NCBI GenBank assembly: GCA_035570235.1
Contig: DATMML010000012.1
Span: forward strand, 1 to 64,000
Length of the DNA stretch: 64,000 nucleotides
Reading direction: 5' to 3'
Source of the DNA: Vicinamibacteria bacterium
GTDB lineage: Bacteria > Acidobacteriota > Vicinamibacteria > Fen-336
The stretch's first letter is position 1; the number at the start of each line of letters is the position of its first letter. Shown here piece after piece: positions 1 to 64,000 of this stretch. The notes below the pieces were generated by a model. The model worked only from the letters and a program-made list of their open reading frames with translations. It did no database searches and was not told the DNA's origin. The translations under genes and the position numbers were made by a program.

Positions 1-2
1 CA

Positions 3-1400
3 CCCCGCCCCGCCGCTCCGGCCGCTCCCACCTCCACGGCCTCCGCGCCGCCGCCCCCGGTCGCCGCTTCCGCATCCCCTGCCCCCGCCGCCTCCCTCCC
101 TGCCCCCGCCCCGCCTCAACCCCCGGTCGCGCCCGCGACACGGACCGTGGTGCGCGTCGCCCCCCAAGCCGAAGAATCAATGCGCAGCCCGGGAGGAAAG
201 CCGGACGCTCGGGCCAACGAGACGCTGGTGGAGTCGTATGCCGAGGCCTCGTCCCAGCTCGGCGCTGCGATCACCGACCTCAGGGAGGAGCGTGACCTCG
301 CCCGGCGCCGGCTCGAGGACCTGCAGCAGGCGCTCTTGGCCTCCCAGGACATCCTGGCCGGGAAGCCCCTTGAGTCGACCCTCAAGGGAGTGCTTTCCCG
401 GATGGCGGACGTCACTCGGGTTTCGCAGGCGACCTTCCTCCTTCCCCAGAGCGGGGGGCGGGGTCTCCGCGCCGCGGCCCTCCTGGGCCTCCGCGACGAA
501 CCACTCTTGGCGGCCCCGGGAGCGCTGCGCCACGTGCTTGAGAGCGCACCCCTGGACGCCCCTCGCCTCCACGATGGGGCCGAGAACCTCGACCTCGGTC
601 AGGCCCTCGACCGCGGGGAGCCCTCTTTCACCGCCGTCGTCAGCGTTCCCTTCCGCACGCCCCGCGGCCTGCAAGGCCTGGCCGCTCTCTACTACACCCC
701 CGACGCCGTGCGGCCCGCGCCCGACACCCTCGCCCATCTCGGCGAAGTCGCGCGGGGCCTCTCCGCCTCCTTGGAGCTCGCGGCCACCCTGGAGACGGTG
801 CGGGGAGCGGAGCGGGCCCTGGAGATGGCCCTCACCGGCACGGCGTCCCTTCGCGGCCTCGAAGACGTGGTCCGCTCGCTAGTAGAGCTCCGTGATCGTT
901 TGGGGGAGATGAGACGTCGCCCCGACGCCCCACCCTGGTTCTTAGAGGAGTTCGCGCGCCTCGCCCCCTCTCTGGCCTCAGCACTCTCCTCGGGGCGCTC
1001 CCTCCTTGGCTTCAGCAAGGGCGAGATCGAGCGCGAGTCCATCCTGGTCGAGGATCTCCTCGCCGAGCTCCGCTCCGAACAGGTCACGGTCCGCATCGCC
1101 CCCGGAGCGGAATCGGTCTCCGGGGATCCCGCGCTGCTGCGGGTAGCGGTCCGGACCCTCCTCGACCACGTGTGCGGCCCGGGCGGCAACGTCCCCGTTG
1201 AGATCCGCGCCGAGACGGGGGGGGGTCGCGTGCTCCTGAGTGTGGGCTCGCCCACGCCGGCGGCGGGGACGACCAGCCCCCCCCCGGGGCTGGGGCTCAA
1301 CCTGGCCCGCAGGATCGCCGAACTGCACGGGGGGAGCCTCGGGACCGAGAGCGTGCCCGGGGTGGAGGACTGGTTCGTTCTCAGCCTGTTTCCAGGCTGA
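3..1400 (+). CDS. GAF-domain sensor with degenerate histidine-kinase ATPase domain (5' partial)
   Basis: The frame is open from the window edge. The first 48 codons read as a Pro/Ala-rich linker and continue without a stop into the GTG at 147, so the gene very probably starts upstream of the window. A coiled-coil stretch (reading ..DLREERDLARRRLEDL..) is followed by a GAF-like domain at roughly residues 55-215 counted from the 147 GTG. The C-terminal 150 residues resemble a HATPase_c fold, with a G2-like stretch GLGLNLARRIAELHGG. The N-box is degenerate (..LLDHVCGPGG), no DxGxG G1 box is visible, and I see no clear H-box phosphoacceptor. It is probably a signalling protein whose kinase activity is reduced or lost. 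It ends three bases from the convergent NYN gene. Confidence 0.7.
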   Translation, partial: PRPAAPAAPTSTASAPPPPVAASASPAPAASLPAPAPPQPPVAPATRTVVRVAPQAEESMRSPGGKPDARANETLVESYAEASSQLGAAITDLREERDLARRRLEDLQQALLASQDILAGKPLESTLKGVLSRMADVTRVSQATFLLPQSGGRGLRAAALLGLRDEPLLAAPGALRHVLESAPLDAPRLHDGAENLDLGQALDRGEPSFTAVVSVPFRTPRGLQGLAALYYTPDAVRPAPDTLAHLGEVARGLSASLELAATLETVRGAERALEMALTGTASLRGLEDVVRSLVELRDRLGEMRRRPDAPPWFLEEFARLAPSLASALSSGRSLLGFSKGEIERESILVEDLLAELRSEQVTVRIAPGAESVSGDPALLRVAVRTLLDHVCGPGGNVPVEIRAETGGGRVLLSVGSPTPAAGTTSPPPGLGLNLARRIAELHGGSLGTESVPGVEDWFVLSLFPG

Positions 1401-1403
1401 ACC

Positions 1404-2675
1404 TCAGTCCCGCGACTCTGGCTTCCGTCCCTCGGGGGGATGGGGTGGCGGCGCCTCCGTCTGGTCCCGCCGGATCCACGAGAAGAGCGAGAACGACGGC
1501 CGCTCGGGCTCCGCAGGCCCGGGTGCGGGGGCCGGCGCGGGCGGAGGTGATGCTTCCGGGTGAGCTTGGTGAGGGGGGGGCGCGCTCCCGGCTTCCGCGT
1601 GGGGATCGTGCTCGTGCTCCTCGTGGGAGAGAGTCTCTTCGCCCTCGTCGTGCTCGTCACCCTCATCCGCATCGGCATCGTCCGGGTGGGGCGAGGCGGC
1701 CGGGTCCATGAACGCGCCCGCGGCCAGCGTCGATGCTCCACGGGCCCGGCGTCCGCGACCTCGTCGTCGCCGCGGGTTCCGCGTGCCGTTGGAGGCCTCC
1801 GCGGCCTCCGCGGAGGGGGCGGCGGCGGCGAGCGCGGTGGGCGCTTCCGCCGGACGGGGCAGGCTCCCCACCGTGGGAGCCTCCATCCGGGCGGCGGCGG
1901 TGGCGGTGGAGGCGGCGCCGAGGTCCTCCACGATGTAGCTGCCCGACCTCTGGTCCCGCCGGAGAGTGACGATGCCGCGGCGTTGCCCGTCCTCCAGCAG
2001 ATGGCTGAAGGTGCGGAAGCCGTAGTAGGTCTCGTTGAAGGAGGGCTTCTTCCGCTTCATGGTCTCCTTGACCATGGAGCCCCAGAGGATCTCCTTGTTC
2101 TCGCGCTGCAGGGCGAGAACGGAATCCACGAGGAGGGCAAAGCACTCCTGGACCTTTTCCGGCACGTTCGCGATCTGCGGGAGTGTACGCTGTTGTCCGC
2201 GGACGAGGTCCTCGTAGAAGATGAACTCGTCGCAGTTCTCGATGAGCAGGTCGGAGGTGGAGTTCTTGACCCCCAGGCCGATCACGTATTTGTTGTTTTC
2301 CTTGAGCTTCGAGACGAGAGGGGAGAAGTCGGAATCCCCCGAGGCCACCACGAAGCAGTTGATGTGCTCTTTCTGGAAGGACATGTCCATTGCGTCCACG
2401 ACCAGACGGATATCCGCGGAGTTCTTGCCGCCCACCGATTTCTGGGGTACCTCGATCAGCTCGATGGCCGCCTCGTGGAAGCTGCGCTTGTAGTCGGAGT
2501 AGCGGCTCCAGTCGGCATAGGCCTTCTTGACTAGGAGCTTGCCCTTGTCGAGCAGCCGCTCCAGGACAAGGTTGATGTCGAACTTGCGGTAGTGGGCGTC
2601 ACGGACGCCGATGGCGATGTTTTCGAAGTCGATGAATAGACCGAGTCGTTGCTCGTCCTGGGGATTGACTGCCAA
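1404..2675 (-). CDS. NYN-domain (LabA/DUF88-like) protein with LOTUS/OST-HTH domain
   Basis: Predicted RNA-binding protein or ribonuclease of about 423 aa. The start is a TTG at 2675 with an AGGAGG-type Shine-Dalgarno just upstream. The N-terminal NYN (PIN-like) domain covers residues 10-155. Its acidic residues D16 (FIDFEN), D88 (SADIRLVVDAMD) and D114/D116 (ASGDSDFSPL) are present, as in LabA/DUF88 proteins, so the metal site looks intact. Residues 165-255 (..EKVQECFALLVDSV.. to ..SGSYIVEDL) look like a LOTUS/OST-HTH RNA-binding domain. The last 160 residues are low complexity: an Ala/Pro linker, an Arg cluster RRRRGRGRRARG, then an acidic His/Glu/Asp stretch. The frame stays open far upstream, but that part lies antisense to the dehydrogenase gene and is not credible. 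The RNA target is unknown. Confidence 0.85.
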   Translation of the reverse strand: MAVNPQDEQRLGLFIDFENIAIGVRDAHYRKFDINLVLERLLDKGKLLVKKAYADWSRYSDYKRSFHEAAIELIEVPQKSVGGKNSADIRLVVDAMDMSFQKEHINCFVVASGDSDFSPLVSKLKENNKYVIGLGVKNSTSDLLIENCDEFIFYEDLVRGQQRTLPQIANVPEKVQECFALLVDSVLALQRENKEILWGSMVKETMKRKKPSFNETYYGFRTFSHLLEDGQRRGIVTLRRDQRSGSYIVEDLGAASTATAAARMEAPTVGSLPRPAEAPTALAAAAPSAEAAEASNGTRNPRRRRGRGRRARGASTLAAGAFMDPAASPHPDDADADEGDEHDEGEETLSHEEHEHDPHAEAGSAPPPHQAHPEASPPPAPAPAPGPAEPERPSFSLFSWIRRDQTEAPPPHPPEGRKPESRD

Positions 2676-3083
2676 ACTTCCTCCTGAGGGGTCAAGGAAA
2701 AGACACCCGACCCGGACCCTGGGGTCCCGGGCGGGGGCGCCCGGGTTCAATACGCTCCCGGGGCCACGGGGGTAACCTGATGGTAGCACAGGTCTTGGGC
2801 CGACTCCAGCGGTTTTGGCGCGCTGCAAGCACACTGCTGGCCGCCGGTTGTGACGCGTGGCGGTTGGGCCGGGCCTTTGCGCGGGCTCGCGGCTCTCCCT
2901 CTCCCCTCCCTCGCAGGGGCAGGCAACCGCGCGCCTTACCGTTGGCCAGGTCGTACACTTAGCGGGACGGGGGCAATCGCAGAGGGTGGAGACGGAGCCG
3001 GAAGATCGGAGCACGCGGGGGCAAGGAGCGGAGCCTTTGCCTGGGGAGGCTCTGCTCTCGAAGAGCCCGGGGGAGGCGTGGGT

Positions 3084-4094
3084 ATGAAGGCGTTCGAGAT
3101 CCGCAAGACTTTCGGCCTGGACGCGCTCACCCCAACCGAGCGTGCGGATCCTAGCCCCGGTCCCGGCCACGTCCTCCTCCGGGTCCGGGCTGCTTCCCTC
3201 AACTATCGGGACCTCCTCATGGTCCAGGGTCTCTACAATCCCAAGCAGCCGCTGCCCCTCATCCCCCTCTCCGACGGCGTGGGAGAGGTGGTGCGGCTCG
3301 GCGATGGAGTGACCCGCGTGAAGGAGGGGGACCGCGTGGCGGGGACCTTCGCGCAGAAGTGGCTCGCTGGCGAGCCCACCCGGCAGAAGCTGCTCTCCAC
3401 CCTGGGCGGCCCCCTCGACGGCATGCTCGCCGACCATATCGTCCTGCCCGAAGAAGGAGTGGTGCCGGTGCCCGCCCACCTCAGCGACGAAGAGGCGGCC
3501 ACCCTCCCCTGCGCGGCGGTGACGGCATGGAGCGCCCTCGTGACCCAGGGGGGCCTCAAAGCCGGCGATACCCTGCTCGTCCTGGGCACAGGCGGGGTCT
3601 CCCTCTTCGCCCTTCAGTTCGCCCGCCTGCTGGGCGCGCGCGTGATCGTCACCTCCTCGAGCGACGAGAAGCTGGCCCGGGCGCGGGCCCTGGGCGCGTC
3701 GGAGCTCATCAATTACAAAGCCACGCCGGACTGGGAGAAGAAGGTGAAGGAGCTGACGGGGGGCGTGGGGACCGACCACGTGCTCGAGGTGGGTGGCTCC
3801 GGCACCCTCTCCCGCTCGCTCCGCTCAGTACGCATAGGCGGCCACATCAGCTTGATCGGCAACCTCACTGGCCTCACCGCCGATCTGAACCTGGCCCCGA
3901 TCCTCATGCAAAATGTCCGCGTCCAGGGAGTGATGGTGGGGAGCCGGGAGACCTTCGAGGCCATGAACCGCGCCATCGCCTTCCACCAGCTGCGCCCGGT
4001 GCTGGATCGTGTGTTCCCGTTCGCGGAGGCCCGGGCCGCCCTGGAGTATCTGGCCGGGCAGGCTCACTTCGGCAAGATCGGCATCCGCATCTGA
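3084..4094 (+). CDS. Medium-chain zinc-type/quinone-type alcohol dehydrogenase
   Basis: NAD(P)-dependent MDR-superfamily oxidoreductase of 336 aa, beginning MKAFEIRKTFGLDALT. The N-terminal GroES-like half carries the family segment LRVRAASLNYRDLLMVQG. The Rossmann half has a nucleotide motif LVLGTGGVSLFALQFARLLGA and ends ..AQAHFGKIGIRI. The usual catalytic zinc cysteine of true alcohol dehydrogenases is not evident in the N-terminal segment. The protein therefore fits the zinc-free branch of the family, sometimes called NAD(P)-dependent alcohol dehydrogenase or quinone oxidoreductase-like. The substrate cannot be read from the sequence. The stop is 5 nt before the esterase start, so the two genes are probably co-transcribed. 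Confidence 0.85.
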   Translation: MKAFEIRKTFGLDALTPTERADPSPGPGHVLLRVRAASLNYRDLLMVQGLYNPKQPLPLIPLSDGVGEVVRLGDGVTRVKEGDRVAGTFAQKWLAGEPTRQKLLSTLGGPLDGMLADHIVLPEEGVVPVPAHLSDEEAATLPCAAVTAWSALVTQGGLKAGDTLLVLGTGGVSLFALQFARLLGARVIVTSSSDEKLARARALGASELINYKATPDWEKKVKELTGGVGTDHVLEVGGSGTLSRSLRSVRIGGHISLIGNLTGLTADLNLAPILMQNVRVQGVMVGSRETFEAMNRAIAFHQLRPVLDRVFPFAEARAALEYLAGQAHFGKIGIRI

Positions 4095-4099
4095 AGGCC

Positions 4100-4747
4100 A
4101 TGAGGGGGCGGCTTCTCGGCCTGCTCGCGCTGGCCGTCTCTATCGGATGCCTTTTCTTCTGGACGGGGTGGTCGCAAGGTCCGCTCGTGGCCTTCCTCGG
4201 GGATAGCCTCACCTCCGGCTGGAAGCTGCCGCCCGATCAGGCCTATCCCGCGCGGGCGCAGCGGGCGCTGCGGGAGCGCGGGCGGCCCATACGCGTGCTG
4301 AACGCCGGGGTGAGCGGAGACACGGTGGCCCAGGGCGGGGAGCGCCTCGAGGGAGTGCTGCAGCTGCGGCCGGATGTCCTGGTGGTGGCCCTCGGGATCA
4401 ACGATGGCCTGCGCGGGTTGCCCCTGGCCGCCGTCGAAACGAACCTCCGCGACATCGTGAGCCGCGCTCGAGGGAGAGGGGTGCACGTCCTCCTGGCCGG
4501 GATGCGCATCCCGCCCGGTCGCGACCCCGAGTACGCGCGGCGCTTCGGTGAAATTTACGAGCGGCTGGCCGCCGACTACCGCCTCCCGCTCGTGCCCTTC
4601 CTCTTGGAGGGGGTGGCCGGCCGGCCGGAGATGACCTTTCCCGAAGGGCTGCACCCCTCGGCCGTGGGCCAGGAGCGGGTGGCTACCAACCTTCTGCCCC
4701 ACCTGGAGCTGCTGCTGGCCGAGGTCCGGGCCGGGAAGCGTCCCTGA
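4100..4747 (+). CDS. SGNH/GDSL lysophospholipase-type esterase (TesA-like)
   Basis: Exported or membrane-anchored hydrolase of 215 aa. The N-terminus is a hydrophobic signal segment (MRGRLLGLLALAVSIGCLFFW) containing a possible lipobox-like Cys at residue 17. The SGNH blocks are visible: block I FLGDSLTSG with the nucleophile Ser, the block II Gly in NAGVSGDT, block III GINDG with the Asn, and block V EGLHPSAVGQ with the His and the Asp-like partner position. This order matches TesA-type arylesterase/acyl-CoA thioesterase I proteins. The start is the ATG 5 nt after the dehydrogenase stop, which suggests translational coupling. Likely substrates are short acyl esters or lysophospholipids in the envelope. 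Confidence 0.85.
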   Translation: MRGRLLGLLALAVSIGCLFFWTGWSQGPLVAFLGDSLTSGWKLPPDQAYPARAQRALRERGRPIRVLNAGVSGDTVAQGGERLEGVLQLRPDVLVVALGINDGLRGLPLAAVETNLRDIVSRARGRGVHVLLAGMRIPPGRDPEYARRFGEIYERLAADYRLPLVPFLLEGVAGRPEMTFPEGLHPSAVGQERVATNLLPHLELLLAEVRAGKRP

Positions 4748-4834
4748 CGTGCGTGGATAGGGGCATTCGGTGCGTGGCATCGCGGCTTGACAAGGGGGGA
4801 GGGGCGAGAACACAATAGCGAAGAAAAAGCGAAG

Positions 4835-5542
4835 ATGGGTTCCCCCCTCAAGATCGCCCTCCAGGACCTCCTCCGGGCGCGTCGCCTCCAAGAGGAGGCT
4901 CCGCCCCTGCGCGGCGAGGACCGCCGGCTCTCGCCCCTGCCCACCGGTATCCCAGCGATCGATGCCCTCCTCGGCGGTGGGTTCCCCCGCGGCCAGGTAT
5001 CGGAAGCTTATGGCCCCGCCTCATCGGGGCGCACCGGTCTCGCCCTCGGCCTCCTCGCCCGCACCACGCGCCGGGGTGCGCTCGCGGCTTGGGTGGACCC
5101 GGAAGACCGCCTGGACCCCGCCTCCGCCGCTGCCACCGGCGTCGACCTCACGCGTTTGCTCTGGCTGCGCGGACAGCCGCGCACCTCCCGTGGACTGCCG
5201 GAAGCCGTCGCCGCCGTGGGCACGCTCCTGGGCTCCGGCCTCTTCGAGGCCGTGGTCCTGGACCTGGCGGGGGTTCCCGTGCCCGAGACGCGCCGCTTAC
5301 CCGGCGCCACTTGGATCCGCCTGCAGCGGATGGTGGAGGAGACACCCACGGTTTTCATGCTCCTCGCCGATGCCCACACCGCCCGGGGCCCCGGCGGCGT
5401 CTCCCTGCGCCTCGAGCCCGCCGGTCCGCGCTGGTCCGGACCCCCCGGGCCGGGCCGCCTGCTCCGGGGCCTCGGCGCCCAGGCCCTGGCCGGGGGCTAC
5501 GCCGTCCGTCGCACCGACCTCGAGCTGCAGGCGTTCAGTTGA
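4835..5542 (+). CDS. imuA: ImuA-type RecA-like SOS mutagenesis protein
   Basis: RecA-fold protein of 235 aa, starting MGSPLKIALQD after a GCGAAG-rich leader. The N-terminal region LPTGIPAIDALLGGGFPRGQV is typical of RecA/ImuA proteins. The Walker A-like loop reads GPASSGRT, with Arg in place of the usual RecA Lys (GPESSGKT), so ATP hydrolysis may be weak. In bacteria with the ImuA-ImuB-DnaE2 mutasome, ImuA acts in error-prone translesion synthesis after DNA damage. The imuB homologue follows 18 nt downstream, which supports the assignment. No LexA box was identified by eye. Confidence 0.8.
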   Translation: MGSPLKIALQDLLRARRLQEEAPPLRGEDRRLSPLPTGIPAIDALLGGGFPRGQVSEAYGPASSGRTGLALGLLARTTRRGALAAWVDPEDRLDPASAAATGVDLTRLLWLRGQPRTSRGLPEAVAAVGTLLGSGLFEAVVLDLAGVPVPETRRLPGATWIRLQRMVEETPTVFMLLADAHTARGPGGVSLRLEPAGPRWSGPPGPGRLLRGLGAQALAGGYAVRRTDLELQAFS

Positions 5543-5560
5543 GAGCCGCGGGAACGCTCC

Positions 5561-6829
5561 ATGTACGGAGGACTTCATTCCCCACGGCCTCTTCCTTCCG
5601 ACCACGCGCTCCTCGATCTCGCCCGTGAGTTCACGCCCCGGGTCGAGGCCCGGGGCCCCACGCCGGTGCTGCTCGACCTCCACGGCTTGGGCCGGGTCTG
5701 GCCCACGGTCGAGGGCCTCGGCCAAGCCCTGCTCCGCGCGGCATGCGAGAGGCGGCTCACGCCGCACGTCGCCCTGGCCTGGACCCGCGCCGCCGCCCTC
5801 ATGGCGGCCCGAGGACGCGCGGGCCTGACCATCATCCCCGCTGGCCAGGAGGCCGCGGCCCTCGCTCCCTTGCCCCTCCTCCTCCTCGACCTCGACCCCC
5901 AACGCCAGGAACTCTTCCACCGCTGGGGCCTCCGTACCATCGGCGACCTGGCGGGGCTGCCCGCGGCGGGTCTCTCCAGCCGCCTGGGCCCCGACGGCCC
6001 CCGCCTCCGCCGTCTCGCCCGGGGGGAAGACGACGTGCCCCTCGTTCCCACCCCGCTTCCGGAGACCTTCGCTCTCACCCTGGACCTGGACTGGCCCGTG
6101 GACGGTCTAGAACCGCTCTCTTTCCTCCTCACCCGCGTCCTGGAGCCGCTCTGCCACGGCCTCGCTGCGCGCGGCCGCCGCGCCGCCGCCCTCACCCTCG
6201 ACCTGCGGCTCGTGGACGGCTCGCTCCACTCCCGAACCTTGAAGCCCGCTGCCCCTTCGGTGGAACCGCGGACCTGGCGGACACTGATCCTCCTCGACCT
6301 CGAGGTCCATCCCCCGTCGGAAGCGGTCCAGACGATTACCGTGCGCGCGGAACCCACCCCCGCCCGCACCATCCAGTTCTCGCTCCTGGATCCCGCTCAG
6401 CCCTCCCCGGAGCGGTTGGCGGAAACGATGGCGCGTCTCCACGCCTGGACCACGGCCGGCCGCGGCGGGGCCGCCGCTCTGCTCGACACGCACCGGCCGG
6501 GGGCATTCGCGGTGGGGACGTTCCTGCCCGGTCCGGCCACGGGCGGGGCAACGGCCGGAGGTCCCTTGCGGGCGCGGGTTGCCTTGCGCGTCTTCCGCCC
6601 TCCCCTCCCCGCGAACGTTGTCCTGCGGGACGGCGCCCCCGGGTTTGTCTCCGCTCCTGGCGTCCGGGGGGCGGTCGTGGAGTGGGCCGGCCCCTGGCGT
6701 GCCTCCGGCGACTGGTGGGACGTGGCTTGGAGCCGTGAGGAATGGGACGTGGCCCTGGGGACGGGCGTCTATCGGATCTTCCGCGATCGGCTGCGCGAGG
6801 CCTGGTTCGTGGAGGGGGAGCTCGATTAG
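5561..6829 (+). CDS. imuB: ImuB-type Y-family polymerase-like mutasome protein
   Basis: Protein of 422 aa, starting MYGGLHSPRPL. It matches ImuB rather than an active DinB. The N-terminal palm segment lacks the YxDMDxFxA catalytic motif. A little-finger-like region follows, and the C-terminal stretch ..YRIFRDRLREAWFVEGELD is the kind of ending seen in ImuB proteins. Helix-hairpin-helix-like residues occur near 120-150 (LRTIGDLAGLPAAGLSSRLG). ImuB is the non-catalytic hub that brings DnaE2 to the beta clamp in SOS mutagenesis. A canonical QLxLF-like clamp motif was not obvious by eye. No dnaE2 follows: the next gene is a DoxX protein on the opposite strand. Confidence 0.85.
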   Translation: MYGGLHSPRPLPSDHALLDLAREFTPRVEARGPTPVLLDLHGLGRVWPTVEGLGQALLRAACERRLTPHVALAWTRAAALMAARGRAGLTIIPAGQEAAALAPLPLLLLDLDPQRQELFHRWGLRTIGDLAGLPAAGLSSRLGPDGPRLRRLARGEDDVPLVPTPLPETFALTLDLDWPVDGLEPLSFLLTRVLEPLCHGLAARGRRAAALTLDLRLVDGSLHSRTLKPAAPSVEPRTWRTLILLDLEVHPPSEAVQTITVRAEPTPARTIQFSLLDPAQPSPERLAETMARLHAWTTAGRGGAAALLDTHRPGAFAVGTFLPGPATGGATAGGPLRARVALRVFRPPLPANVVLRDGAPGFVSAPGVRGAVVEWAGPWRASGDWWDVAWSREEWDVALGTGVYRIFRDRLREAWFVEGELD

Positions 6830-6872
6830 GTCCGGGTCGGCAGAGACGCCAGACCGTGCTCGCTCCCCAAGC

Positions 6873-7379
6873 TCATCTGGCCGCGGCCTTTCCCCCCGCG
6901 GACCCGCCCACACCCAACCGCCGGGCGAGAAGCGTGTCCAGGCTCAAGACGCCGGGGCCGTAGAGCGCGAGCCAGAGAAAGAAGAGCAGGAATACGAAGG
7001 AGGATATGTCGGTGGGACTGATCTCGCTCGCCGAGCTCCAAGATTCGACGAAGCGCTGCCGGTCCGCGGTGAGGAGGGCGACGACCATGGTGGAGGCCAG
7101 GCCCGCGGCCATCAGACGCGTGAGGAGGCCCAGGATCAGGCAGATCCCGCCCACGAACTCCAAGCTCGCCACGAAAGCGGCGTTGGCGACGGGGAAGGGG
7201 ATGCCTAGCTCGGTGAAGAAGGTGACCGTGTTGTCGAAGTGCTCCCATTTCCCGTGGCCGGTCAGGTAGAAGGCCCACCCCACGACAAGGCGGGTGGCGA
7301 GAGGGGCCAGGAAGCCGAGGACGGCCGCAATGCTCAGTCCCAGGTTCGCGGCACGACGAACGACGGCAGAGGCGGGCAT
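6873..7379 (-). CDS. DoxX-family membrane protein
   Basis: Integral membrane protein of 168 aa with about four predicted transmembrane helices, the typical DoxX layout. Helix 1 includes GFLAPLATRLVVGWAFYLTG, followed by the family-like GHGKWEHF. Helix 2 is in AAFVASLEFVGGICLILGLL, helix 3 in RLMAAGLASTMVVALL and helix 4 in FVFLLFFLWLALYGPG. The start is the ATG at 7379, which has GGAGG five bases upstream; a longer frame beginning at 7445 has no such site. The family includes subunits linked to quinol oxidase and redox stress, but this protein's role cannot be assigned. It is convergent with imuB. Confidence 0.85.
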   Translation of the reverse strand: MPASAVVRRAANLGLSIAAVLGFLAPLATRLVVGWAFYLTGHGKWEHFDNTVTFFTELGIPFPVANAAFVASLEFVGGICLILGLLTRLMAAGLASTMVVALLTADRQRFVESWSSASEISPTDISSFVFLLFFLWLALYGPGVLSLDTLLARRLGVGGSAGGKAAAR

Positions 7380-7619
7380 CTCGACCTCCAATCGACCGAA
7401 CGAAGCGGCGCGACCACCACGACCGGGCCGCACAGGCACGATCATTTCGTGGTCGTCGGCCCGACATTCCCCGAAACGGGCCTCTAGATCCTACGTCAAC
7501 CCGCCGCCGCGTGGAGCGGGGGAGCACGTCGCTTAAAGACGAGCAAGGGCCGGCACGGAAAGGCTACTCGGTCGGAAACCGCGCCCCGGGTAGGATAGAT
7601 TTGCGAAGGAGAGGTACGA

Positions 7620-7796
7620 ATGGAAAACGTCTCGAAGGCTCCCCGTGACTGGTTCCGGTGGCTCGTTTCCCTTTTCCTCCTCGTTCTAGCTGGAACTACT
7701 ATCTACGACGTCCGAGAACTCCGCGAGCTTCGCGAGGAGCTGAAGCGACGCGAGACGCCTCGAATGGTGCCGTTGGCGGATGTCGGACGACGCTAG
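7620..7796 (+). CDS. Small single-pass membrane protein with charged tail
   Basis: A 58-codon frame with a good ribosome site (GGAGAGG, 5 nt before ATG) and a TAGGAT -10-like hexamer about 23 nt upstream of the ATG. The product has a short N-terminal head (MENVSKAPRDWFRW), one hydrophobic helix (LVSLFLLVLAGTTIYDV) and a heptad-like charged segment (RELRELREELKRRE) that could be a short coiled coil. I recognise no family. The promoter-like hexamer, the ribosome site and a sensible membrane topology together suggest it is real. It lies between a DoxX gene on the other strand and a lipoprotein gene 170 nt downstream. Confidence 0.55.
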   Translation: MENVSKAPRDWFRWLVSLFLLVLAGTTIYDVRELRELREELKRRETPRMVPLADVGRR

Positions 7797-7966
7797 CCTT
7801 GTGCGGCGCGGATGATCCTGGACCCCGGGGGGCTTGTCCTTGCCGCTCGTCCCCTCGGCAGGTGGGCCCAACGATCGAAACCCACACAGAACAGCGGCGT
7901 GCCGTCCCGTCAGAAGCAGGTTGGCGTTGTAGGATAGTCTTCTCGGGTTTCGCAACCCAGGAGCTC

Positions 7967-8380
7967 ATGCCCGCCACCCTTCCGAAGCGTCTCGCTATGG
8001 TTCTGCTCCTGGGGGGAGCCCTGGCCGGGTGCAGCAGGTTCAGGCACCCCGCGGAGGAGGAGCCGCTTCCCGTCAAGAAGGTCGAGGAGGAGATCATCGT
8101 GGCCGCCTGGGCCGAGCCGCCGCGGCTGCCCGCGGGGGGCGGTTCTGCCCAGCTCCTGGTGCGGGTGCAAAAGCGGGGGGGCGCGGCGTATCCGGGGGTG
8201 GAGGTGCGCTTCCGCGCGTCCACGGGGACGCTCTACTCGGGCGGCAACATTCTGGTCACGGACCGTCAGGGGGAGACCCGGGACCGCGTCACGACCCCGC
8301 GGACTGTCACCATCACGCTCAACGCGGGGGGGACACGCTACCGGTTCAAGGTGCCGGTGGGCGAGGCGTCCTCCCCCTAA
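7967..8380 (+). CDS. Lipoprotein with Ig-like (Big-1-like) domain
   Basis: Secreted lipoprotein of 137 aa, starting MPATLPKRLAMVLLLGG. The lipobox LAGC is at residues 19-22, so the mature protein starts at Cys22. Residues 45-135 read as one beta-sandwich repeat of the bacterial Ig-like type: ..SAQLLVRVQKRGGAAYPGVEVRFRASTGTL.. then ..TDRQGETRDRVTTPRTVTITLNAGG... This matches the pattern of Big-1/invasin-like modules. The start is chosen because CAGGAG precedes the ATG at 7967 and the lipobox then falls at the right distance. It is followed after 12 nt by the oxidoreductase gene, which may be in the same transcript. The function is unknown. Confidence 0.75.
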   Translation: MPATLPKRLAMVLLLGGALAGCSRFRHPAEEEPLPVKKVEEEIIVAAWAEPPRLPAGGGSAQLLVRVQKRGGAAYPGVEVRFRASTGTLYSGGNILVTDRQGETRDRVTTPRTVTITLNAGGTRYRFKVPVGEASSP

Positions 8381-8392
8381 GGGGACCCCTCC

Positions 8393-11251
8393 GTGCAGCC
8401 CCCGGACCCCGCACTTCTTCGCGACCTCGGCCGCATTCTGTCTCCCGACCGCGTCTTGGCCCGTCCCCTCGATCGCCTCGGGCGTTCCGCCGACGCCTCC
8501 ATGTACCAGCTGATCCCGCAGGCCGTGGTGCGGCCCCGGGATCTCGCTGAGATCCGCGGCCTCTTCGACTATGCCCACGCCCACGGGCGGCGGCTCACGT
8601 TCCGGGCTGCCGGGACCTCGCTCTCGGGCCAGGCTCTGAGCGATGACCTGCTGCTGGAGCTTGCGCCCCACTGGCGGGCGGCCCGAGTCCTCGACCGCGG
8701 CCGTCGGGTCTGGACCCAACCGGGGGTGGTGGGCGGACACCTGAACCGCCTCCTTGCCCCGCACCGCGCGCGCATTGGTCCCGATCCGGCCTCTATCGAT
8801 GCCGCCATGATGGGCGGGATCCTCGCCAACAACTCCTCGGGCATGTGTTGCGGCGTGGCCCAGAACAGTTACCACACCCTCGATTCCTTGGCCGTGTTGC
8901 TCGCGGACGGCACCTGGGTGGACACCGCGCGCAGCGACGCCGACGCCACGCTGCAGCGCGAGCGGCCCGCCCTCCACGCGGCCATCCGGCTCCTGCGCGA
9001 CGAGGTGCGGGCCGACGCCCCCCTCGCCGCCCGCATCCGGGCCAAGTTCTCGCGGAAGAACACCACCGGCTACAGCTTGAACGCTCTCCTGGACTTCGAC
9101 GCCCCCGCCGACATCCTGGCCCACCTCATGGTCGGCTCCGAGGGGACCCTGGCTTTCGTGGCCGAGATGACGCTCAAAACCGTGCCCGAGCCCCCGGCCC
9201 GGGCCACGGGCCTGCTTTATTTTGCCGATCTCAAGGAGGCGGGAGCCGCGGTGGCGCCGCTGGCGGCGGCGGGTGCGGATGCCCTTGAGATCATGGACGC
9301 CGCCTCCCTGCGCTCCCAGGCGGACGACCGGGCCTACCCGTTCCCGATCGGGGATCGCGTGGCCGCGCTGCTCACCGAGTTTCGCGCCGCCGACGAGGGA
9401 GAGCTGGAGACGGCGCTGGCCCGGGCCAAGTCCGCTCTGGCTCCTTTCAACCTGCTCGCTCCCTTTCGCTTCACCACCGACCCCGTCGAGCGGGAGCAGC
9501 ATTGGCGCCTGCGCAAAGGCTTGGCCTCGCGGGTGGGGGCCCTCAGACCCTCCGGGACTTCCTTCCTGACCGAGGACGTGGCCGTGCCCACCGAGCGCCT
9601 GGCCGAGGCCATCGCCGATTGCCAGTCGCTCTTCGCTCGCCACGGCCTTCCCGACACCATCCTCTTCGGCCATGCCAAGGACGGAAACCTGCACTTCGTC
9701 ATGGCCGAGGACTTGCGCCGTCCCGAAGCGGTGGAGCGCTATGGGCGCTTCTTGGAGGCCCTCGTGGACCTGGTGGTCGCCAAGTACGACGGGGCGATCA
9801 AGGCCGAGCACGGTTCGGGCCGGAACATGGCTCCCTTCGTGCGCCGGGAATGGGGCGACCGAGCCTACGGGGTGATGCGACGAATCAAGGCCCTGCTTGA
9901 CCCGCACGGGATCCTGAACCCGGGAGTGGTCCTGAACGACGATCCCCGTGCCCACCTCCAGAATCTGAAGCCCATGCCCTCCATCTCGCTCCTGGCCGAT
10001 CGCTGCATCGAGTGCGGCCTTTGCGAGCCCCGCTGCCCCTCTCGGGATCTCACCCTGACGCCGCGGCAACGGATCCGAGTGACGCGGGAGCTCGCGCGAC
10101 TGGACGCCGAAGCCAGCCGGGAAGCGGGGGATCTCGCCTCCGCTCTGCGCGCCGACTTCGCTTACGAGGGAATCGCCAGCTGCGCGGGTGACTCCATGTG
10201 CCAGACCTCCTGCCCGGTCAAGATCGACACCGGCGCCCTCATCAAGGAGATCAAGGCCGCCGCCCAGCCCCCCTTTGCGCGTCGAGCCGCCACCTGGGCG
10301 GCCGGGCACTTCGGGCTCCTGGCTTCCCTCGCCCGCACCAGCCTCCGCGCGGGCCGCGCCCTGCGCTCGGTCCCCGGGGGCGGGCTCGCGCTCGAGGCCC
10401 TGACCGACCTGCTGCACCGCGGGCTGCCCTCGCTCGTGCCCAGGTTGGCCCCGGACCTCGAGCTGCCCCGCGCGGCGTCCGCTCTACCCGCCCTCCCGGG
10501 CCCCCGCGGCGGGCGGGCCGTCGTGTACTTCCCGAGTTGCCTCACGCGCATCCTGGGCGAGCTTCCTGGGGAGAACGCCCTCCCCCCCGCGCGCGCCGCC
10601 CTCGATGTCCTGCGCTGGGCAGGGGTGGACGTACGCTATCCCGATGGCATCGGCCGCCTCTGCTGCGGGCTGCCGTTTGCGGGCAAGGCGTTTCCGGAAG
10701 CGGCCCGGCGGGCCGGAGCGGAGACCGTGTCTGCCCTGTGGCGCGCGACTCACGAGGGCCGAGATGTGGTCGTGACCGACGCCTCGCCCTGCGCGGGGAC
10801 CCTCCAGGAGCTGTCCGCAGGTCTCTTGAGGGAGAGCGGCCGGAGTCTCCGCGTCCAGGACTTCCCGACCTTCTGGGCCCGCGAGGTCCTGCCCGGCCGG
10901 TCCGCTCCCCCGCGGCTCTCCGGCTTCGCCGTCCTCCACCCCACCTGCACCCTCGTGCGGGTGGGTGGCCTGCCTGACCTGCTCAAGGTAGCCCGGGCCC
11001 ACCGCGAGAGCGTGGTCGTCGCCGACGCGGCCGAATGCTGTGGCTTCGCGGGAGACCGTGGATACCTGGTGCCCGAGCTGACGCGGAGTGCCGCCGCCCG
11101 CGAGGCGGCGGAGGTGCGGGAATTGCTCGCGGCCAGAGGGGGCGGCCTCTACTCCACTTGTCGCACGTGCGAGATCGGGATGTCGCGGGCGGTGGGGCGT
11201 CCGTGTCGGTCCGTCCTCCACCTCGTTCACGAGGCCGTCTTTGGCGATTGA
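8393..11251 (+). CDS. FAD-linked oxidase / Fe-S fusion, D-lactate dehydrogenase-type (GlcD-GlcF fused)
   Basis: Large two-part oxidoreductase of 952 aa with a GTG start. Residues 1-530 form an FAD-binding PCMH/GlcD-like half, with FRAAGTSLSGQ, the IGPDPASIDAAMMGGILANNSSG region and ..VGSEGTLAFVAEMTL. The remainder is a GlcF/LldE-like half with ferredoxin cysteines (CIECGLCEPRC near 540, then SCAGDSMCQTSCP near 600). Two CCG-type motifs follow (LCCGLPFAGKAF and ECCGFAGDRGY) and bind a further Fe-S centre in this family. The fusion matches quinone-linked D-lactate or 2-hydroxyacid dehydrogenases. No transmembrane helix is evident, so it is probably peripheral at the membrane and passes electrons to the respiratory chain. 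The exact hydroxyacid is not decidable from sequence. Confidence 0.85.
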   Translation: MQPPDPALLRDLGRILSPDRVLARPLDRLGRSADASMYQLIPQAVVRPRDLAEIRGLFDYAHAHGRRLTFRAAGTSLSGQALSDDLLLELAPHWRAARVLDRGRRVWTQPGVVGGHLNRLLAPHRARIGPDPASIDAAMMGGILANNSSGMCCGVAQNSYHTLDSLAVLLADGTWVDTARSDADATLQRERPALHAAIRLLRDEVRADAPLAARIRAKFSRKNTTGYSLNALLDFDAPADILAHLMVGSEGTLAFVAEMTLKTVPEPPARATGLLYFADLKEAGAAVAPLAAAGADALEIMDAASLRSQADDRAYPFPIGDRVAALLTEFRAADEGELETALARAKSALAPFNLLAPFRFTTDPVEREQHWRLRKGLASRVGALRPSGTSFLTEDVAVPTERLAEAIADCQSLFARHGLPDTILFGHAKDGNLHFVMAEDLRRPEAVERYGRFLEALVDLVVAKYDGAIKAEHGSGRNMAPFVRREWGDRAYGVMRRIKALLDPHGILNPGVVLNDDPRAHLQNLKPMPSISLLADRCIECGLCEPRCPSRDLTLTPRQRIRVTRELARLDAEASREAGDLASALRADFAYEGIASCAGDSMCQTSCPVKIDTGALIKEIKAAAQPPFARRAATWAAGHFGLLASLARTSLRAGRALRSVPGGGLALEALTDLLHRGLPSLVPRLAPDLELPRAASALPALPGPRGGRAVVYFPSCLTRILGELPGENALPPARAALDVLRWAGVDVRYPDGIGRLCCGLPFAGKAFPEAARRAGAETVSALWRATHEGRDVVVTDASPCAGTLQELSAGLLRESGRSLRVQDFPTFWAREVLPGRSAPPRLSGFAVLHPTCTLVRVGGLPDLLKVARAHRESVVVADAAECCGFAGDRGYLVPELTRSAAAREAAEVRELLAARGGGLYSTCRTCEIGMSRAVGRPCRSVLHLVHEAVFGD

Positions 11252-11369
11252 CCGCGCCCCCGGGGGGTGTGCGCCTAGGGGGCCGAACGGCCCCGCACCC
11301 GGGGCGGCCTTCGGGAGGGCTCTCCGAGCCATCCCCGGGGACGAGCTGTGCGGGCGCGCGGCCTTCGGA

Positions 11370-11393
11370 CCTCTCCCGCGGGACCGGGAGAGG
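11370..11393 (+). promoter_or_regulatory. Perfect hairpin covering the Shine-Dalgarno of the GT51 gene
   Basis: CCTCTCCC at 11370-11377 and GGGAGAGG at 11386-11393 are exact reverse complements separated by 8 nt. The right arm is the purine-rich ribosome site of the GTG start at 11399. If the stem forms in mRNA, it would hide the ribosome site and lower or condition translation. A second GGGGCC/GGCCCC hairpin lies upstream at 11279-11294. No structure was computed. Confidence 0.45.
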
Positions 11394-11398
11394 GCTTA

Positions 11399-12928
11399 GT
11401 GCTCGGACGTGCGCGTCCCTGGGCCCCGTGGATCCTGCTTCTCGCGGCCGCGCTCCTCGCCGCTGGTCTCCTGAAGAGCTGGGGCGAGGGGAAGCTCCGG
11501 AACACGATCGAGACGGAGGCCGCGCGCTACGGGCTGGTCGCCCATGTGGAGGGCGTGCGCCTCGGGCTCTTCCCGCCCCTGCTCCTGAAGGATCTCTCCC
11601 TCCAGCGCGGTCGCTTGGCTCTCCGCGCTGAGAGCGTGGCCCTGAGCCTTCGTCTCGGGGCGGGCGGGATCCCCGTCCTCCGGCTTGCGATCGGTCCCGG
11701 GGGGGCGGCCTTGCCGGGGGGCCTCCGGGTCGAGGTGGAGCCGACGGTCTGGGAGGTGGCGCGGCGGACGGGCGCCAGCTCGGCAACTCTTAAGGAGCCG
11801 GTCGAAGGGCTCATCGTTTCCTATTTCGCAGAGCGGAAGCGAACGAACATTCGCCTTGACCACCTGCGCGTCTCAAGCGTGGCCCGTCTCCTGGTCAACG
11901 ACGTCCCTACCGTCGACCTCGGTGCCGTCGATGGAGAAGTCAGCGTGGGCCCGGCGAAACCGGGCGAGATCACGGGCGACGGGCGGGTGGCGGCGGCGGG
12001 GGTTGCGGTTGCGGGGACGATCGTCCTCGCGGGGACCCTGGACGACCCCCGGCTCGGCCTCGACCTCCGCGTGGAAAGAGTGGACCTGGCCCGGCTGCTC
12101 GCGACCTCGGGCCTTGGCCTTCCCGCAGGCGCGGCGGACCTCGGCACCGTGGCCCTCCAAGCCCGCTTCACCGGCCGGCTCTCCGACCCCTCCTCCTTTG
12201 TCGTGAACCACCGACTGGACTTCGTGCCCCCGCGGACGCCCGTCCCCGCGGTGGAGCGGCTCAAGACCGACTTCATCCACGAGGTCGAGCTGCCCGACGG
12301 AACCCGGCGCGCGATCGAGGTTTCGCCCAGTTCGCTGGACTTCATTCCCCTGGGCGAGGTTCCGCCGCTCTTCGTGAGGGCGCTTCTCCTGGCCGAGGAC
12401 GCCGGCTTCTTCGGCCATCGAGGCCTCGACCTCTCGGAGGTCCCGGTGGCCTTGGCCACGGACTGGGCACGGGGCTCGGCGGCGCGAGGGGCCTCCACCC
12501 TGACCCAGCAGCTCGCCAAGAACCTCTTCCTCTCCCGCGAGAAGAGCCTGGGTCGCAAGCTTCAGGAGCTCGCGCTCACCCTGCTCCTGGAGTCGGCCCT
12601 GGGCAAGAACCGGATCCTGGAGATCTACCAGAACATCATCGAGTGGGGTCCGGGGATCTACGGCCTGCGGCCGGCGGCGCGCCACTACTTCGGCAAGGAG
12701 CCGCGAGACCTCAGCGTCAAGGAGATGGCGTTCCTGGTGGCCTTGATCCCGGGGCCCATCAAATACCAACGCTCCCTCGCAGGGGGAGAGCTCTCGCCCG
12801 GCTTCGAACCTCTGGTCACCCACCTCCTGAGCAAACTCCGATCGGTGGAGGCGATCACGGATGAGGAGTACGAACAAGCCCGCGAGGAGAAACTCGTATT
12901 CCGCCGTCCCGAGATGCCCGGGCCCTAA
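11399..12928 (+). CDS. Peptidoglycan glycosyltransferase (GT51) with N-terminal AsmA-like region
   Basis: Membrane protein of 509 aa. The GTG at 11399 is chosen because GGGAGAGGG stands 4 nt before it. After a short head comes one transmembrane helix (PWILLLAAALLAAGLL). Residues 35-290 are a beta-rich periplasmic part resembling AsmA-type repeats (..LGLFPPLLLKDLSLQRGRLALRAESVALSL..). The C-terminal 190 residues are a GT51 transglycosylase: LLLAEDAGFFGHRG with catalytic Glu333, GASTLTQQLAKNLFLS, RKLQELALTLLLE and the ILEIYQNIIEWGPGIYGL region. It would polymerise lipid II into glycan strands in the periplasm. No transpeptidase domain follows, so it is monofunctional like MtgA, but with an unusual N-terminal module. 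Confidence 0.8.
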   Translation: MLGRARPWAPWILLLAAALLAAGLLKSWGEGKLRNTIETEAARYGLVAHVEGVRLGLFPPLLLKDLSLQRGRLALRAESVALSLRLGAGGIPVLRLAIGPGGAALPGGLRVEVEPTVWEVARRTGASSATLKEPVEGLIVSYFAERKRTNIRLDHLRVSSVARLLVNDVPTVDLGAVDGEVSVGPAKPGEITGDGRVAAAGVAVAGTIVLAGTLDDPRLGLDLRVERVDLARLLATSGLGLPAGAADLGTVALQARFTGRLSDPSSFVVNHRLDFVPPRTPVPAVERLKTDFIHEVELPDGTRRAIEVSPSSLDFIPLGEVPPLFVRALLLAEDAGFFGHRGLDLSEVPVALATDWARGSAARGASTLTQQLAKNLFLSREKSLGRKLQELALTLLLESALGKNRILEIYQNIIEWGPGIYGLRPAARHYFGKEPRDLSVKEMAFLVALIPGPIKYQRSLAGGELSPGFEPLVTHLLSKLRSVEAITDEEYEQAREEKLVFRRPEMPGP

Positions 12929-12970
12929 GACCCGTTCCGGGTCCCCGCCCCGGACCGAAACCGGGGCGCG

Positions 12971-13735
12971 CTAGCCGCGCTTGGTGAGCGCTTCCACGGT
13001 CTGGCGGATGCCCGCCCGTCCAGCGGGGCCGAACCAGGCGTTCAGGAACTCGCCCGCACGGGCGGCCTCTTGCCCGATAATCTCGCGGATGGTCCCCTCG
13101 CGCAGGTAGGCCTTGGTCCGTCCCAGGGCGGTTGGGTCCTTCTCCGCGAACTCCTCCAGCCGCGCTAGGCACTGCCCCTCGAAGCCCACCTCCTCCAAGA
13201 CCTCATGCACGAGGCCCACCGACCGCGCCTCCTCGTCCTTGAAGTTCTGGCCGAGGAGCGCCACGCGGGAGAGGGAGGCGGGGGGTACGGCGGCCTTGAG
13301 GAGGATGGCCACCGGCCAGGGAAGAGGGATCCCGACCCGCACCTCGTTGAGGCCGATCTGGGAGCCCAGCCGCAGGATCCGATGGTCGGCGGTGAGGGCG
13401 AGCACGCAACCCCCCGCCACCGCGTGCCCGCCGATGGCGGCGAGGAGCGGCTTGGGGAGGCTGAAGAGGGCCAGCGTGGCCTCCCCGAAAGTGACGAGGA
13501 AGCGCTCCATGCCCGGCCGGTCGTACTCGAAGAGGGTCACGAGGTCGAGGCCGGGGCAGAACATCTTGGGATGAGCGGAGGCCAGAAGCACCCCCCGGAC
13601 CCCCGCGTCGCCGGCCAGCTCCCGGCAGGCCCGCAGGAGCTCTTCCACGAACGGCTCGTCGATGGCGTTGCCCCGTGGCTTGTCCATGCGCAGGACGACC
13701 AGGTGTCCTTGCCTTTCCACCCGAATCCCGCCCAC
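12971..13735 (-). CDS. Enoyl-CoA hydratase/isomerase family protein
   Basis: Crotonase-fold protein of 254 aa, GTG start with AGGAGG five bases upstream. The CoA and oxyanion-hole segments are visible: LASAHPKMFCPGLDL for the first oxyanion loop and AAIGGHAVAGGCVLALTADHRI for the second. The usual hydratase glutamates around ..LGLPE.. are not clearly both present; the sequence reads IGLNEVRVGIPLPW with one Glu. It may therefore be an isomerase, a hydrolase or another crotonase activity. It probably acts on CoA thioesters in fatty-acid or aromatic catabolism. Several beta-oxidation-like genes occur elsewhere in this window (28.6 kb, 38.5 kb). Confidence 0.85.
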   Translation of the reverse strand: MGGIRVERQGHLVVLRMDKPRGNAIDEPFVEELLRACRELAGDAGVRGVLLASAHPKMFCPGLDLVTLFEYDRPGMERFLVTFGEATLALFSLPKPLLAAIGGHAVAGGCVLALTADHRILRLGSQIGLNEVRVGIPLPWPVAILLKAAVPPASLSRVALLGQNFKDEEARSVGLVHEVLEEVGFEGQCLARLEEFAEKDPTALGRTKAYLREGTIREIIGQEAARAGEFLNAWFGPAGRAGIRQTVEALTKRG

Positions 13736-13773
13736 CGCCGCCTCCTTTCCGCTCGCGAAGACGTGTGATTATC

Positions 13774-14766
13774 TCATCCCCAGAGCGGGAGCTGGACGGC
13801 GGGCGCGCGGGGAGCGGGCTCGACCGGGAACCCATCCTGAAGTCCGTGCTTCTCGCGGAGCCGCCCAATGCGGCCCCGGAGCCAATCGCGGTACCGCCCC
13901 TTCAAGTAGACGTGCCCGGCATAGGCCCGCTCGTAGGCCTCGAGGTGCTGGGGGAACGCTCCCGCTAGCCAGCGCAGGTACTTCTCCCGTGTGGGGGAGC
14001 GCAGGAAGAGGATGTTCCAGAACATCCGTTTCACCCCCGCCGCGGCCACCCGGCCGAGCAACTCGTCCAGGTCCGCTTCCCGGTCCGTGAGCAGGGGCAG
14101 GACGGGGGCGAGGGAGAGGCCGGCCACGATTCCCGCTTCCACCAAGCGGCGCAGGACCTCGATGCGCACCTCCGGGGGCGGGGCCCACGGCTCCAGGGCG
14201 CGCAGCAGCGGGGCGCGCGGCGAGATCAGGGAAACATGGACGGAGAGCGAGGAGCGTTCATGGATGCGGAGCAAGAGATCGAGGTCGCGGAGCACGAGCG
14301 CGCCCTTGGTGGTGATCGAGAGCCGCAGGCCACGCTGGCGGGCGACGAGCTCCAGGAAGCGCCGGGTGACCTTGAACTCCGCCTCGCCCGGCTGATAGGG
14401 ATCGGTAGCGGTGCCCAGGGCGACGAGCTCACCCCGGCCGCGGACCACGCTCAGCCGCCTCGCGGTCTCAGTCTCCCCCCCCGACTTGGCGTAGACCGTG
14501 GAGTGGAACTCGTCCCCTCCCTTGATCCCCATGAACTCGTGGGTGTAGGCGGCGTAGCAGTAGCGGCAGCCCATGGCGCAGCCGCGATAAGGGTTGACCG
14601 TCCAGCGGAAGGGCATGCGCGGGGAGTCGCAGCGGTTCAGGAGGGACCGGGTCTCAAGCTCGCGGTAGGTCACCCCGCCGCGCTCGGAGAGCGCCTCCCG
14701 GCCCATGAGCGGAGCCAGATGAGGGGCGGGGATGCCAGGCTGGAACATACACGCGACTTTCGCCAT
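13774..14766 (-). CDS. Radical SAM protein of the SplB/PA0069-like family
   Basis: Cytoplasmic radical SAM enzyme of about 330 aa. The cluster motif is GCAMGCRYCYAAYTHEF, with the CX3CX2C cysteines near residue 70. It is preceded by RMPFRWTVNPYRG, characteristic of the Rv2578c/PA0069 group related to spore photoproduct lyase. Downstream sequence includes VALGTATDPYQPGE and a C-terminal region rich in Arg and Trp. The reaction of this group is not established, and a DNA-repair role is only suggested by the SplB resemblance. The ATG at 14766 is preferred over the longer frame from 14853, which would overlap the divergent aldo/keto reductase leader. The ribosome site is weak, so the start is uncertain. 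Confidence 0.8.
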   Translation of the reverse strand: MAKVACMFQPGIPAPHLAPLMGREALSERGGVTYRELETRSLLNRCDSPRMPFRWTVNPYRGCAMGCRYCYAAYTHEFMGIKGGDEFHSTVYAKSGGETETARRLSVVRGRGELVALGTATDPYQPGEAEFKVTRRFLELVARQRGLRLSITTKGALVLRDLDLLLRIHERSSLSVHVSLISPRAPLLRALEPWAPPPEVRIEVLRRLVEAGIVAGLSLAPVLPLLTDREADLDELLGRVAAAGVKRMFWNILFLRSPTREKYLRWLAGAFPQHLEAYERAYAGHVYLKGRYRDWLRGRIGRLREKHGLQDGFPVEPAPRAPAVQLPLWG

Positions 14767-14824
14767 ATCTTCGCCACTGGGATACGTGCTGTCAAGGGCC
14801 CTCCTCGACACGCCCCAAGGATGC

Positions 14825-15937
14825 GTGGGATCCTCGGGTCCGGAGGAAAGCACGGCGAGCGGGCGCGCGACGGCGGCGGGGACGGCTACCTACGCTCGGA
14901 GATTCCCGGAGAGCGCGGCCCGGGGCCACTTCCGGGAGGCTCTCGGTCTCCATCTCTCCTCCGTCGGCCTCGGCACGTACCTGGGGCGAGCGGACGCGGC
15001 CGGCGATCAAGCCTACCGCGAGGCCATCGCGGCCGCGGTAGCGGGTGGGATCAACGTTCTCGATACCGCCGTCAACTACCGGGAAGAGCGCAGCGAGCGC
15101 GCGGTGGGCGCCGCTCTCGCGGACCTCGCCGCCGCGGGTTTTCCCCGCGAGGGGGTCGTGGTCGCGACGAAGGGAGGCTACGTTCCCGCGCGCGACCCCG
15201 AAAAGTACTTCGAGAAGCAGATCGTTGGGCGGGGACTCGCGCGGGCCGAGGATTTGGTGGCGGGCTGCCACTGCATGGCTCCGGGCTACCTGCGCCAGCA
15301 GTTGGACAGAAGCCTCGAGAACCTCGGTCTGGGCTCCGTCGACATCTACTATCTCCACAATCCCGAACAACAGCTCGACGAGGTGGAGCCCGCGATCTTC
15401 GGCGTGCGCATCCGGGCCGCTTTCGAAATGCTCGAGGAGGAGGTGGGGCGGGGCCGGGTCGGACACTACGGCACCGCGACCTGGAACGGGTACCGCATTC
15501 CCCCTGGCCCGCGCGCGCTGTCGCTGGAGGCCCTCGTGGCCCGGGCGCGCGAGGTGGCGGGCGAGAGCCACCACTTCCGCGTGGTCCAGCTCCCGTTCAA
15601 CGTAGGGATGCCCGAGGCGCTCGTGGCCCGGACCCAGGTCGTGGCGGGCGCGACAGGCTCCCTTCTGGAGGCGGCGGCCGAGCTGGGGGCGATCGTGATC
15701 GGCAGCGCCCCCCTCCTCCAAGGCCGGCTGGCCCGCGGCCTGCCGGCTGGCCTGGCCGTGACCCCTGGCCTCGCGACCGATGCCCAACGGGCTCTCCAGA
15801 TCGCCCGCTCTGCGCCCGGCCTCACCACCGCGCTCGTGGGAATGGCCCGCCTCTCCCACGTGCGCGAGAACCTAGCCGTCCTGGCCGTGCCTCCCCTGGC
15901 CCCCGCGGCCGTCGCCGGGCTTCTGCCCTCTCGCTAA
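14825..15937 (+). CDS. Aldo/keto reductase
   Basis: TIM-barrel NAD(P)H oxidoreductase of about 370 aa. The AKR residues appear in order: NVLDTAVNYREERSERAVG (Asp and the catalytic Tyr), VVATKGGYVP (Lys) and SVDIYYLHNPEQQLDE (His). The N-terminal segment ..HFREALGLHLSSVGLGTYLG matches bacterial AKRs of unknown substrate. The start is uncertain: a GTG at 14825 has AAGGA close upstream, and the frame is open to 14732. It is transcribed away from the radical SAM gene on the minus strand. The next gene follows at 45 nt (ATG 15983). The substrate is unknown. Confidence 0.8.
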   Translation: MGSSGPEESTASGRATAAGTATYARRFPESAARGHFREALGLHLSSVGLGTYLGRADAAGDQAYREAIAAAVAGGINVLDTAVNYREERSERAVGAALADLAAAGFPREGVVVATKGGYVPARDPEKYFEKQIVGRGLARAEDLVAGCHCMAPGYLRQQLDRSLENLGLGSVDIYYLHNPEQQLDEVEPAIFGVRIRAAFEMLEEEVGRGRVGHYGTATWNGYRIPPGPRALSLEALVARAREVAGESHHFRVVQLPFNVGMPEALVARTQVVAGATGSLLEAAAELGAIVIGSAPLLQGRLARGLPAGLAVTPGLATDAQRALQIARSAPGLTTALVGMARLSHVRENLAVLAVPPLAPAAVAGLLPSR

Positions 15938-15982
15938 AGCCTGGTGGGGGATGGCCGTATACTCTTGCTTGGGGTCGTTCCC

Positions 15983-17524
15983 ATGCCCACCGCATCCCCA
16001 CTCGGCGAGGTCCTCGCTCGTCACACCCGGGAGGGCGAGCTCTACTCGAAACTTGGCAACGACCGGGTGCGCTGCGTGGCCTGCGGCCACCGCTGCCTCA
16101 TCCCTCCCGGCCAGCAGGGCATCTGCAAGGTGCGCTTCAACGAAGGGGGCACGCTGCAGGTGCCCCACGGCTACGTGGGGGCGCTCCAGCTCGACCCTGT
16201 GGAGAAGAAACCGTTCTTTCACGCCCTCCCCGGCTCCTCCGCCCTCTCTTTCGGCATGCTGGGATGCGACTACCACTGCGGCTACTGCTTCGTGCCCGGC
16301 ACGGAGGTGGAAACGCGCGGGGGCCCGCGCATGATCGACGCGCTCTTCCGGGGCGGGGAAGCCGTCTTCGAGAGCGGCGGGGACGCGGTGGCCGTGCGTC
16401 CGGGCTTGGAGGTCCTGACTCACCGCGGGCGGTCGCGCCCGGTGCAGGGGGTCTTCCGGCACCACTACCGCGGACCACTCATGGCCATCCTTCCGCGGGG
16501 GGGCACCGAGATCCACGCCACTCCCGACCACGAGTTCCTGGTCTCGGCGCGCGCGGCCCGGGGCCTGCCCCCTCCCTCCTTCTTCATGCCCGCCTCTGCC
16601 CTGACCGCGGAGTTCGATCTCCTGGAGCCCTCCGCGGACGGCGCCTTCCGGACGCGGCCCATCGAGGACACCCGGATCCTGAGTTACGACGGTCCCGTCT
16701 ACAACCTGGAAGTGGAGGAAGACCGCACCTACCTCGTGCAGGGGGCGGCTGTCCACAACTGCCAGAACTGGCTCACCTCGCAGGCGCTGCGCGACCCCAA
16801 GGCGGTCTCCCTCCCCGAGGAGGTCTCTCCCGCCGCGCTGGTGGCGCTGGCCCGAAAGCACGGAGCCCGCATCATGACCTCCACCTACAACGAGCCCCTC
16901 ATCACGAGCGAATGGGCGGTCGAGATCTTCCGCGAGGCCAAGGCGGCGGGCCTCGTCTGCTCCTACGTCTCGAACGGCAACGCCACCCCGGAGGTCCTGG
17001 ACTACATCCAGCCCTTCGTCTCCCTTTACAAGGTGGACCTGAAGAGCTTCCGCGACCGGCATTACCGGGAGCTCGGGGGGACCCTGGAGCGGGTGCTGTG
17101 GACGATCCGCGCCCTGCACGAGCGGGGCTTCTGGGTGGAGGTCGTCACCCTGACCGTCCCCGGCTTCAACGACTCGGATGAGGAGCTCGCCGAGATCGCC
17201 CGCTTCCTGGCCTCGGTCTCCCCCGACATCCCCTGGCACGTGACGGCGTTCCACCAGGACTACAAGATGACGGACCCGGAGAACACGGGGGTGGCCACTC
17301 TGCTACGCGCGGCCGAGATCGGGGTCCGGGAGGGCCTGCACTTCGTCTACGCGGGCAACTTGCCGGGCCGGGTCCGGAACTGGGAGAACACGTACTGTCC
17401 GGGCTGCTCGGCCCTGCTCATCGAGCGGTACGGGTTCCGCGTGCTCGCGAACCGGATCTCGCAGGGGCGCTGCCCCGACTGCGCACGGACGATCCCCGGC
17501 TTCTGGTCCGCCCCCGTCGCCTGA
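15983..17524 (+). CDS. AmmeMemoRadiSam-type radical SAM enzyme interrupted by an intein
   Basis: The precursor is 513 aa. After removal of residues 102-259 (the intein) a 355-residue PflA-like radical SAM protein remains. Extein features: an N-terminal Cys-rich segment CVACGHRCLIPPGQQGICKVRFNEGG read across two motifs, then FGMLGCDYHCGY, followed after the intein by CQNWLTSQAL. This gives the cluster motif CX3CX2C with Cys95, Cys99 and Cys260. Further family segments are TSTYNEPLITSEWAVE, VSNGNATPEVLDYI, YKVDLKSFRDRHYR and a C-terminal CPGC...CPDC pair. Such enzymes occur with AMMECR1 and Memo proteins; neither partner is in this window, and the reaction is not established. A TATACT hexamer at 15958-15963 may be the -10. 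The ATG at 15983 fits the usual N-terminus better than 15944. Confidence 0.88.
   Translation: MPTASPLGEVLARHTREGELYSKLGNDRVRCVACGHRCLIPPGQQGICKVRFNEGGTLQVPHGYVGALQLDPVEKKPFFHALPGSSALSFGMLGCDYHCGYCFVPGTEVETRGGPRMIDALFRGGEAVFESGGDAVAVRPGLEVLTHRGRSRPVQGVFRHHYRGPLMAILPRGGTEIHATPDHEFLVSARAARGLPPPSFFMPASALTAEFDLLEPSADGAFRTRPIEDTRILSYDGPVYNLEVEEDRTYLVQGAAVHNCQNWLTSQALRDPKAVSLPEEVSPAALVALARKHGARIMTSTYNEPLITSEWAVEIFREAKAAGLVCSYVSNGNATPEVLDYIQPFVSLYKVDLKSFRDRHYRELGGTLERVLWTIRALHERGFWVEVVTLTVPGFNDSDEELAEIARFLASVSPDIPWHVTAFHQDYKMTDPENTGVATLLRAAEIGVREGLHFVYAGNLPGRVRNWENTYCPGCSALLIERYGFRVLANRISQGRCPDCARTIPGFWSAPVA
16286..16759 (+). mobile_element. Mini-intein (158 aa) in the radical SAM cluster motif
   Basis: An in-frame protein-splicing element without a homing endonuclease. 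Block A is CFVPGTEVETRGG, with nucleophile Cys1 (residue 102 of the precursor). Block B is HATPDHEFLV, with Thr180 and His183 in the TxxH arrangement. Block F is DGPVYNLEVEEDRTYLV. Block G is AAVHN followed by Cys+1, giving the penultimate His and terminal Asn. The block F position that is often His reads Arg here. Base composition matches the host gene, so the insertion looks old or ameliorated. Exact excision joins ..HCGY to CQNW.. and regenerates a continuous radical SAM motif. Length and blocks fit known mini-inteins (roughly 130-160 aa). Confidence 0.9.
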
Positions 17525-17532
17525 GGCCGACC

Positions 17533-19620
17533 CTACCTCTGGATCTTGGGCAGCGCGTCCCGGCAGGCCCGCTTGAGATCGCCTTGCTTCATCGCCGCGT
17601 CCATCTCCTCTTTTCCCAAGATAACGCCGTCGATGGTGGGAGCGCTTAGGCACCGCTTTAGGTCGGGGATCGCTTTGCTGGCCCCGGGGCCGAGGGAGCC
17701 GAGGGCGTTGGCCGCGGCCTCGCGCACCGAGTAATCCTTGTCCGTATCCAGGAGCCAAATGAGCGAGGGCACCGCCTCCGCTCCCAACAGGCTGGTGAGG
17801 GTTTGGAGGGAGCGAATGCGGGTGGCGGGGCTGCGGGCGCGGATGCCCTCGCTCGCCGCCTCGGCCTTGAGGGCCCGCTCCCGCTCCTTCTCCTGCTCCG
17901 CCTGCGCCTGGGCCAGCTGCTCCTCCGTGACCGCGTGGCCGGCCGCGATCGCCTTCTTCACGCGCTCGATGTTCTCCTTGAGGGTGGCCGCGTTGCGACC
18001 GGCCGCCTGGGCCTTGTCCAGGAAGGCCTGCGCCTGGGCCATGTCCTTCTTGAAGAAGTAGCACCAAGCGATCCCGTTGTAGGCCTCGCCCGCCGTCTTG
18101 GGGTCGATCTGGATGGAGCGGTTGAAGGCGGCGATCGAGTCGTCCCAGGTCTTGGTGTAGGAGTAGGCCCAGCCCAGCCCCAGAGCCGCCTGCGCGGCCT
18201 GCTCGCCCTTGGGGTCGATCTCGAGCGCCTTCTTGTAGGCGGCGATCGAGTCCGTGGCCTTGTTCATGTTGCGGTAGATCCAGCCCAGGTTCACGTAGGC
18301 AGCGGAGTCCTTGTAGCCGGGGGTGGCGATCACCTTCTTGAGCTCGGCGATGCCGGCGTCGTGCTGGCCGGTGATGCCCAGGACGAGCCCGTAGGTGGTG
18401 CGGTAGTCCAGGTTCTTGGGGTCGAGCTCCACCGCTTTCTTGTACTCCACCGCCGCGTCCTCCGACCGGTGGCTGAACTGGTAGGCCCGCCCCAGGAGGG
18501 CATGGGCCTCGGCCGTGCCCGGCGTCAGGTTGACCGCCCGCTCGAGGGGAGGAATGGCGCCCGCATAGTCGTTCTTCCGGAGGAGGATCCGCCCGAGCTC
18601 GAGCTGGGCCTCGCCGCTGCCCGGCATGTCGGTGGCGAGCCTCTGGGCCTCCACGAACGCGCCCTCCTTGTCGCCTTTGGCAATCTGGGCCTGGACGAGG
18701 GCCAGCCGCGCAGGCCCGTAGCCGGGATCGGTCTCGAGAGCTTTCTTGTAGGCGTTGACCGTCTGGTCGAGGTTGCCGTTGGCTTCGAAGATCTTGCCCA
18801 CCGCGACCTGGACCAGGGGGCTGCGCGGGTTCAGGAAAGCGCCTTGCTGGGCCTGGGCGATGGCATCCGGCCAAGCCTTCGGGTTCTCGGCCAGGATCGC
18901 GGTCCCCAGCACTGCGAAGGCTTCTCCTGCCTTGGGGTCGACCTCGGTGGCCTTGCGGGCCTCGGCTACGGCCTCCGTCTTCTTGCCCTGGGCGAGAAGC
19001 GCGGAGGCCAGCCGGGTCCGGGCGAGAGTGAGCTTGGGGTCGAGCTCCAGGGCCTTGCGGAACGCAGCCCCCGCATCCTCCGCGCGGCCGAGGCCGAGCA
19101 GGGCCTCGCCCCGCGCCTCGTGGACGAGGGCGCTGGTGGGGGAGGCCGCCACCGCTTTGTCCGCGGTCTGGAGGGCGCTCGCCGCGTCCTGATTCCGCGC
19201 CTGGGCCCGGGCCAGGGCCGCGAGGGCGCTCGCGGTGGGAGAGGACTTCACCTGCTCGACGGCCTCGGTGGCGTGGGCGAGCGCGTCCTTGCCCGCCCCC
19301 CGCAGCAGGTCCATCCCCGCCCAGGCGGCCAGAACCTCGGCCCGGGCCGGCCCCGCCGGGCTCGCGTCCTTGGCGCGGGCCAGGGTCGCGGCCGCGTCGT
19401 CCAGGTTCCCGAGCCGCTCTTGCATCCGGGCCAGGGCGACGAAGGCCTCGCCGGAGGGGCTTTGCTCGGTGAGCTTGGTCAGGGTCTTGAGGGCGTCCTC
19501 AGGCTTGCCCTTTTGAAACTGCTCATCCGCCTTCGCCACCGCCTCGTCTAGCTTTCGGTCGGCAAGAACGGGGGCAGTCAGCAGGCCGAAGACGACGACC
19601 GAGGCGGCGACATATCTCAT
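17533..19620 (-). CDS. Exported TPR-repeat protein with C-terminal HEAT-like segment
   Basis: Secreted or periplasmic protein of 695 aa. The signal peptide is MRYVAASVVVFGLLTAPVLA, with cleavage likely after the Ala before DRKLDEA. The body contains more than a dozen tetratricopeptide repeats, with recurrent patterns such as AAFRKALELDPKLTLAR, AYKKALETDPGYGPAR, EYKKAVELDPKN and AYKKALEIDPKG. A charged coiled-coil-like patch (AQAEQEKERERALKAEA) follows. The last 100 residues (..AVPSLIWLLDTDKDYSVREAAANALGSLG..) look like HEAT-type repeats. The ATG at 19620 has GGAG at 7 nt. A TATAAT hexamer at 19669-19674 (minus strand) fits as its -10. Presumably a scaffold for envelope complexes; no partner can be named. 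Confidence 0.85.
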   Translation of the reverse strand: MRYVAASVVVFGLLTAPVLADRKLDEAVAKADEQFQKGKPEDALKTLTKLTEQSPSGEAFVALARMQERLGNLDDAAATLARAKDASPAGPARAEVLAAWAGMDLLRGAGKDALAHATEAVEQVKSSPTASALAALARAQARNQDAASALQTADKAVAASPTSALVHEARGEALLGLGRAEDAGAAFRKALELDPKLTLARTRLASALLAQGKKTEAVAEARKATEVDPKAGEAFAVLGTAILAENPKAWPDAIAQAQQGAFLNPRSPLVQVAVGKIFEANGNLDQTVNAYKKALETDPGYGPARLALVQAQIAKGDKEGAFVEAQRLATDMPGSGEAQLELGRILLRKNDYAGAIPPLERAVNLTPGTAEAHALLGRAYQFSHRSEDAAVEYKKAVELDPKNLDYRTTYGLVLGITGQHDAGIAELKKVIATPGYKDSAAYVNLGWIYRNMNKATDSIAAYKKALEIDPKGEQAAQAALGLGWAYSYTKTWDDSIAAFNRSIQIDPKTAGEAYNGIAWCYFFKKDMAQAQAFLDKAQAAGRNAATLKENIERVKKAIAAGHAVTEEQLAQAQAEQEKERERALKAEAASEGIRARSPATRIRSLQTLTSLLGAEAVPSLIWLLDTDKDYSVREAAANALGSLGPGASKAIPDLKRCLSAPTIDGVILGKEEMDAAMKQGDLKRACRDALPKIQR

Positions 19621-19668
19621 GAGGTGACTCCGTCTCCGTTTCATATTCATATTAGGGTAGCCGGGCAC

Positions 19669-19674
19669 ATTATA
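19669..19674 (-). promoter_or_regulatory. -10 hexamer of the TPR gene
   Basis: A consensus TATAAT on the minus strand, 48 nt before the ATG at 19620 and 18 nt before an alternative ATG at 19650. No good -35 hexamer is visible at 16-18 nt spacing. Confidence 0.4.
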
Positions 19675-19730
19675 GCCGGGGCTCGGGGGGCGCACAGCCA
19701 AGGGGATCCAGAACGTGGTAGTGTAGGCTT

Positions 19731-20042
19731 ATGGACACGCTTCACGGCTCTCCGCCCAGCCCACCGAGGGCCGCGAAGACCGTGAAAAAGGCGAGTGAGG
19801 TCGTTATGGAACCGCCGGGAAACTGTCAAGCCTGCCGCCGGGTCGCCACCGAGAGCATGCTGCGCTACCACCGGGGTGCCGACGTCGTGCACCACGAGAG
19901 CCTGCTCCAGTGCGACATCTGCGAGCGCTTCGCCTGCGCAGAGTGCCTGAAAGTCTATGACATCATCTCGGGCTACGACTTTCTCTGTCACCAGTGCGCG
20001 CACGAGCTGGGGGCGCCGGGCCCGCCGAGCGGGGGGCACTGA
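19731..20042 (+). CDS. Small cysteine-rich (zinc-ribbon-like) protein
   Basis: Protein of up to 103 aa. Four CxxC pairs are visible (CQAC, CDIC, CAEC, CHQC), together with a Cys/His-rich middle (YHRGADVVHHESLLQC). This suggests two zinc-binding knuckles in a small cytoplasmic protein. I do not recognise the family. The ATG at 19731 and a second ATG at 19806 (MEPPGNCQAC..) are both possible. The second removes a Pro/Lys-rich head and keeps all cysteines. It is divergent from the TPR gene, with only about 110 nt between the two starts. DNA, RNA or protein binding cannot be distinguished. Confidence 0.6.
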   Translation: MDTLHGSPPSPPRAAKTVKKASEVVMEPPGNCQACRRVATESMLRYHRGADVVHHESLLQCDICERFACAECLKVYDIISGYDFLCHQCAHELGAPGPPSGGH

Positions 20043-20412
20043 CCGCGGCGTGACGGACTGTCCACATTTGGAGGGCTTCGGGGGGCATAAGTGGCACCGG
20101 GGGAACACCCGTGTGCACGCCCGTTCTTAAAGACAGCCCGGCCCCGCCCCTCAATTCGTTGAAAACAAAGCCCTTGACAAGTGTTAACACATCGTGGTGC
20201 AACCGGCATGGGGTTTGCTACGTCTAAGCCACTAAGAAGGCCATGAAAAAACGCATTCCTGGTGGCTAGTCCAACCTTTCAATCCCGCTAACAATCCTTC
20301 CCCCCCCAAAGAGGGGACCCTCCACAGCCGTGAAGAGGGGCGCCGCAAGGCGCCCCGCTTCTTTTTTAGGGAGTGCGCCGCGCCTCTGGGCCGCTCAGAG
20401 TCGATCGGCCTC
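20043..20412. other. 370-nt intergenic region with minigene and terminator
   Basis: This stretch has no ordinary gene. It holds a TTGACA hexamer at 20174-20179 without a convincing TATAAT at the right spacing, and a perfect 10-bp palindrome GTGTTAACAC at 20181-20190. An 8-codon frame at 20243-20269 (MKKRIPGG, stop TAG) has AAGAAGG upstream. A strong terminator lies at 20337-20367. The arrangement would fit a small RNA or leader of about 150-200 nt, or simply the 3' end of the transcript from the Cys-rich gene. Its composition is less GC-rich than the neighbouring genes. Confidence 0.4.
20337..20367 (+). terminator. Rho-independent terminator
   Basis: GGGGCGCC, a GCAA tetraloop and GGCGCCCC form a perfect 8-bp stem (20337-20356), followed by GCTTCTTTTTT. 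The T-tract is on the plus strand, so it ends rightward transcription. It is the clearest intrinsic terminator on this strand in the window. Confidence 0.85.
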
Positions 20413-20943
20413 TCACCCGATGACCAGGCTGCCGGACGACGCGGTCCCGTTGTTGCCCTTGTCGTCGGTGAATCCCACGCTGTACACCAGGGAGCGGCCC
20501 TTCTTGAGATCGCTGTTGAAGAAGCTGAACACGGTGTAGTCCTGGGTGTGCCCGGCCTCCAGCCGGTTGCCCCCGACGCTAAAAGCGGAGGGACCCTGCT
20601 CGGTCCTCTCCAGGAGAGTGCCGTCCGCTTCGAAGTAGTCCAGCCGAACGTAGTTCAGAGCGCAGCCCACACCCCCCGACTCCACCACGTGCAGGGTGTA
20701 GATGGTCTCGTTGTAGAAGCCGGGGTGATTCTTGTCGGGGGGCGGATTCACGATCTTGAGCTGGAAGTTGAGGATGGCGATGGTCACGACGGCGCGCGCG
20801 GGTGTGGGCGTGGGCGTGGCCACGGGGGTGGGCGAGGTCGTTTTCTTGCACGCGGGCAGGGCGAGGGCGAGGCCCAAGCCGATGACGAGCGCGCGGCGCG
20901 ACCAAAGGACACCGTCTCCGGCGGACCGACCCGGCTGGCTCAT
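20413..20943 (-). CDS. Lipoprotein of unknown function
   Basis: Protein of 176 aa. The N-terminal signal contains ALVIGLGLALALPAC, with lipobox LPAC, so it is a predicted lipoprotein. A Thr/Pro-rich spacer (TSPTPVATPTPTPA) leads to a beta-rich domain: ..VVTIAILNFQLKIVNPPPDKNHPGFYNETIYTLHVVES.. and ..YTVFSFFNSDLKKGRSLVYSVGFTDDKGN.. This resembles a small Ig-like or FN3-like fold, though no family was recognised. The start ATG at 20943 follows a GGGGGGTG ribosome-site-like stretch; an upstream in-frame ATG at 20991 would spoil the signal peptide. It is downstream of the S9 peptidase gene on the same strand, 91 nt away. Confidence 0.65.
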   Translation of the reverse strand: MSQPGRSAGDGVLWSRRALVIGLGLALALPACKKTTSPTPVATPTPTPARAVVTIAILNFQLKIVNPPPDKNHPGFYNETIYTLHVVESGGVGCALNYVRLDYFEADGTLLERTEQGPSAFSVGGNRLEAGHTQDYTVFSFFNSDLKKGRSLVYSVGFTDDKGNNGTASSGSLVIG

Positions 20944-21034
20944 GGCACCCCCCTGCACGCGGTTGATACCCCACCTCCGGTCCCCCGTCAAGGCATCGGC
21001 CCCGCACCCGCCCCGCGTTGTCCCGACGCCCGCC

Positions 21035-22969
21035 TCACTTAAGGAGGTACTCCTGCGCGAAGGCCACGGTGGCGTAGAACTGGAAGTCCGCGTTCTTCTT
21101 CTTTGCGAAGCCGTGCCCTTCGTCCTTGGCCAGCAGGTACCAGACCGGGGTTCCGTTCTTACGGACCGTGGCCACCATCTGCTCTCCCTCCTGAAAAGGA
21201 ACCCGCGGATCGTTCTTGCCCGCCACCACGAAGAGCGGCTTGGTGATCTTCTGGGCCTGGTTCAAGGGCGAGATCCCGAGCAGGAACGCGCGCATCTTGG
21301 GGTCGCGCTCGTCCCCGTATTCGACCCGGCGCAGGTCGCGCCGGTAGGCCTCCGTGCGCTCCAGGAAGGACACGAAGTTGGAGATGCCCACTACGTCCAC
21401 CGAGCATCGGATGCGGTTGTCGTAGTGGGTGGCCACGGCCAGGGTCATGTAGCCGCCGTAGCTGCCGCCCGTGACCAGGACCCGGTCGGAATCGAGGTCC
21501 GGCCGGGTCTTGATCCATTCAAGGAGGGCACCGATGTCCTTGACCGAGTCCTCGCGAGCGTAGCCGTCGTCCAATTTCAGGAAGGTCTTGCCGTAGCCGG
21601 AGGACCCGCGCACGTTGGGGGTGATGAGGGCCAGGCCCAGCTCGTCGACGTAGTAGTTGAACCGCCCCAGAAAGCCGGGGCGGGCCTGGCCTTCGGGCCC
21701 GCCGTGGATGCTGATCACGACCGGCCGCCGCCCCGGGAAGCGGGCGGGGGGCCGATAGAGGAACCCGGAGATGCTGCGGCCGTCGAAGCTTGTCCAGCGG
21801 ATGAGCTCCGGATCGGCCAGGCCGGCGACCACGATCCCGCCCGTCTCGCTCTCCGTCCAGCGCTCGAGGGCCCCCGTCGTAGCATCCAATGAGTAGGCGT
21901 CGGCCGGTGAGCGGACGCCGCTCAGCGTGAAGGCGAGGTCTTTCCCGTTCGCGTGCCAGCGCAGGGCGCCGATGAGCCCGACGGGCAACTTGGGGGCCGG
22001 CCTCTCCTTGGCGGTCGCGGTGTCGAGCAGGCGCAGGACATCCACCCCGCCCTCGTTGGTCACGAAGGCGAGGATCCGGCCGTCGGGGGACAGGTCGAAC
22101 GCGTCCACGTCCCAGGGAACGGTGGAGAGGTAGGTGTGGGCGCCGCTCGCGAGGTCGACGCGGGTCAGGCGGTGGAACTCCGACTCCCGGTCGGTGGTGA
22201 CGTAGAGGCTCTTCCCGTCCGCAGAGAATCGTCCTCCCGCGTAGTCAACGCTATCCCCGGCCCTTTTGGGGGTGAGGAGCTTTTGCTCCCCCGTGACCGA
22301 ATCCACGAGCCACAGGTAGCTCTCGTTGGCGGAGATCCCCTGAAGCACAAGGATGGTGCGGTCGTCGGGAGACCAGTCGAGGGGGTGCCACCCCCCGCCC
22401 TCCAGCTGCGCGAGAAGGTGATCGCTCTTCGGGTCCCGGGGGTCGATGACATATAGGTCGCGGTCCTTCCCGTTCCGGCGGGTGGAACCGTAGACCATCC
22501 GGTCCCCCGTGTGCGAGAAGGGCCCGAGGCCGTTCTGGGAGCTTCCGTCCGTGAGGAGGGTGATCGTCCCCGTGGCCAGATCGTAGCGGTAGAGCTGGCT
22601 GAACTCGTTGCCCCCCGTGTCCTTGGCAAAGACGAAGTAGGAGTCGGCGTGGCGTGGGTAGGCGGCGGCGAGCACGCGGTCGGGGAAGAACGTCAGCTGG
22701 GTCCGGTCCCCCCCCGGGAAGCGCACGCGGTGCACCTGATTGGTGTCGCCGAAGCGGGTGGTGATGAGCATCTCCCGTTTGGTGGGATGCCAGCTCTGGA
22801 CGAAAGCCGCGCGGGACTCCGTGTAGCGGTCGACCGTGGCCGCGAGCCCGGCCGGGATGGGCGGGATGCCTTCCGTGACCAGGGCCGCGTCGGGGGCAAT
22901 GGCGGGCGTCTGGGCGGGAAGGGGGGGAGCCCCCAGAAGCAGGATCGGGATCAGGAAGCGTGGATTCAT
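21035..22969 (-). CDS. Exported S9 family serine peptidase (acylaminoacyl/DPP IV-like)
   Basis: Secreted peptidase of 644 aa. The signal peptide is MNPRFLIPILLLGAPPLPAQ. Residues 50-390 contain WD-like beta-propeller repeats (..FSHTGDRMVYGSTRRNGKDRDLYV.., ..LSPDGRILAFVTNEGG..). The alpha/beta-hydrolase domain carries the triad Ser503 (TGGSYGGYM), Asp587 (GKNDPRVP) and His619 (DEGHGF), plus the oxyanion segment ISIHGGPEGQ. It would cleave small peptides in the periplasm. AAGGAG lies close upstream of the ATG at 22969. S9 peptidases of this type are often multiplied in protein-degrading soil bacteria; a second S9 enzyme lies at 35.4 kb. Confidence 0.9.
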   Translation of the reverse strand: MNPRFLIPILLLGAPPLPAQTPAIAPDAALVTEGIPPIPAGLAATVDRYTESRAAFVQSWHPTKREMLITTRFGDTNQVHRVRFPGGDRTQLTFFPDRVLAAAYPRHADSYFVFAKDTGGNEFSQLYRYDLATGTITLLTDGSSQNGLGPFSHTGDRMVYGSTRRNGKDRDLYVIDPRDPKSDHLLAQLEGGGWHPLDWSPDDRTILVLQGISANESYLWLVDSVTGEQKLLTPKRAGDSVDYAGGRFSADGKSLYVTTDRESEFHRLTRVDLASGAHTYLSTVPWDVDAFDLSPDGRILAFVTNEGGVDVLRLLDTATAKERPAPKLPVGLIGALRWHANGKDLAFTLSGVRSPADAYSLDATTGALERWTESETGGIVVAGLADPELIRWTSFDGRSISGFLYRPPARFPGRRPVVISIHGGPEGQARPGFLGRFNYYVDELGLALITPNVRGSSGYGKTFLKLDDGYAREDSVKDIGALLEWIKTRPDLDSDRVLVTGGSYGGYMTLAVATHYDNRIRCSVDVVGISNFVSFLERTEAYRRDLRRVEYGDERDPKMRAFLLGISPLNQAQKITKPLFVVAGKNDPRVPFQEGEQMVATVRKNGTPVWYLLAKDEGHGFAKKKNADFQFYATVAFAQEYLLK

Positions 22970-23006
22970 GACAAAGGCTCCTTTTCGGGGCGATGGCCTC
23001 CAGCGA

Positions 23007-24386
23007 TTATGTTACCCGCTCCGGGCGGGCGGGGGCGGCCTTGGCCCGGGCGCGCAGGGCCAAGGCCTCTTCCACGGCCAGGCGTGGGTTTACCACTCCC
23101 CAGCCCTGCCGGTCCACCTCCACCGTGGCCATGCGTCGGGCGGTGCGGATCAGGATGAGCTTCGTCTGCTGGGGCGTTATCTGGGGGTTGGCCTCAATCA
23201 TCTGGGCGGCGATGGAGGAGACGATGGGGGCCGCGAAGCTCGTTCCGTCCACGTGCTTGTAGTGCCCCGAGATCACACGGTTGTCCCGGAGCTTCAGCTC
23301 CACGAGCTGTCGGATAAGGGCGGGCTCGAGGTGGAGGGCGGCTTCGAGGGCGGCGTCCACTCCCGGGTGGGCGGCGATCGTGGCCGGCAGCGCGGCGTCG
23401 GGAGTGGCGGCCAGGAGGGAGAGCAGCGCGGCCTGGGCGGCGGTAGGGGTGCCGGGCAGGATGGGTGCGGCCACCCAGATCCCGGGCGCGATCACCTCCG
23501 GCTTCTGCAGCCCATCAACCGTCGGCCCGTAGCTGGAGTGGTACATCTGGTAGCCGGAGAAAGCGAGGCGGTTCTTGTCGTCGAGGCCGCCCACGGTCAA
23601 GACCGAGGGGGCGGAGCCGGGGGGGATCACGGCGTGGCGGGGGTGGTTTCCCAGGTTGCCCGCGGCGGCACAGACCAGGATTCCCTCCCGGGTGGCCCGG
23701 TCCGCGGCCTGGCTGAGGCCGTCCTTGAGGTAGGAGGCTTCGTAATCGCCCCCGCAGCTCACGTTCACGATCCGGATGTCGTAGCGCGTGCGATTGCGGA
23801 TCACCCACTCCAGCCCGCGTCGGATGTCGTCGTGCACGATGCGACGGGCGCTGCCCACCTTGACCAAGACCAGCCGGGCCTCGGAGGCCAGCCCCCGGTA
23901 GAGCCAGCCCGAGAGGCAACCGTTCCCACAGGCCACGACCGAGGTCATCATCCCGTGCCAGCTGGACTCGTCGGGGGTCTCAAGGTCGGTGCGCCGGGCC
24001 CGGGGGTTGTTCACGTCCAGGTAGCGCCGGATGCGGTCGGAAGGCCGGGTCAGGTCGGGGTGGGCGTAGAAGCCGGAGTCGAGGAAGGCGATGGTGACGC
24101 CGCGTCCCGTGAACCGGTCGGAGGCCCCCAGGCGGACAGGGGTGGGGAGGATGGGGCAGGTGCCTCGGTCGAAAGCGGGGTAGTGGGCGCGGGCCTCCTC
24201 CGTCGCCTCCGAGAAGCGCCGCGCGCAGTCGCGGCAGATGCGGTCCGCGCCGGGGTGCCACCACGGGTTGTTGGCGAGGATGAGGAGCAGGACCTGCGGG
24301 TCCAGGTCCCCCACCCCCCCCTCCCCGCCTAGGTCGGAAAGGCAGAGGGCGCAGGGGGAGCTCCTTGTGGCCGGGGCCGGCTCCAT
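23007..24386 (-). CDS. Subtilisin-like S8 peptidase with N-terminal Cys pairs
   Basis: Serine protease of 459 aa. The catalytic residues are Asp103 (IAFLDSGFY), His144 (SSWHGMMTS) and Ser383 (DGTSFAAP), with the oxyanion Asn244 in AAAGN. The first 60 residues contain two CxxC pairs (Cys12/Cys15 and Cys51/Cys54), resembling a zinc ribbon. No signal peptide and no inhibitor I9 propeptide are visible, so the enzyme looks cytoplasmic, unlike most subtilases. Between the PEVIAPG block and the catalytic Ser lies an extra helical insertion of about 70 residues rich in Ala and Leu. The start ATG at 24386 stands 9 nt after a TATACT hexamer, consistent with a leaderless or nearly leaderless mRNA. Confidence 0.85.
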   Translation of the reverse strand: MEPAPATRSSPCALCLSDLGGEGGVGDLDPQVLLLILANNPWWHPGADRICRDCARRFSEATEEARAHYPAFDRGTCPILPTPVRLGASDRFTGRGVTIAFLDSGFYAHPDLTRPSDRIRRYLDVNNPRARRTDLETPDESSWHGMMTSVVACGNGCLSGWLYRGLASEARLVLVKVGSARRIVHDDIRRGLEWVIRNRTRYDIRIVNVSCGGDYEASYLKDGLSQAADRATREGILVCAAAGNLGNHPRHAVIPPGSAPSVLTVGGLDDKNRLAFSGYQMYHSSYGPTVDGLQKPEVIAPGIWVAAPILPGTPTAAQAALLSLLAATPDAALPATIAAHPGVDAALEAALHLEPALIRQLVELKLRDNRVISGHYKHVDGTSFAAPIVSSIAAQMIEANPQITPQQTKLILIRTARRMATVEVDRQGWGVVNPRLAVEEALALRARAKAAPARPERVT

Positions 24387-24395
24387 GAGCCCCCG

Positions 24396-24403
24396 AGTAT
24401 AAT
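24396..24403. promoter_or_regulatory. Overlapping divergent -10 elements
   Basis: AGTATAAT reads TATAAT rightward (24398-24403), toward the M24 peptidase gene, and TATACT leftward (24401-24396), toward the S8 peptidase gene. The two starts are only 39 bp apart. A symmetrical -10 of this kind could drive both genes. No good -35 hexamers were found on either side. Confidence 0.5.
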
Positions 24404-24425
24404 GCCCGCGGAGGTCATCCTTCTC

Positions 24426-25604
24426 ATGGACCTGGTGGCAATCCAGAAAGCCCTGACCGAGGAGCGGCTGGATGGCTGGCTCCTCTACGACTTTCGGGGC
24501 TCCAACCCCATCGCGCGGGCGGTGATCGGCTTTGACGAGAAGCAGATCGGCACCCGGCGCTGGTTCTACCTCATCCCCCGCACGGGGGAGCCGGTGGCCA
24601 TCCTCCACGTGATCGAGCCCCACGCCCTCAAGGGGGCGCCGGGGAGGAGCGTTCTCTACCGCTCCTGGCAGGAGCTCGAGTCCTTGCTGGCCTCCCACCT
24701 CAAGGGGTTAAAGCGCGTGGCCATGGAGTACAGCCCGGGCGCGGCCATCCCCTACGTGGGCCGGGTGGACGCGGGGACGATCGAGATGGTGCGGGCGGCG
24801 GGGCCGGAGGTCGTGAGCTCCGCCGACCTCGTCCAGGTCTTCGAGGCCCGCTGGACGCCCGCGCAGAAGGGGCTCCACGATCAAGCCGCCCGCGACACCC
24901 TGCTCGCCAAGGATGAGGCTTTCCGGTTGATCCAGGATCGGTTGGCCTCCGGTCGGTCTCTGAAGGAGAGCGAAGTCCAGGCCTTCATCCAGGCCCGTTT
25001 CGAGGCCCGCCACCTCTTCACCCACCACCCCTGCATCGTGGCCGTGAACGAGCACGCCTCCGACCCCCACTTCGAGACCGCCTCCGGCCCCGACGACCGC
25101 GAGATCAAGAAGGGGGACCTGGTCCTCATCGACCTCTGGGCCAAAGTGGCCAACGACCCCCGGGCCGTATACTACGACGCCACCTGGATGGGCTACTGCG
25201 GGAAAGACGTGCCCGCGCGGATGCGTGAGGTCTGGGAGGCGGTGAAGGGGGCCCGGGACGCGGCGGTGACCTTCGTGATGGACTCCGTCAAGGCCGGGCG
25301 CACGATCCACGGCTACGAGGTGGACGACGTCTCGCGCCGCTACATCGAGGCCCGCGACTTCGGCCCCTACTTCCTCCATCGCACCGGCCACTCTATCGGC
25401 TACGAGGTCCACGGCAACGGGGTCAACATCGACAACCTGGAGACGCGAGACCAGCGCACGATCATCCCCGGCGTCTGCTTCTCGATCGAGCCCGGGGTCT
25501 ACCTTCCGGAGTTCGGGGTGCGCAGCGAGATCGACATGTACGTGGGCGAGGGCCAGGCCGAGGTCACGGGCGACATTCAGCGCGAGCTCTTGCTCCTGGC
25601 CTGA
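24426..25604 (+). CDS. M24 family Xaa-Pro aminopeptidase
   Basis: Metallopeptidase of 392 aa that removes residues from peptides with Pro at position 2. The N-terminal creatinase-like domain (residues 1-150) starts MDLVAIQKALTEERLDGWLLYDFRG. The catalytic pita-bread domain follows, with metal-ligand segments LIDLWAKV / YYDATWMGY (Asp pair), HRTGHSIGYEVHG (His), SIEPGVY (Glu) and RSEIDMYVG (Glu). No signal peptide is present, so it is cytoplasmic. The ATG at 24426 is chosen because GGAGG lies upstream and the TATAAT at 24398-24403 would overlap the alternative ATG at 24402. It probably works downstream of endopeptidases such as the neighbouring S8 and S9 enzymes. Confidence 0.88.
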   Translation: MDLVAIQKALTEERLDGWLLYDFRGSNPIARAVIGFDEKQIGTRRWFYLIPRTGEPVAILHVIEPHALKGAPGRSVLYRSWQELESLLASHLKGLKRVAMEYSPGAAIPYVGRVDAGTIEMVRAAGPEVVSSADLVQVFEARWTPAQKGLHDQAARDTLLAKDEAFRLIQDRLASGRSLKESEVQAFIQARFEARHLFTHHPCIVAVNEHASDPHFETASGPDDREIKKGDLVLIDLWAKVANDPRAVYYDATWMGYCGKDVPARMREVWEAVKGARDAAVTFVMDSVKAGRTIHGYEVDDVSRRYIEARDFGPYFLHRTGHSIGYEVHGNGVNIDNLETRDQRTIIPGVCFSIEPGVYLPEFGVRSEIDMYVGEGQAEVTGDIQRELLLLA

Positions 25605-25647
25605 GGCGCGCCCGGGCGGGCGGGCCCGGCCGTGAGATAATCCCCGC

Positions 25648-26619
25648 ATGAAGACCCGAATCCTTGGGCGCACCGGTCTCGCCGTCTCCGAGATTGGCTA
25701 TGGGGCCTGGGGGATCGGGGGCGGCATGTGGGTCGGGGCCAAGGAGGACGAGAGCCTCCGCGCCCTGCACCACGCCATCGACCGGGGCGTCAACTTCATC
25801 GACACCGCGATCGTATACGGGGAGGGGCAGAGCGAACGCCTCGTGGGCCAGCTGCTGCGCGAGCGGAGCGAGACCATCTGGGTGGCGACCAAGATCCCGC
25901 CCAAGAACCTGATCTGGCCGGCGGCCCAGGGGGTGCGGGTCTCCCAGGTGTTCCCGGGCGACCACATCCTCCGCTCCTGCGAGAAGAGCCTGCGCAACCT
26001 CGGCCGCGACTCGGTGGATCTCCTCCAGCTCCACGTCTGGCGGGACGAGTTCCTGGACCAAGACGGCTGGAAGGACGAGTTTCTCTCCTTGCGGCAGTCG
26101 GGCAAGGCACGCTTCCTGGGAATCTCCATCAATGACCACGACCCCGGCTCCGCCCTGCGCGCGGTGGCCTCCGGCCTCTTCGACGCCGTGCAGGTCATCT
26201 ACAACATCTTCGACCCCACGCCCGCGGAAGCCCTTTTCCCGGCCTGCCGGAAGCACGGGGTGGGGGTGCTGGCCCGGGTACCCCTGGACGAGGGGGGGCT
26301 GACCGGCACTATCACCCCCAAGACCGTGTTCCCGGAGGGGGACTTCCGCCGCGACTATTTCCGCGGCGCCCGCCGGCGGGAGGTGTTCGAGCGGGGGGAG
26401 GCCCTGAAGACGCTGCTCGACGGGGAGGCAAAAACGCTCCCCGAGTTGGCCCTGCGCTTCTGCCTCAGCCCGGAGGCGGTGTCGACCGTGATCCCGGGCA
26501 TGCGGCGGGTGAGCACGGTGGATGCGAACGTCGCCGTCTCCGACGGCCGCCCGCTCTCCCCCGCGCTTCTGGGCCGCCTGCGGACGCATGCCTGGCCCCG
26601 CAACTTCTACGCGGACTGA
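25648..26619 (+). CDS. Aldo/keto reductase
   Basis: Second AKR in the window, 323 aa. The motifs are NFIDTAIVYGEGQSERLVG (Asp and Tyr), WVATKIPP (Lys) and VDLLQLHVWRDEFLD (His). The N-terminus MKTRILGRTGLAVSEIGYGAWGIGG is typical of the AKR11/YccK-like groups that use NADPH. It is followed by an HTH-like ending (..LPELALRFCLSPEAVSTVIPGMRR..). The start ATG is 6 nt after GATAAT (25636-25641), with no Shine-Dalgarno, so a leaderless transcript is likely. It ends 9 nt from the convergent adenosine deaminase. The substrate is unknown. Confidence 0.85.
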   Translation: MKTRILGRTGLAVSEIGYGAWGIGGGMWVGAKEDESLRALHHAIDRGVNFIDTAIVYGEGQSERLVGQLLRERSETIWVATKIPPKNLIWPAAQGVRVSQVFPGDHILRSCEKSLRNLGRDSVDLLQLHVWRDEFLDQDGWKDEFLSLRQSGKARFLGISINDHDPGSALRAVASGLFDAVQVIYNIFDPTPAEALFPACRKHGVGVLARVPLDEGGLTGTITPKTVFPEGDFRRDYFRGARRREVFERGEALKTLLDGEAKTLPELALRFCLSPEAVSTVIPGMRRVSTVDANVAVSDGRPLSPALLGRLRTHAWPRNFYAD

Positions 26620-26628
26620 AGCCCGGCT

Positions 26629-27648
26629 CTAGTCCCCGAGCCCGGAGGAGAGCGCGGTCTCGGGCCTGATGAAGCTGAAGGCGCCGGCCTCTTGGTGGAT
26701 GGCTTCCACCGCCTCCACCCCAATCTGTTCCGCGGCTCGCAGTCCCTCCCGCACCTGGTCGGTGTGGGAGACGGTGCTGTTGTCGCAGCAGAGGGCCACC
26801 GGCACCCCCGCCTCCAGGAAGGCGTGGATCGGGTGTCGGGCCCCCGCGGGCACCGCCCCCGTGTGGTAGTTGCTGGAGAGGCAGCACTCGACCGCGATCC
26901 GATCCCGAGCCAGGCGCCGGAGCAGCTCCTTGTCTTTCGCGGCCGCGCAGCCGTGGCCGATGCGGTTCGCCCCCAGCTCGTCCACGGCCTGCCAGACGTA
27001 CTCCGCCCCCGCATCCTCCCCCGCGTGGGCGGTGAGGCCCAGGTGACCCAGGCGGGCGATCTCGTACGCGCTGCGGAAGAGCCGGGGGGGATTGCCCCGC
27101 TCCGGTCCCGCGATGTCGAAGCCCACCACCCCCGTCCGCTCGTGGAGGTGTTGGGCCTCGGCCAGGGCCTGGCGGGCCAAGATCTTGGCGATGTGGGGTC
27201 CGTGCTGGCGCATCGCGATCACTACCATCCCCAGCTTCATCTGGGGGTGACGCTTCCGCGCGTGGTTCATGCCGGAAAGGGCGGAGCGGATGGACTGCCG
27301 GGGGGTGAGGCCGGCGTAGGTGTGGATGACGGGGGAGTAGCGGAGCTCAAGGGTCACCACCCCCGCCGCCGCCGCCGCGTCCACGATGGCCTCCGTGACC
27401 CTGCTGATGTTCTCGTAGAACTGGGTCACCCAGAGGGGGTAGTGCATCTTGTCCAAATAGGCGAGGAGGGTGCCCTCCTCCCCCTCCTGGATCTCCAGGT
27501 GGCGGCGCATCTCCTCCAGGCTGTCCACCGGGTTGAGGCGGTAGTGCCGCATCAGCTCCCAGGTGACCTCGGCGGGGATCGAGCCGTCGACATGCTGGTG
27601 GAGTTCGATCTTGGGGAGGGCCCGCAAACGGGCCTCGAGGTCCGGCAT
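26629..27648 (-). CDS. Adenosine deaminase family protein
   Basis: Zinc amidohydrolase of 339 aa. The metal and catalytic motifs are in order: KIELHQHVDGS (HxH), LTAHAGEDAG (His and Glu), RIGHG (His) and CCDNSTVSHT (Asp). It would convert adenosine, deoxyadenosine or possibly adenine to the hypoxanthine form in purine salvage. HQHVDGS differs slightly from the usual HxHLDGS. The ATG at 27648 starts MPDLEARLRALPKIELH; a much longer open frame upstream is antisense-like and overlaps two real genes. It is the last of a same-strand set with the hydrolase and acyl-CoA dehydrogenase genes. A TACGAT hexamer 11 nt before the ATG could give it its own promoter. Confidence 0.85.
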   Translation of the reverse strand: MPDLEARLRALPKIELHQHVDGSIPAEVTWELMRHYRLNPVDSLEEMRRHLEIQEGEEGTLLAYLDKMHYPLWVTQFYENISRVTEAIVDAAAAAGVVTLELRYSPVIHTYAGLTPRQSIRSALSGMNHARKRHPQMKLGMVVIAMRQHGPHIAKILARQALAEAQHLHERTGVVGFDIAGPERGNPPRLFRSAYEIARLGHLGLTAHAGEDAGAEYVWQAVDELGANRIGHGCAAAKDKELLRRLARDRIAVECCLSSNYHTGAVPAGARHPIHAFLEAGVPVALCCDNSTVSHTDQVREGLRAAEQIGVEAVEAIHQEAGAFSFIRPETALSSGLGD

Positions 27649-27665
27649 GACGGGGCGGGATCGTA

Positions 27666-28523
27666 TCACGTGGACCGCAGCAGCGGTCGGGTCAGGCAGG
27701 TCGGGCCACCGTTTCCCTTCCGTGAGATCTCGTCTCCCTCGTACTCCTCCACCGAGCACCCGAACGCCTCCAGGCGCCGGCGGGTGAGGGGCAGGCCGCT
27801 CAACATCACCACCCCGCGCGGGACCACGGCCAGGACGTTGCAAGCCATGGCCGGGTACTCCTCCTCCGCCACGTCCACGAGCTCGATCCCCCGCGAGCCG
27901 AGCAGCTCGAAGAGGGGGACCGGAAGGAGCCGGCGGTAGACGAGGGCCAAGTCCTCGTCCAGGGGGCTGATGATGGAGAGCAGGTGGAGAAGGCCCTGGG
28001 GCCCGTCCGCGTGGGGCATGTGCACGTCGATGACCTGGATACCCAGGGGGCGGAGGAGCGACCTCAGCTGGGCGACCCCCGCCCCGTTGGTGCGGAAGCC
28101 GCGGCCCACCACCAGCGTCTTTTGGTCGAGCCACAGCATGTCCCCGCCCTCTGCGGTTCCCTCCCCGTCCACGAAACCCAAGAGGGGCACCCCCCAGGAG
28201 GCCAGGGCCGCGGCCAGGGCCGGGCCCTCGCCCCGACGATCCGGCTTGCCCATCCGGAAAACCACCGCTCCCTCTTCGGTCACGAGCCCGGCGTCGTGGG
28301 CGTACAGAGAGTCGAGGGTGGTGCCCTCGCCTTTGGGCAGGTACAGCACCTCCGCCCCCGCGGCGGCGAGGAGGGCGACGAGGAGGTCGTGCTCCTGGTT
28401 TGCGCGCTCGAGGTCGGGAGGGGCGGTGAAGCCCAGCCGCTGCCACTCCGCGGCGATCCGCGCCGGGGAGCCAAACGCGTCCTCCGGCCTCTTCACGATC
28501 ACACGGCGCAGGGGTGCGACCAT
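27666..28523 (-). CDS. DDAH/arginine deiminase-like amidinotransferase-fold hydrolase
   Basis: Guanidino-group-modifying fold protein of about 285 aa. Catalytic features seen are the C-terminal nucleophile in GGPTCLTRPL, the EGGDMLWLD block and a His in the HMPHADGPQGLLHLLS block. The pattern fits dimethylarginine dimethylaminohydrolase (hydrolysing methylated arginine to citrulline and an amine) better than ArcA. The ATG at 28523 (MVAPLRRVIVKRP) matches the family's N-terminus; an alternative GTG at 28547 adds eight residues. It lies 17 nt before the adenosine deaminase start and about 30 nt after the acyl-CoA dehydrogenase stop, so the three genes could form one transcript. Confidence 0.8.
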   Translation of the reverse strand: MVAPLRRVIVKRPEDAFGSPARIAAEWQRLGFTAPPDLERANQEHDLLVALLAAAGAEVLYLPKGEGTTLDSLYAHDAGLVTEEGAVVFRMGKPDRRGEGPALAAALASWGVPLLGFVDGEGTAEGGDMLWLDQKTLVVGRGFRTNGAGVAQLRSLLRPLGIQVIDVHMPHADGPQGLLHLLSIISPLDEDLALVYRRLLPVPLFELLGSRGIELVDVAEEEYPAMACNVLAVVPRGVVMLSGLPLTRRRLEAFGCSVEEYEGDEISRKGNGGPTCLTRPLLRST

Positions 28524-28553
28524 GCTCTGCGCGCCAAAGGCCCCCACGTGCGC

Positions 28554-30437
28554 CTAGGGAACGCCCACCGGGGTGTTCTCCCGCTCCGCGGCTTTGGCCC
28601 CGGCGCCCTCGCGCCGGCCCAGGGTTCCTGCCTCGAGCCAGGCGTGGCGGCCGGCCAGGACCTCGGTGGCTACCCGGCGGCGACGGGGGTCGTCGTTGCT
28701 CCAAAGGCCGAGGAAGAAGCTCTTCACGCGTCTCCGCGCCATGCGACAGAAGAGGTCCGCCATCTCCCGGGCCCCCTCCGCCTCCGGATGGCCCGCCGCC
28801 CCCAGGGCATGCGCCCGCGCGACGGACGCCCCCATGGCGAAGAGCTCGTTGGCCACGTCCACTAGGCGAAAGAGGAAGGCCTGCCTGTGCTGCAAGCCCG
28901 CTCGGTACACCGCCATCCCGTGGAAGCTCTCCCGGGCCAGCTTCCGGCAGCTCCGCTCCAGAAATCGCAGGTGGGGGGCCAGAGGCCCGAAGGCGGAGTA
29001 GCGCGGCCACCGTCCCCAGCCCAGCCAGCGGCTCGGGTACCACCACGCGTAGAAGGCCGCCATCTTGGGCAGCGCAGCCAGCCGGGAGGAAAGGCTCTGC
29101 TCGGGATCGGCGAGGGCGCCCGCCAACTGGAGGTGGCGGTCCACCGCCTCCCGGGCCATGAAGAGGTGCATGATCTCGCTGCTGCCCTCGAAGATCTTGT
29201 TGATGCGGTAGTCGCGCATCATGCGCTCCACCCCGATCGGCTCCTCCCCGCGGTTGGCGAGCGAGCGCTCGGTCTCGTAGCCGCGCCCGCCCCGGATCTG
29301 CATGGTGTCGTCCACGATCTCCCAGCAGCGGTCGGTGTTCCACTCCTTGGCCGCGGCCGCCTCCAGCCGGATGTCGTGCCCGCCCCGGTCCGACATCTCG
29401 GCGGCCAGGCTCGCCACCGACTCCATGGCGAAGGTGTGGGCGGCCATGGCCGCCAGCTTGTGGGCGATGGCCTCATGCTGGCCCACCGGCTTGCCCCACT
29501 GCACGCGCTCCTGGGCCCAGCGCCGGCAAATCTCCAGGCAGGCCTTGGCGGTCCCGACCGAGCTGTTGGGGATGGAGAGACGACCGTCGTTCAGGGTGGT
29601 GAGGGCGACCTTGAGCCCCCGGCCCTCCGCTCCGATCAGGTTCGCGGCCGGCACCCGCACGTTCTTGAAGCTGATGACCGCGTTGGCGAGGGCCTTGAGG
29701 CCCATGAAGTGGCAGCGGTGCTCGACCTTTACCCCCGGCCAATCCGTCTCCACCACGAAAGCGCTGATTTTCCGGGTGCGCGGATCCGCGGCCATGACTA
29801 CCAGGAGCCGGGCGAGGGTGCCGTTGGTGCACCAGAGCTTGGTGCCGTTCAGGAGGTAGGCGTCGCCGTCCGGGGTTCTCTCCGCGGTGGTGGCGAGCCG
29901 GGCGGGATCGGAGCCCACGTTGATCTCGGTCAAGGCGAAGGCCGAGATTTCCCCCGCCGCGCACCGGGGCAGGTATTTCTTCTTTTGCTCCTCGGTCCCG
30001 AAGAGCTTCAGGGGCTGGGGGACGCCGATCGACTGGTGCGCCGAGAGCAGGGCCCCAAGATTTCCGTCCGCACTCCCCAGGAGCAGCATGATCTTGTTGT
30101 ATTCGGCGTTGCTGAAGCCCAGGCCCCCGTACGGCTTGGGGATCTTCATGCCGAAGGCACCCAGCCTCCGGAGCCCGTCCAGGACCTCCGGCGGATACTC
30201 TCCGCTCGCGTCGATGGCCACGGAGTCGACGCGGGTGCGCAGGAACTCCGAGAAGGCAAGGTAGAAGGCCTTGAACTCGGGCCGCTCCTCCCCGGCTAGG
30301 GGGAAGGGGTGGATGAGGTCCAAGCGGAAGTTACCCAGAAACAGCTCGCGCATGAAACTGGGCCGCTCCCACTCCACCTGGCGGGAGGCTTCCGCCACCC
30401 TCCGGGACTCCCGCTCGGTGACCTCAGACGTGGTCAT
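28554..30437 (-). CDS. Acyl-CoA dehydrogenase (VLCAD/ACAD9-like, long form)
   Basis: FAD flavoenzyme of 627 aa that desaturates acyl-CoA at C2-C3 in beta-oxidation. The core is typical: AFALTEINVGSDPARLATTAER (flavin and substrate loop), WCTNGTLARLLVVMA, then the FAD segment QIRGGRGYETERSLANRGE and the catalytic Glu in KIFEGSSEIMHLF. A C-terminal extension of about 180 residues follows (..YSAFGPLAPHLRFLERSCRKLAR..), as in very-long-chain enzymes that dimerise and bind membranes. The ATG at 30437 is preferred because GGGAGGCGG stands 7 nt before it. Electrons would pass to ETF, which is not in this window. Confidence 0.9.
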   Translation of the reverse strand: MTTSEVTERESRRVAEASRQVEWERPSFMRELFLGNFRLDLIHPFPLAGEERPEFKAFYLAFSEFLRTRVDSVAIDASGEYPPEVLDGLRRLGAFGMKIPKPYGGLGFSNAEYNKIMLLLGSADGNLGALLSAHQSIGVPQPLKLFGTEEQKKKYLPRCAAGEISAFALTEINVGSDPARLATTAERTPDGDAYLLNGTKLWCTNGTLARLLVVMAADPRTRKISAFVVETDWPGVKVEHRCHFMGLKALANAVISFKNVRVPAANLIGAEGRGLKVALTTLNDGRLSIPNSSVGTAKACLEICRRWAQERVQWGKPVGQHEAIAHKLAAMAAHTFAMESVASLAAEMSDRGGHDIRLEAAAAKEWNTDRCWEIVDDTMQIRGGRGYETERSLANRGEEPIGVERMMRDYRINKIFEGSSEIMHLFMAREAVDRHLQLAGALADPEQSLSSRLAALPKMAAFYAWWYPSRWLGWGRWPRYSAFGPLAPHLRFLERSCRKLARESFHGMAVYRAGLQHRQAFLFRLVDVANELFAMGASVARAHALGAAGHPEAEGAREMADLFCRMARRRVKSFFLGLWSNDDPRRRRVATEVLAGRHAWLEAGTLGRREGAGAKAAERENTPVGVP

Positions 30438-30526
30438 GGACCGCCTCCCGTCCATTGAATTGTAACCCCCCCCGCCGGTGGACCAGGGATGCGCGCGGTC
30501 CCACGGAGGCCGGCCGCCCGGTTACG

Positions 30527-31195
30527 ATGGCGAGCGAGTGGCCAGCTGGCCGCGAGGAGGCGACCCTGGATCTCGACCCCAAGCTGCTCCGCCGCGCCGC
30601 CGCCCACCTTCGGCGCCGCGATCCCGTCCTGGCCCGGATCATCGCGGAGGTTGGCCCCTGCCGCTTGCGGGTGGAGCGCGGGGGCGGCCCTTTTTCCGCC
30701 CTCGTGGAGTCCATCGTCTACCAGCAGATCACGGGTCGCGCCGCGGCCACCATTCACGGCCGGCTCTGCGCGCTCGCGGGGGGCCGAAGGCCGCGCCCGG
30801 AGGACATCGCCCGTGCCTCGGACGCGGCCCTGCGCAAGGCCGGGCTGTCCCGCCAGAAGATCGGCTACCTGCGCGACCTCACGTCCCGGGCCCGGGAGGG
30901 CCTTCCCCTCGGCCGCATCTCCCGCCTCCCCGACGAGGCCGTGATCGAGGCCCTGACCGCGGTCAAGGGGATCGGCCGCTGGACGGCGGAGATGTTCTTG
31001 ATCTTCCGGTTGGGTCGCCTGGACGTGCTGCCCGTCGACGACTACGGCATCCGCAAGGCCATGCAGAAGGCCTACCGGAAGCGGGCCCTGCCCAAGGCGG
31101 ATTGGATGCGGCGTCAGGCGGAGCCCTGGGCGCCTTACCGCACCGTGGCCAGCTGGTACCTGTGGCGAAGCCTGGACGGCCCGGGGGGGGACTAA
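30527..31195 (+). CDS. DNA-3-methyladenine glycosylase II (AlkA-like, HhH-GPD)
   Basis: Base-excision repair enzyme of 222 aa. The helix-hairpin-helix reads LTAVKGIGRWTAEMFLIFRLG, followed by the catalytic Asp in VLPVDDYGIRKAM. An earlier helical segment is SALVESIVYQQITGRAAATIHGRL. There is no C-terminal FCL iron-sulfur cluster, consistent with AlkA rather than Nth/MutY. It would excise alkylated purines from DNA. The ATG at 30527 is chosen over an upstream ATG at 30455 because the extra 24 residues are low complexity and overlap the leader of the divergent dehydrogenase gene. Confidence 0.85.
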   Translation: MASEWPAGREEATLDLDPKLLRRAAAHLRRRDPVLARIIAEVGPCRLRVERGGGPFSALVESIVYQQITGRAAATIHGRLCALAGGRRPRPEDIARASDAALRKAGLSRQKIGYLRDLTSRAREGLPLGRISRLPDEAVIEALTAVKGIGRWTAEMFLIFRLGRLDVLPVDDYGIRKAMQKAYRKRALPKADWMRRQAEPWAPYRTVASWYLWRSLDGPGGD

Positions 31196-31265
31196 ACCCG
31201 GTCCGGCGGCCTTTGCGCGGGGGGGGGAGTGATGGCAGCATAGGCCTTCTTTCCGAAGAGGCGGA

Positions 31266-33761
31266 TTGAACGTCCCCTTGGCCGCGACAACATTCGACTC
31301 CTGGTTCCAGGCCCGGCACCCCGACATCCGCCTGGGGGGCGCTCATTCCGTCCTCAAACTGGCGGGGGAAGGGGCCACCGTCCCCTTCATCGCCCGCTAT
31401 CGCAAGGAACAGACGGGCAATCTGGACGAGGTCCAGATCGAGCGCACCCTGGAAGCCCGGGAGCTCTGGGACCGGATCGTCAACCGCCAGACCGTCGTCC
31501 TGGAGTCGATCGAGCGTCAGAAGAAGCTGACCCCCGAGCTCAAGGATAAGATCCTCTCCGCTTTCGAGATCGACCTTCTCGAGGACCTCTACCTTCCCTT
31601 CAAGCAGAAGCGCAAGAGCAAGGCGGCGCAGGCCCGGGAGGCCGGCCTCCAGCCGCTCGCGGACTGGATCTGGGACTGCGGCCACGGCCTCGACCGCCCC
31701 CAGCCCGGGCAGACCCTCGAGCTGTGGGCCTTTACCTTCCGCGACGAGGAGAAGGGAATCAAGGATCCGGAGGCGGCGGTCTTGGGGGCGCGGGACATCC
31801 TGGTGGAGAGGCTGGCCGAGATCCCGGAGCTGCGGGCCTGCGTGCGCAGGGGCATCTTCGAGAACGGGTACGTGCGCTCCACCCTGGCCGGGAAAGCCAA
31901 GCCGAACAGCAAGTACGAGCACTATTTCCGTTTCCAGGAGCGGATCACCTCGCTGCGCGAGCCCCAGAACTCCCACCGCTACCTGGCGCTGCGCCGGGGC
32001 GCGGCCGAGGAGGAGATCACGCTCCTCGTGGCCCCACCCCCCGAGGACTCCGATTTCGAAGCTCGGCTCCTGCGGACTTTCGAGGCCGCGGCCTGCACCG
32101 TGCCCGACTCGCCGGGGGCGGCGGTGCTCGCGAAGGCGGCCCAGCTAGCCTTCAAGGAGCACGTGCTGCCGAGCGTGGAGCACGAGGTGCACCGCAGCCT
32201 CAAAGAGGCGGCGGACGAGGCCGCCATCCGGGTCTTCGCGGAGAACGTGCGCCGGCTGCTCCTGGCCCCTCCCTTCGGCGCCCGGCCGGTCCTGGGGGTG
32301 GACCCCGGGCTGCGAACCGGCTGCAAGCTGGCGGCGGTGGATGCGGCCGGGGGCTTTGTCCGGAACGAACTCCTTCACCTGGAAAACGAGGAGGGAAAGG
32401 CCCAGGCGGGGCCCCGCCTGGCCGAGATCGTCCGCGGAGACGGGATCCAAGCGGTGGCGGTGGGGAACGGCACCGCCGGGCGTGAGACCGAGATCTTCGT
32501 GCGCCACGCCCTAAAGGAGCAGGCGCTGACCATCCCGGTCGTGATGGTGAGCGAAGCGGGGGCGAGCGTCTACAGCGCGAGCGAGGTGGCCCGCGAGGAA
32601 CTGCCGGACTTGGACGTCACCGTGAGGGGGGCCATCTCCATCGCCCGGCGCCTGCAGGATCCGCTGGCCGAGCTCGTCAAGATCGAGCCCCGAAGCATCG
32701 GGGTCGGCCAGTACCAGCACGACGTCGCCGGAAAGGCCCTGGAGAAGAGCCTGGAGCGGGTCGTGGACTCCTGCGTGAACCAGGTGGGGGTCAACCTCAA
32801 CACCGCCTCCCCGCACCTGCTCGCCCACGTCTCCGGGATCGGGCCCGCCCTGGCCCGAGCCATCGTGGAGCACCGCGCGCACAAGGGCCTGTTCGCCTCC
32901 CGGGCCGCCCTTCTCGCGGTGCCCCGCCTCAACAGCAAGACCTTCGAACAGGCCGCGGGCTTCCTCCGCATTCCCGGCGGCGAGCAGCCCCTCGACAACA
33001 CCAGCGTCCACCCCGAGCGCTACGCGGCGCTGGAAGCGCTGGCCAAGCGTCTGGGCAAGGCAGTGGCGGACTTGCTCGGACCCGGGGTGGAGCTGGTCCG
33101 GCAGGCCGCCGGACTGGCCGAGGAGGTCGGGAACTACACCTTCGAGGACATTGTCAAGGAGCTGGAAAAGCCCGGGCGCGATCCCCGCACCGCCTTCGTG
33201 CCCTTCGCCTTCCGGGAAGACGTGCACGACCTCCCCGACCTGAAGCCCGGGATGGCTTGTCCCGGGATCGTGACCAACGTGACCAACTTCGGCGCTTTCG
33301 TGGATATCGGCGTCCACCAGGACGGCCTCGTCCACATTTCCCAGCTCGGGGCCCAGTTCGTGAAGGACCCCCGCGACGTGGTGAGCCCGGGGGACCGGGT
33401 GACGGCCCGCGTGCTCCAGGTCAACCTGGAGAAGAAGCAGATCTCCCTCAGCCTGAAACCGGCGCCGCCCGACCGGAAGCCCCCGCGGTCGCGCCGTCGG
33501 GAGGCCAAGGCAGCGCCTTCTAAGGCACCCGCGCCCGTGTCTCGGCCCCCGTCCCGGCCCCCGGGCCCGCAAGCCCGGCCCGCACCCCGAGAAGTGTCCC
33601 GCCCGCCCGCGGGGGCTCGGCGGCCGCCCTCCCCCCGTCCGACGCCACGGAGCCGGGCCGCGACCCCGCCGGACAAGGTGGCCCCCGCCTTCAACAACCC
33701 CTTCGCGGTCCTGGCCCGGCTCAAGGGGCCGGGGAAGGGCGGGCCCGAAGGAGGCGGCTGA
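31266..33761 (+). CDS. tex: Tex family RNA-binding transcription accessory protein
   Basis: Nucleic-acid-binding protein of 831 aa with a TTG start preceded by GAGG. The Tex N-terminal helical region runs to about residue 330 (..HSVLKLAGEGATVPFIARYRKEQTGNLDE..). A YqgF-like RNase H fold follows (..VLGVDPGLRTGCKLAAVD..), then the helix-hairpin-helix part (NTASPHLLAHVSGIGPALARAIVEHR). An S1 domain sits at about 660-730 (GMACPGIVTNVTNFGAFVDIGVHQDG). The last 100 residues form a Pro/Arg/Ala-rich tail not usual for Tex, which is normally about 770-780 aa. Tex proteins affect transcription and RNA stability under stress. Confidence 0.92.
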   Translation: MNVPLAATTFDSWFQARHPDIRLGGAHSVLKLAGEGATVPFIARYRKEQTGNLDEVQIERTLEARELWDRIVNRQTVVLESIERQKKLTPELKDKILSAFEIDLLEDLYLPFKQKRKSKAAQAREAGLQPLADWIWDCGHGLDRPQPGQTLELWAFTFRDEEKGIKDPEAAVLGARDILVERLAEIPELRACVRRGIFENGYVRSTLAGKAKPNSKYEHYFRFQERITSLREPQNSHRYLALRRGAAEEEITLLVAPPPEDSDFEARLLRTFEAAACTVPDSPGAAVLAKAAQLAFKEHVLPSVEHEVHRSLKEAADEAAIRVFAENVRRLLLAPPFGARPVLGVDPGLRTGCKLAAVDAAGGFVRNELLHLENEEGKAQAGPRLAEIVRGDGIQAVAVGNGTAGRETEIFVRHALKEQALTIPVVMVSEAGASVYSASEVAREELPDLDVTVRGAISIARRLQDPLAELVKIEPRSIGVGQYQHDVAGKALEKSLERVVDSCVNQVGVNLNTASPHLLAHVSGIGPALARAIVEHRAHKGLFASRAALLAVPRLNSKTFEQAAGFLRIPGGEQPLDNTSVHPERYAALEALAKRLGKAVADLLGPGVELVRQAAGLAEEVGNYTFEDIVKELEKPGRDPRTAFVPFAFREDVHDLPDLKPGMACPGIVTNVTNFGAFVDIGVHQDGLVHISQLGAQFVKDPRDVVSPGDRVTARVLQVNLEKKQISLSLKPAPPDRKPPRSRRREAKAAPSKAPAPVSRPPSRPPGPQARPAPREVSRPPAGARRPPSPRPTPRSRAATPPDKVAPAFNNPFAVLARLKGPGKGGPEGGG

Positions 33762-33843
33762 GGAGTCGCGTCGCGCGCCCTGTCAAGGGTCGCGGCCGGG
33801 TCCGGTGGCTACTCCGTGCCCGGCCCGGTGGGGATCACCGCGG

Positions 33844-35409
33844 TCAATCCGTTTTGATACCGGCGATCTTCTCGATGATGGGACGCGAGCCCTCGAGGGC
33901 CACCCGCTGCAGGTAGAAGGCGAGGCCGCGCGGCCCGCCCAGCTCTTCGCCCCCGCCCGCGCGCCCGGGGCCTCCGTGGACGAGGGAGGGCAGCACCGTT
34001 CCCGGCCCCGGAGACTGCTCCGCGATGCGCGCGCTGCCTAGGAATACGCGGCCGTGAAACGGAGCCAGGCCGAGCACGACGTCGACGGTGAAAGGGGCGT
34101 CCTCCGAGTACACGGAGGCGACCAGACCGCCGCCCCCCCGGGCCACGATCTCCGCCGCCTCCCCCGCCCGCCCCGAATAGGGCACCACCGTGGCCACGGG
34201 GCCGAAGACCTCGCGCCCGTGGACGGCGGGGGCGTCCGCCCCCGGCTCGACCTCGATGAGGGCGGGCGAGACGAAGAAACCCTTTCCGGGGGGCGCGCCC
34301 AGGGCCTTCACCTCCGAGACCCCGAACACGAGCCGACCGTCCGCGGCCAGGGCGGAGACGCCTTCGCGCACGTCGCGGAGCTGGGAGACGGTGGCCAGGG
34401 GACCCATGCGCACGCCGTCGTGGGCAGGGTCTCCCACCGTGATCCCGCCCAGGCGGTCCACAAGGTCGTCCCGGACCCGGGCCGCCACCGCTGCGGGGGC
34501 CAGGACGCGGCGGATGGCCGTGCACTTCTGGCCCGCCTTCTGCGTCATGTCCCGGAGCACGTCCTTCAGGAAGAACTCGTAGGTCTCGGAGCCGGGATCG
34601 GCGTCCGGTCCCAGCACCGCCGCGTTCAGGCTGTCCGCCTCCACGTTCACCCGCACCGAGTTCCGCAGCACTTGGGGCAGGGACCGTATCTTGAGCCCGG
34701 TGTCGCTGCCCCCCGTGAAGGCCACCACGTCCTGCGGCCCCAGGTGCTCGAGAAGGTCGCCCACCGGACCCACCAGCAGCGAGAGGGCGCCCTCGGGCAG
34801 GACTTGCTCCTCCAGCAGGATCTCCACCATGCGGTGGGCGAGGAGGGCGGAGCTTGTGGCGGGCTTGCTCACCACCGGCACCCCCGCCAAAAGGGCCACC
34901 GCCGCCTTCTCCGCCAGGCCCCAGGCCGGGAAGTTGAAGGCGTTGATGTGAACGGCCACGCCCTGACGCGGGACCGCGATGTGCTGGCCGTGGAAGCGGG
35001 GTGAGCGGCCGAGGGTGATCCCCTCCCCGTCCACGAGGAACGTGGCCCCCCCGAGGCCCTGGCCGATCTCGGCGTAGGCGGCCAGCGTGAAGATGGCCCC
35101 GTCCACGTCGAACTTCGCGTCGCTGCGGGTGTTGCCCCCGCTGCGGACGGAAAGGTCGAGGAGCTCGTCGCGGTGGGTCTGAAGGGCTTTGCCCATCGCC
35201 CCGAGGAGGGCGCCGCGCTTCGCGAAGCTGAGGGCGCGCAGGGCGACCCCGCCCTGGGTGCGGGCGAAAGCCAGGGCGGCCTTCCCGTCGGTGGCCCCCC
35301 CTCCCACCGAGGCCAAGGGCTCCTCGGTGGCGGGGTTCACCAGGGTCTCTGAGGAGGCACCCCCCCTCTCCACCCAGCGCCCTCCGAGATGGCTCTTGAG
35401 GGTCAGCAC
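33844..35409 (-). CDS. BoxD-like 3,4-dehydroadipyl-CoA semialdehyde dehydrogenase
   Basis: Aldehyde dehydrogenase superfamily protein of 521 aa with a GTG start. The catalytic Cys is in QKAGQKCTAIRR and the general-base Glu is in VNVEADSLNAAVLG. The segments KFDVDGAIFTLAAYAEIGQGLG and VAVHINAFNFPAWGLAEKAA are typical of the BoxD/PaaZ-N group, which oxidises the ring-cleavage semialdehyde in aerobic benzoyl-CoA degradation. The other box genes (boxA, boxB, boxC) are not in the window, so the pathway is not proven. The start lies 4 nt after the oligopeptidase B stop, with GGAG upstream, implying a shared transcript. Confidence 0.8.
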   Translation of the reverse strand: MLTLKSHLGGRWVERGGASSETLVNPATEEPLASVGGGATDGKAALAFARTQGGVALRALSFAKRGALLGAMGKALQTHRDELLDLSVRSGGNTRSDAKFDVDGAIFTLAAYAEIGQGLGGATFLVDGEGITLGRSPRFHGQHIAVPRQGVAVHINAFNFPAWGLAEKAAVALLAGVPVVSKPATSSALLAHRMVEILLEEQVLPEGALSLLVGPVGDLLEHLGPQDVVAFTGGSDTGLKIRSLPQVLRNSVRVNVEADSLNAAVLGPDADPGSETYEFFLKDVLRDMTQKAGQKCTAIRRVLAPAAVAARVRDDLVDRLGGITVGDPAHDGVRMGPLATVSQLRDVREGVSALAADGRLVFGVSEVKALGAPPGKGFFVSPALIEVEPGADAPAVHGREVFGPVATVVPYSGRAGEAAEIVARGGGGLVASVYSEDAPFTVDVVLGLAPFHGRVFLGSARIAEQSPGPGTVLPSLVHGGPGRAGGGEELGGPRGLAFYLQRVALEGSRPIIEKIAGIKTD

Positions 35410-35413
35410 TGCT

Positions 35414-37486
35414 TTACTCCGCCGTCCCGAGCTGACCGAGGATGAAGGCGTAGTCGAAGGCCACCTCGTGCAGGTAATCGTAGCGGCCCGATGCCCCGCC
35501 GTGGCCGGCCTCCAGGTTGGTCTTGAGGAGGAGCGGATTGGGGTCGGTCTTGAGCGTGCGCAGGCGGGCCACGTACTTCGCGGGCTCCCAGTACATGACC
35601 TGGCTGTCGTGGAAGGAGGTCTTCACGAGCATGGCCGGGTAGGCCTTGGCCTCCAGGTTGGAGTAGGGGCAGTACGTCTTCAGGTAGTCGTACTCCTCCT
35701 TCTTCTTGGGATTGCCCCACTCCTCGAACTCGCCCACCGTGAGGGGCAGGCTCTCGTCCAGCATGGTGTTGATCACGTCCAGGAAGGGCACCTTCAAGAC
35801 CACCGCTTTGAAGAGGTCGGGGCGCGCGTTGACCACCGCGCCCATGAGGAGCCCGCCCGCGCTAGCCCCCTCGATGACCAGGCGTTCGGCGCCGGTGAAG
35901 TCTTCCGCGATCAAGAATTCCGCGGCCGCGATGAAGTCGGTGAAGGAGTTCCTCTTCTTCATCATCCGCCCGTCGTCGTGCCAGCGCTTGCCGAGGTCAC
36001 CCCCGCCCCGGACGTGCGCGTAGACCATGACCACCCCGCGGTCGAGCAGGCTGAGCCGGTTCGAGGAGAAGCCGATGGGGAGCGGGAACCCGTAGGCGCC
36101 GTAACCGTAGAGATAGAGCGGGGCGCGGCCGTCCCGTTTCAACCCTTCCTTGTAGACGATGGACAAGGGGATGCGGACGCCGTCGGGGGCAGTGGCATGC
36201 CGGCGCTCGGACCGGTAGTGGGCCGCCTCATAGCCGCCCAGGACCTCGGTCTGCTTCAGAAGCGTCGACTCCCGGCCCTCGAGGTCATAGTCGAAGACGG
36301 AGCTGGGCGTCACCAGCGACTGGTAGCTGTAGCGGAAAGTGGCGGTGTCGAACTCCGGGTTCGGCCCCGGGTAGGCGGCGTAGACCGGCTCCGGGAAGGC
36401 CAGCCGGTGCACCTGTCCCGTGAGCAGACGGGCCACCCGGAACTGGGGCAGGCCGTCCTCGCGCTCGGAAAGGACGTAGTGGTCGCGGAAGACGTCCACC
36501 CCCTCCAGCATCACCTCCGAGCGGTGGGGGACGACCTCCCGCCAATGCTCTCGGGAGGGGCTCCCCACGGGAGCCGACACCAGCCGGAAGTTGCGGCCCC
36601 GGTCGTTGGTGCGGATGTAGAAAAGCTCTCCGTGGTGGTCAACGTCGTACTCCTGGTCCGGAAGGCGGGGGGCGATGGGCGACCATTCCGCCCCCGGCTC
36701 GTCCGCGGGCAGGGAGCGGGCCTCGGAGGTGGTGTGGCTCGAGATGCTGAGGATCAAATAGCGGAGGCTTCGCGTCCGGTGCACGCCCACGCTAAAGGCT
36801 TCGTCACTCTCCTCGTACACGAGGTCGTGGGCGGAGGTCCCCAGGCGGTGTCGGTAGAGCCGGTGCTGCCTCTTGGTGGACTCCTCCTCCACGGTATAGA
36901 AGAGGGTTCGGTTGTCGGCGCACCAGGCGACCGAGCCCGTTCGCTCCGCCCGCAGAGGCCCGACATCCCCCGTGCGCAGGTCCTTGACCTGTAGGGTGTA
37001 CTGACGGAATCCGGTGTTGTCGGTGGAGTAGGCCAAGAGGGAGCCGTCGTCGCTCACCGCGTAGGCGCCCAAGGCCATGAACTTCTGCCCCTCCGCCAGC
37101 TGGTTCAGGTCGAGGGTGATCTCTTCCGGGGCCTCCCGGCTCCCTTTCCGGCGGCAGTGGATCGGGTACTGCTTACCCTGCTCCGTTCGTGAGTAGTACC
37201 AGTAGCCGCCTTTGCGGTAGGGGACGCTATCGTCCGTTTCCTTGATGCGGTCGAGCATCTCCTTGTAGACCGCCTCCTGGAGGGTCTCCGTCGGCTTCAT
37301 GACCGCGTCCGTGTAGGCGTTCTCCGCCTCGAGGTAGGCGGCCACCGCGGGGTTCGTCTTGTCGCGCAGCCAGAAGTAGTCGTCCACCCGGCGATCTCCG
37401 TGGAGAACGTCCACCTTGGGAGCCTTGGGCGCGACAGGGGGCGCGGGTATCGCGGGAGCGCTGAGATCGAGGATGGAGTCCTTCAT
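35414..37486 (-). CDS. ptrB: Oligopeptidase B (S9A prolyl oligopeptidase family)
   Basis: Cytoplasmic serine peptidase of 690 aa with no signal peptide. The propeller runs to about residue 410 (..GDRRVDDYFWLRDKTNPAV.., ..LLAYSTDNTGFRQYTLQVKDL..). The hydrolase domain has the triad Ser542 (IEGASAGGLLMG), Asp627 (SFHDSQV) and His662 (EAGHGGASGR). The AHVRGGGDLGKRWH segment is typical of oligopeptidase B, which cuts short peptides after basic residues. A good promoter, TTGACA-N17-TAGCCT, lies upstream on the minus strand (37531-37503), only 16 nt before the ATG. boxD follows immediately downstream. Confidence 0.9.
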   Translation of the reverse strand: MKDSILDLSAPAIPAPPVAPKAPKVDVLHGDRRVDDYFWLRDKTNPAVAAYLEAENAYTDAVMKPTETLQEAVYKEMLDRIKETDDSVPYRKGGYWYYSRTEQGKQYPIHCRRKGSREAPEEITLDLNQLAEGQKFMALGAYAVSDDGSLLAYSTDNTGFRQYTLQVKDLRTGDVGPLRAERTGSVAWCADNRTLFYTVEEESTKRQHRLYRHRLGTSAHDLVYEESDEAFSVGVHRTRSLRYLILSISSHTTSEARSLPADEPGAEWSPIAPRLPDQEYDVDHHGELFYIRTNDRGRNFRLVSAPVGSPSREHWREVVPHRSEVMLEGVDVFRDHYVLSEREDGLPQFRVARLLTGQVHRLAFPEPVYAAYPGPNPEFDTATFRYSYQSLVTPSSVFDYDLEGRESTLLKQTEVLGGYEAAHYRSERRHATAPDGVRIPLSIVYKEGLKRDGRAPLYLYGYGAYGFPLPIGFSSNRLSLLDRGVVMVYAHVRGGGDLGKRWHDDGRMMKKRNSFTDFIAAAEFLIAEDFTGAERLVIEGASAGGLLMGAVVNARPDLFKAVVLKVPFLDVINTMLDESLPLTVGEFEEWGNPKKKEEYDYLKTYCPYSNLEAKAYPAMLVKTSFHDSQVMYWEPAKYVARLRTLKTDPNPLLLKTNLEAGHGGASGRYDYLHEVAFDYAFILGQLGTAE

Positions 37487-37502
37487 GACGCCGCAACATC
37501 AC

Positions 37503-37531
37503 AGGCTATTCGGGGCGACCCCGGCTGTCAA
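37503..37531 (-). promoter_or_regulatory. Sigma-70-type promoter of the oligopeptidase B gene
   Basis: On the minus strand, TTGACA (37531-37526), a 17-nt spacer and TAGCCT (37508-37503). The expected transcription start is about 10 nt before the ATG at 37486, leaving no room for a normal Shine-Dalgarno. The rest of the gap to 37781 shows no gene. Confidence 0.6.
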
Positions 37532-37781
37532 ACGACCCCTCCCCGTATCGTCGGTCAGCTCTAAGAGCATGGCGCCGGGTGGGCGTTTCCGCGTACGCTT
37601 GAAGCTAAGGAAGTTGTTCCCTCCGAATTAACAGAGACAGGCCTGGCCCAGGCCAACCTGACTACGCCCCCACCCGATGCGCAGGGCCCAGGCCATCGAC
37701 AGCGGTCGGCCATACGAACCCGCATACGGAGGCGCCGCATTCGAGCAATGCCGAAGTGGGTATTGACCGACGAACCTCCCC

Positions 37782-38519
37782 TTACCGAGGCGCGATCCGC
37801 CGCAGGGGGAAGACCTCAGCCGAAACCTCGCGGACGTAGTGGGCCAGCGGGGCCTCTTCGGGCCGCGCGAGGCCGGCCGCGGCCAGAAGGGTCTCCTCCA
37901 GGCCGTCGATCTGGGCCGGCTGGAGTGGATAGGGGCGGTGGTGGACGCGGCCGCGATAGAGGCGCCCCCGGCTCTGCGTGTAGAGGACGTACCGCTCGGC
38001 CAGAAAGTGCTCCAGGCTGCCCGGAAGGGCCACCCTTGCCGGGCCGCAGGGGGCGTAGCGGACCCTGCAGCCAACCGGTCGGGAGCCCCGGCGATCGGAG
38101 GTGTAGCACACGCCACCCTCGGCGTCGTACTCGAGTCGCATGCGCGCAAGGTAGTAGGGCAGCTTGTAGAGGACTCGGGCCATCACGACCGCGAGAGCGC
38201 TGGAGGCGTCCAAGCTGAAAAGCCAGACGCCAGGCTCTTGCCCCGCGAGGTGAACATACGTTCGGACGTTGACCTGGCGGAAGTCGGAGAAGGGGGGAAA
38301 GGCCGGGGCCCAGACGGGCCGCACCCCCGTCATGCGGAAGGGGACAAGACCCACATAAGCCTGGCCCTCGAAGGTGTCCGCGGAGAGGCGGGGAGGGAGA
38401 CGGGGGCGGAGGGCCGCCGCCGGCACCGCCCAGTGCAGGAACAGGAGGTCGGCCCATCGCTGGCGCATCGCCGCCCGCCCCGGGGGCCGGCAGGTGGGAA
38501 GGACGCGGTCGATCTCCAC
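37782..38519 (-). CDS. DUF2071 (YqjF-like) protein
   Basis: Protein of about 245 aa. The segments MRQRWADLLFLHWAVPA near residue 18, FEGQAYVGLVPFRMTGVRP and FSDFRQVNVRTYVHL are typical of the DUF2071/YqjF family, whose biochemical role is unknown. The C-terminal part reads LYTQSRGRLYRGRVHHRPYPLQPAQID. The GTG at 38519 lies 5 nt after the SDR stop, suggesting translational coupling. The ATG at 38468 (MRQRWADLLF..) is an equally good family-based start and would give 229 aa. No membrane segments or metal motifs were identified. Confidence 0.7.
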   Translation of the reverse strand: MEIDRVLPTCRPPGRAAMRQRWADLLFLHWAVPAAALRPRLPPRLSADTFEGQAYVGLVPFRMTGVRPVWAPAFPPFSDFRQVNVRTYVHLAGQEPGVWLFSLDASSALAVVMARVLYKLPYYLARMRLEYDAEGGVCYTSDRRGSRPVGCRVRYAPCGPARVALPGSLEHFLAERYVLYTQSRGRLYRGRVHHRPYPLQPAQIDGLEETLLAAAGLARPEEAPLAHYVREVSAEVFPLRRIAPR

Positions 38520-38524
38520 CCCGC

Positions 38525-39382
38525 TCACTTCCTGGGCTTGAGGGACGCCATCATCTCCTTGGCCGCGCTCCGGTCCAGATGCGCCAGGCCCGCGAACTCC
38601 TGCCCCGAGAAGAGCCCCTCCGCCCCGTCGATCGTGACCTGGTCGCCCGTCTGATAGGGGCTGGCGTCGCTCAGAATGTAGGCGATCAGGTTGGTGAGCT
38701 CCCAATGCTCCCCGAAACGCTTCCCAGGGACGCGCCGCAGGGCCTGCTTCTCCATCTCCGAGCCCGCGAGAAGCCGGCTGAACGCCCCCTCCGTGGGGAA
38801 GGGCCCGGGGGCGACCGCGTTCAAACGGATGCCGTACAGCGCCCACTCTACGGCCAGCGAGCGCATCATGGCCAGCACGCCCGCCTTGGCGGCTGCAGAG
38901 GGAACGACGAAAGCGGAACCGGTCTCGGCGTAGTTGGTGGTGATGGAGAGGACCTCACCCTTGGCTTGACGGGCGATGAGCCGGCGCCCCAGCTCGGTGG
39001 TGCAGTGGAACGTGCCGTAGAGCACGATCTGCACCACGGAGTTGAAGGCGTTGGCCGAGATGTCCTCGGCCGGGGCCAGGAAGTTCCCGGCCGCATTGTT
39101 GATGAGCTGGTTGGCGGGGCCCAGCTCGCTCTCCGCGGCGTCGAACGCGGCCTTCACGGAAGCGGGGTCGCGCACGTCCGCGGGGACCCCCACCGCCACC
39201 CCGCCCGCCCCGCGAATGGCTCCGACTGTTTCCGTCAGAGGGTCGGGTCGGCGGCCGAGAACGGCCACCCGCGCCCCCAGTCCGGCCAGACGCAAAGCGG
39301 TGGAGCGGCCGAGGCCGGTCCCTCCGCCGGTGATGATCGTGGTCTTTCCCTTCAGCAGCTCGGGCCGGAATGGTTCGAACAT
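38525..39382 (-). CDS. 2,4-dienoyl-CoA reductase-like SDR
   Basis: Short-chain dehydrogenase of 285 aa. The cofactor motif is IITGGGTGLGRSTALRLAGLGARVAVLGRR, consistent with NADPH. NNAAGNFLAPAEDIS follows, then NYAETGSAFVVPSAAAKAGV, where the Tyr, Ser and Lys positions follow the layout of mammalian 2,4-dienoyl-CoA reductase rather than the plain YxxxK motif. That enzyme removes double bases of unsaturated acyl-CoA during beta-oxidation. The acyl-CoA dehydrogenase and crotonase genes in this window would fit a common role. GGGGGAGG precedes the ATG. The DUF2071 gene follows at 5 nt. Confidence 0.8.
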   Translation of the reverse strand: MFEPFRPELLKGKTTIITGGGTGLGRSTALRLAGLGARVAVLGRRPDPLTETVGAIRGAGGVAVGVPADVRDPASVKAAFDAAESELGPANQLINNAAGNFLAPAEDISANAFNSVVQIVLYGTFHCTTELGRRLIARQAKGEVLSITTNYAETGSAFVVPSAAAKAGVLAMMRSLAVEWALYGIRLNAVAPGPFPTEGAFSRLLAGSEMEKQALRRVPGKRFGEHWELTNLIAYILSDASPYQTGDQVTIDGAEGLFSGQEFAGLAHLDRSAAKEMMASLKPRK

Positions 39383-39528
39383 GGGGGTGCCTCCCCCCGA
39401 ATCCTACCCCTCCCCACGTGAAGGACGCTGCAAGAAGCCGTTGGTGGTGGTGTCGGCGTGGAGTCGGTCCGCTTCGTCCACCACTCTCTCCGGGCGGTGG
39501 CCACCCCGCGCCCCGGGACCGCTATGGG

Positions 39529-39852
39529 CTAGCCTCTGGTCACGCGGGGGGCCAGACCCCGGTCCGCCAGAAAAGCCTCCGCCGCCGTCCGATGGTCGCC
39601 CTGGAGTTCCAGGACCCCGCGCTTCACCGTGCCCCCCGCGCCACAAGCGGACTTGAGCGCCCGCAGCAGGCGGGCCAACTCCACGGCGCTCCCCGGGAGT
39701 CCGGTCACGAGCGTGACTATGCGGTCGGAGGCCCGGCGTTCTAGGCGGATTCGGATTCCACCCCGCGGAGAGGGGGGCGCGGCGCTCTTAGGCTCCGGCT
39801 CCCGCTCTCCCCCGGTGGAGTAGGCGAGTCGGCTCTCGGGCTCACGCGCCAT
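39529..39852 (-). CDS. SUI1/YciH-like translation initiation factor homologue
   Basis: Small protein of 107 aa. The last 70 residues form the eIF1/SUI1 fold: IRIRLERRASDRIVTLVTGLPGS, LLRALKSACGAGGTVKRGVLELQGDH and then AEAFLADRG. The first 35 residues are a charged, Pro-rich, probably disordered head. Bacterial YciH-type proteins bind the small ribosomal subunit and affect initiation fidelity. The ATG stands 6 nt after TAAAAA on the minus strand, with no ribosome site, so a leaderless transcript is possible. It is divergent from the small basic protein gene. Confidence 0.85.
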   Translation of the reverse strand: MAREPESRLAYSTGGEREPEPKSAAPPSPRGGIRIRLERRASDRIVTLVTGLPGSAVELARLLRALKSACGAGGTVKRGVLELQGDHRTAAEAFLADRGLAPRVTRG

Positions 39853-39945
39853 AGGGCCTTTTTAGCACGCCCGTTCGTGCTAGACTAGAGATCTGCGGCG
39901 CGCCGACTAAACGCTAGCGGTGCCAGAAGGTCCAGGAGCAAGAGT

Positions 39946-40155
39946 ATGGCCAACAAAGGAAGAGCCACATTTGCCAAGAGGCAGAAGGAGATAGCCCGCC
40001 AGGAGCGCGCACGAGAAAAGGCCGCCAAGCGCGTGGAGCGGAAAGAAGCCAAGGGCAAGGTCGAGAAGAGCGGCGTCGAGGTGGACCCCGACATCGCGGG
40101 AATCGTGCCCGGGCCCCAACCCCTCCCTTACGACCTCCTGGACGAAGAGAAGTAA
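39946..40155 (+). CDS. Conserved small basic protein
   Basis: Protein of 69 aa, starting MANKGRATFAKRQKEIARQ, with a highly charged, probably helical N-terminal half (Lys/Arg/Glu) and an acidic Pro-containing tail ending LLDEEK. Similar short proteins with the MxNKGxxTFxKRxKE start are widespread in Proteobacteria and related groups but have no known function; nucleic-acid or ribosome association is a guess. AGGAG lies 8 nt before the ATG. A TAGACT hexamer upstream (around 39881) could be its -10. Confidence 0.75.
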   Translation: MANKGRATFAKRQKEIARQERAREKAAKRVERKEAKGKVEKSGVEVDPDIAGIVPGPQPLPYDLLDEEK

Positions 40156-40165
40156 ACCGCACTCT

Positions 40166-41059
40166 TCAGCGGGTCAGCACCTCCACTCCCTCGCTCCCCA
40201 CGTACAGTGTGTGCTCGGCCTGGGCGACCGCCCGGCCGCTGGATTCGACGAGGGGGGCGTAAGCCGACAGCCGTCCCCGGGCGAGAAGCGCGGCCAGGGT
40301 CTCCTCCACCAGCGACCGCGGAAAGCCGGCCAAGTCCCGCCGGGCGAAGGGGAGGCCGTTTCTGGCCTCGAGGGCGGCGAGGATGCCCGGCTCCAAGCCG
40401 GACCCGTTCCTTGGACCGGGGGGGAGACGGAAGACCTCGGGTGCGCCCTCCTCAGCCACGAGGCCAAGGCCGTCGGTGGCGAAGGGCTCGATGGCCAAGA
40501 CCGCGCCCACCACGAGCCGGTCCTCCGACTCCTCGGGGACGTTCGGAATAGGGGGCGGGCAGTGGACCGTCCAGCGGCCCACGTGGTGGCCGCAGAGGTT
40601 TCGCATCGGGCGCAGCTCGTAGCGGCGGAGGGTCGCTTCGATGGCGGCCGAGACCCGGCGCACCCGGACCCCGGGTCCGGCCGCGGCAATGGCGGCCTCC
40701 AGGGCCGCCCCCGCTGCCTCCACTAGGCGCCGACCTTCCGGCCGATCCCCCACGTTCACGGTGAGGGCGGTGTCCACGACGTACCCGTCGATGTGAACCC
40801 CGATGTCGAGCTTGGCCAGATCCCCTTCCGCGTAGACGGTCTGGTCCTCCGGGGACGGACAGTAGTGCGCGGCCACGTGGTTGCGCGAAGACTGAGCGGG
40901 AAAGGCGATGGCGGCGCCCCGGCGACGGATCTCGTGCTCCGCCGCCTCGCACACCTCGCGGAGCGAGGCCCCGGGCACTATGAGGCGCGCCCCCATGTCG
41001 CGCGCGGCGGCCGCCACCCGGCCGGCCTCCCGCAGCGTTTCGAGGACGGAGGGGGACAA
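40166..41059 (-). CDS. Type II (archaeal-type) methionine aminopeptidase
   Basis: M24 metallopeptidase of 297 aa with a TTG start. Metal-site segments are KLDIGVHIDGYVVDTALT (two Asp), NLCGHHVGRWTVH (His), AIEPFATDG (Glu) and the final AEHT (Glu). The insertion between the fourth and fifth ligand segments and the NHVAAHYCPSPEDQ block are features of MAP-II enzymes of archaea and eukaryotes, whereas most bacteria use the shorter MAP-I. It would remove initiator Met from new proteins. It lies 7 nt downstream of the DHH phosphoesterase stop on the same strand, so the two are probably co-transcribed. Whether a bacterial-type map also exists cannot be seen here. Confidence 0.85.
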   Translation of the reverse strand: MSPSVLETLREAGRVAAAARDMGARLIVPGASLREVCEAAEHEIRRRGAAIAFPAQSSRNHVAAHYCPSPEDQTVYAEGDLAKLDIGVHIDGYVVDTALTVNVGDRPEGRRLVEAAGAALEAAIAAAGPGVRVRRVSAAIEATLRRYELRPMRNLCGHHVGRWTVHCPPPIPNVPEESEDRLVVGAVLAIEPFATDGLGLVAEEGAPEVFRLPPGPRNGSGLEPGILAALEARNGLPFARRDLAGFPRSLVEETLAALLARGRLSAYAPLVESSGRAVAQAEHTLYVGSEGVEVLTR

Positions 41060-41066
41060 GACCCGC

Positions 41067-41963
41067 CTAGCCGTCCTTCCGCATGATCGCGATCATCTCC
41101 GCTATCCGGGCCTCGGCCGTGGCCGCGGGCAGCAGGCAGGTTCCAGCACCCTTGTGGCCCCCGCCCCCGTAGGTTGACATGAGCATGCCCACGTTGGTGC
41201 GGCTGGTGCGGTTGAAGATCGAGTGCCCGACGGCGGCCGCTACGTGCTCGCGGCTCGGCCCCCAGTGCACGCGCAAGGAGATGTTGGCCCGGGGGAAGAG
41301 GGTGTAGACGATGAAGCGGTTGCCCACCGGAATCGGGTTCACCTCCCGGAAGTCTGTAAAGACCACGTTCCCCTCGAGGCGCGAGTTGGCGACCGTGGCC
41401 TGGCGAAACTCCGCGTCTTGCTCCTTGATCCGGCCCACCCTCCGCTGCACCTCGGGGAGGGTCAGGATCTCCTCGATGGGCCGGGTCTTCACCCAGTTCA
41501 CGAGCCGCAGGAAGTAATCCTGGTAGGCCCCGAGGCCGGTGCGGGGGTCGAGGGTATAGCCGAGGAGGATGTAGTCCTTGGGGTCGAGGACATCTTCGAT
41601 GTTGAGCTGGGCCGAGTCCAACCGGTCTGTCTCCGCGAGCAGGCGCTCGTAGCTCTGAATACGCGGGTTCCGGGCGATGTAGTACTCGTAGACCACCCGG
41701 GCCGCGCTGGGGGAGAGGCCGTAGCGGCCCTCGAATTTCTCGGGAGGGCGCTCGTTGCTCTCCGTCAGCAGGTGGTGGTCGAACCACTTGCCGCAGCCGG
41801 ACTGGTAGGGCAGGTTGGCCAGGATGTCGTCCTCGGTGATGGCGAGCCGTTTGTCGGTGACGTCCTGGGGGTGGACGAGCAGGATCTCGTCGATCTCCTC
41901 CGAACTCGTGATGATGACCGCGCACGTCAGGCCGTCCAGGTCCCCGCGTGTCACCAGGCGCAT
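41067..41963 (-). CDS. DHH/DHHA1 family phosphoesterase
   Basis: Predicted metal-dependent phosphohydrolase of 298 aa. It begins MRLVTRGDLDGLTCAVI (an early Asp motif), then has the DHH signature KWFDHHLLTE. The C-terminal DHHA1 signature is TYGGGGHKGAGTCLLP. The family includes exopolyphosphatases, oligoribonucleases (NrnA) and cyclic-di-AMP phosphodiesterases. The GGGGHKGAGT loop would accept nucleotide or phosphate substrates, but the exact one cannot be chosen. It is the upstream gene of the pair with the methionine aminopeptidase. Confidence 0.8.
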   Translation of the reverse strand: MRLVTRGDLDGLTCAVIITSSEEIDEILLVHPQDVTDKRLAITEDDILANLPYQSGCGKWFDHHLLTESNERPPEKFEGRYGLSPSAARVVYEYYIARNPRIQSYERLLAETDRLDSAQLNIEDVLDPKDYILLGYTLDPRTGLGAYQDYFLRLVNWVKTRPIEEILTLPEVQRRVGRIKEQDAEFRQATVANSRLEGNVVFTDFREVNPIPVGNRFIVYTLFPRANISLRVHWGPSREHVAAAVGHSIFNRTSRTNVGMLMSTYGGGGHKGAGTCLLPAATAEARIAEMIAIMRKDG

Positions 41964-42030
41964 GGCTGACCTCCCCGGGTGGGAAGCCGCATCCTACCGC
42001 CGGGCCGCTCTGCGATCAATGAAAGACCCT

Positions 42031-42069
42031 GAAAAGCGAAAACGCCCGGAGCCTCGCGGCCCCGGGCGT
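42031..42069 (-). terminator. Rho-independent terminator of cspA
   Basis: Read on the minus strand, ACGCCCGG, a 12-nt loop and CCGGGCGT form an 8-bp stem, followed by TTTCGCTTTTC. It begins 25 nt after the cspA stop, the normal position for an intrinsic terminator. Confidence 0.75.
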
Positions 42070-42093
42070 CCCTAGGTTCAGTGGTATGAGCCT

Positions 42094-42297
42094 TTAGGCG
42101 ATCTTGGTGACGTTGGCGGCCCGAGGTCCCTTCGGGCTATCCACGACCTCGAACCGTACCTTGTCACCCTCGTTGAGGGTCCGGAAACCCTCGGCGCGAA
42201 TCTCGGAGTGGTGGACGAACACGTCCGGCCCTCCCTCGCGAGACAAGAAACCGAAACCCTTGGACTCGTTGAACCACTTAACCGTGCCTTCGATCAT
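42094..42297 (-). CDS. cspA: Cold-shock protein
   Basis: Single cold-shock domain of 67 aa. RNP-1 reads KGFGFLSR and RNP-2 reads DVFVHHSE. The N-terminus [17 protein letters not shown] is typical. It binds single-stranded RNA/DNA and acts as an RNA chaperone. A long AGGAGG-to-ATG spacing (11 nt) and a GC-rich hairpin upstream (42360-42378) suggest a structured leader, common in cold-shock genes, but a cold-shock box was not recognised. A clear terminator follows. Confidence 0.92.
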
Positions 42298-42685
42298 GAA
42301 CGTGCAGGCCTCCTTAGCCTTTGCCTAGCGCCACGTCACCTGCGCGCCCACGAACCAAAGCCGCCCACCGTGGGCGGCCTCTTCCGAACGCCAGAGCGGG
42401 GGCAACTAGTGCGACCTGAACGGTATCAGAACGGAGGAAGTCATGTCAAGACCACGGTGACAGTCGTCCCTGCGGGCTCAGGAGGATACGGTCGCCCTCG
42501 CGTCGGCGCCAGGGCGGGCCTGAGTGCGCTCCCGGCCAGCCTCTTCCGGGACCGGCGGAGTCGGTCACCCCGGGGGGGTGATTCGTGGCGGCGGCGTTAG
42601 CCCACGCCGGAGGCGTGGACCCCTGGGGCCTATGGACCTGGCCGGCCCTCCCTCCCGGACTCCGGAATGGGGACGACCGCCCGGT
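42298..42685. other. 388-nt intergenic region upstream of cspA
   Basis: No convincing gene. It contains a perfect GCCGCCCAC-C-GTGGGCGGC hairpin at 42360-42378 in the presumed cspA leader and a five-codon frame at 42443 (MSRPR, stop TGA) with GGAGGAAG before it. The remainder is GC-rich sequence in which I see nothing. Confidence 0.4.
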
Positions 42686-43147
42686 CTACCCGGCGGTTTG
42701 CTCTCTGGAGGGTGGGAGCAGGCCGCCCATGGCCCATCCGAGCGCGCCCGCAATGCCGTTGGTGAGGGTATTCGCCACCAGGCCGCCCACGCGAATCCCG
42801 AGGGCCAAGCCGAAAGGAACCGCCGCCGGCTGGTTCAACGCGGTGGGATAGTTGAAGTAGCTGTGGATCCCCAAGAGGTAGGAGACTACCGTCGAGAGCA
42901 GGACCACGAGCTGGGAGATGACGCCGAACGTCATGGCCAGCCCCACCGCAGGTAGGATCCGGTAGCCCCGCCAGCGGCGGCAGAAGGCAGCATAGAACAG
43001 CGACGAGAACAGCGTCACGATGACGATGCTGACCTTGTCCGTACCTCTCTCGTAGGGAACGCCGAAGAGGCTCATCCCCCACCGCCCGCCGGCCACGATG
43101 GCGAGGATCACCAGATACAGCCGGGCCAGCCTCAGGTTCTCGGCCAT
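42686..43147 (-). CDS. Small integral membrane protein, unknown
   Basis: Protein of 153 aa with about four predicted transmembrane helices: LYLVILAIVAGGRWGMSLFG, VSIVIVTLFSSLFYAAF, ILPAVGLAMTFGVISQLVVLLS and a C-terminal helix LVANTLTNGIAGALGWAMGG. No catalytic motif was recognised. The ATG at 43147 follows CGGAG at 9 nt. It lies 29 nt downstream of another small unknown gene on the same strand. Confidence 0.6.
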   Translation of the reverse strand: MAENLRLARLYLVILAIVAGGRWGMSLFGVPYERGTDKVSIVIVTLFSSLFYAAFCRRWRGYRILPAVGLAMTFGVISQLVVLLSTVVSYLLGIHSYFNYPTALNQPAAVPFGLALGIRVGGLVANTLTNGIAGALGWAMGGLLPPSREQTAG

Positions 43148-43176
43148 GCTAGCTTGCTCCGTTGTAGAGGACGGGG

Positions 43177-43458
43177 TTAGGCCCAGCCGAGGCCGCTGCC
43201 CTCGCGGTGGACCGCCAGGTCACGGGCGAAGGCCTCGAGATCCGTTAGGACCTGGGGGGCCGGGGGACTCGCCAACCCGCAGACGTGGACGCCCTTGACC
43301 TGGGCGGGGTCCAGTGGGTCCCGCCCGGCCTCCGCCTCCCGGGACCGGGTGAGGGCGCGGGCATAGTCCTCGAGCGCCACCTCCCCCGGATCGTCGAGAA
43401 CGAACCCGGCGTGGAACATTAGTTCGTGGCAGCCCGTCCTGGGCTGAAGGCGGCTCAT
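43177..43458 (-). CDS. Hypothetical protein
   Basis: Short protein of about 93 aa, starting MSRLQPRTGCHELMFHAGF (an alternative ATG lies at 43479). It is rich in Ala, Asp and Glu, with a stretch ALTRSREAEAGRDPLDPAQV and no transmembrane helix. I recognise no domain. It lies between a membrane protein gene on the same strand and a divergent kinase gene. Codon use looks ordinary for the region, which supports a real gene, but the evidence is thin. Confidence 0.4.
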   Translation of the reverse strand: MSRLQPRTGCHELMFHAGFVLDDPGEVALEDYARALTRSREAEAGRDPLDPAQVKGVHVCGLASPPAPQVLTDLEAFARDLAVHREGSGLGWA

Positions 43459-43547
43459 GGCGAAGCCCAACCATAGCATAGGCAGGCCGGTTTGACGCTG
43501 CCAGGGCGGCGGGGCTAAAGTGAGGATTCCTTAAATTTCCGGCGCGC

Positions 43548-45050
43548 ATGCCCATCGAGAGCGAGGCCCCCGACTATTTCGGCCGCTACCAGGTCCTGGA
43601 GGAGCTGGGCTCGGGGGCCATGGGCGTGGTCTACCTTTGCGTGGATCCCCGCCTGAGCCGGCCGGTGGCGATCAAGGTCATGCGCCGGTCGGAATTCATG
43701 ACCCCCGCCGAGCAGGAGCAGTACCAGGCTCGCTTCCGGCACGAGGCGGAGGCGGCGGGGCGGATGAACCACCCCGACATCGTCCAGATCTACGACGTGG
43801 GCCCCGCCTACCTGGTCATGGAATTTCTCGAGGGCCAGCCCCTCTCCGTGATCCTCAAAGACGGCTCCGTCTTCAGCGTGCGCAAGGTGTGCGCGCTCGT
43901 CCTGCGGGTCGCCGACTCGATCGACTACGCCCACCGCCACGGCATCGTCCACCGAGACATCAAGCCCGCCAACATCATGATGATGAACGACGGAGGGGTG
44001 AAGGTCATGGACTTCGGGGTGGCCCGGCTGGAGTCCTCCACCCTGACCGCCATTGGCACCATGGTGGGGTCGGTTCGCTACATGTCCCCCGAGCAGATGA
44101 TGGGGGAGAGGGTGGATGGCCGCGCGGACGTGTTCTCCCTGGCTGCGGTGGCCTACGAGCTCCTTACCGGGTGCCCCCCCTTCCCAGGCAAAACCATCAC
44201 TGAGGTAGTGGCGCGGGTCGTCCACGGCAAGCATGTGCCCCCCCGGCAGGCCGACGGGCGGCTTCCGGAGGCCGTGAACGCGGTGTTCGTCCGCGCCTTT
44301 GCCACATCCCCCGCCGACCGGTACCCCCACGCCCTGGACTTCGCGCGCGATCTGCAGACGGCCGCGCAGTCGGTCCTCGATTTGGAGGTCACCTACCCCG
44401 CGGCGGAGGCCTCCCCCACGCGGGCCGAGGCCTCCGCGCCCACCCTGAAGACCGCGCGCACCGCCACTGCCCCCGCCGGCATCCCCGGGGAGAACACGAT
44501 CCCCCACGCCGCCGGCCGGGAGGCGGTGCTCGCCCTCGACAGCGACCCCCCGGGAGCGGAGGTGTACCTGGACGGGCAGCGGCTGGGCCGGGCCCCCCAG
44601 CCCGGACTGGGCGTCTCTTTCGGCCGCCACCAGATACGGATGGAAGCGCGAGGGCGCGCCGGGGTCACCACCGATATCGAGCTAACGGCGGCCCGCCCCC
44701 TCCAGGCCCTGACCTGCACGCTTCCTCTGGCCGTCGCTGGACCGGGAGGTGTCCGCCCCGGTCAGCTCGTGGACTTCGGCCCCGAGGTCACCCCCCCCCG
44801 GCGGATCGCGGGGGAAACCCCGGTCTATTCGGATGCCGCGCGTGAGCGCGGCATCGAGGGATCAGTCGTGGTGGAGGCTTGGATCGGGGAGACGGGCGAC
44901 GTGATCGAGACAGCGCTGATCGAGTCCGCGGGCGGGGCTCTGGACGCTGCCCTCCTGCAGGCAGTGGCGAGATGGAGGTTCGCCCCCGCCACCCTGGGCG
45001 GCGTCCCCGTCTCCGTGCGCCTGATCGTCCGACACGTCTTCCGCCGCTAG
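43548..45050 (+). CDS. Ser/Thr protein kinase with PEGA and TonB C-terminal domains
   Basis: Hanks-type kinase of 500 aa. The ATP loop is GSGAMGVVY, with catalytic Lys43 (VAIKVM), Asp137 in HRDIKPAN and DFG at 155-157; the kinase runs to about residue 275. After a Thr/Ala-rich linker comes a PEGA-like segment near 325-385 (LALDSDPPGAEVYLDGQRLG). Residues 410-500 resemble a TonB C-terminal/energy-transducer domain (TPVYSDAARERGIEGSVVVEAWIG.. ..VARWRFAPAT). No transmembrane helix is visible between kinase and TonB part, so the whole protein appears cytoplasmic. That is unusual, because TonB C-terminal domains normally lie in the periplasm. No ribosome site is obvious. Confidence 0.85.
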   Translation: MPIESEAPDYFGRYQVLEELGSGAMGVVYLCVDPRLSRPVAIKVMRRSEFMTPAEQEQYQARFRHEAEAAGRMNHPDIVQIYDVGPAYLVMEFLEGQPLSVILKDGSVFSVRKVCALVLRVADSIDYAHRHGIVHRDIKPANIMMMNDGGVKVMDFGVARLESSTLTAIGTMVGSVRYMSPEQMMGERVDGRADVFSLAAVAYELLTGCPPFPGKTITEVVARVVHGKHVPPRQADGRLPEAVNAVFVRAFATSPADRYPHALDFARDLQTAAQSVLDLEVTYPAAEASPTRAEASAPTLKTARTATAPAGIPGENTIPHAAGREAVLALDSDPPGAEVYLDGQRLGRAPQPGLGVSFGRHQIRMEARGRAGVTTDIELTAARPLQALTCTLPLAVAGPGGVRPGQLVDFGPEVTPPRRIAGETPVYSDAARERGIEGSVVVEAWIGETGDVIETALIESAGGALDAALLQAVARWRFAPATLGGVPVSVRLIVRHVFRR

Positions 45051-45074
45051 AGAAGGGCGGTTAGGCCCGCCGCC

Positions 45075-45341
45075 TTACTTCTTCTTCGTGTACCAGTCAG
45101 CGTCGATCTTTGTGAATTGGGCCCACTTCTCCGGCAACTCCTCCTGGGGGAAGATCGCCTGGACCGGGCACACGGGCACGCACGCCCCGCAGTCGATGCA
45201 CGTCTCGGGGTCGATGTAGAGCTTGTTCTCGCCCGCGAAGTCCGCTTCGTCCTTCTTGGGGTGGATGCAATCGACCGGGCACACCTCGACGCAGGCCGTG
45301 TCCTTTGTGTTGATGCACGGCTCCGCGATGACGTAGGTCAT
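45075..45341 (-). CDS. fdxA: Seven-iron-type ferredoxin
   Basis: Small electron carrier of 88 aa. It has two cluster regions: a three-cysteine N-terminal set in [21 protein letters not shown] (4Fe/3Fe type) and the [4Fe-4S] motif [12 protein letters not shown]. It fits the FdxA group of 7Fe or 8Fe ferredoxins. The start ATG at 45341 has GGAGG at 7 nt. The leader between a TACGAT hexamer (45401-45396) and the ribosome site contains a near-perfect GC hairpin at 45366-45387. It lies between two kinase genes; a functional link is not implied. Confidence 0.9.
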
Positions 45342-45365
45342 GAACGGGTCCTCCTTGACGAGGGT

Positions 45366-45387
45366 CCCCGGGGGCCAGCCCCCGGGG
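45366..45387 (-). promoter_or_regulatory. GC hairpin in the ferredoxin leader
   Basis: CCCCGGGGGC at 45366-45375 and GCCCCCGGGG at 45378-45387 are reverse complements with only two bases between. There is no T-tract on either strand, so it does not look like a terminator. It may be a regulatory leader structure or may protect the mRNA end. Confidence 0.35.
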
Positions 45388-45438
45388 AGGGCTGCATCGT
45401 AGCGCAAAACCGGGCGCGGTTGAAGAGGGCGAAAAGGC

Positions 45439-46959
45439 TCATTGGGTGGCCTCGCGGAAGAGGGCCAGGAGCCGGCCCTCGCTCGGGTTCACGGCCAGGC
45501 CTTTTTTTATCTCCTCCAGGGCCCTGTCCTTGTCGCCCGCGTTCAGCGCCGCTTTCGCGTTCTTTACGCAGGTCTCGATGACGATGGCGGCTTCCGCGTC
45601 TCCGGCCAGGGCTTTGGCAGCGGCGTTGCCGGGGTCGCGCTCCAAGATGGCCCTGGCCACGGCCAGCGCTTCCGCATAGCGGCCCTTCTCGATGAGGTCG
45701 TTGGCGCGATCCATTCGTGCTTCCACGGGGGAGAGGGCGGGCGGGGGCGTCTCCTCCTTCGAGGGAGGAGCCGTTCGCTCCGGAGCGGGCGTGGGGCGTG
45801 TCGGGGGAGCGGAGGGGCCGCCACTGGGTGGCGGTGTCGGCGACAGGGGCAGGGGCGAGGCCGGGAGGACCGGTGCAGCCGTCACCGGGGGGTGGGGAAC
45901 GGGAGCAGGAGGGGAGGGACGCACGAGGACAAGGGCCGCGAAGCCCAAAAGCCCAACCGCGAGCACGCCCAGGGTCCCCGCAATCGCGATGGGCAGACGC
46001 GAGGAGGAGGGGGGGGCGGGAGCGGGCGGGGCGGAGAGGGCGACCGGTGGATCGACGGGGGCGGGGGGGGTCACCCGGGGGGCTGTCTTCACCAACAAGC
46101 CCTGGTCCGCGGCGGTCGTCCAGTCCGCGGACCCCCCCAGGTCCTTCAAGGCTTTCGCGAGGTCGGCGGCCATGGCCTGGGCGTCGGGATAGCGGTCGTC
46201 CGGCTGCTTGGCCACGGAGCGCGCTAGCACCTGGCGGAGTCGTTCCCACCGCCCCCCCTCGGGGATGAGGTCGAGGTTGGGATCCTCCTGCACGATCTTG
46301 AAGAGGAGGGCGACCACGGTGTCCGCCTGGTACGCCTTCTCTCCCGTGACAAGCTCGTAGAGGATGAGCCCAGCCGAGAAGAGGTCGCTGCGTCCGTCGA
46401 CGCTCCGCGCCTGGACCTGCTCGGGGGACATGTAGTTCGGGGTCCCGATCACCATGCCCGCCGCGGTGGCGCCCCCGGCCAGACGAGCCACGCCGAAGTC
46501 CATGATCTTCGCGGGGCGGCCGCGGGGGAGGAAGATGTTGGAGGGCTTCACGTCTCGGTGCACGATGCCGTTCTCGTGGGCGTGTCCGAGCCCGGCCAGA
46601 AGCTGGAGCACGATGGGCAGGGTGACCTTGGGGTCGGGACGAATCCCCGCCTCGATGGCCCGCTGCAAGTCCACTCCCTCCAGCAGCTCCAGGGCCATGA
46701 AGGGCGAGCCCTGATGCTCACCCAGCTCGTAGATGGTGATGATGTTGGGGTGCTGGAGGCGGCCCGCGGCCTTGGCCTCCCGCTGGAATCGACCCCGGGC
46801 GTCGGCGTCGGCCTGGCCCAGGGACATAACCTTCAGCGCCACGTCGCGTTCGAGGGCCTCGTCGCGACCCCGGTAAACGATGCCCATGGCCCCCTGCCCC
46901 AGGAGGCCCAGCACGCGGTAGCGCCCGATGTGCGGGGGCAGGGCCACGGCCGGAATCAT
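45439..46959 (-). CDS. Membrane Ser/Thr protein kinase with C-terminal TPR-like segment
   Basis: Hanks-type kinase of 506 aa. Motifs are [11 protein letters not shown], Lys43 (VALKVM), Asp136 in HRDVKPSN and DFG; the kinase runs to about residue 270. A Pro/Ala-rich juxtamembrane linker leads to one transmembrane helix near 325-348 ([25 protein letters not shown]). A long Pro/Thr-rich outer segment and a C-terminal helical TPR-like part follow (..[27 protein letters not shown]..). This is the topology of PknB-like receptors with a periplasmic sensor. No PASTA repeats are present. The ATG at 46959 opens away from the dtd gene. Confidence 0.88.
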
Positions 46960-46992
46960 ATCGAAAACCCGATCGCCCGGGGATTATCGGGC

Positions 46993-47022
46993 TTGACGCC
47001 GGCCTGGTCCTCGCCCTAGGGT
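46993..47022 (+). promoter_or_regulatory. Promoter of dtd, probably leaderless
   Basis: TTGACG (46993-46998), an 18-nt spacer and TAGGGT (47017-47022) stand 7 nt before the GTG start of dtd. Transcription would begin at or next to the start codon, leaving no ribosome site. Confidence 0.6.
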
Positions 47023-47029
47023 CCTCCTC

Positions 47030-47479
47030 GTGCGCGCGGTGGTGCAGCGGGTGTCAGAGGCTTCCGTCCGCGTGGAGCATGAGACGGTGAGCCGGATCGG
47101 TCCCGGCCTCCTCGTGCTCCTAGGCGTGGGGCAGGGGGATGGGGAGAGCGACGCCGACGCCCTCTCGGACAAGACGCTCAACCTTCGCATTTTCCCCGAC
47201 GAGGGCGGGCAGATGAACCGCTCGGTCCTGGACCTCAAGGGAGAGATCCTGGTCGTCTCGCAGTTCACCCTCTACGGGGACGCCCGCAAGGGCCGGCGGC
47301 CCTCCTACCTGGAAGCCGCGCCCCCCGCGGTGGCCAGCCCTCTGTACGAGCGCTACCTGGCGGGCCTCCGACCCTCCGGCCTGCGCGTGGCGACGGGTGT
47401 CTTTGGAGCCATGATGGACGTGGCCCTCGTGAACCAGGGGCCGGTGACCCTGCTCTTGGACAGCCGCCGCACCTTCTGA
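47030..47479 (+). CDS. dtd: D-aminoacyl-tRNA deacylase
   Basis: Quality-control enzyme of 149 aa that hydrolyses D-amino acids, and glycine mischarged on tRNA-Ala, from tRNA. Diagnostic motifs are [16 protein letters not shown] at the start, [18 protein letters not shown] (SQFTLYG motif) and the C-terminal [18 protein letters not shown] (NxGPVT motif with the trans-Pro). Length matches the family (about 145-150 aa). The start is GTG, directly behind a promoter-like element. It is convergent with the DUF4337 gene. Confidence 0.95.
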
Positions 47480-47541
47480 CCCGCGCCCGGGATGCCGGGA
47501 CCCGCGCCGCCCGCGGGCCCCGGACTCCCCGGGACCTACCC

Positions 47542-48132
47542 TCAAAGGAACGGTAGCCTGAAGATGAGGAAGAAGCCGTTGAGGCCCAAGGCCAGGCCCA
47601 GCGCGGCCGCGGCCATGGAGGCGTAGAAGATGGGCCGGGCCCCGGTCAGGATGGACATGGAGGCCAGCACGATCGCGATCTGGAGGAGGACCTCCCCGAA
47701 GTCGAAGTAGGGGTCCCGGCGGCGATAGAGGTCGCGTTCCTTCTCCAGCTCCTTGGCCTTCTCCTCGATCTCCTTCTTCTCTTCCGCATAGCGCTCCGAT
47801 TCCTTGGTCACTTTCTCTAGGAGCGCTTCCTTGTGCTGCCGGGCCTCCGGGGTGAGGCCCGGACCCTTCTCTAGGAGCTCGGACTCCAGCCGCATCTTCT
47901 CGATCCGGTACAGGTGCTCCCGCATGGCCTTGGACTGGTAGAAGGCCCACTGGTCGGAGGCCTGCTGCTGGGAAAGGGATACCTCCTTGGTCGCGTTGTT
48001 CCCCCCCAGCGACACCACGGCCAGGAAGACCGCGATCACCGCGGTGGTGAGGGCGGTGCGGCGGGTGAAGGACTTCCCCTTGGCCTCCTCCAACTCCTCC
48101 GGATTCGGCAGTTCCACTTCGTGCTTGGTCAT
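47542..48132 (-). CDS. DUF4337 membrane protein
   Basis: Protein of 196 aa. The head [19 protein letters not shown] is charged. Helix 1 is [22 protein letters not shown] long alpha-helical, Lys/Glu-rich coiled-coil-like segment follows (..[36 protein letters not shown]..). Two C-terminal helices are [20 protein letters not shown] and [22 protein letters not shown]. This layout matches the DUF4337 family of unknown function. Its ATG overlaps the fumC stop as ATGA, so translation is probably coupled. SD-like AGGGAG lies 4 nt before the ATG. Confidence 0.8.
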
Positions 48133-49517
48133 TGGCTCCCTACCATTGTTTCCGGCCTCACCCACTGGTCGAACTGTTCGGCGGTCACGAGGCCCAGCTC
48201 CACCGCCGTCTCTTTGAGGGTGCGGCCCGTCTTGTGGGCAGTCTTGGCGATCCGGGCCGCGTTGTCGTACCCGATGTGGGGGTTCAGGGCCGTGACCAGC
48301 ATCAGGGACTTCTGGAGGTTCTCCTGGATGCGCTCCCGGTCGGCCGTGATCCCTACCACGCAGTGCTCGCGGAAGCTCTCGCCGCCTTCTGCGATCAGCC
48401 GCGCGCTCATCAAGAAGTTATGGATGATGACGGGCTTGAACACGTTCAGCTCGAAGTTGCCGGACATGCCCCCTATGTTCACGGCCACGTCGTTGCCCAT
48501 GACTTGGGCCGCGATCATGGTCAGAGCCTCGGACTGCGTGGGGTTCACCTTGCCGGGCATGATCGAGCTCCCGGGCTCGTTCTCCGGGATCGAGATCTCG
48601 CCGATCCCGCAGCGTGGGCCCGAGGCCAGCCAGCGCACGTCGTTGGCGATCTTGTTGAGAGAAGCGGCCAGGGTCTTGAGGGCGCCGTGGGCGTGGACGA
48701 GCGCGTCGTGGGCGGCCAGGGCCTCGTACTTGTTGGGGGCGGTCACGAAGGGCAGGTCGGTCAGCTCCGCTATCTTGGCCGCGACCCGCACCGCGAAGGC
48801 GGGGTGGGCGTTCAGGCCGGTGCCGACCGCGGTGCCGCCCAGGGCCAGCTCCAGCAAATGGGGGAGGGCGGCTTCCGTGTGGGCGATCCCATGATCGAGC
48901 TGGGACACATAGCCCGAGAACTCCTGGCCGAGGGTGAGGGGGGTCGCGTCCTGGAGGTGGGTGCGGCCGATCTTCACCACGTCCCGGAAGGCCACCACCT
49001 TCTCCTGGAGGGCGTCGCGCAGGCGGGCCACGCTCGGGATCACCGCCTCGCGGAGCGCGGCCGCCGCCGCCACGTGCATGGCGGTGGGGAAGACGTCGTT
49101 GCTGGATTGGCCCTTGTTCACGTCGTCGTTGGGATGAACGAGCCGCGCCTCGCCCCGCTCTCCCCCCAGGAGCTCGCTGGCGCGGTTGGCCAGCACCTCG
49201 TTCATGTTCATGTTGGTCTGGGTGCCGCTCCCCGTCTGCCACACCACGAGCGGGAACTCGTCCTCGTGCCGCCCCGCCAGCACCTCGTCGGCGGCGGCCA
49301 CGATGGCCCGGCCCTTCTTCTCCTCGAGGATCTTGAGGTCCATGTTCACGAGGGCGGAAGCCTTCTTGACCACGGCCAGGGCGTGGAGGAGGGCCTCCGG
49401 CATGCGCTCCTTCGAGATCTTGAAGTTCGCGAGGGAGCGTTGCGTCTGGGCCCCCCAGAGGCGGTCCGCGGGGACCTCGATGGGGCCGAAGGTGTCGCGC
49501 TCGATCCGGGTCTTCAT
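48129..49517 (-). CDS. fumC: Class II fumarate hydratase
   Basis: TCA-cycle enzyme of 462 aa converting fumarate to malate; cytoplasmic tetramer of the aspartase/fumarase superfamily. Signatures are [42 protein letters not shown] (catalytic His region) and the [13 protein letters not shown] loop with the catalytic Ser. Length matches E. coli FumC (467 aa). An AGGAGG ribosome site lies upstream, and TAGAAT may be the -10 of its promoter. The DUF4337 gene follows with a 4-nt ATGA overlap. Confidence 0.96.
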
Positions 49518-49614
49518 GGCAATGGTGGGCCTCCTGCCCCCATTCTAATCGCGGGGGGGCGGGGACGGGCGGACTCTGCTAACCTGGGTTGAAGGGGGCG
49601 AGAGGGGGGATCGC

Positions 49615-50169
49615 TTGGGCCCAAGAGTTGTGGCGCGGGTGGGCTTTATGGCGCTGCTCGGCTTGTCCCATTTCGCCGCGGCGGGAGGAGGAGAGCGCGA
49701 CGGCTGGGAGATGGTGAGGGTCCCAGCCCGCGACTTCGCGGTCAAGGACCTCTCCGGCCACGTCCTCCGGACCCGAGACCTGGCGGGCAAGATCGTGGTG
49801 GTGGACTTTTGGGCCACCTGGTGCACACCCTGCATCAAGGAGCTGCCCGACCTCAGCGCCTACCAGGAGCGCCTCAAGGGTCGATCCGACATGGCCTTCC
49901 TGAGCTTCGACGTCACCGATCCCCGGGACACCCTGGAGGCCTTCGTCAAGGAGAAGAAGATCGGCTTCCCCGTCTATCTCGCAGACGCCCTCCTAGGGCC
50001 GTACGAGGTCACGGTCTTTCCCACCAAGCTGATCATCGACATGAGGGAAGACACGGGAAAGCCGGGCAAAGCCGCGGGCAGGGGTGTAATGCGCTTCCGG
50101 CGCGAGGGGTCGGCCCCCGTGCCCAGCATCGAAGCCCGGGTGGCGGAACTCCTGGCGGAGAAGCCCTGA
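49615..50169 (+). CDS. TlpA-like exported thiol-disulfide protein
   Basis: Thioredoxin-fold protein of 184 aa with a TTG start preceded by GGGGGGA. The N-terminus ([25 protein letters not shown]) looks like a signal peptide or anchor. The active site is [17 protein letters not shown], a WCxPC motif, with a later FPTKLIID containing the cis-Pro-like residue. It probably reduces or oxidises disulfides in periplasmic proteins, for example in cytochrome maturation. The next gene overlaps its stop by 4 nt. Confidence 0.85.
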
Positions 50170-51185
50170 ACGGTTGGACGGGCGGGCAGTACAGCGTCCT
50201 GCGCATCCTCTTCGGCGGGTACCTCGCCGTTCACTACGCCCGGCTGGCCGCAGGCGGGGTCCGCCCGGTCTTGACTGCGGCCGCGACCCTCCTGAGCCTC
50301 CTTCTGGCCGCGGGCTGGCTCGACCGCCCGGCCGCCCTCGCCTTGGCGGTGGCCTGGTTCGTGGCCCTTCCCGTTCCCCTGATCGCGCCCGGCCCCCTCG
50401 TGGTCGGCGTCCTCCTCCTCTATCACGTCGCCCTCCCCTCCGCGCCTTATGGCGCCTGGGCGGCGCGCGACCGTCCGGACCCGGCCGGCGCCTGGCGCGT
50501 GCCCGCGCCCCTGCAGACTGCGGCCTGGGGGTTGCTCCTGCTCTTCTATCTGAGCTCCGGTGTGGCAAGGTTTCTCGCCGGCCGCCCCTGGCCCGCGCTT
50601 GCCGAGCTGGCTGTCCTGCCCCTGGCTCTTGTCCGGACCTGGCGTCCCTGGCTCTGGATGCTCATGCTGGCCCTCGAGGGGGCCGTGGCCGCGGCCTCGG
50701 GAGCGTGGGCCGGCCTGCCCGCCGTCGTCTGGGTGAGCCTCTTCGCCTTCGATCCCGCCTGGGTGAAACCCGCGCCGCCCGCGGCTCGGGAGCGGCTCTA
50801 CTATGACGGGACCTGCGGTCTCTGCCACCGGGCGGTGCGCTTCCTGCTCGCCGAAGATCCCTCGGGCCGGGCCTTCCGCTTCGCACCCCTGGACGGCGAC
50901 GCCTTCCGGGCGGTGAGCGGCCAGCTGCCTCGTCCGCTTCCCGACAGCCTGATCCTTGAGACCGCGGATGGTGCCTTCCTCATGCGGTCGGCGGCCGTGC
51001 TCCGTGCTATGGCCCGCTTGGGTGGTCTCTGGCGGCTCCTGGCCGCCGGGGGGGGGCTCATCCCCACGCGGTTGCGCGACGCCGCCTATGACGCCGTGGC
51101 GCGCGTGCGCTACCGACTCTTCGCGCGGCCGACGGAAGCCTGCCCCGTCGTCCCCCCCCACCTGCGCGCCCGCTTCGACCTCTAA
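50166..51185 (+). CDS. DCC-domain (DUF393) membrane protein, apparent CTG start
   Basis: Protein of 339 aa. Residues 1-215 hold about six hydrophobic helices (..[23 protein letters not shown].., ..[34 protein letters not shown]..). The C-terminal part is a DUF393 thiol-disulfide-like domain with the DCC-type motif [20 protein letters not shown]. The family-typical N-terminus ([14 protein letters not shown]) begins within four codons of the overlap with the TlpA stop. No ATG, GTG or TTG is in frame nearby, so the start appears to be CTG in the overlap CTGA, with GGCGGAG before it. A fusion of disulfide chemistry and membrane helices next to TlpA suggests a shared redox task. Confidence 0.75.
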
Positions 51186-51278
51186 CGAGCGGGAAGCACC
51201 GCGATGGACCCGGCGGGCGCGGGTGTTGTAGACTCCGCCCTCCGGTTCAAAACCCCGAACTGAGGAAGGGAGAACCAG

Positions 51279-53111
51279 ATGTCGGTGGGAGACCCCGCCC
51301 TCTTCAAGATGGCCCAGAAGCTGCGCCGCCACTGCCTCGAGTCCACGGCGGAGGCGGGGTCGGGGCACCCCACCAGCTGCATGTCTTGCGCGGAGCTCGT
51401 CTCCGTCCTCTTTTTCGACGAGATGCATTTCGACCCCCGGGATCCCAGCGGGAAGGACCAGGACGTCTTCGTCCTCTCCAAGGGCCACGCCGCACCCATC
51501 CTCTGGGCCGCACTCAAGGAATCGGGGGCCATCGCGGACGACCTCTTGACCCTGCGCCGCTTCGACAGCCGGCTGGAGGGGCACCCGACCCCGCGCAGCC
51601 CCTGGGTGAGGGTCGCCACGGGCTCCCTCGGGCAGGGGCTCTGCGCCGCCGCGGGCATGGCCTGGGCCCGCAAGCTGGACCAAACGCCGGCCCGCGTCTT
51701 CTGCCTCCTCGGGGACGGAGAGGCGGCCGAAGGCTCGGTGTGGGAAGCCGCCCAGTTTGCGTCCTTCTACAAGCTGGACAACCTCTGCGCGCTGGTGGAT
51801 GTGAACCGCCTGGGCCAGAGCGGACCCACCATGTACGAACACGACACCGCCCGCTATGAGTCGCGCTTCCAGGCCTTCGGCTGGGAGTCGCTGGTCATCG
51901 ACGGCCACGACGTGGGGGCGGTGCGGGAGGCCTTCGCCCGCGCGCGCACCACCCAGGGCCGTCCTTTTGGGATTGTGGCCCGCACCTTCAAGGGCAAGGG
52001 GGTGTCCTTCCTCCAGGACCGAGAAGGCTGGCACGGCAAGCCGGTGAAGAAGGGGGATGAACTGTCCCGGGCGCTGGGGGAGCTGGGCGACACCGCCATC
52101 GAGCTCCCCGTGGAGCCACGCCGCTACCCCCCCGCGCCCTCCCGTCCGCCCGTCCTACCCGCGCTCACCCCGGAATACGCCCGGGGCCAGGAGGTCGCCA
52201 CCCGCGAAGCCTACGGCACCGCCCTCGCCAAGCTCGCCCGGTGCTGCCCGGAGGTGGTGGCCCTCGACGGCGATACCAAGAACTCCACCTTCAGCGAGCG
52301 CCTCAAGGAGGTGGCTCCCGAGCGCTTCGCCGAGGCCTACATCGCGGAGCAGAACATGCTGGGGGCCGCCCTGGGCATGGCCACCGAGGGCAAGATCCCC
52401 TTCGCCTCCACCTTCGCCTGCTTCCTGACCCGGGCCTACGACTTCATCCGCATGGCCGCCTACTCCCGGCCATTTCATCTGGTGCTCTGCGGCAGCCACG
52501 CCGGGGTCTCCATCGGAGAGGACGGCCCCTCGCAGATGGCGCTCGAGGATCTGGCCATGATGCGCGCCATCACCGGGTCCACCGTGCTCTACCCGAGCGA
52601 CGCCGTGAGCGGGGAGCGCCTGGTGGAGACCGCGGCCCGCACCCCCGGCCTCGTCTACATCCGAACCAGCCGGCCCAAGACCCGGGTCCTCTACGACAAC
52701 CAGGAACTCTTTCCGGTGGGCGGGTCCAAGACCCTCCGCGCCACCGCCCACGATGTGGTCACGGTGGTGGCGGCGGGAATTACCGTCCCCGAGGCCCTGC
52801 GGGCGGGCGAGACCCTGGGCGCGGAGGGGATCTCTACCCGGGTCATCGATCTCTACTCCGTCAAGCCCCTCGACAAAGTCACCCTCCTCAAGGCCGCGGC
52901 CGAGACCCGGGGCTTCGTGACCGTCGAGGACCACAGTGTGTGCGGGGGCATCGGGGAGGCGGTGGCGGGGGTGGTCGCGGGCCGCGCGCCCGTGCACATG
53001 CTGGGCATCCGTGAGATCCCGCGCTCCGGCAAGCCCACCGAGCTCATGAACGCCCACGGCATCTCCGCGGAGTCGATCGTGGCCGCGGTGCGCTGGCTGA
53101 TGTCGGCCTGA
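51279..53111 (+). CDS. tkt: Transketolase
   Basis: Thiamine-diphosphate enzyme of 610 aa in one chain, cytoplasmic. The TPP-binding part carries the AGSGHPTSCMSCAELV and LLGDGEAAEGSVWEAAQFA segments. The pyrimidine-binding part carries AEQNMLGAALGMA and SHAGVSIGEDGPSQMALEDLAMMRAI. The C-terminal domain is complete. At 610 aa it resembles the shorter transketolases of archaea and animals rather than the E. coli type (about 660 aa). It links the pentose-phosphate pathway and glycolysis. GGAAGGGAG precedes the ATG. It is followed by the methionine-salvage genes, which recycle the ribose part of methylthioadenosine. Confidence 0.92.
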   Translation: MSVGDPALFKMAQKLRRHCLESTAEAGSGHPTSCMSCAELVSVLFFDEMHFDPRDPSGKDQDVFVLSKGHAAPILWAALKESGAIADDLLTLRRFDSRLEGHPTPRSPWVRVATGSLGQGLCAAAGMAWARKLDQTPARVFCLLGDGEAAEGSVWEAAQFASFYKLDNLCALVDVNRLGQSGPTMYEHDTARYESRFQAFGWESLVIDGHDVGAVREAFARARTTQGRPFGIVARTFKGKGVSFLQDREGWHGKPVKKGDELSRALGELGDTAIELPVEPRRYPPAPSRPPVLPALTPEYARGQEVATREAYGTALAKLARCCPEVVALDGDTKNSTFSERLKEVAPERFAEAYIAEQNMLGAALGMATEGKIPFASTFACFLTRAYDFIRMAAYSRPFHLVLCGSHAGVSIGEDGPSQMALEDLAMMRAITGSTVLYPSDAVSGERLVETAARTPGLVYIRTSRPKTRVLYDNQELFPVGGSKTLRATAHDVVTVVAAGITVPEALRAGETLGAEGISTRVIDLYSVKPLDKVTLLKAAAETRGFVTVEDHSVCGGIGEAVAGVVAGRAPVHMLGIREIPRSGKPTELMNAHGISAESIVAAVRWLMSA

Positions 53112-53195
53112 GGACCGTCCACCGATGCCACCAGCCCGGCGGACGGGGTGCGGGGCGCTCATGAAATGACCGCGCGCCTCCTGTTACACTCGGGT

Positions 53196-53858
53196 ATGGC
53201 TCGCGCGACCGCAAGCCCTCGGGTTCCGGCGAGCCTCGCCGGCGCCATGGCCGAAGTCGGGTCGGCCTTTCACGCGCGGGGCTGGCTCCTCGGCACCAGC
53301 GGCAACCTGAGCGTCGTCCTCGGCCGCGAGCCCCTTCGCCTGGCCATCACCCAGAGCGGCGTGGACAAGGGCGCGCTCCGCCCCGAGCACATCCTGACCA
53401 TCGACGAGAGGGGCGCGGTGAAGAACGGGAAGGGGCACGCCTCCGAGGAGAGCGGGCTGCACCTGGCCATCGTGCGTCGGCGGCCGGCGGGCGCGGTCCT
53501 GCACACGCACTCGGTCTGGAGCACGCTCGTCTCCGAAGCCCACGCCGCCGATGGAGTGGTCCACATCGAGGGCTACGAGATGCTCAAGGGGCTGGCCGGC
53601 GTCCGCTCCCACGACCACCGGGAAGCCATCCCCATTCTTGCCAACTCCCAGGACTACGCCGGCCTGACCGTGGAGGTCGAGCGCGCCCTCGATCGTCATC
53701 CCGAGGCCCACGGCTTCCTGCTCCACCGGCACGGGCTCTACACCTGGGGCCGGGACCTCCCGGAGGCGAAGCGGCACGTGGAGATACTGGAATTCCTGTT
53801 CGAGGTGCGGGGCCGGCAGGGCGGCGCGCGGCCGTCCTTGGCGGGAGGGGCCCCGTGA
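53196..53858 (+). CDS. mtnB: Methylthioribulose-1-phosphate dehydratase
   Basis: Class II aldolase/adducin-family metalloenzyme of 220 aa in the methionine salvage pathway. It converts 5-methylthioribulose-1-phosphate to the diketo intermediate. Zinc ligand segments are LHTHSVWSTLVS and LLHRHGLYTWG, and TSGNLSVVLG is the substrate-loop motif. The start ATG at 53196 lies 5 nt after TACACT, without a ribosome site. An upstream ATG at 53166 is possible. mtnD follows 10 nt after the stop and mtnC overlaps that, so the set is one operon. This context makes MtnB more likely than another class II aldolase. Confidence 0.88.
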   Translation: MARATASPRVPASLAGAMAEVGSAFHARGWLLGTSGNLSVVLGREPLRLAITQSGVDKGALRPEHILTIDERGAVKNGKGHASEESGLHLAIVRRRPAGAVLHTHSVWSTLVSEAHAADGVVHIEGYEMLKGLAGVRSHDHREAIPILANSQDYAGLTVEVERALDRHPEAHGFLLHRHGLYTWGRDLPEAKRHVEILEFLFEVRGRQGGARPSLAGGAP

Positions 53859-53868
53859 GGGAGGAAAC

Positions 53869-54429
53869 ATGGTCCTGGTGAGGATCCCCAGCCAGAGCCG
53901 GACGCTCCAGGAGCCCAAGGCGGTACGCGAGCAGCTGGCCCCGGCGGGGATCGTCTACGAACAATGGGAGCCGGCTCATCCCGTGGCCGACGACGCGCCG
54001 CCCGCGGACGTCCTCGCCGCCTACGCGGGCGAGATCTCGCGGCTCAAGCAGGAAGGCGGCTACGTCACCGCCGATGTGATCGACGTCAAGCCGGAGACCC
54101 CCGGGCTCGAGGCCATGCTCGCCAAGTTCAGCCGCGAGCACTGGCACGACGAGGACGAGGTGCGCTTCATCCTCCAGGGGCGGGGACTGTTTCACGTCCG
54201 GCCGCGAGAGGGTCCCGTCCTGGCCATCGAGGTGGGAGGGGGGGACCTGCTGAGGGTGCCCCGCGGGACCTGGCACTGGTTCGACCTCTGCGCGGACCGG
54301 CGGATAAGGGCTATCCGTCTCTTCCAGGACCCTTCCGGCTGGACGCCCCACTACACCGAGAGCGGAGCGGAAAGGCAGCACGAGCCGGTGTGTCTAGGCC
54401 CCGCCTTCCTACCCTCACCTCCGGGGTGA
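53869..54429 (+). CDS. mtnD: Acireductone dioxygenase
   Basis: Cupin metalloenzyme of 186 aa that oxidises the acireductone of the methionine salvage pathway to the 2-oxo acid precursor of methionine (Fe form). The metal-binding motif is SREHWHDEDEVRFILQG, with His, His, Glu and a later His in GTWHWFDL. GGGAGGAAAC before the ATG is a strong ribosome site. The mtnC start overlaps its stop as GTGA. Confidence 0.93.
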   Translation: MVLVRIPSQSRTLQEPKAVREQLAPAGIVYEQWEPAHPVADDAPPADVLAAYAGEISRLKQEGGYVTADVIDVKPETPGLEAMLAKFSREHWHDEDEVRFILQGRGLFHVRPREGPVLAIEVGGGDLLRVPRGTWHWFDLCADRRIRAIRLFQDPSGWTPHYTESGAERQHEPVCLGPAFLPSPPG

Positions 54430-55157
54430 GCCCCTCCCTCGCCGCCGGGCTCTCCGCGGTCGTTCTCGACATCGAAGGCACGACCACCCCCGTGGAGTTC
54501 GTCCACGCCGTGCTCTTCCCCTATGCCCGCGCGCGCGTCCGCTCCTTCCTGGAGAGCCATGCCGCGGAGCAGGGGGTGCAGGCGGACCTCGACCGGCTGC
54601 GCCAGGAGCACGCGGCCGCCGTCGCCCCCCTTCCGCCGCCCTGGCCGGACCAGCCGCCGGCGACCCGGCTGGTGGGCGCGGTCGCCTATGTGCTCTGGCT
54701 CATGGACCGCGACCGGAAGTCCACCGGCCTGAAGGCCCTGCAGGGCCGCATTTGGGAGGCGGGATACCTCTCCGGCGAGCTCAAGGGCCAGGTCTACGAG
54801 GATGTTCCCCCCGCCTTCGCCCGCCTGGCCGCGGGAGGGAGGCGGCTGGCCATCTTTTCCTCCGGCAGCGTGCTCGCCCAGCGCTTGCTCTTCCGGCATT
54901 CCACCGCGGGAGACTTGAGCGGCTTCATCCACGCGTATTTCGACACGACCACCGGACCCAAGCAGGAAGCGGCCAGCTACTCGCGCATCACCGAGGCCCT
55001 GGGCCGCCCGGCGGCCGAGGTCCTCTTTGTCACCGACACCCCTGGGGAGGCGGACGCCGCCCGGGGCGCCGGCCTGCGCACCGCGCTCTGCGTGCGCGGG
55101 GGGCGGGGGGAGCCCGGCCCCCACCCGATCATCGGCTCAATGGCCGAACTCGCTTAG
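54426..55157 (+). CDS. mtnC: Enolase-phosphatase E1
   Basis: HAD-superfamily bifunctional enzyme of 243 aa, catalysing enolisation and dephosphorylation to the acireductone in methionine salvage. The HAD motif I is VVLDIEGTTTPVEFV with the nucleophile Asp. Motif II is IFSSGSVLAQRLLF, and the third and fourth motifs include GPKQEAASY and LFVTDTPGEADAA. It starts with GTG in a GTGA overlap with mtnD. Its 3' end overlaps the convergent phosphatase gene by 4 nt. The pathway's other enzymes (MtnA, MtnN/MtnP, MtnE) are not in the window. Confidence 0.9.
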   Translation: MSPSLAAGLSAVVLDIEGTTTPVEFVHAVLFPYARARVRSFLESHAAEQGVQADLDRLRQEHAAAVAPLPPPWPDQPPATRLVGAVAYVLWLMDRDRKSTGLKALQGRIWEAGYLSGELKGQVYEDVPPAFARLAAGGRRLAIFSSGSVLAQRLLFRHSTAGDLSGFIHAYFDTTTGPKQEAASYSRITEALGRPAAEVLFVTDTPGEADAARGAGLRTALCVRGGRGEPGPHPIIGSMAELA

Positions 55158-56371
55158 TCCGCTCCCCGCCGTCGCACCACCACCGCCGTGGCGTCGTCCT
55201 CCCAGGGGCGGCCGTCGCCGAAGGCGATCGCGGCCTCGAAGAGCCCCTCCAGGATCTCCCCCGCGGTGCCGTCCCGCTTCTGCGCCACCACCGCCATCAG
55301 GCGCTCGGTCCCGAAGAACTCCCCCGCGGGGTCGCGCCGCTCCAGGATGCCGTCGGTGCAGAGCACGAGCACCTCGCCGGGCCGCACGCGGGCAAAACCC
55401 CGGCGGAACTGCACCTCCGGCAGGGGCCCGATGACCGTGCCTCCCGTGGCCAGCTCGACATACCCGTTGCCCTTAGCGGCGTCTCGGAAGAACAGCACGG
55501 GTGGGGGGTGCCCGGCGTTGACATAGGTGAGGTTGCCGTCCGACTCCAGCTCTCCGTAGAACACGGATACGAACCGGCTGGAGAGGTTGCTGCGATGGAT
55601 GACGCGGTTCAGCTTGGCGAAGACGTGGGCGACCTTGAGCTCCTTTTCGATCCCCATGCGCAGACCGGTGACCACGTCGCGCACGAGGAGGGCGGCGGGC
55701 AGACCGTGGCCGCTAGCGTCTCCGATGGCCAGGCCGAGCATGTCCCCATCGAAAACATGGAAGTCGAAGAAATCCCCCCCCACCTCCTCCGCGGGAACCG
55801 AGCGGCAGGCGAGGTCGAAACCGGGGAAGTCCGGCGGTTCCTCCAAGAGGAGGCTCTGCTGGATCTCCGCCGCCTCCCGGAAGGTACCCTGCGCCCGCGC
55901 GTCCAAGAGGCGGGAGCCCAGGGCCGCGCGCACGGTGTTGAGGGTGAAGTCCACCTCCTCCAGGACCCAGCCGTCAGCGAGCAGGAAGAAGAAGACGTGG
56001 CGGTTCGGCCGCCGGCCCACCACCAGAGCCGCCGCCGCCCGGCGGGGCAGGAGGCCGAGGCGCTGGGGGGATCCTTCGGCGCTAAGGTCGCTGAAGATGT
56101 AGACGCGATGGCGAAAGATCAGGCTCAGGGGCGGCTTCGAGGGGTCGAGGGTCTCCGCCACCGGACTCTCGAGATCGCCCACCGTCTTGGTCAGGGCGAA
56201 GCCGTCCCGCCGCTCGGCGTAGAGGAGCCCCGCGCGCAAGCGCAGGTCCTCGTGCAGGGTGCGGAAGGCGTCTTCCAGGAACGACTCCAGCGCCTTCCCG
56301 GGCGGGCGCTTGGGGTCGAGGGTTCCGAAGAGCGCGTCGAGCCGGCGGTAGAGGAGCTTGGCGGTCTCCAT
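55154..56371 (-). CDS. SpoIIE-type PP2C protein phosphatase with N-terminal sensor part
   Basis: Cytoplasmic protein of 405 aa. The C-terminal 230 residues are a SpoIIE/RsbU-like PP2C domain: SVPAEEVGGDFFDFHVFDGDMLGLAIGDASGHG (metal Asp), then YVNAGHPPPVLF and a final WEDDATAVVVRR. The N-terminal 150 residues look like a divergent GAF-like sensor with no recognised ligand. Such phosphatases control anti-anti-sigma factors in stress partner-switching. The ATG stands 9 nt after TAGGAT with no Shine-Dalgarno. No RsbS/V/W-like gene is adjacent. Confidence 0.85.
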   Translation of the reverse strand: METAKLLYRRLDALFGTLDPKRPPGKALESFLEDAFRTLHEDLRLRAGLLYAERRDGFALTKTVGDLESPVAETLDPSKPPLSLIFRHRVYIFSDLSAEGSPQRLGLLPRRAAAALVVGRRPNRHVFFFLLADGWVLEEVDFTLNTVRAALGSRLLDARAQGTFREAAEIQQSLLLEEPPDFPGFDLACRSVPAEEVGGDFFDFHVFDGDMLGLAIGDASGHGLPAALLVRDVVTGLRMGIEKELKVAHVFAKLNRVIHRSNLSSRFVSVFYGELESDGNLTYVNAGHPPPVLFFRDAAKGNGYVELATGGTVIGPLPEVQFRRGFARVRPGEVLVLCTDGILERRDPAGEFFGTERLMAVVAQKRDGTAGEILEGLFEAAIAFGDGRPWEDDATAVVVRRRGAD

Positions 56372-56390
56372 GAAGAGGCCATCCTAGCAT

Positions 56391-57545
56391 CTAGAAGCCG
56401 ATCTCTCTCCCGATGACCTCGAGGGCCTCGTAGACGGCACGGTTCTTGGGCAGGGCCGCTATGTTCGCGCGGAGGGTGGCCAGACGCTCGGGATCTTGGG
56501 CCAGGCGGGCCACCGCGGGTGGCATCTCGCGCCAGTGCGGGACCACGAGCCCGAGCTGCCGCTCGGCCACGAAGCGGGTGTTGAACCGCTCCTGGGGAAT
56601 GGTCCGGCGGTTCGCGGTCACCACCACGGGCACGCCCTGGTGGAAGGCCTCGGCCAGGGAGCCCGGGCCCGACTTGGTGATGAGCACGTCGCTCGCGGCC
56701 ATGTAGTCCCCCACGCGGTCGGTGAAGCCCAGGCGGCGGAGGCGCCCCCCCGCCGCAGCCTCCAGGGGGGCCAGACGCTCGAATAGGGTCGGGTTGTCGC
56801 CGCAGATCGCGATTACGGTCCAGGAGGGAGACAAGTCGAGCAAGCGGGTCGCGAGCGGCTCCATCTCCGCGGAGCCCTTGCCCCCGAAGAGCAGAAGCAG
56901 GACGAAGTCCTGCGGGCCCAGGCCAAGCGCGCTCCGCACCCCGCTCCGCAGCTGCTGGCCTTCCCCCCGGTGGAAGCGGGGATGCAGGACCATGCCCGAG
57001 ACACGCGAGATCCGCTCATTCGGGATCCCCATTTCCAAGGCTTGCTCCCCCGCGCGATCGGAGCCCACGATCACGCGATCCACCCCGGGCTCCATCCAGA
57101 AGTGGGGGGGGAAGTCGGCGAAATCCGTGAGCAGGACCAGGAAGGGCACCCCGGGATGCGTGGCCCGAAGCGCGTCCCGGATGACCCCGTTGAAGTTAGG
57201 CATGACCGAGACCACGGCCGCGGGGCGGCGCTCCCCGAGGTGGCGGGCCAGGGCCGCGCTCAGGGCCTTCTGGCGCAATGCGATGGCACCATGCAGAACC
57301 CGGAGCATGGGCACCATGAAGGCCGTCCAGCCCCGCTGGAGGAGCCCGTTGTAGGCCTCCTCGAGCGTCAGCCCGCCCAGGCTCTTGAGCGGATCCAGGG
57401 ACAGCAGGAGGGACTGGAGGTTCAACACCTGGAAATGCCAGGGACGGGGGCGTTCTTCGGACGCCGCCACCAGGGCGTCCGCGGCGGCTCGATGCCCCCC
57501 TCCGGCGTCGATCGTGAAGATCAACACCTCCGGTGCGGAGGTCAA
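56391..57545 (-). CDS. MGDG-synthase/MurG-like glycosyltransferase
   Basis: GT28-type glycosyltransferase of about 384 aa. The N-terminal acceptor motif is FTIDAGGGHRAAADALV (the GGGHR loop of MGDG synthases). The C-terminal nucleotide-sugar part includes ITKSGPGSLAEAFHQGVPVVV and ERFNTRFVAERQLG. Such enzymes transfer sugar to diacylglycerol or similar lipids. The start is uncertain: TTG at 57545 overlaps the upstream stop as TTGA, but no strong ribosome site is seen. A frame extending to 57620 is less likely because it overlaps a conserved gene. Membrane glycolipid synthesis is the best guess. Confidence 0.78.
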   Translation of the reverse strand: MTSAPEVLIFTIDAGGGHRAAADALVAASEERPRPWHFQVLNLQSLLLSLDPLKSLGGLTLEEAYNGLLQRGWTAFMVPMLRVLHGAIALRQKALSAALARHLGERRPAAVVSVMPNFNGVIRDALRATHPGVPFLVLLTDFADFPPHFWMEPGVDRVIVGSDRAGEQALEMGIPNERISRVSGMVLHPRFHRGEGQQLRSGVRSALGLGPQDFVLLLLFGGKGSAEMEPLATRLLDLSPSWTVIAICGDNPTLFERLAPLEAAAGGRLRRLGFTDRVGDYMAASDVLITKSGPGSLAEAFHQGVPVVVTANRRTIPQERFNTRFVAERQLGLVVPHWREMPPAVARLAQDPERLATLRANIAALPKNRAVYEALEVIGREIGF

Positions 57546-58579
57546 GGCAGCGAGGCGCGGAATGAGCTGACCGACTCCAGCTTCTCCTTGGCGTCGCGCA
57601 GGCGCGAGAGCAGACGCCAACGCACGATCCGCCGGAGCAGCACCCGCTCGAACCAGTGAAAGCCCGCGGGCCTTATGTCCGCGCGCGCCCGCCCCAGGAA
57701 GAGGAGGGTACCCCGGTCGCCGACCCTGCCGCTCACGAACGCCATGACCTCGACCGACGACTCGTAGTAATGGCTGGCGTAGAGCTGTTTCGAAGCCACG
57801 AAGATGCGGCTCAAGTTGCCGTCGGTTTTCTCGTAGATGGTGTTGTGATTGACGGCGATCACGGACAACCGGTGGGCCCGCTCCTCGTACCAGCTCACGA
57901 AGTCCTCGGCCGCGTCGGGGCGGGCCTGGGGGAAGTCCAGGAGGTAGCGGCGGAGCTCGGGCACGTCGGCGAGGACGAACCAGGGCCGTTCGAGCAGGGT
58001 CTGCACGCTATCCGGGGCCGGGGTCGCGCTCTTGCCGTCGCGGTAAACCGGGAGGGCCCGGTTGCCCCCCGCCTGATAGGAGGACGCGTAACCGGCCAGG
58101 GTCTCCCGGAAGAGGCCGGCCGCGCGCTCGGCCGCGGCCGGCGACGACCAGTCCACTTCCTTCCGGAAGCGCTCGATGGCGTCCGCCGAGAAGCGCACCT
58201 CGCAGTCTCCCACCCGGCACTCCCGCAGGCGCTCCAGCTCCCGGCGATCGAAGTTGAGCGCCTGCAGGTCGTGGGAGGAGGGGGGCGTCCCCAGCCGCCC
58301 CGCCCCCACCAGGTTGTCGCTGCGGCGAAGGCAGGAGGGGTCGCGGGCGCACTCGCGGAACCGGTCCTTCGAGGCCCGCACCTGCACGGCCCCGATCGTC
58401 ATCACCTCCGAGCGGTCGCCGGTGTCCACCACCCGGGCCACGATGCGGCCCTGCTCGATCTCCGCGCGCTCCAGGGCCGTGAAGCCCTCCCCGCCAGGGT
58501 AGGCGGCGAGGGGTCCGAGACCGTCGACCGGCGCGCCCCGGGCCCAGAGCGCGAGGAGGGCGGCGGCCAGGAACTTCAC
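57542..58579 (-). CDS. Exported protein of unknown function
   Basis: Protein of 345 aa with a GTG start at 58579, 7 nt after TAAGAT and without a ribosome site. The N-terminus VKFLAAALLALWARGAPV is a signal-peptide-like hydrophobic segment. Body segments include SEVMTIGAVQVRASKDRFREC, YQAGGNRALPVYRDGK and LYASHYYESSVEVMAFV. Three or four Cys occur in pairs (ECARDPSC, ECRVGDC), which could form disulfides after export. The C-terminus FERVLLRRIVRWRLLSRLRD is basic. I do not recognise the family. It is translationally coupled to the glycosyltransferase gene through a TTGA overlap, so a role in envelope lipid or glycan biology is plausible. Confidence 0.65.
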   Translation of the reverse strand: MKFLAAALLALWARGAPVDGLGPLAAYPGGEGFTALERAEIEQGRIVARVVDTGDRSEVMTIGAVQVRASKDRFRECARDPSCLRRSDNLVGAGRLGTPPSSHDLQALNFDRRELERLRECRVGDCEVRFSADAIERFRKEVDWSSPAAAERAAGLFRETLAGYASSYQAGGNRALPVYRDGKSATPAPDSVQTLLERPWFVLADVPELRRYLLDFPQARPDAAEDFVSWYEERAHRLSVIAVNHNTIYEKTDGNLSRIFVASKQLYASHYYESSVEVMAFVSGRVGDRGTLLFLGRARADIRPAGFHWFERVLLRRIVRWRLLSRLRDAKEKLESVSSFRASLP

Positions 58580-58668
58580 GGGTTCAATCTTAGCCGAACC
58601 CGGGTGCTTCGGGCCCCCGAGGACCCCACCCGCGCCGGGGGCTGGTAAGATCCGCGGGGGGGGACGGC

Positions 58669-60291
58669 ATGACAAACGAGAAAGCGAAGGCGTACCCCTG
58701 GTTCGTGGTCGGCGACATCAACGGCTTCTTCGGCCTGATGTTCGACAACCTCACCGTCCTCTCTTTCCTGGCCGGGATCCTGATCTTCGCCTTCGGCTAC
58801 CCGGCGGACATCGTCTACACCCGCATGTTCCCCGGCACCGCCTTCGGAGTGCTCTTCGGCGACCTCGTCTACACCGCGATGGCGCGGAGGCTCGCCAAGA
58901 AGACGGGTCGGACCGCCATCACCGCCATGCCCCTGGGCCTCGACACGCCCTCCACCATCGGGATCGCGCTGGTCGTCCTGGGCCCCGCCTTCGTCTCCCT
59001 GAAAGGCAGACTCCCCGAGCGGGAGGCCGCGCTGATGACTTGGTACATCGGCATGGCCACCATGGTCATGATCGGCCTGGTCAAGCTGGTCCTTTCTTTC
59101 GCCGGGGCTTGGGTCCAAAAGGTGGTGCCGCAGGCCGGGCTTCTGGGATCTATAGCCGGGATCGGGCTCGCCCTCATCGGCTTCATCCCCCTAGTGGATG
59201 TGTTCGGCCTGCCCCTGGTGGGGATGGTCTCGCTCGGTCTCATCCTCTACAACCTGGTGGCCGGCATCCGCCTGCCCCGCAACCTGCCCGGGGTGCTGGC
59301 CGCGATCGCGGTGGGGACCCTGCTCTATCACGTCCTCGGACCCGCCGGGCTGGTGGGCGGGGCCTACCAGGCGCCCCTGGCGGAGTTCCACTTCGGCCTG
59401 CCGCTCCCCACCCTTGCCTTTCTCAAGGGCCTCGTGCCCGCACTGACCTACCTGCCCATCGCCTTCCCCTTCGCGCTCCTCACCGTGGTGGGCGGCATCA
59501 ACGTCACCGAGAGCGCCCGGGTGGCGGGCGACGACTACAGCACCCGCGACATCCTCCTCACGGAAGCGGTCGCCACCCTCATCGCCGGGGTCTGCGGGGG
59601 CGTGGCCCAGTCCACGCCTTACATCGGCCAGCCCGCTTACAAAGGAATGGGGGCCCGCGCCGGATACACGCTCCTGACCGGCCTCTTCATCGGGCTGGGT
59701 GGGATCTTCGGTTACGTCTCCTACATCGTGGAGCTGATCCCGCGCGCCGTGCTGGCCCCCATCCTGATCTTCGTGGCTCTGGACATCATGGCCCAGGCCT
59801 ATCTGGCCTGCCCCGCCCGCCACGCCCCCGCCGTGGCCTTCGCCCATTTCCCGACCGTGGCGCGGTTGCTCGCCATCAAGCTCGGCAACCCCGCGATCGT
59901 GCCCCCCGAGCGCTTCCGGGCCCTTCTGGCCGCGCCCGGGAAGGAGCTGCCGGAGGTGCTGGTGACCCTGGCCGTGGGCAACGGCTTCATCCTCACTGCC
60001 ATGCTCTGGGGAGGCTTCCTGGCCGAGCTGATCGATCGGCGGCTGCCGCGCTCCGCACTCTACCTCGGCATCCTGGCCCTCTTCACGTTCTTCGGGGTGG
60101 TCCACTCGGCCTCCCCCGACGGCAACATGTATCTGCCCTGGACGCTGGCGGACGCGCAGCAGCGCACCATCCCCTACCAATTCGGGCTCGGCTACCTCGT
60201 GCTCGCCGTCTTGTTCCTGCTGCTCGGGCTCACCCGGGAAAGCCGGGAGGTCCATCCCGCGAGCGTGGACCATCCGGGAGTGGGGGGATAG
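58669..60291 (+). CDS. NCS2/AzgA-like permease
   Basis: Integral membrane transporter of 540 aa with about 12-14 hydrophobic helices (..GDINGFFGLMFDNLTVLSFLAGILIFAFG.., ..GLLGSIAGIGLALIGFIPLVDVFGLPLVG.., ..TLAFLKGLVPALTYLPIAFPFALLTVVGGINVTES..). A family-like segment is GVAQSTPYIGQPAYKGMGARAGYT, comparable to NCS2 purine permeases of the AzgA type, but the match is distant and the substrate is uncertain. A TAAGAT hexamer lies 21 nt before the ATG. It is divergent from the exported-protein gene. Confidence 0.75.
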   Translation: MTNEKAKAYPWFVVGDINGFFGLMFDNLTVLSFLAGILIFAFGYPADIVYTRMFPGTAFGVLFGDLVYTAMARRLAKKTGRTAITAMPLGLDTPSTIGIALVVLGPAFVSLKGRLPEREAALMTWYIGMATMVMIGLVKLVLSFAGAWVQKVVPQAGLLGSIAGIGLALIGFIPLVDVFGLPLVGMVSLGLILYNLVAGIRLPRNLPGVLAAIAVGTLLYHVLGPAGLVGGAYQAPLAEFHFGLPLPTLAFLKGLVPALTYLPIAFPFALLTVVGGINVTESARVAGDDYSTRDILLTEAVATLIAGVCGGVAQSTPYIGQPAYKGMGARAGYTLLTGLFIGLGGIFGYVSYIVELIPRAVLAPILIFVALDIMAQAYLACPARHAPAVAFAHFPTVARLLAIKLGNPAIVPPERFRALLAAPGKELPEVLVTLAVGNGFILTAMLWGGFLAELIDRRLPRSALYLGILALFTFFGVVHSASPDGNMYLPWTLADAQQRTIPYQFGLGYLVLAVLFLLLGLTRESREVHPASVDHPGVGG

Positions 60292-60297
60292 GACGAC

Positions 60298-61728
60298 TCA
60301 GCCCTTGACGGTGACGATGGGAACGAGCCGGGCCACCCGCCGGGCGAGGCCGGCTCGGTGCGTCGCCTCTACGACCGCGGTCACGTCCTTGTAGGCGCCC
60401 GGGGCCTCCTCCGCCACCCCCCGCAGCGAGGGGCTGCGGATCAGGATGCCCCGCCTCTTGAGTTCGTCCACGACCTGCCGGCCCGACCACTGCTTCAACG
60501 CCTGGTGCCGGCTCATGCCGCGGCCCGCCCCGTGGCACGCCGAGCCAAACGAAGCTTCCATACCCGTCTCCGTGCCCGCGAGCACATAGGAGCACGTGCC
60601 CATGGTGCCGCCCACGAGCACGGGCTGACCCACGGCCCGGAAGGCCTCCGGCAGGTCGGGATGGCCGGGGCCCCAGGCCCGCGTCGCCCCCTTCCGGTGG
60701 ACGTAGAGCGTCTTCCCTCGCCCCCCCACCCGGTGTTCCTCGACCTTGCACGTGTTGTGGGAGACGTCGTAGAGAAGCCTCAGGTGCGCCTGGGGGATCA
60801 CCTCCGCGAAAGCCGCCCGCGCCAGGTGGGTGATGACCTGGCGGTTGGCGAGGGCAACGTTGATGGCGGCCCGCATCGCCCCCAAATAACGCTCTCCCTC
60901 CGGGGAGTGGATGGGAGCGGAGGCGAGCTCGCGGTCGGGCAGGGCCAGGCGGTGGCGGGGGGCGGCGGCCAGCATCTCCTTCAGGGCCTCCGTCCCGATC
61001 TGGTGACCGAGACCGCGGGACCCGCAGTGGATGCTGACCACCACCTCCTTTTCCCGAAGGCCGTAGGCGCCGGCTGCGGGGGAGTCGAAAATCTCCGCTA
61101 CCTCCTGCACCTCCAGGTAGTGGTTGCCCGAGCCGAGGGTTCCCACCTCGTCGCGCATCCGGGTCTTGGCGCGATCCGAAACGCACTCGGCCCGGGCGTC
61201 CTTCATGCGCCCGTCCTCCTCGACGCGCTCCAGATCCTCGTGCCCGCCGAAGCCCTGCTCCACCGCCCAGCGCGCGCCCCCCAGGAGCATCCGGTCGAGC
61301 TCTTCCCGCCCCAGGCGGATTCCGCCCGTGCTCCCGACCCCCGCGGGCACGGTGCGGAAAAGGGCGTCCGCGAGTTCCTCTTTCGACTCCTCCACTTCAG
61401 CACGGACCAGGCCGGTGGTGAGGCTGCGCACCCCGCACGAGATGTCAAACCCAACCCCCCCCGCGGAGACCACGCCCCCCTCTTCGGGATCGAAGGCGGC
61501 CACCCCTCCCACCGCGAAGCCGTAGCCCCAATGGGCGTCGGGCATGGCCAGGGAGGCCTTCTGTATTCCGGGCAGGCTGGCGACGTTCACCACCTGCTCG
61601 TAGACCTTGTGGTCCATCGCGCGCAGGAGCTCCTCGGTGGCGAAGAGGAGGCCGGGAACACGCATCCGCCCCCGGGGCTCGATGACCCACTCCAGGTCCG
61701 ATCGGTGCTCGAAGAGAGACGGATCCAC
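60298..61728 (-). CDS. rtcB: RNA 2',3'-cyclic phosphate/3'-phosphate-5'-OH ligase
   Basis: tRNA/RNA repair ligase of 476 aa. Metal and active-site motifs are GGVGFDISCGVRS (Cys ligand), GSGNHYLEVQ, HCGSRGLGHQIG, DVSHNTCKVEEH and the guanylylation His segment FGSACHGAGRGMSR. Length fits the family (about 480 aa). The GTG start at 61728 lies 16 nt after the archease stop. Archease raises RtcB turnover in known systems, and the adjacent gene supports the assignment. It would seal broken tRNAs using GTP and Mn2+. Confidence 0.93.
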   Translation of the reverse strand: MDPSLFEHRSDLEWVIEPRGRMRVPGLLFATEELLRAMDHKVYEQVVNVASLPGIQKASLAMPDAHWGYGFAVGGVAAFDPEEGGVVSAGGVGFDISCGVRSLTTGLVRAEVEESKEELADALFRTVPAGVGSTGGIRLGREELDRMLLGGARWAVEQGFGGHEDLERVEEDGRMKDARAECVSDRAKTRMRDEVGTLGSGNHYLEVQEVAEIFDSPAAGAYGLREKEVVVSIHCGSRGLGHQIGTEALKEMLAAAPRHRLALPDRELASAPIHSPEGERYLGAMRAAINVALANRQVITHLARAAFAEVIPQAHLRLLYDVSHNTCKVEEHRVGGRGKTLYVHRKGATRAWGPGHPDLPEAFRAVGQPVLVGGTMGTCSYVLAGTETGMEASFGSACHGAGRGMSRHQALKQWSGRQVVDELKRRGILIRSPSLRGVAEEAPGAYKDVTAVVEATHRAGLARRVARLVPIVTVKG

Positions 61729-61744
61729 GGGCGGCTTTCCCCGG

Positions 61745-62176
61745 CTATACGTCCACCACACACTCCGCCACCCAGCGGCCCCGCTCGTCCTGGGCCACAT
61801 GCAGGGCGGTGTAGGTGGCTCCCTTGACCTCCACCGCGGGTTGGTGGCGCGCGGGCTCGACCCGCTCCCCGAAGCAGGTGGCCAGGAGGCGGCCGCCCTT
61901 GATCGCGACCTCGAAGCGTCGGAAGAGCAGGCCCTGGGTGTCCATCTCGTAAATGACCGCATTCAGCCAGTCGAAGAGCAACGCCTCCAGGTCGGAGGCC
62001 GCGCAGGCGATCTCGACCCCTCGCTCCGGCCGCACCGAGCCCGGGTCAGCGACGACCGCGGTCAAGGCCAAGGCGACGGCGGCGAAGGCCTCCGCCGGCG
62101 TCTTCCCGCGACCCCGGACGCCGATGTCGGCGTCATGGGCGAAGTGCTCCCACTCTGCCTCGGGGGTCTGCCCCAC
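61745..62176 (-). CDS. Archease
   Basis: RtcB cofactor of about 143 aa, GTG start at 62176. Segments include EHFAHDADIGVRGRGKTPAEAFAA (metal-binding Asp/His segment), DLEALLFDWLNAVIYEMDTQGLLF and the C-terminal VKGATYTALHVAQDERGRWVAECVVDV, which match the archease family. Archease speeds the guanylylation step of RtcB. The two are adjacent and form an operon. The start is placed to fit the family length; a longer frame to 62254 is probably untranslated. Confidence 0.88.
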   Translation of the reverse strand: MGQTPEAEWEHFAHDADIGVRGRGKTPAEAFAAVALALTAVVADPGSVRPERGVEIACAASDLEALLFDWLNAVIYEMDTQGLLFRRFEVAIKGGRLLATCFGERVEPARHQPAVEVKGATYTALHVAQDERGRWVAECVVDV

Positions 62177-62257
62177 CCGCCCTGTCCTTCCTCGCCCGAC
62201 GCCCGCCTCCGGCCGGGGAGACGACGGCGAATGGCTCCGGCCGCTCCCCCCCAAACG

Positions 62258-63463
62258 TCAGGAGTGGCCGGCTCGGATCGCGCGCGCCAGGCGGGCCACG
62301 CCCTCGCGGATGCGCCCCTCCTCCTCCTTAGCGAAGGTGAGACGCAGGGTGTTGGCCCCGCTGCCGTCCACGAAGAAGGGCGCCCCGGCCACGTAAGCCA
62401 CGCCCTCCTCGACCGCGCCGGGCAGGAGCTTCTCCGCGTCCATACCCTCCGGGAGGGTGGCCCACACGAACAACCCCCCCGCGGGGTGCGTCCAGGTGAC
62501 GCCGGGCAGCCCCTCCTTCTTCAGGGCCTCCAGCATGGCGTCACGCTTGGCGCGGTAGTAGGGCCGGATCCGCACCTTCTGCTCCTCGATGAGCCCGCGG
62601 CGCAGGCAGCTCAGCACGATCCGCTGGTCAAGGCTGCTCCCGCAAAGGTTGGCGGACTGCTTGGCGATCTCCACTTTGGCCAGGATCTCCTCCGGCCCCA
62701 ACAGGAACGCGGTCCGCAGCCCGGGGGCGAGGATCTTGGAGAAGGAAGCGAGGTAGAGCACGCGGCCCTCCTCGTCCATGGACTTGAGGGTGGGGCGGGG
62801 CTCGGCCTCGAAATAGAGGTCCCCGTAAGGATCGTCCTCCACGATCAACAGGTCCAGTTCCCGGGCCGTCCTCATGAGCTCCCGCCGGTTGGCCACGGGA
62901 TGGCTGATCCCGGAAGGGTTCTGGAAGTTCGGGACCACGTAGAGGAGCTTCACCCTCCGGCCCGCGGCTCGCTCCTCCGCATGGCGCCGGCGAAGGTCCT
63001 CGAGGTCCAGGCCCTGCTCGTCCAGCTTTACCCCCACCATCCGGGCCTGGGCGGCTCGGAAGGCGGAAGTGGCCCCGATGTACGAGGGCAGCTCCACCAG
63101 GGCGACGTCTCCGGGGTCGAGGAGGGTCCGGCTGACGAGGTCCAGGCCCTGTTGGCTGCCGTCCGTGATCAGGGTTTGGTCGACCGTGGCCGCCATCCCT
63201 TTGGCCCGGGCGTACTCCGTCACGGCCTGGATGAGGGCGCCCACGCCGCGGGTGAGCACGTATTGGAAGGCCTGTGCGCTCTCCCGTTCCAGGATTTCGT
63301 TCACGATCTCGCGGAACTGGGTGACCGGGAAGGTCTCCGGGCTCGGCTGGCCGGGAGCGAAGGAAATGATTCCCGGCCGCTCGATGAGGGCGCTCATGCG
63401 GCGGATGGCGGAGAAGCGCATACCCCGAGCGGCGGCCGAGAAGAGGGCCTCGTGGGTGGACAT
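62258..63463 (-). CDS. PLP-dependent aminotransferase (2-aminoadipate aminotransferase-like)
   Basis: Fold type I aminotransferase of 401 aa. The PLP-lysine segment is YLASFSKILAPGLRTAFLLGP. GIISFAPGQPSPETFPVTQF is the substrate segment, and the phosphate-binding segment is ITDGSQQGLDLVSRTLL. The sequence resembles the LysN/MocR-C-like group that transaminates 2-aminoadipate, aromatic or branched amino acids. It lacks the N-terminal GntR HTH of MocR regulators. The ATG at 63463 is 10 nt after a TATACT hexamer. Its exact substrate is not decidable. Confidence 0.85.
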   Translation of the reverse strand: MSTHEALFSAAARGMRFSAIRRMSALIERPGIISFAPGQPSPETFPVTQFREIVNEILERESAQAFQYVLTRGVGALIQAVTEYARAKGMAATVDQTLITDGSQQGLDLVSRTLLDPGDVALVELPSYIGATSAFRAAQARMVGVKLDEQGLDLEDLRRRHAEERAAGRRVKLLYVVPNFQNPSGISHPVANRRELMRTARELDLLIVEDDPYGDLYFEAEPRPTLKSMDEEGRVLYLASFSKILAPGLRTAFLLGPEEILAKVEIAKQSANLCGSSLDQRIVLSCLRRGLIEEQKVRIRPYYRAKRDAMLEALKKEGLPGVTWTHPAGGLFVWATLPEGMDAEKLLPGAVEEGVAYVAGAPFFVDGSGANTLRLTFAKEEEGRIREGVARLARAIRAGHS

Positions 63464-63532
63464 TGGGGCGTGCAGTATACCCTCGCTCGGAGGGCCTCTG
63501 CATCAGGTGGCGCCCCGCGCCTGGGGAGGTTG

Positions 63533-63964
63533 CTAGTCCGGTCTGATGATCATGACCTCCGTGGACTTGATGAGTGCGGCCACGATTTGGCCCCGCTGGA
63601 GCCTCATTTCCCGGGCGGCGTCCGACGTGATGATGGAGTTGATGCGCTGGCCGGCAATCGAGATCGTCACTTGCGCCAGCAGCCCGTCGATTCGGATGTC
63701 CGTAATGCGTCCCAGGAGCTGATTGCGACCGCTAATCCTTCGGAAGTACTTGCGTCGTGTCTCGACACTGCCCTTTTCGGCCTTCCGGGGCAGAAGCCGA
63801 TCGATCTCCGACTCGGGGATGCGGTGGTGTCCCCCCGGCGTTTTCACGGTTCGGAGCTTCTTGGCGTAAATCCATTGCTTGAGGGTGGTGTAGCCCACCC
63901 GCAGAACCTCGGAAGCCTCTCGAGGCGTTAGGAGCTTGGGGGGCCGGACTCGCCTGTCTGCCAT
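63533..63964 (-). CDS. HTH and TOBE (molybdopterin-binding-like) regulator
   Basis: Two-domain protein of 143 aa. Residues 10-55 form a MerR/excisionase-type HTH (LTPREASEVLRVGYTTLKQWIYAKKL, then TPGGHHRIPESEI). Residues 70-140 are a single TOBE/Mop domain (GRNQLLGRITDIRIDGLLAQVTISIAG..). Such fusions are thought to sense molybdate or a similar oxyanion and regulate transport or cofactor genes. No modABC genes are in the window. The ATG is 36 nt from the window edge, so its promoter region is mostly outside. Confidence 0.82.
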   Translation of the reverse strand: MADRRVRPPKLLTPREASEVLRVGYTTLKQWIYAKKLRTVKTPGGHHRIPESEIDRLLPRKAEKGSVETRRKYFRRISGRNQLLGRITDIRIDGLLAQVTISIAGQRINSIITSDAAREMRLQRGQIVAALIKSTEVMIIRPD

Positions 63965-64000
63965 TATCCAACCGGCCGCTCGGCCGCGGTTCGGGAAGGG

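Follow-up and report, generated by a model that had tools for sequence, protein, structure and literature searches.

The window, that is the whole 64,000-nt stretch of the Vicinamibacteria bacterium contig that was analysed, carries an uninterrupted reading frame of 513 aa at 15983..17524 on the forward strand. The encoded protein matches the NCBIfam profile TIGR04337 of the AmmeMemoRadiSam system radical SAM enzyme (248.3 bits; cut-off 220) and the Pfam radical SAM profile PF04055 (67.6 bits), which bears out the AmmeMemoRadiSam-type host that had been proposed for this amrS-like gene. The TIGR04337 match is divided into two stretches by an insert at 16286..16759 (+), which corresponds to residues 102-259 (158 aa). 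The N-extein (15983..16285, +; 101 aa) ends in GCDYHCGY and holds Cys95 and Cys99 of the cluster motif, with Cys99 at position -3. The C-extein (16760..17521, +; 254 aa) begins with CQNWLTSQAL, and its first residue, Cys260, is both the third cluster cysteine and the putative +1 nucleophile. At the upstream junction, TGC GGC TAC TGC (16277..16288, +) encodes Cys99, Gly, Tyr and then Cys1 of the insert, so that Cys99 and Cys1 form a candidate disulfide pair. An aldo/keto reductase gene (14732..15937, +; PF00248, 88.6 bits) ends 45 bp before the amrS ATG and is given as context only; a scan for promoters and terminators around the amrS gene found none. An intein-free Rv2578c-like radical SAM protein with the motif CAMGCRYC is encoded at 13774-14853 (-), some 1.1 kb before the intein gene; NCBIfam has a model for intein-bearing radical SAM proteins of the Rv2578c type.

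Removal of residues 102-259 converts the TIGR04337 match into one stretch (residues 21-352) with 266.4 bits and brings Cys95, Cys99 and Cys260 into a CX3CX2C motif. The original prediction, that excision restores a radical SAM protein with these three cysteines as the cluster motif and Cys260 at +1, is thus upheld at the sequence level. The computed masses are 56.5 kDa for the precursor, 17.2 kDa for the intein and 39.3 kDa for the predicted spliced product of 355 aa, the last slightly above the 37-39 kDa anticipated. In a comparison of 60 related genomes, most AmrS orthologues have an empty site. This empty site is exact: some 20 intein-free orthologues match the precursor to residue 102 and again from residue 260 with contiguous coordinates of their own, in agreement with the predicted boundaries of 16286 and 16759. 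Orthologues from the same family share up to 79% identity with the C-extein.

The insert is a mini-intein by profile and by predicted fold, as originally proposed. Three intein profiles match over their cut-offs, namely Pfam Intein_splicing (PF14890, 36.1 bits against 35.8), TIGR01445 intein_Nterm (28.8 against 24.5) and TIGR01443 intein_Cterm (17.3 against 15.6). The AlphaFold2 model, built with 38 aligned sequences, has a pLDDT of 90.7 and a pTM of 0.86, and a Foldseek search against the PDB identifies a HINT fold (best E 5.5e-10, TM 0.73). Almost all of the best 50 PDB matches are inteins (PolB1, VMA, RadA, CDC21, KlbA, DnaB and RecA), with HINT domains of the bacterial-intein-like and hedgehog types making up the small remainder; the search also recovered the redox-trapped DnaE intein 3nzm. 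Cys1 of block A lies at 16286, the TxxH of block B is TPDH at intein positions 79-82, and block G reads AVHN followed by Cys+1, with the penultimate His present. Block F (VYNLEVEEDRTYL) is degenerate, as YNLEVEEDRTYL has Asn for the Asp of YDL and Arg147 at the position of the His of its relatives. The four blocks that had been predicted are therefore intact for A, B and G and not for F. Since the block F Asp and His play an assisting part in splicing and are not constant across inteins, they were not treated as strictly defining class-1 membership. No endonuclease is present in the 158 aa, and the alignment gap to full-length inteins spans the whole endonuclease.

The YNLEV of block F is common to bacterial intein-like and pretoxin-HINT domains, and PF13403 Hint_2 also matches the insert weakly, as would fit a HINT domain that performs N- or C-terminal cleavage instead of splicing. 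This reading is very improbable, because Cys+1 is present, the insert interrupts a conserved catalytic motif precisely and in frame, relatives have an exact empty site there, homologues at the same site carry homing endonucleases, and the insert falls into one clade with inteins.

Two further inteins are encoded in the source genome, a mini-intein in DnaB (L034, C97:60077) and a LAGLIDADG intein in a topoisomerase VI subunit B-like protein (L035, C99:6014).

About 40 homologous inteins, nearly all bearing a homing endonuclease, occupy the same cysteine in AmrS and in one or more further radical SAM proteins. A five-intein alignment was used to scan GTDB genomes and yielded 53 loci; 44 entries were delimited, a number that includes the window and near-duplicates from a scan of the phylum. 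The scan patterns V[SA]NCQN and LLGYYCAEG favour full-length copies that lack the penultimate His, so that mini-inteins like that of the window are under-counted. The hosts include Acidobacteriota, Chloroflexota, Bipolaricaulota, Rokubacteria, Omnitrophota, Armatimonadota, Gammaproteobacteria (Peristeroidobacter), Falkowbacteria, Nitrososphaerota, Micrarchaeota and Calditenuis. All members are inserted after CX3CX2 and before the third Cys, with a Cys at -3 and a C-extein that begins with CQN; L193 and L194 have an additional intein ahead of the second cysteine. Cys1, Cys-3 and Asn/Cys+1 are found in all members; TxxH is missing from one copy only, which is truncated. Most are 400-468 aa long, and one full-length relative matches LAGLIDADG_3 (PF14528, 45.9 bits) and, weakly, a helix-turn-helix. 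Short versions are found in Chloroflexota (L229, 185 aa) and in archaea (L193, L194, L264, L266, L267 and L271). This third-cysteine group of radical SAM inteins is widespread and apparently undescribed.

The full-length inteins L145, L152, L170, L052 and G010 share the insertion cysteine and the CQN C-extein with the window intein. The splicing domains of the full-length inteins in AmrS and PflX-like hosts are about 30-42% identical to it. These relatives are about 290 aa longer owing to a LAGLIDADG endonuclease, have the block F His and mostly lack the penultimate His, whereas in the window intein the endonuclease is absent, block F has an Arg and the penultimate His is present. In the other tabulated members block F resembles VYNMEVEEEHTYL and has His at the position of Arg147; Arg is found in the window only. 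The Asn in place of Asp is nearly family-wide. Among the copies read, the penultimate His is restricted to the window, L161, L164, L227 and L229. The family thus seems to have shed either the block F His or the penultimate His, and the window copy the opposite one from most. This pattern calls for caution on splicing efficiency and is suited to a clean mutational test.

In a tree of splicing domains with SufB and 2-oxoacid oxidoreductase inteins as outgroups, the radical SAM third-cysteine inteins, including that of the window, form one clade (99/96). The window intein lies near the base of this clade on a long branch (1.8-2.3). On sequence grounds it is best described as an endonuclease-free, fast-evolving member of the third-cysteine family. 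The SufB inteins of Acidobacteriota (L041, L042 and L062) are LAGLIDADG inteins with a +1 Cys and the C-extein CTAP. In Chloroflexota (genomes G669 and G915), L235 and L236 are inserted at WCPG/C.../CGDFG in a 2-oxoacid:ferredoxin oxidoreductase beta-like protein, where the Cys-X-X/Cys site should be an iron-sulfur cysteine.

Among 193 genomes of the class, an AmrS intein was found in the window genome and in one relative of the same family (G010) only. The G010 intein is inserted at the same site and contains two LAGLIDADG-like motifs, and the G010 contigs end within its endonuclease. A split intein in G010 was considered and rejected, as the two pieces at the contig ends abut inside the endonuclease with few residues missing. 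A scan of 396 genomes of the phylum added three full-length AmrS inteins. No nearer relative of the window intein was found in the phylum scan (396 genomes) or the class scan (193 genomes). Recent loss of the endonuclease from a G010-like intein was not supported: the exteins are 80% identical and the inteins 36-37%, and AU tests disfavour the grouping of the window intein with G010 (p 0.023) and with the AmrS inteins of Acidobacteriota (p 0.009). Because the branch is long, the AU result against a G010-like origin is taken as a caution and not as proof. The window intein may have been acquired separately at the site, or it may descend from an old lineage whose evolution sped up once the endonuclease was lost. 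No AmrS intein was found among the viral contigs, where the matches read were unrelated inteins in terminases, methyltransferases and similar proteins. Ten plasmid records matched, of which the AmrS-like ones are short and, as read, intein-free.

Two of the three phylum genomes also carry (loci L052 and L061) a homologous intein in a second radical SAM protein, which by sequence reading is probably COG1313/PflX-like. The junction is GRCNLKCVF followed by C in both, and AN followed by CQNFDIS where the C-terminal side is present. That homologous inteins occupy the corresponding cysteine in another type of radical SAM protein suggests cross-paralogue spread. Full-length inteins at the third cysteine of COG1313/PflX-like proteins (GSGTIFF..CNLRCVF/CQN) were observed in L052, L061/L189, L173, L183, L185, L171 and L172.

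A mis-joining of the intein to amrS during assembly is the least probable of the alternatives. The source genome is a 138-contig draft and the contigs of G010 break inside its intein, but the reading frame is kept on both sides of the window intein, the gene lies on a 128-kb contig, and the extein junction is exact, as in about 40 other loci. Moreover, intein and exteins are alike in GC content at the three codon positions (0.74/0.51/0.90 against 0.64-0.68/0.47/0.87-0.96).

The exteins of the window gene are under normal constraint. In the extein tree, the window sequence is placed within its own family on a short branch (0.16; median 0.23). Against five of six relatives, pairwise dN/dS lies at 0.21-0.24; the sixth, L009, gives 0.38, and its values in other comparisons are mostly high too. 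The source genome has one copy of amrS and encodes the AmmeMemoSam A and B partners over cut-off (C83:80680-81186 and C83:79827-80627); the two partner genes adjoin each other on a different contig from amrS. The short branch, the low dN/dS, the single copy and the encoded partners together suggest that the organism still depends on the host enzyme, in which case splicing would be required. Functional, spliced AmrS is thus probably made in the host.

The competing view is that the intein is decaying and no longer completes splicing after loss of the block F His, with AmrS dead or surviving as cleaved fragments. It draws on Arg147, which replaces a His found in every other tabulated member, on the long intein branch, which is compatible with relaxed constraint, and on copies elsewhere that appear decayed. 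We consider it unlikely, since the exteins are constrained and on a short branch, no second AmrS copy is present, the predicted fold is confident, and Cys1, TxxH, the penultimate His, Asn and Cys+1 are all intact, the penultimate His being kept where most relatives lack it. The apparently decaying AmrS inteins are L153, L156 and L157, which have lost block A/B by truncation, lost the radical SAM motif and acquired a frameshift, respectively; these defects could also be draft-assembly errors.

The archaeal class of L193 (genome G543) includes AmrS proteins with two inteins three residues apart, before the second and the third cluster cysteines, in the layout GC-NWL-[intein]-C-RY-[intein]-C-QN. 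Both inteins are found in L193 (3434-4591), L258-L262 and L270, and probably in truncated or partial form in L194/L263. An intein before the second cysteine only was observed in L265, L268 and L269, with longer copies in L274 and L276, and before the third cysteine only in L264, L266, L267, L271 and L273. When the double insert is modelled, two HINT-like units emerge (mean pLDDT 77.9). The first of these inteins has its second-best match, after IF-2, in the NCBIfam intein model for Rv2578c.

The novelty of the insertion site, which the original prediction left as a question, is answered in part by the homologous inteins at the same site in many phyla and by a precedent in MoaA. MoaA is a radical SAM enzyme, and the work on the intein of Pyrococcus abyssi MoaA is reportedly that of Callahan et al. 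in 2011. A disulfide between Cys-3 and Cys1 is reported to block splicing of this intein (PMC10663303, PMC3922620). Like the window intein, it has a radical SAM host and a Cys at -3 able to pair with Cys1, and its Cys-3 spacing would fit insertion between the second and third cluster cysteines. It differs in belonging to the molybdenum cofactor biosynthesis family of an archaeal hyperthermophile, and redox control is reported for the MoaA intein and is a matter of analogy for that of the window. NCBIfam curates two further intein-containing radical SAM families other than AmrS, NF038136 (Rv2578c family) and NF045703 (tetraether lipid synthase Tes); judged by its profile coordinates, NF038136 may have its insert at the third cluster cysteine or directly beside it. 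MoaA, the Rv2578c family and Tes are thus already known examples of radical SAM enzymes with inteins. The SufB inteins (M. tuberculosis SufB, PMC8891592; L041, L042 and L062) resemble that of the window in being class-1, with Cys+1 and an iron-sulfur host protein, but have a different site and host and form a clearly separate clade. In the open-access literature searched, no mention of an AmrS intein was found.

Taken together, the insert is very probably a class-1 (Cys1/Asn/Cys+1) mini-intein that splices itself from the AmrS precursor, an endonuclease-less member of a LAGLIDADG family that has specialised in the codons flanking the third cluster cysteine in radical SAM genes. In the class-1 pathway, Cys1 forms a thioester, the N-extein is transferred to the +1 residue and Asn cyclises, with the F-block and G-block His both helping cyclisation (PMC8891592). 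Translation of the window gene would produce a 56.5-kDa precursor whose third cluster cysteine lies 158 residues away from its place in the motif. After folding of the intein, Cys1 would take the N-extein as a thioester and hand it to Cys260, and cyclisation of Asn158 would release the 39.3-kDa enzyme. Cys99-Gly-Tyr would thereby be joined to Cys260, with the junction peptide ...CGYCQNW (GCDYHCGYCQNW) and an intact CX3CX2C. Because the insertion lies between the second and third cluster cysteines, the +1 nucleophile is itself a cluster ligand; because CX3CX2C exists only after splicing, so would the [4Fe-4S]/SAM site.

The window precursor has the MoaA-type arrangement Cys99-Gly-Tyr-Cys1, imposed by the host motif. 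A disulfide between Cys99 and Cys1 could arrest the precursor in an oxidising environment, and by analogy with MoaA, splicing may be favoured under reducing conditions. Conservation of Cys-3 is no evidence for such control, as it is dictated by the radical SAM motif. A broader and decidedly tentative proposal is that radical SAM enzymes have a general intein hot spot at their third cluster Cys, and in some archaea at the second as well, and that the inteins there, with or without endonuclease, are kept as post-translational redox locks. The cluster site would be assembled by splicing only once the Cys-3/Cys1 disulfide is reduced. The window intein would then be a domesticated, endonuclease-free lock whose Asn cyclisation has moved from the block F His to the penultimate His.

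Inteins that employ an iron-sulfur ligand as a splicing nucleophile open to experiment the long-standing question of what inteins do in oxygen-sensitive enzymes: they may be mere parasites, or they may be switches that keep the enzyme back until its surroundings become reducing. Natural variants for such a test are at hand in the family, whose members carry or lack the endonuclease, have the block F His, the penultimate His or both, and are inserted in two kinds of radical SAM host; one archaeal class further provides motifs with a single intein alongside motifs with two.
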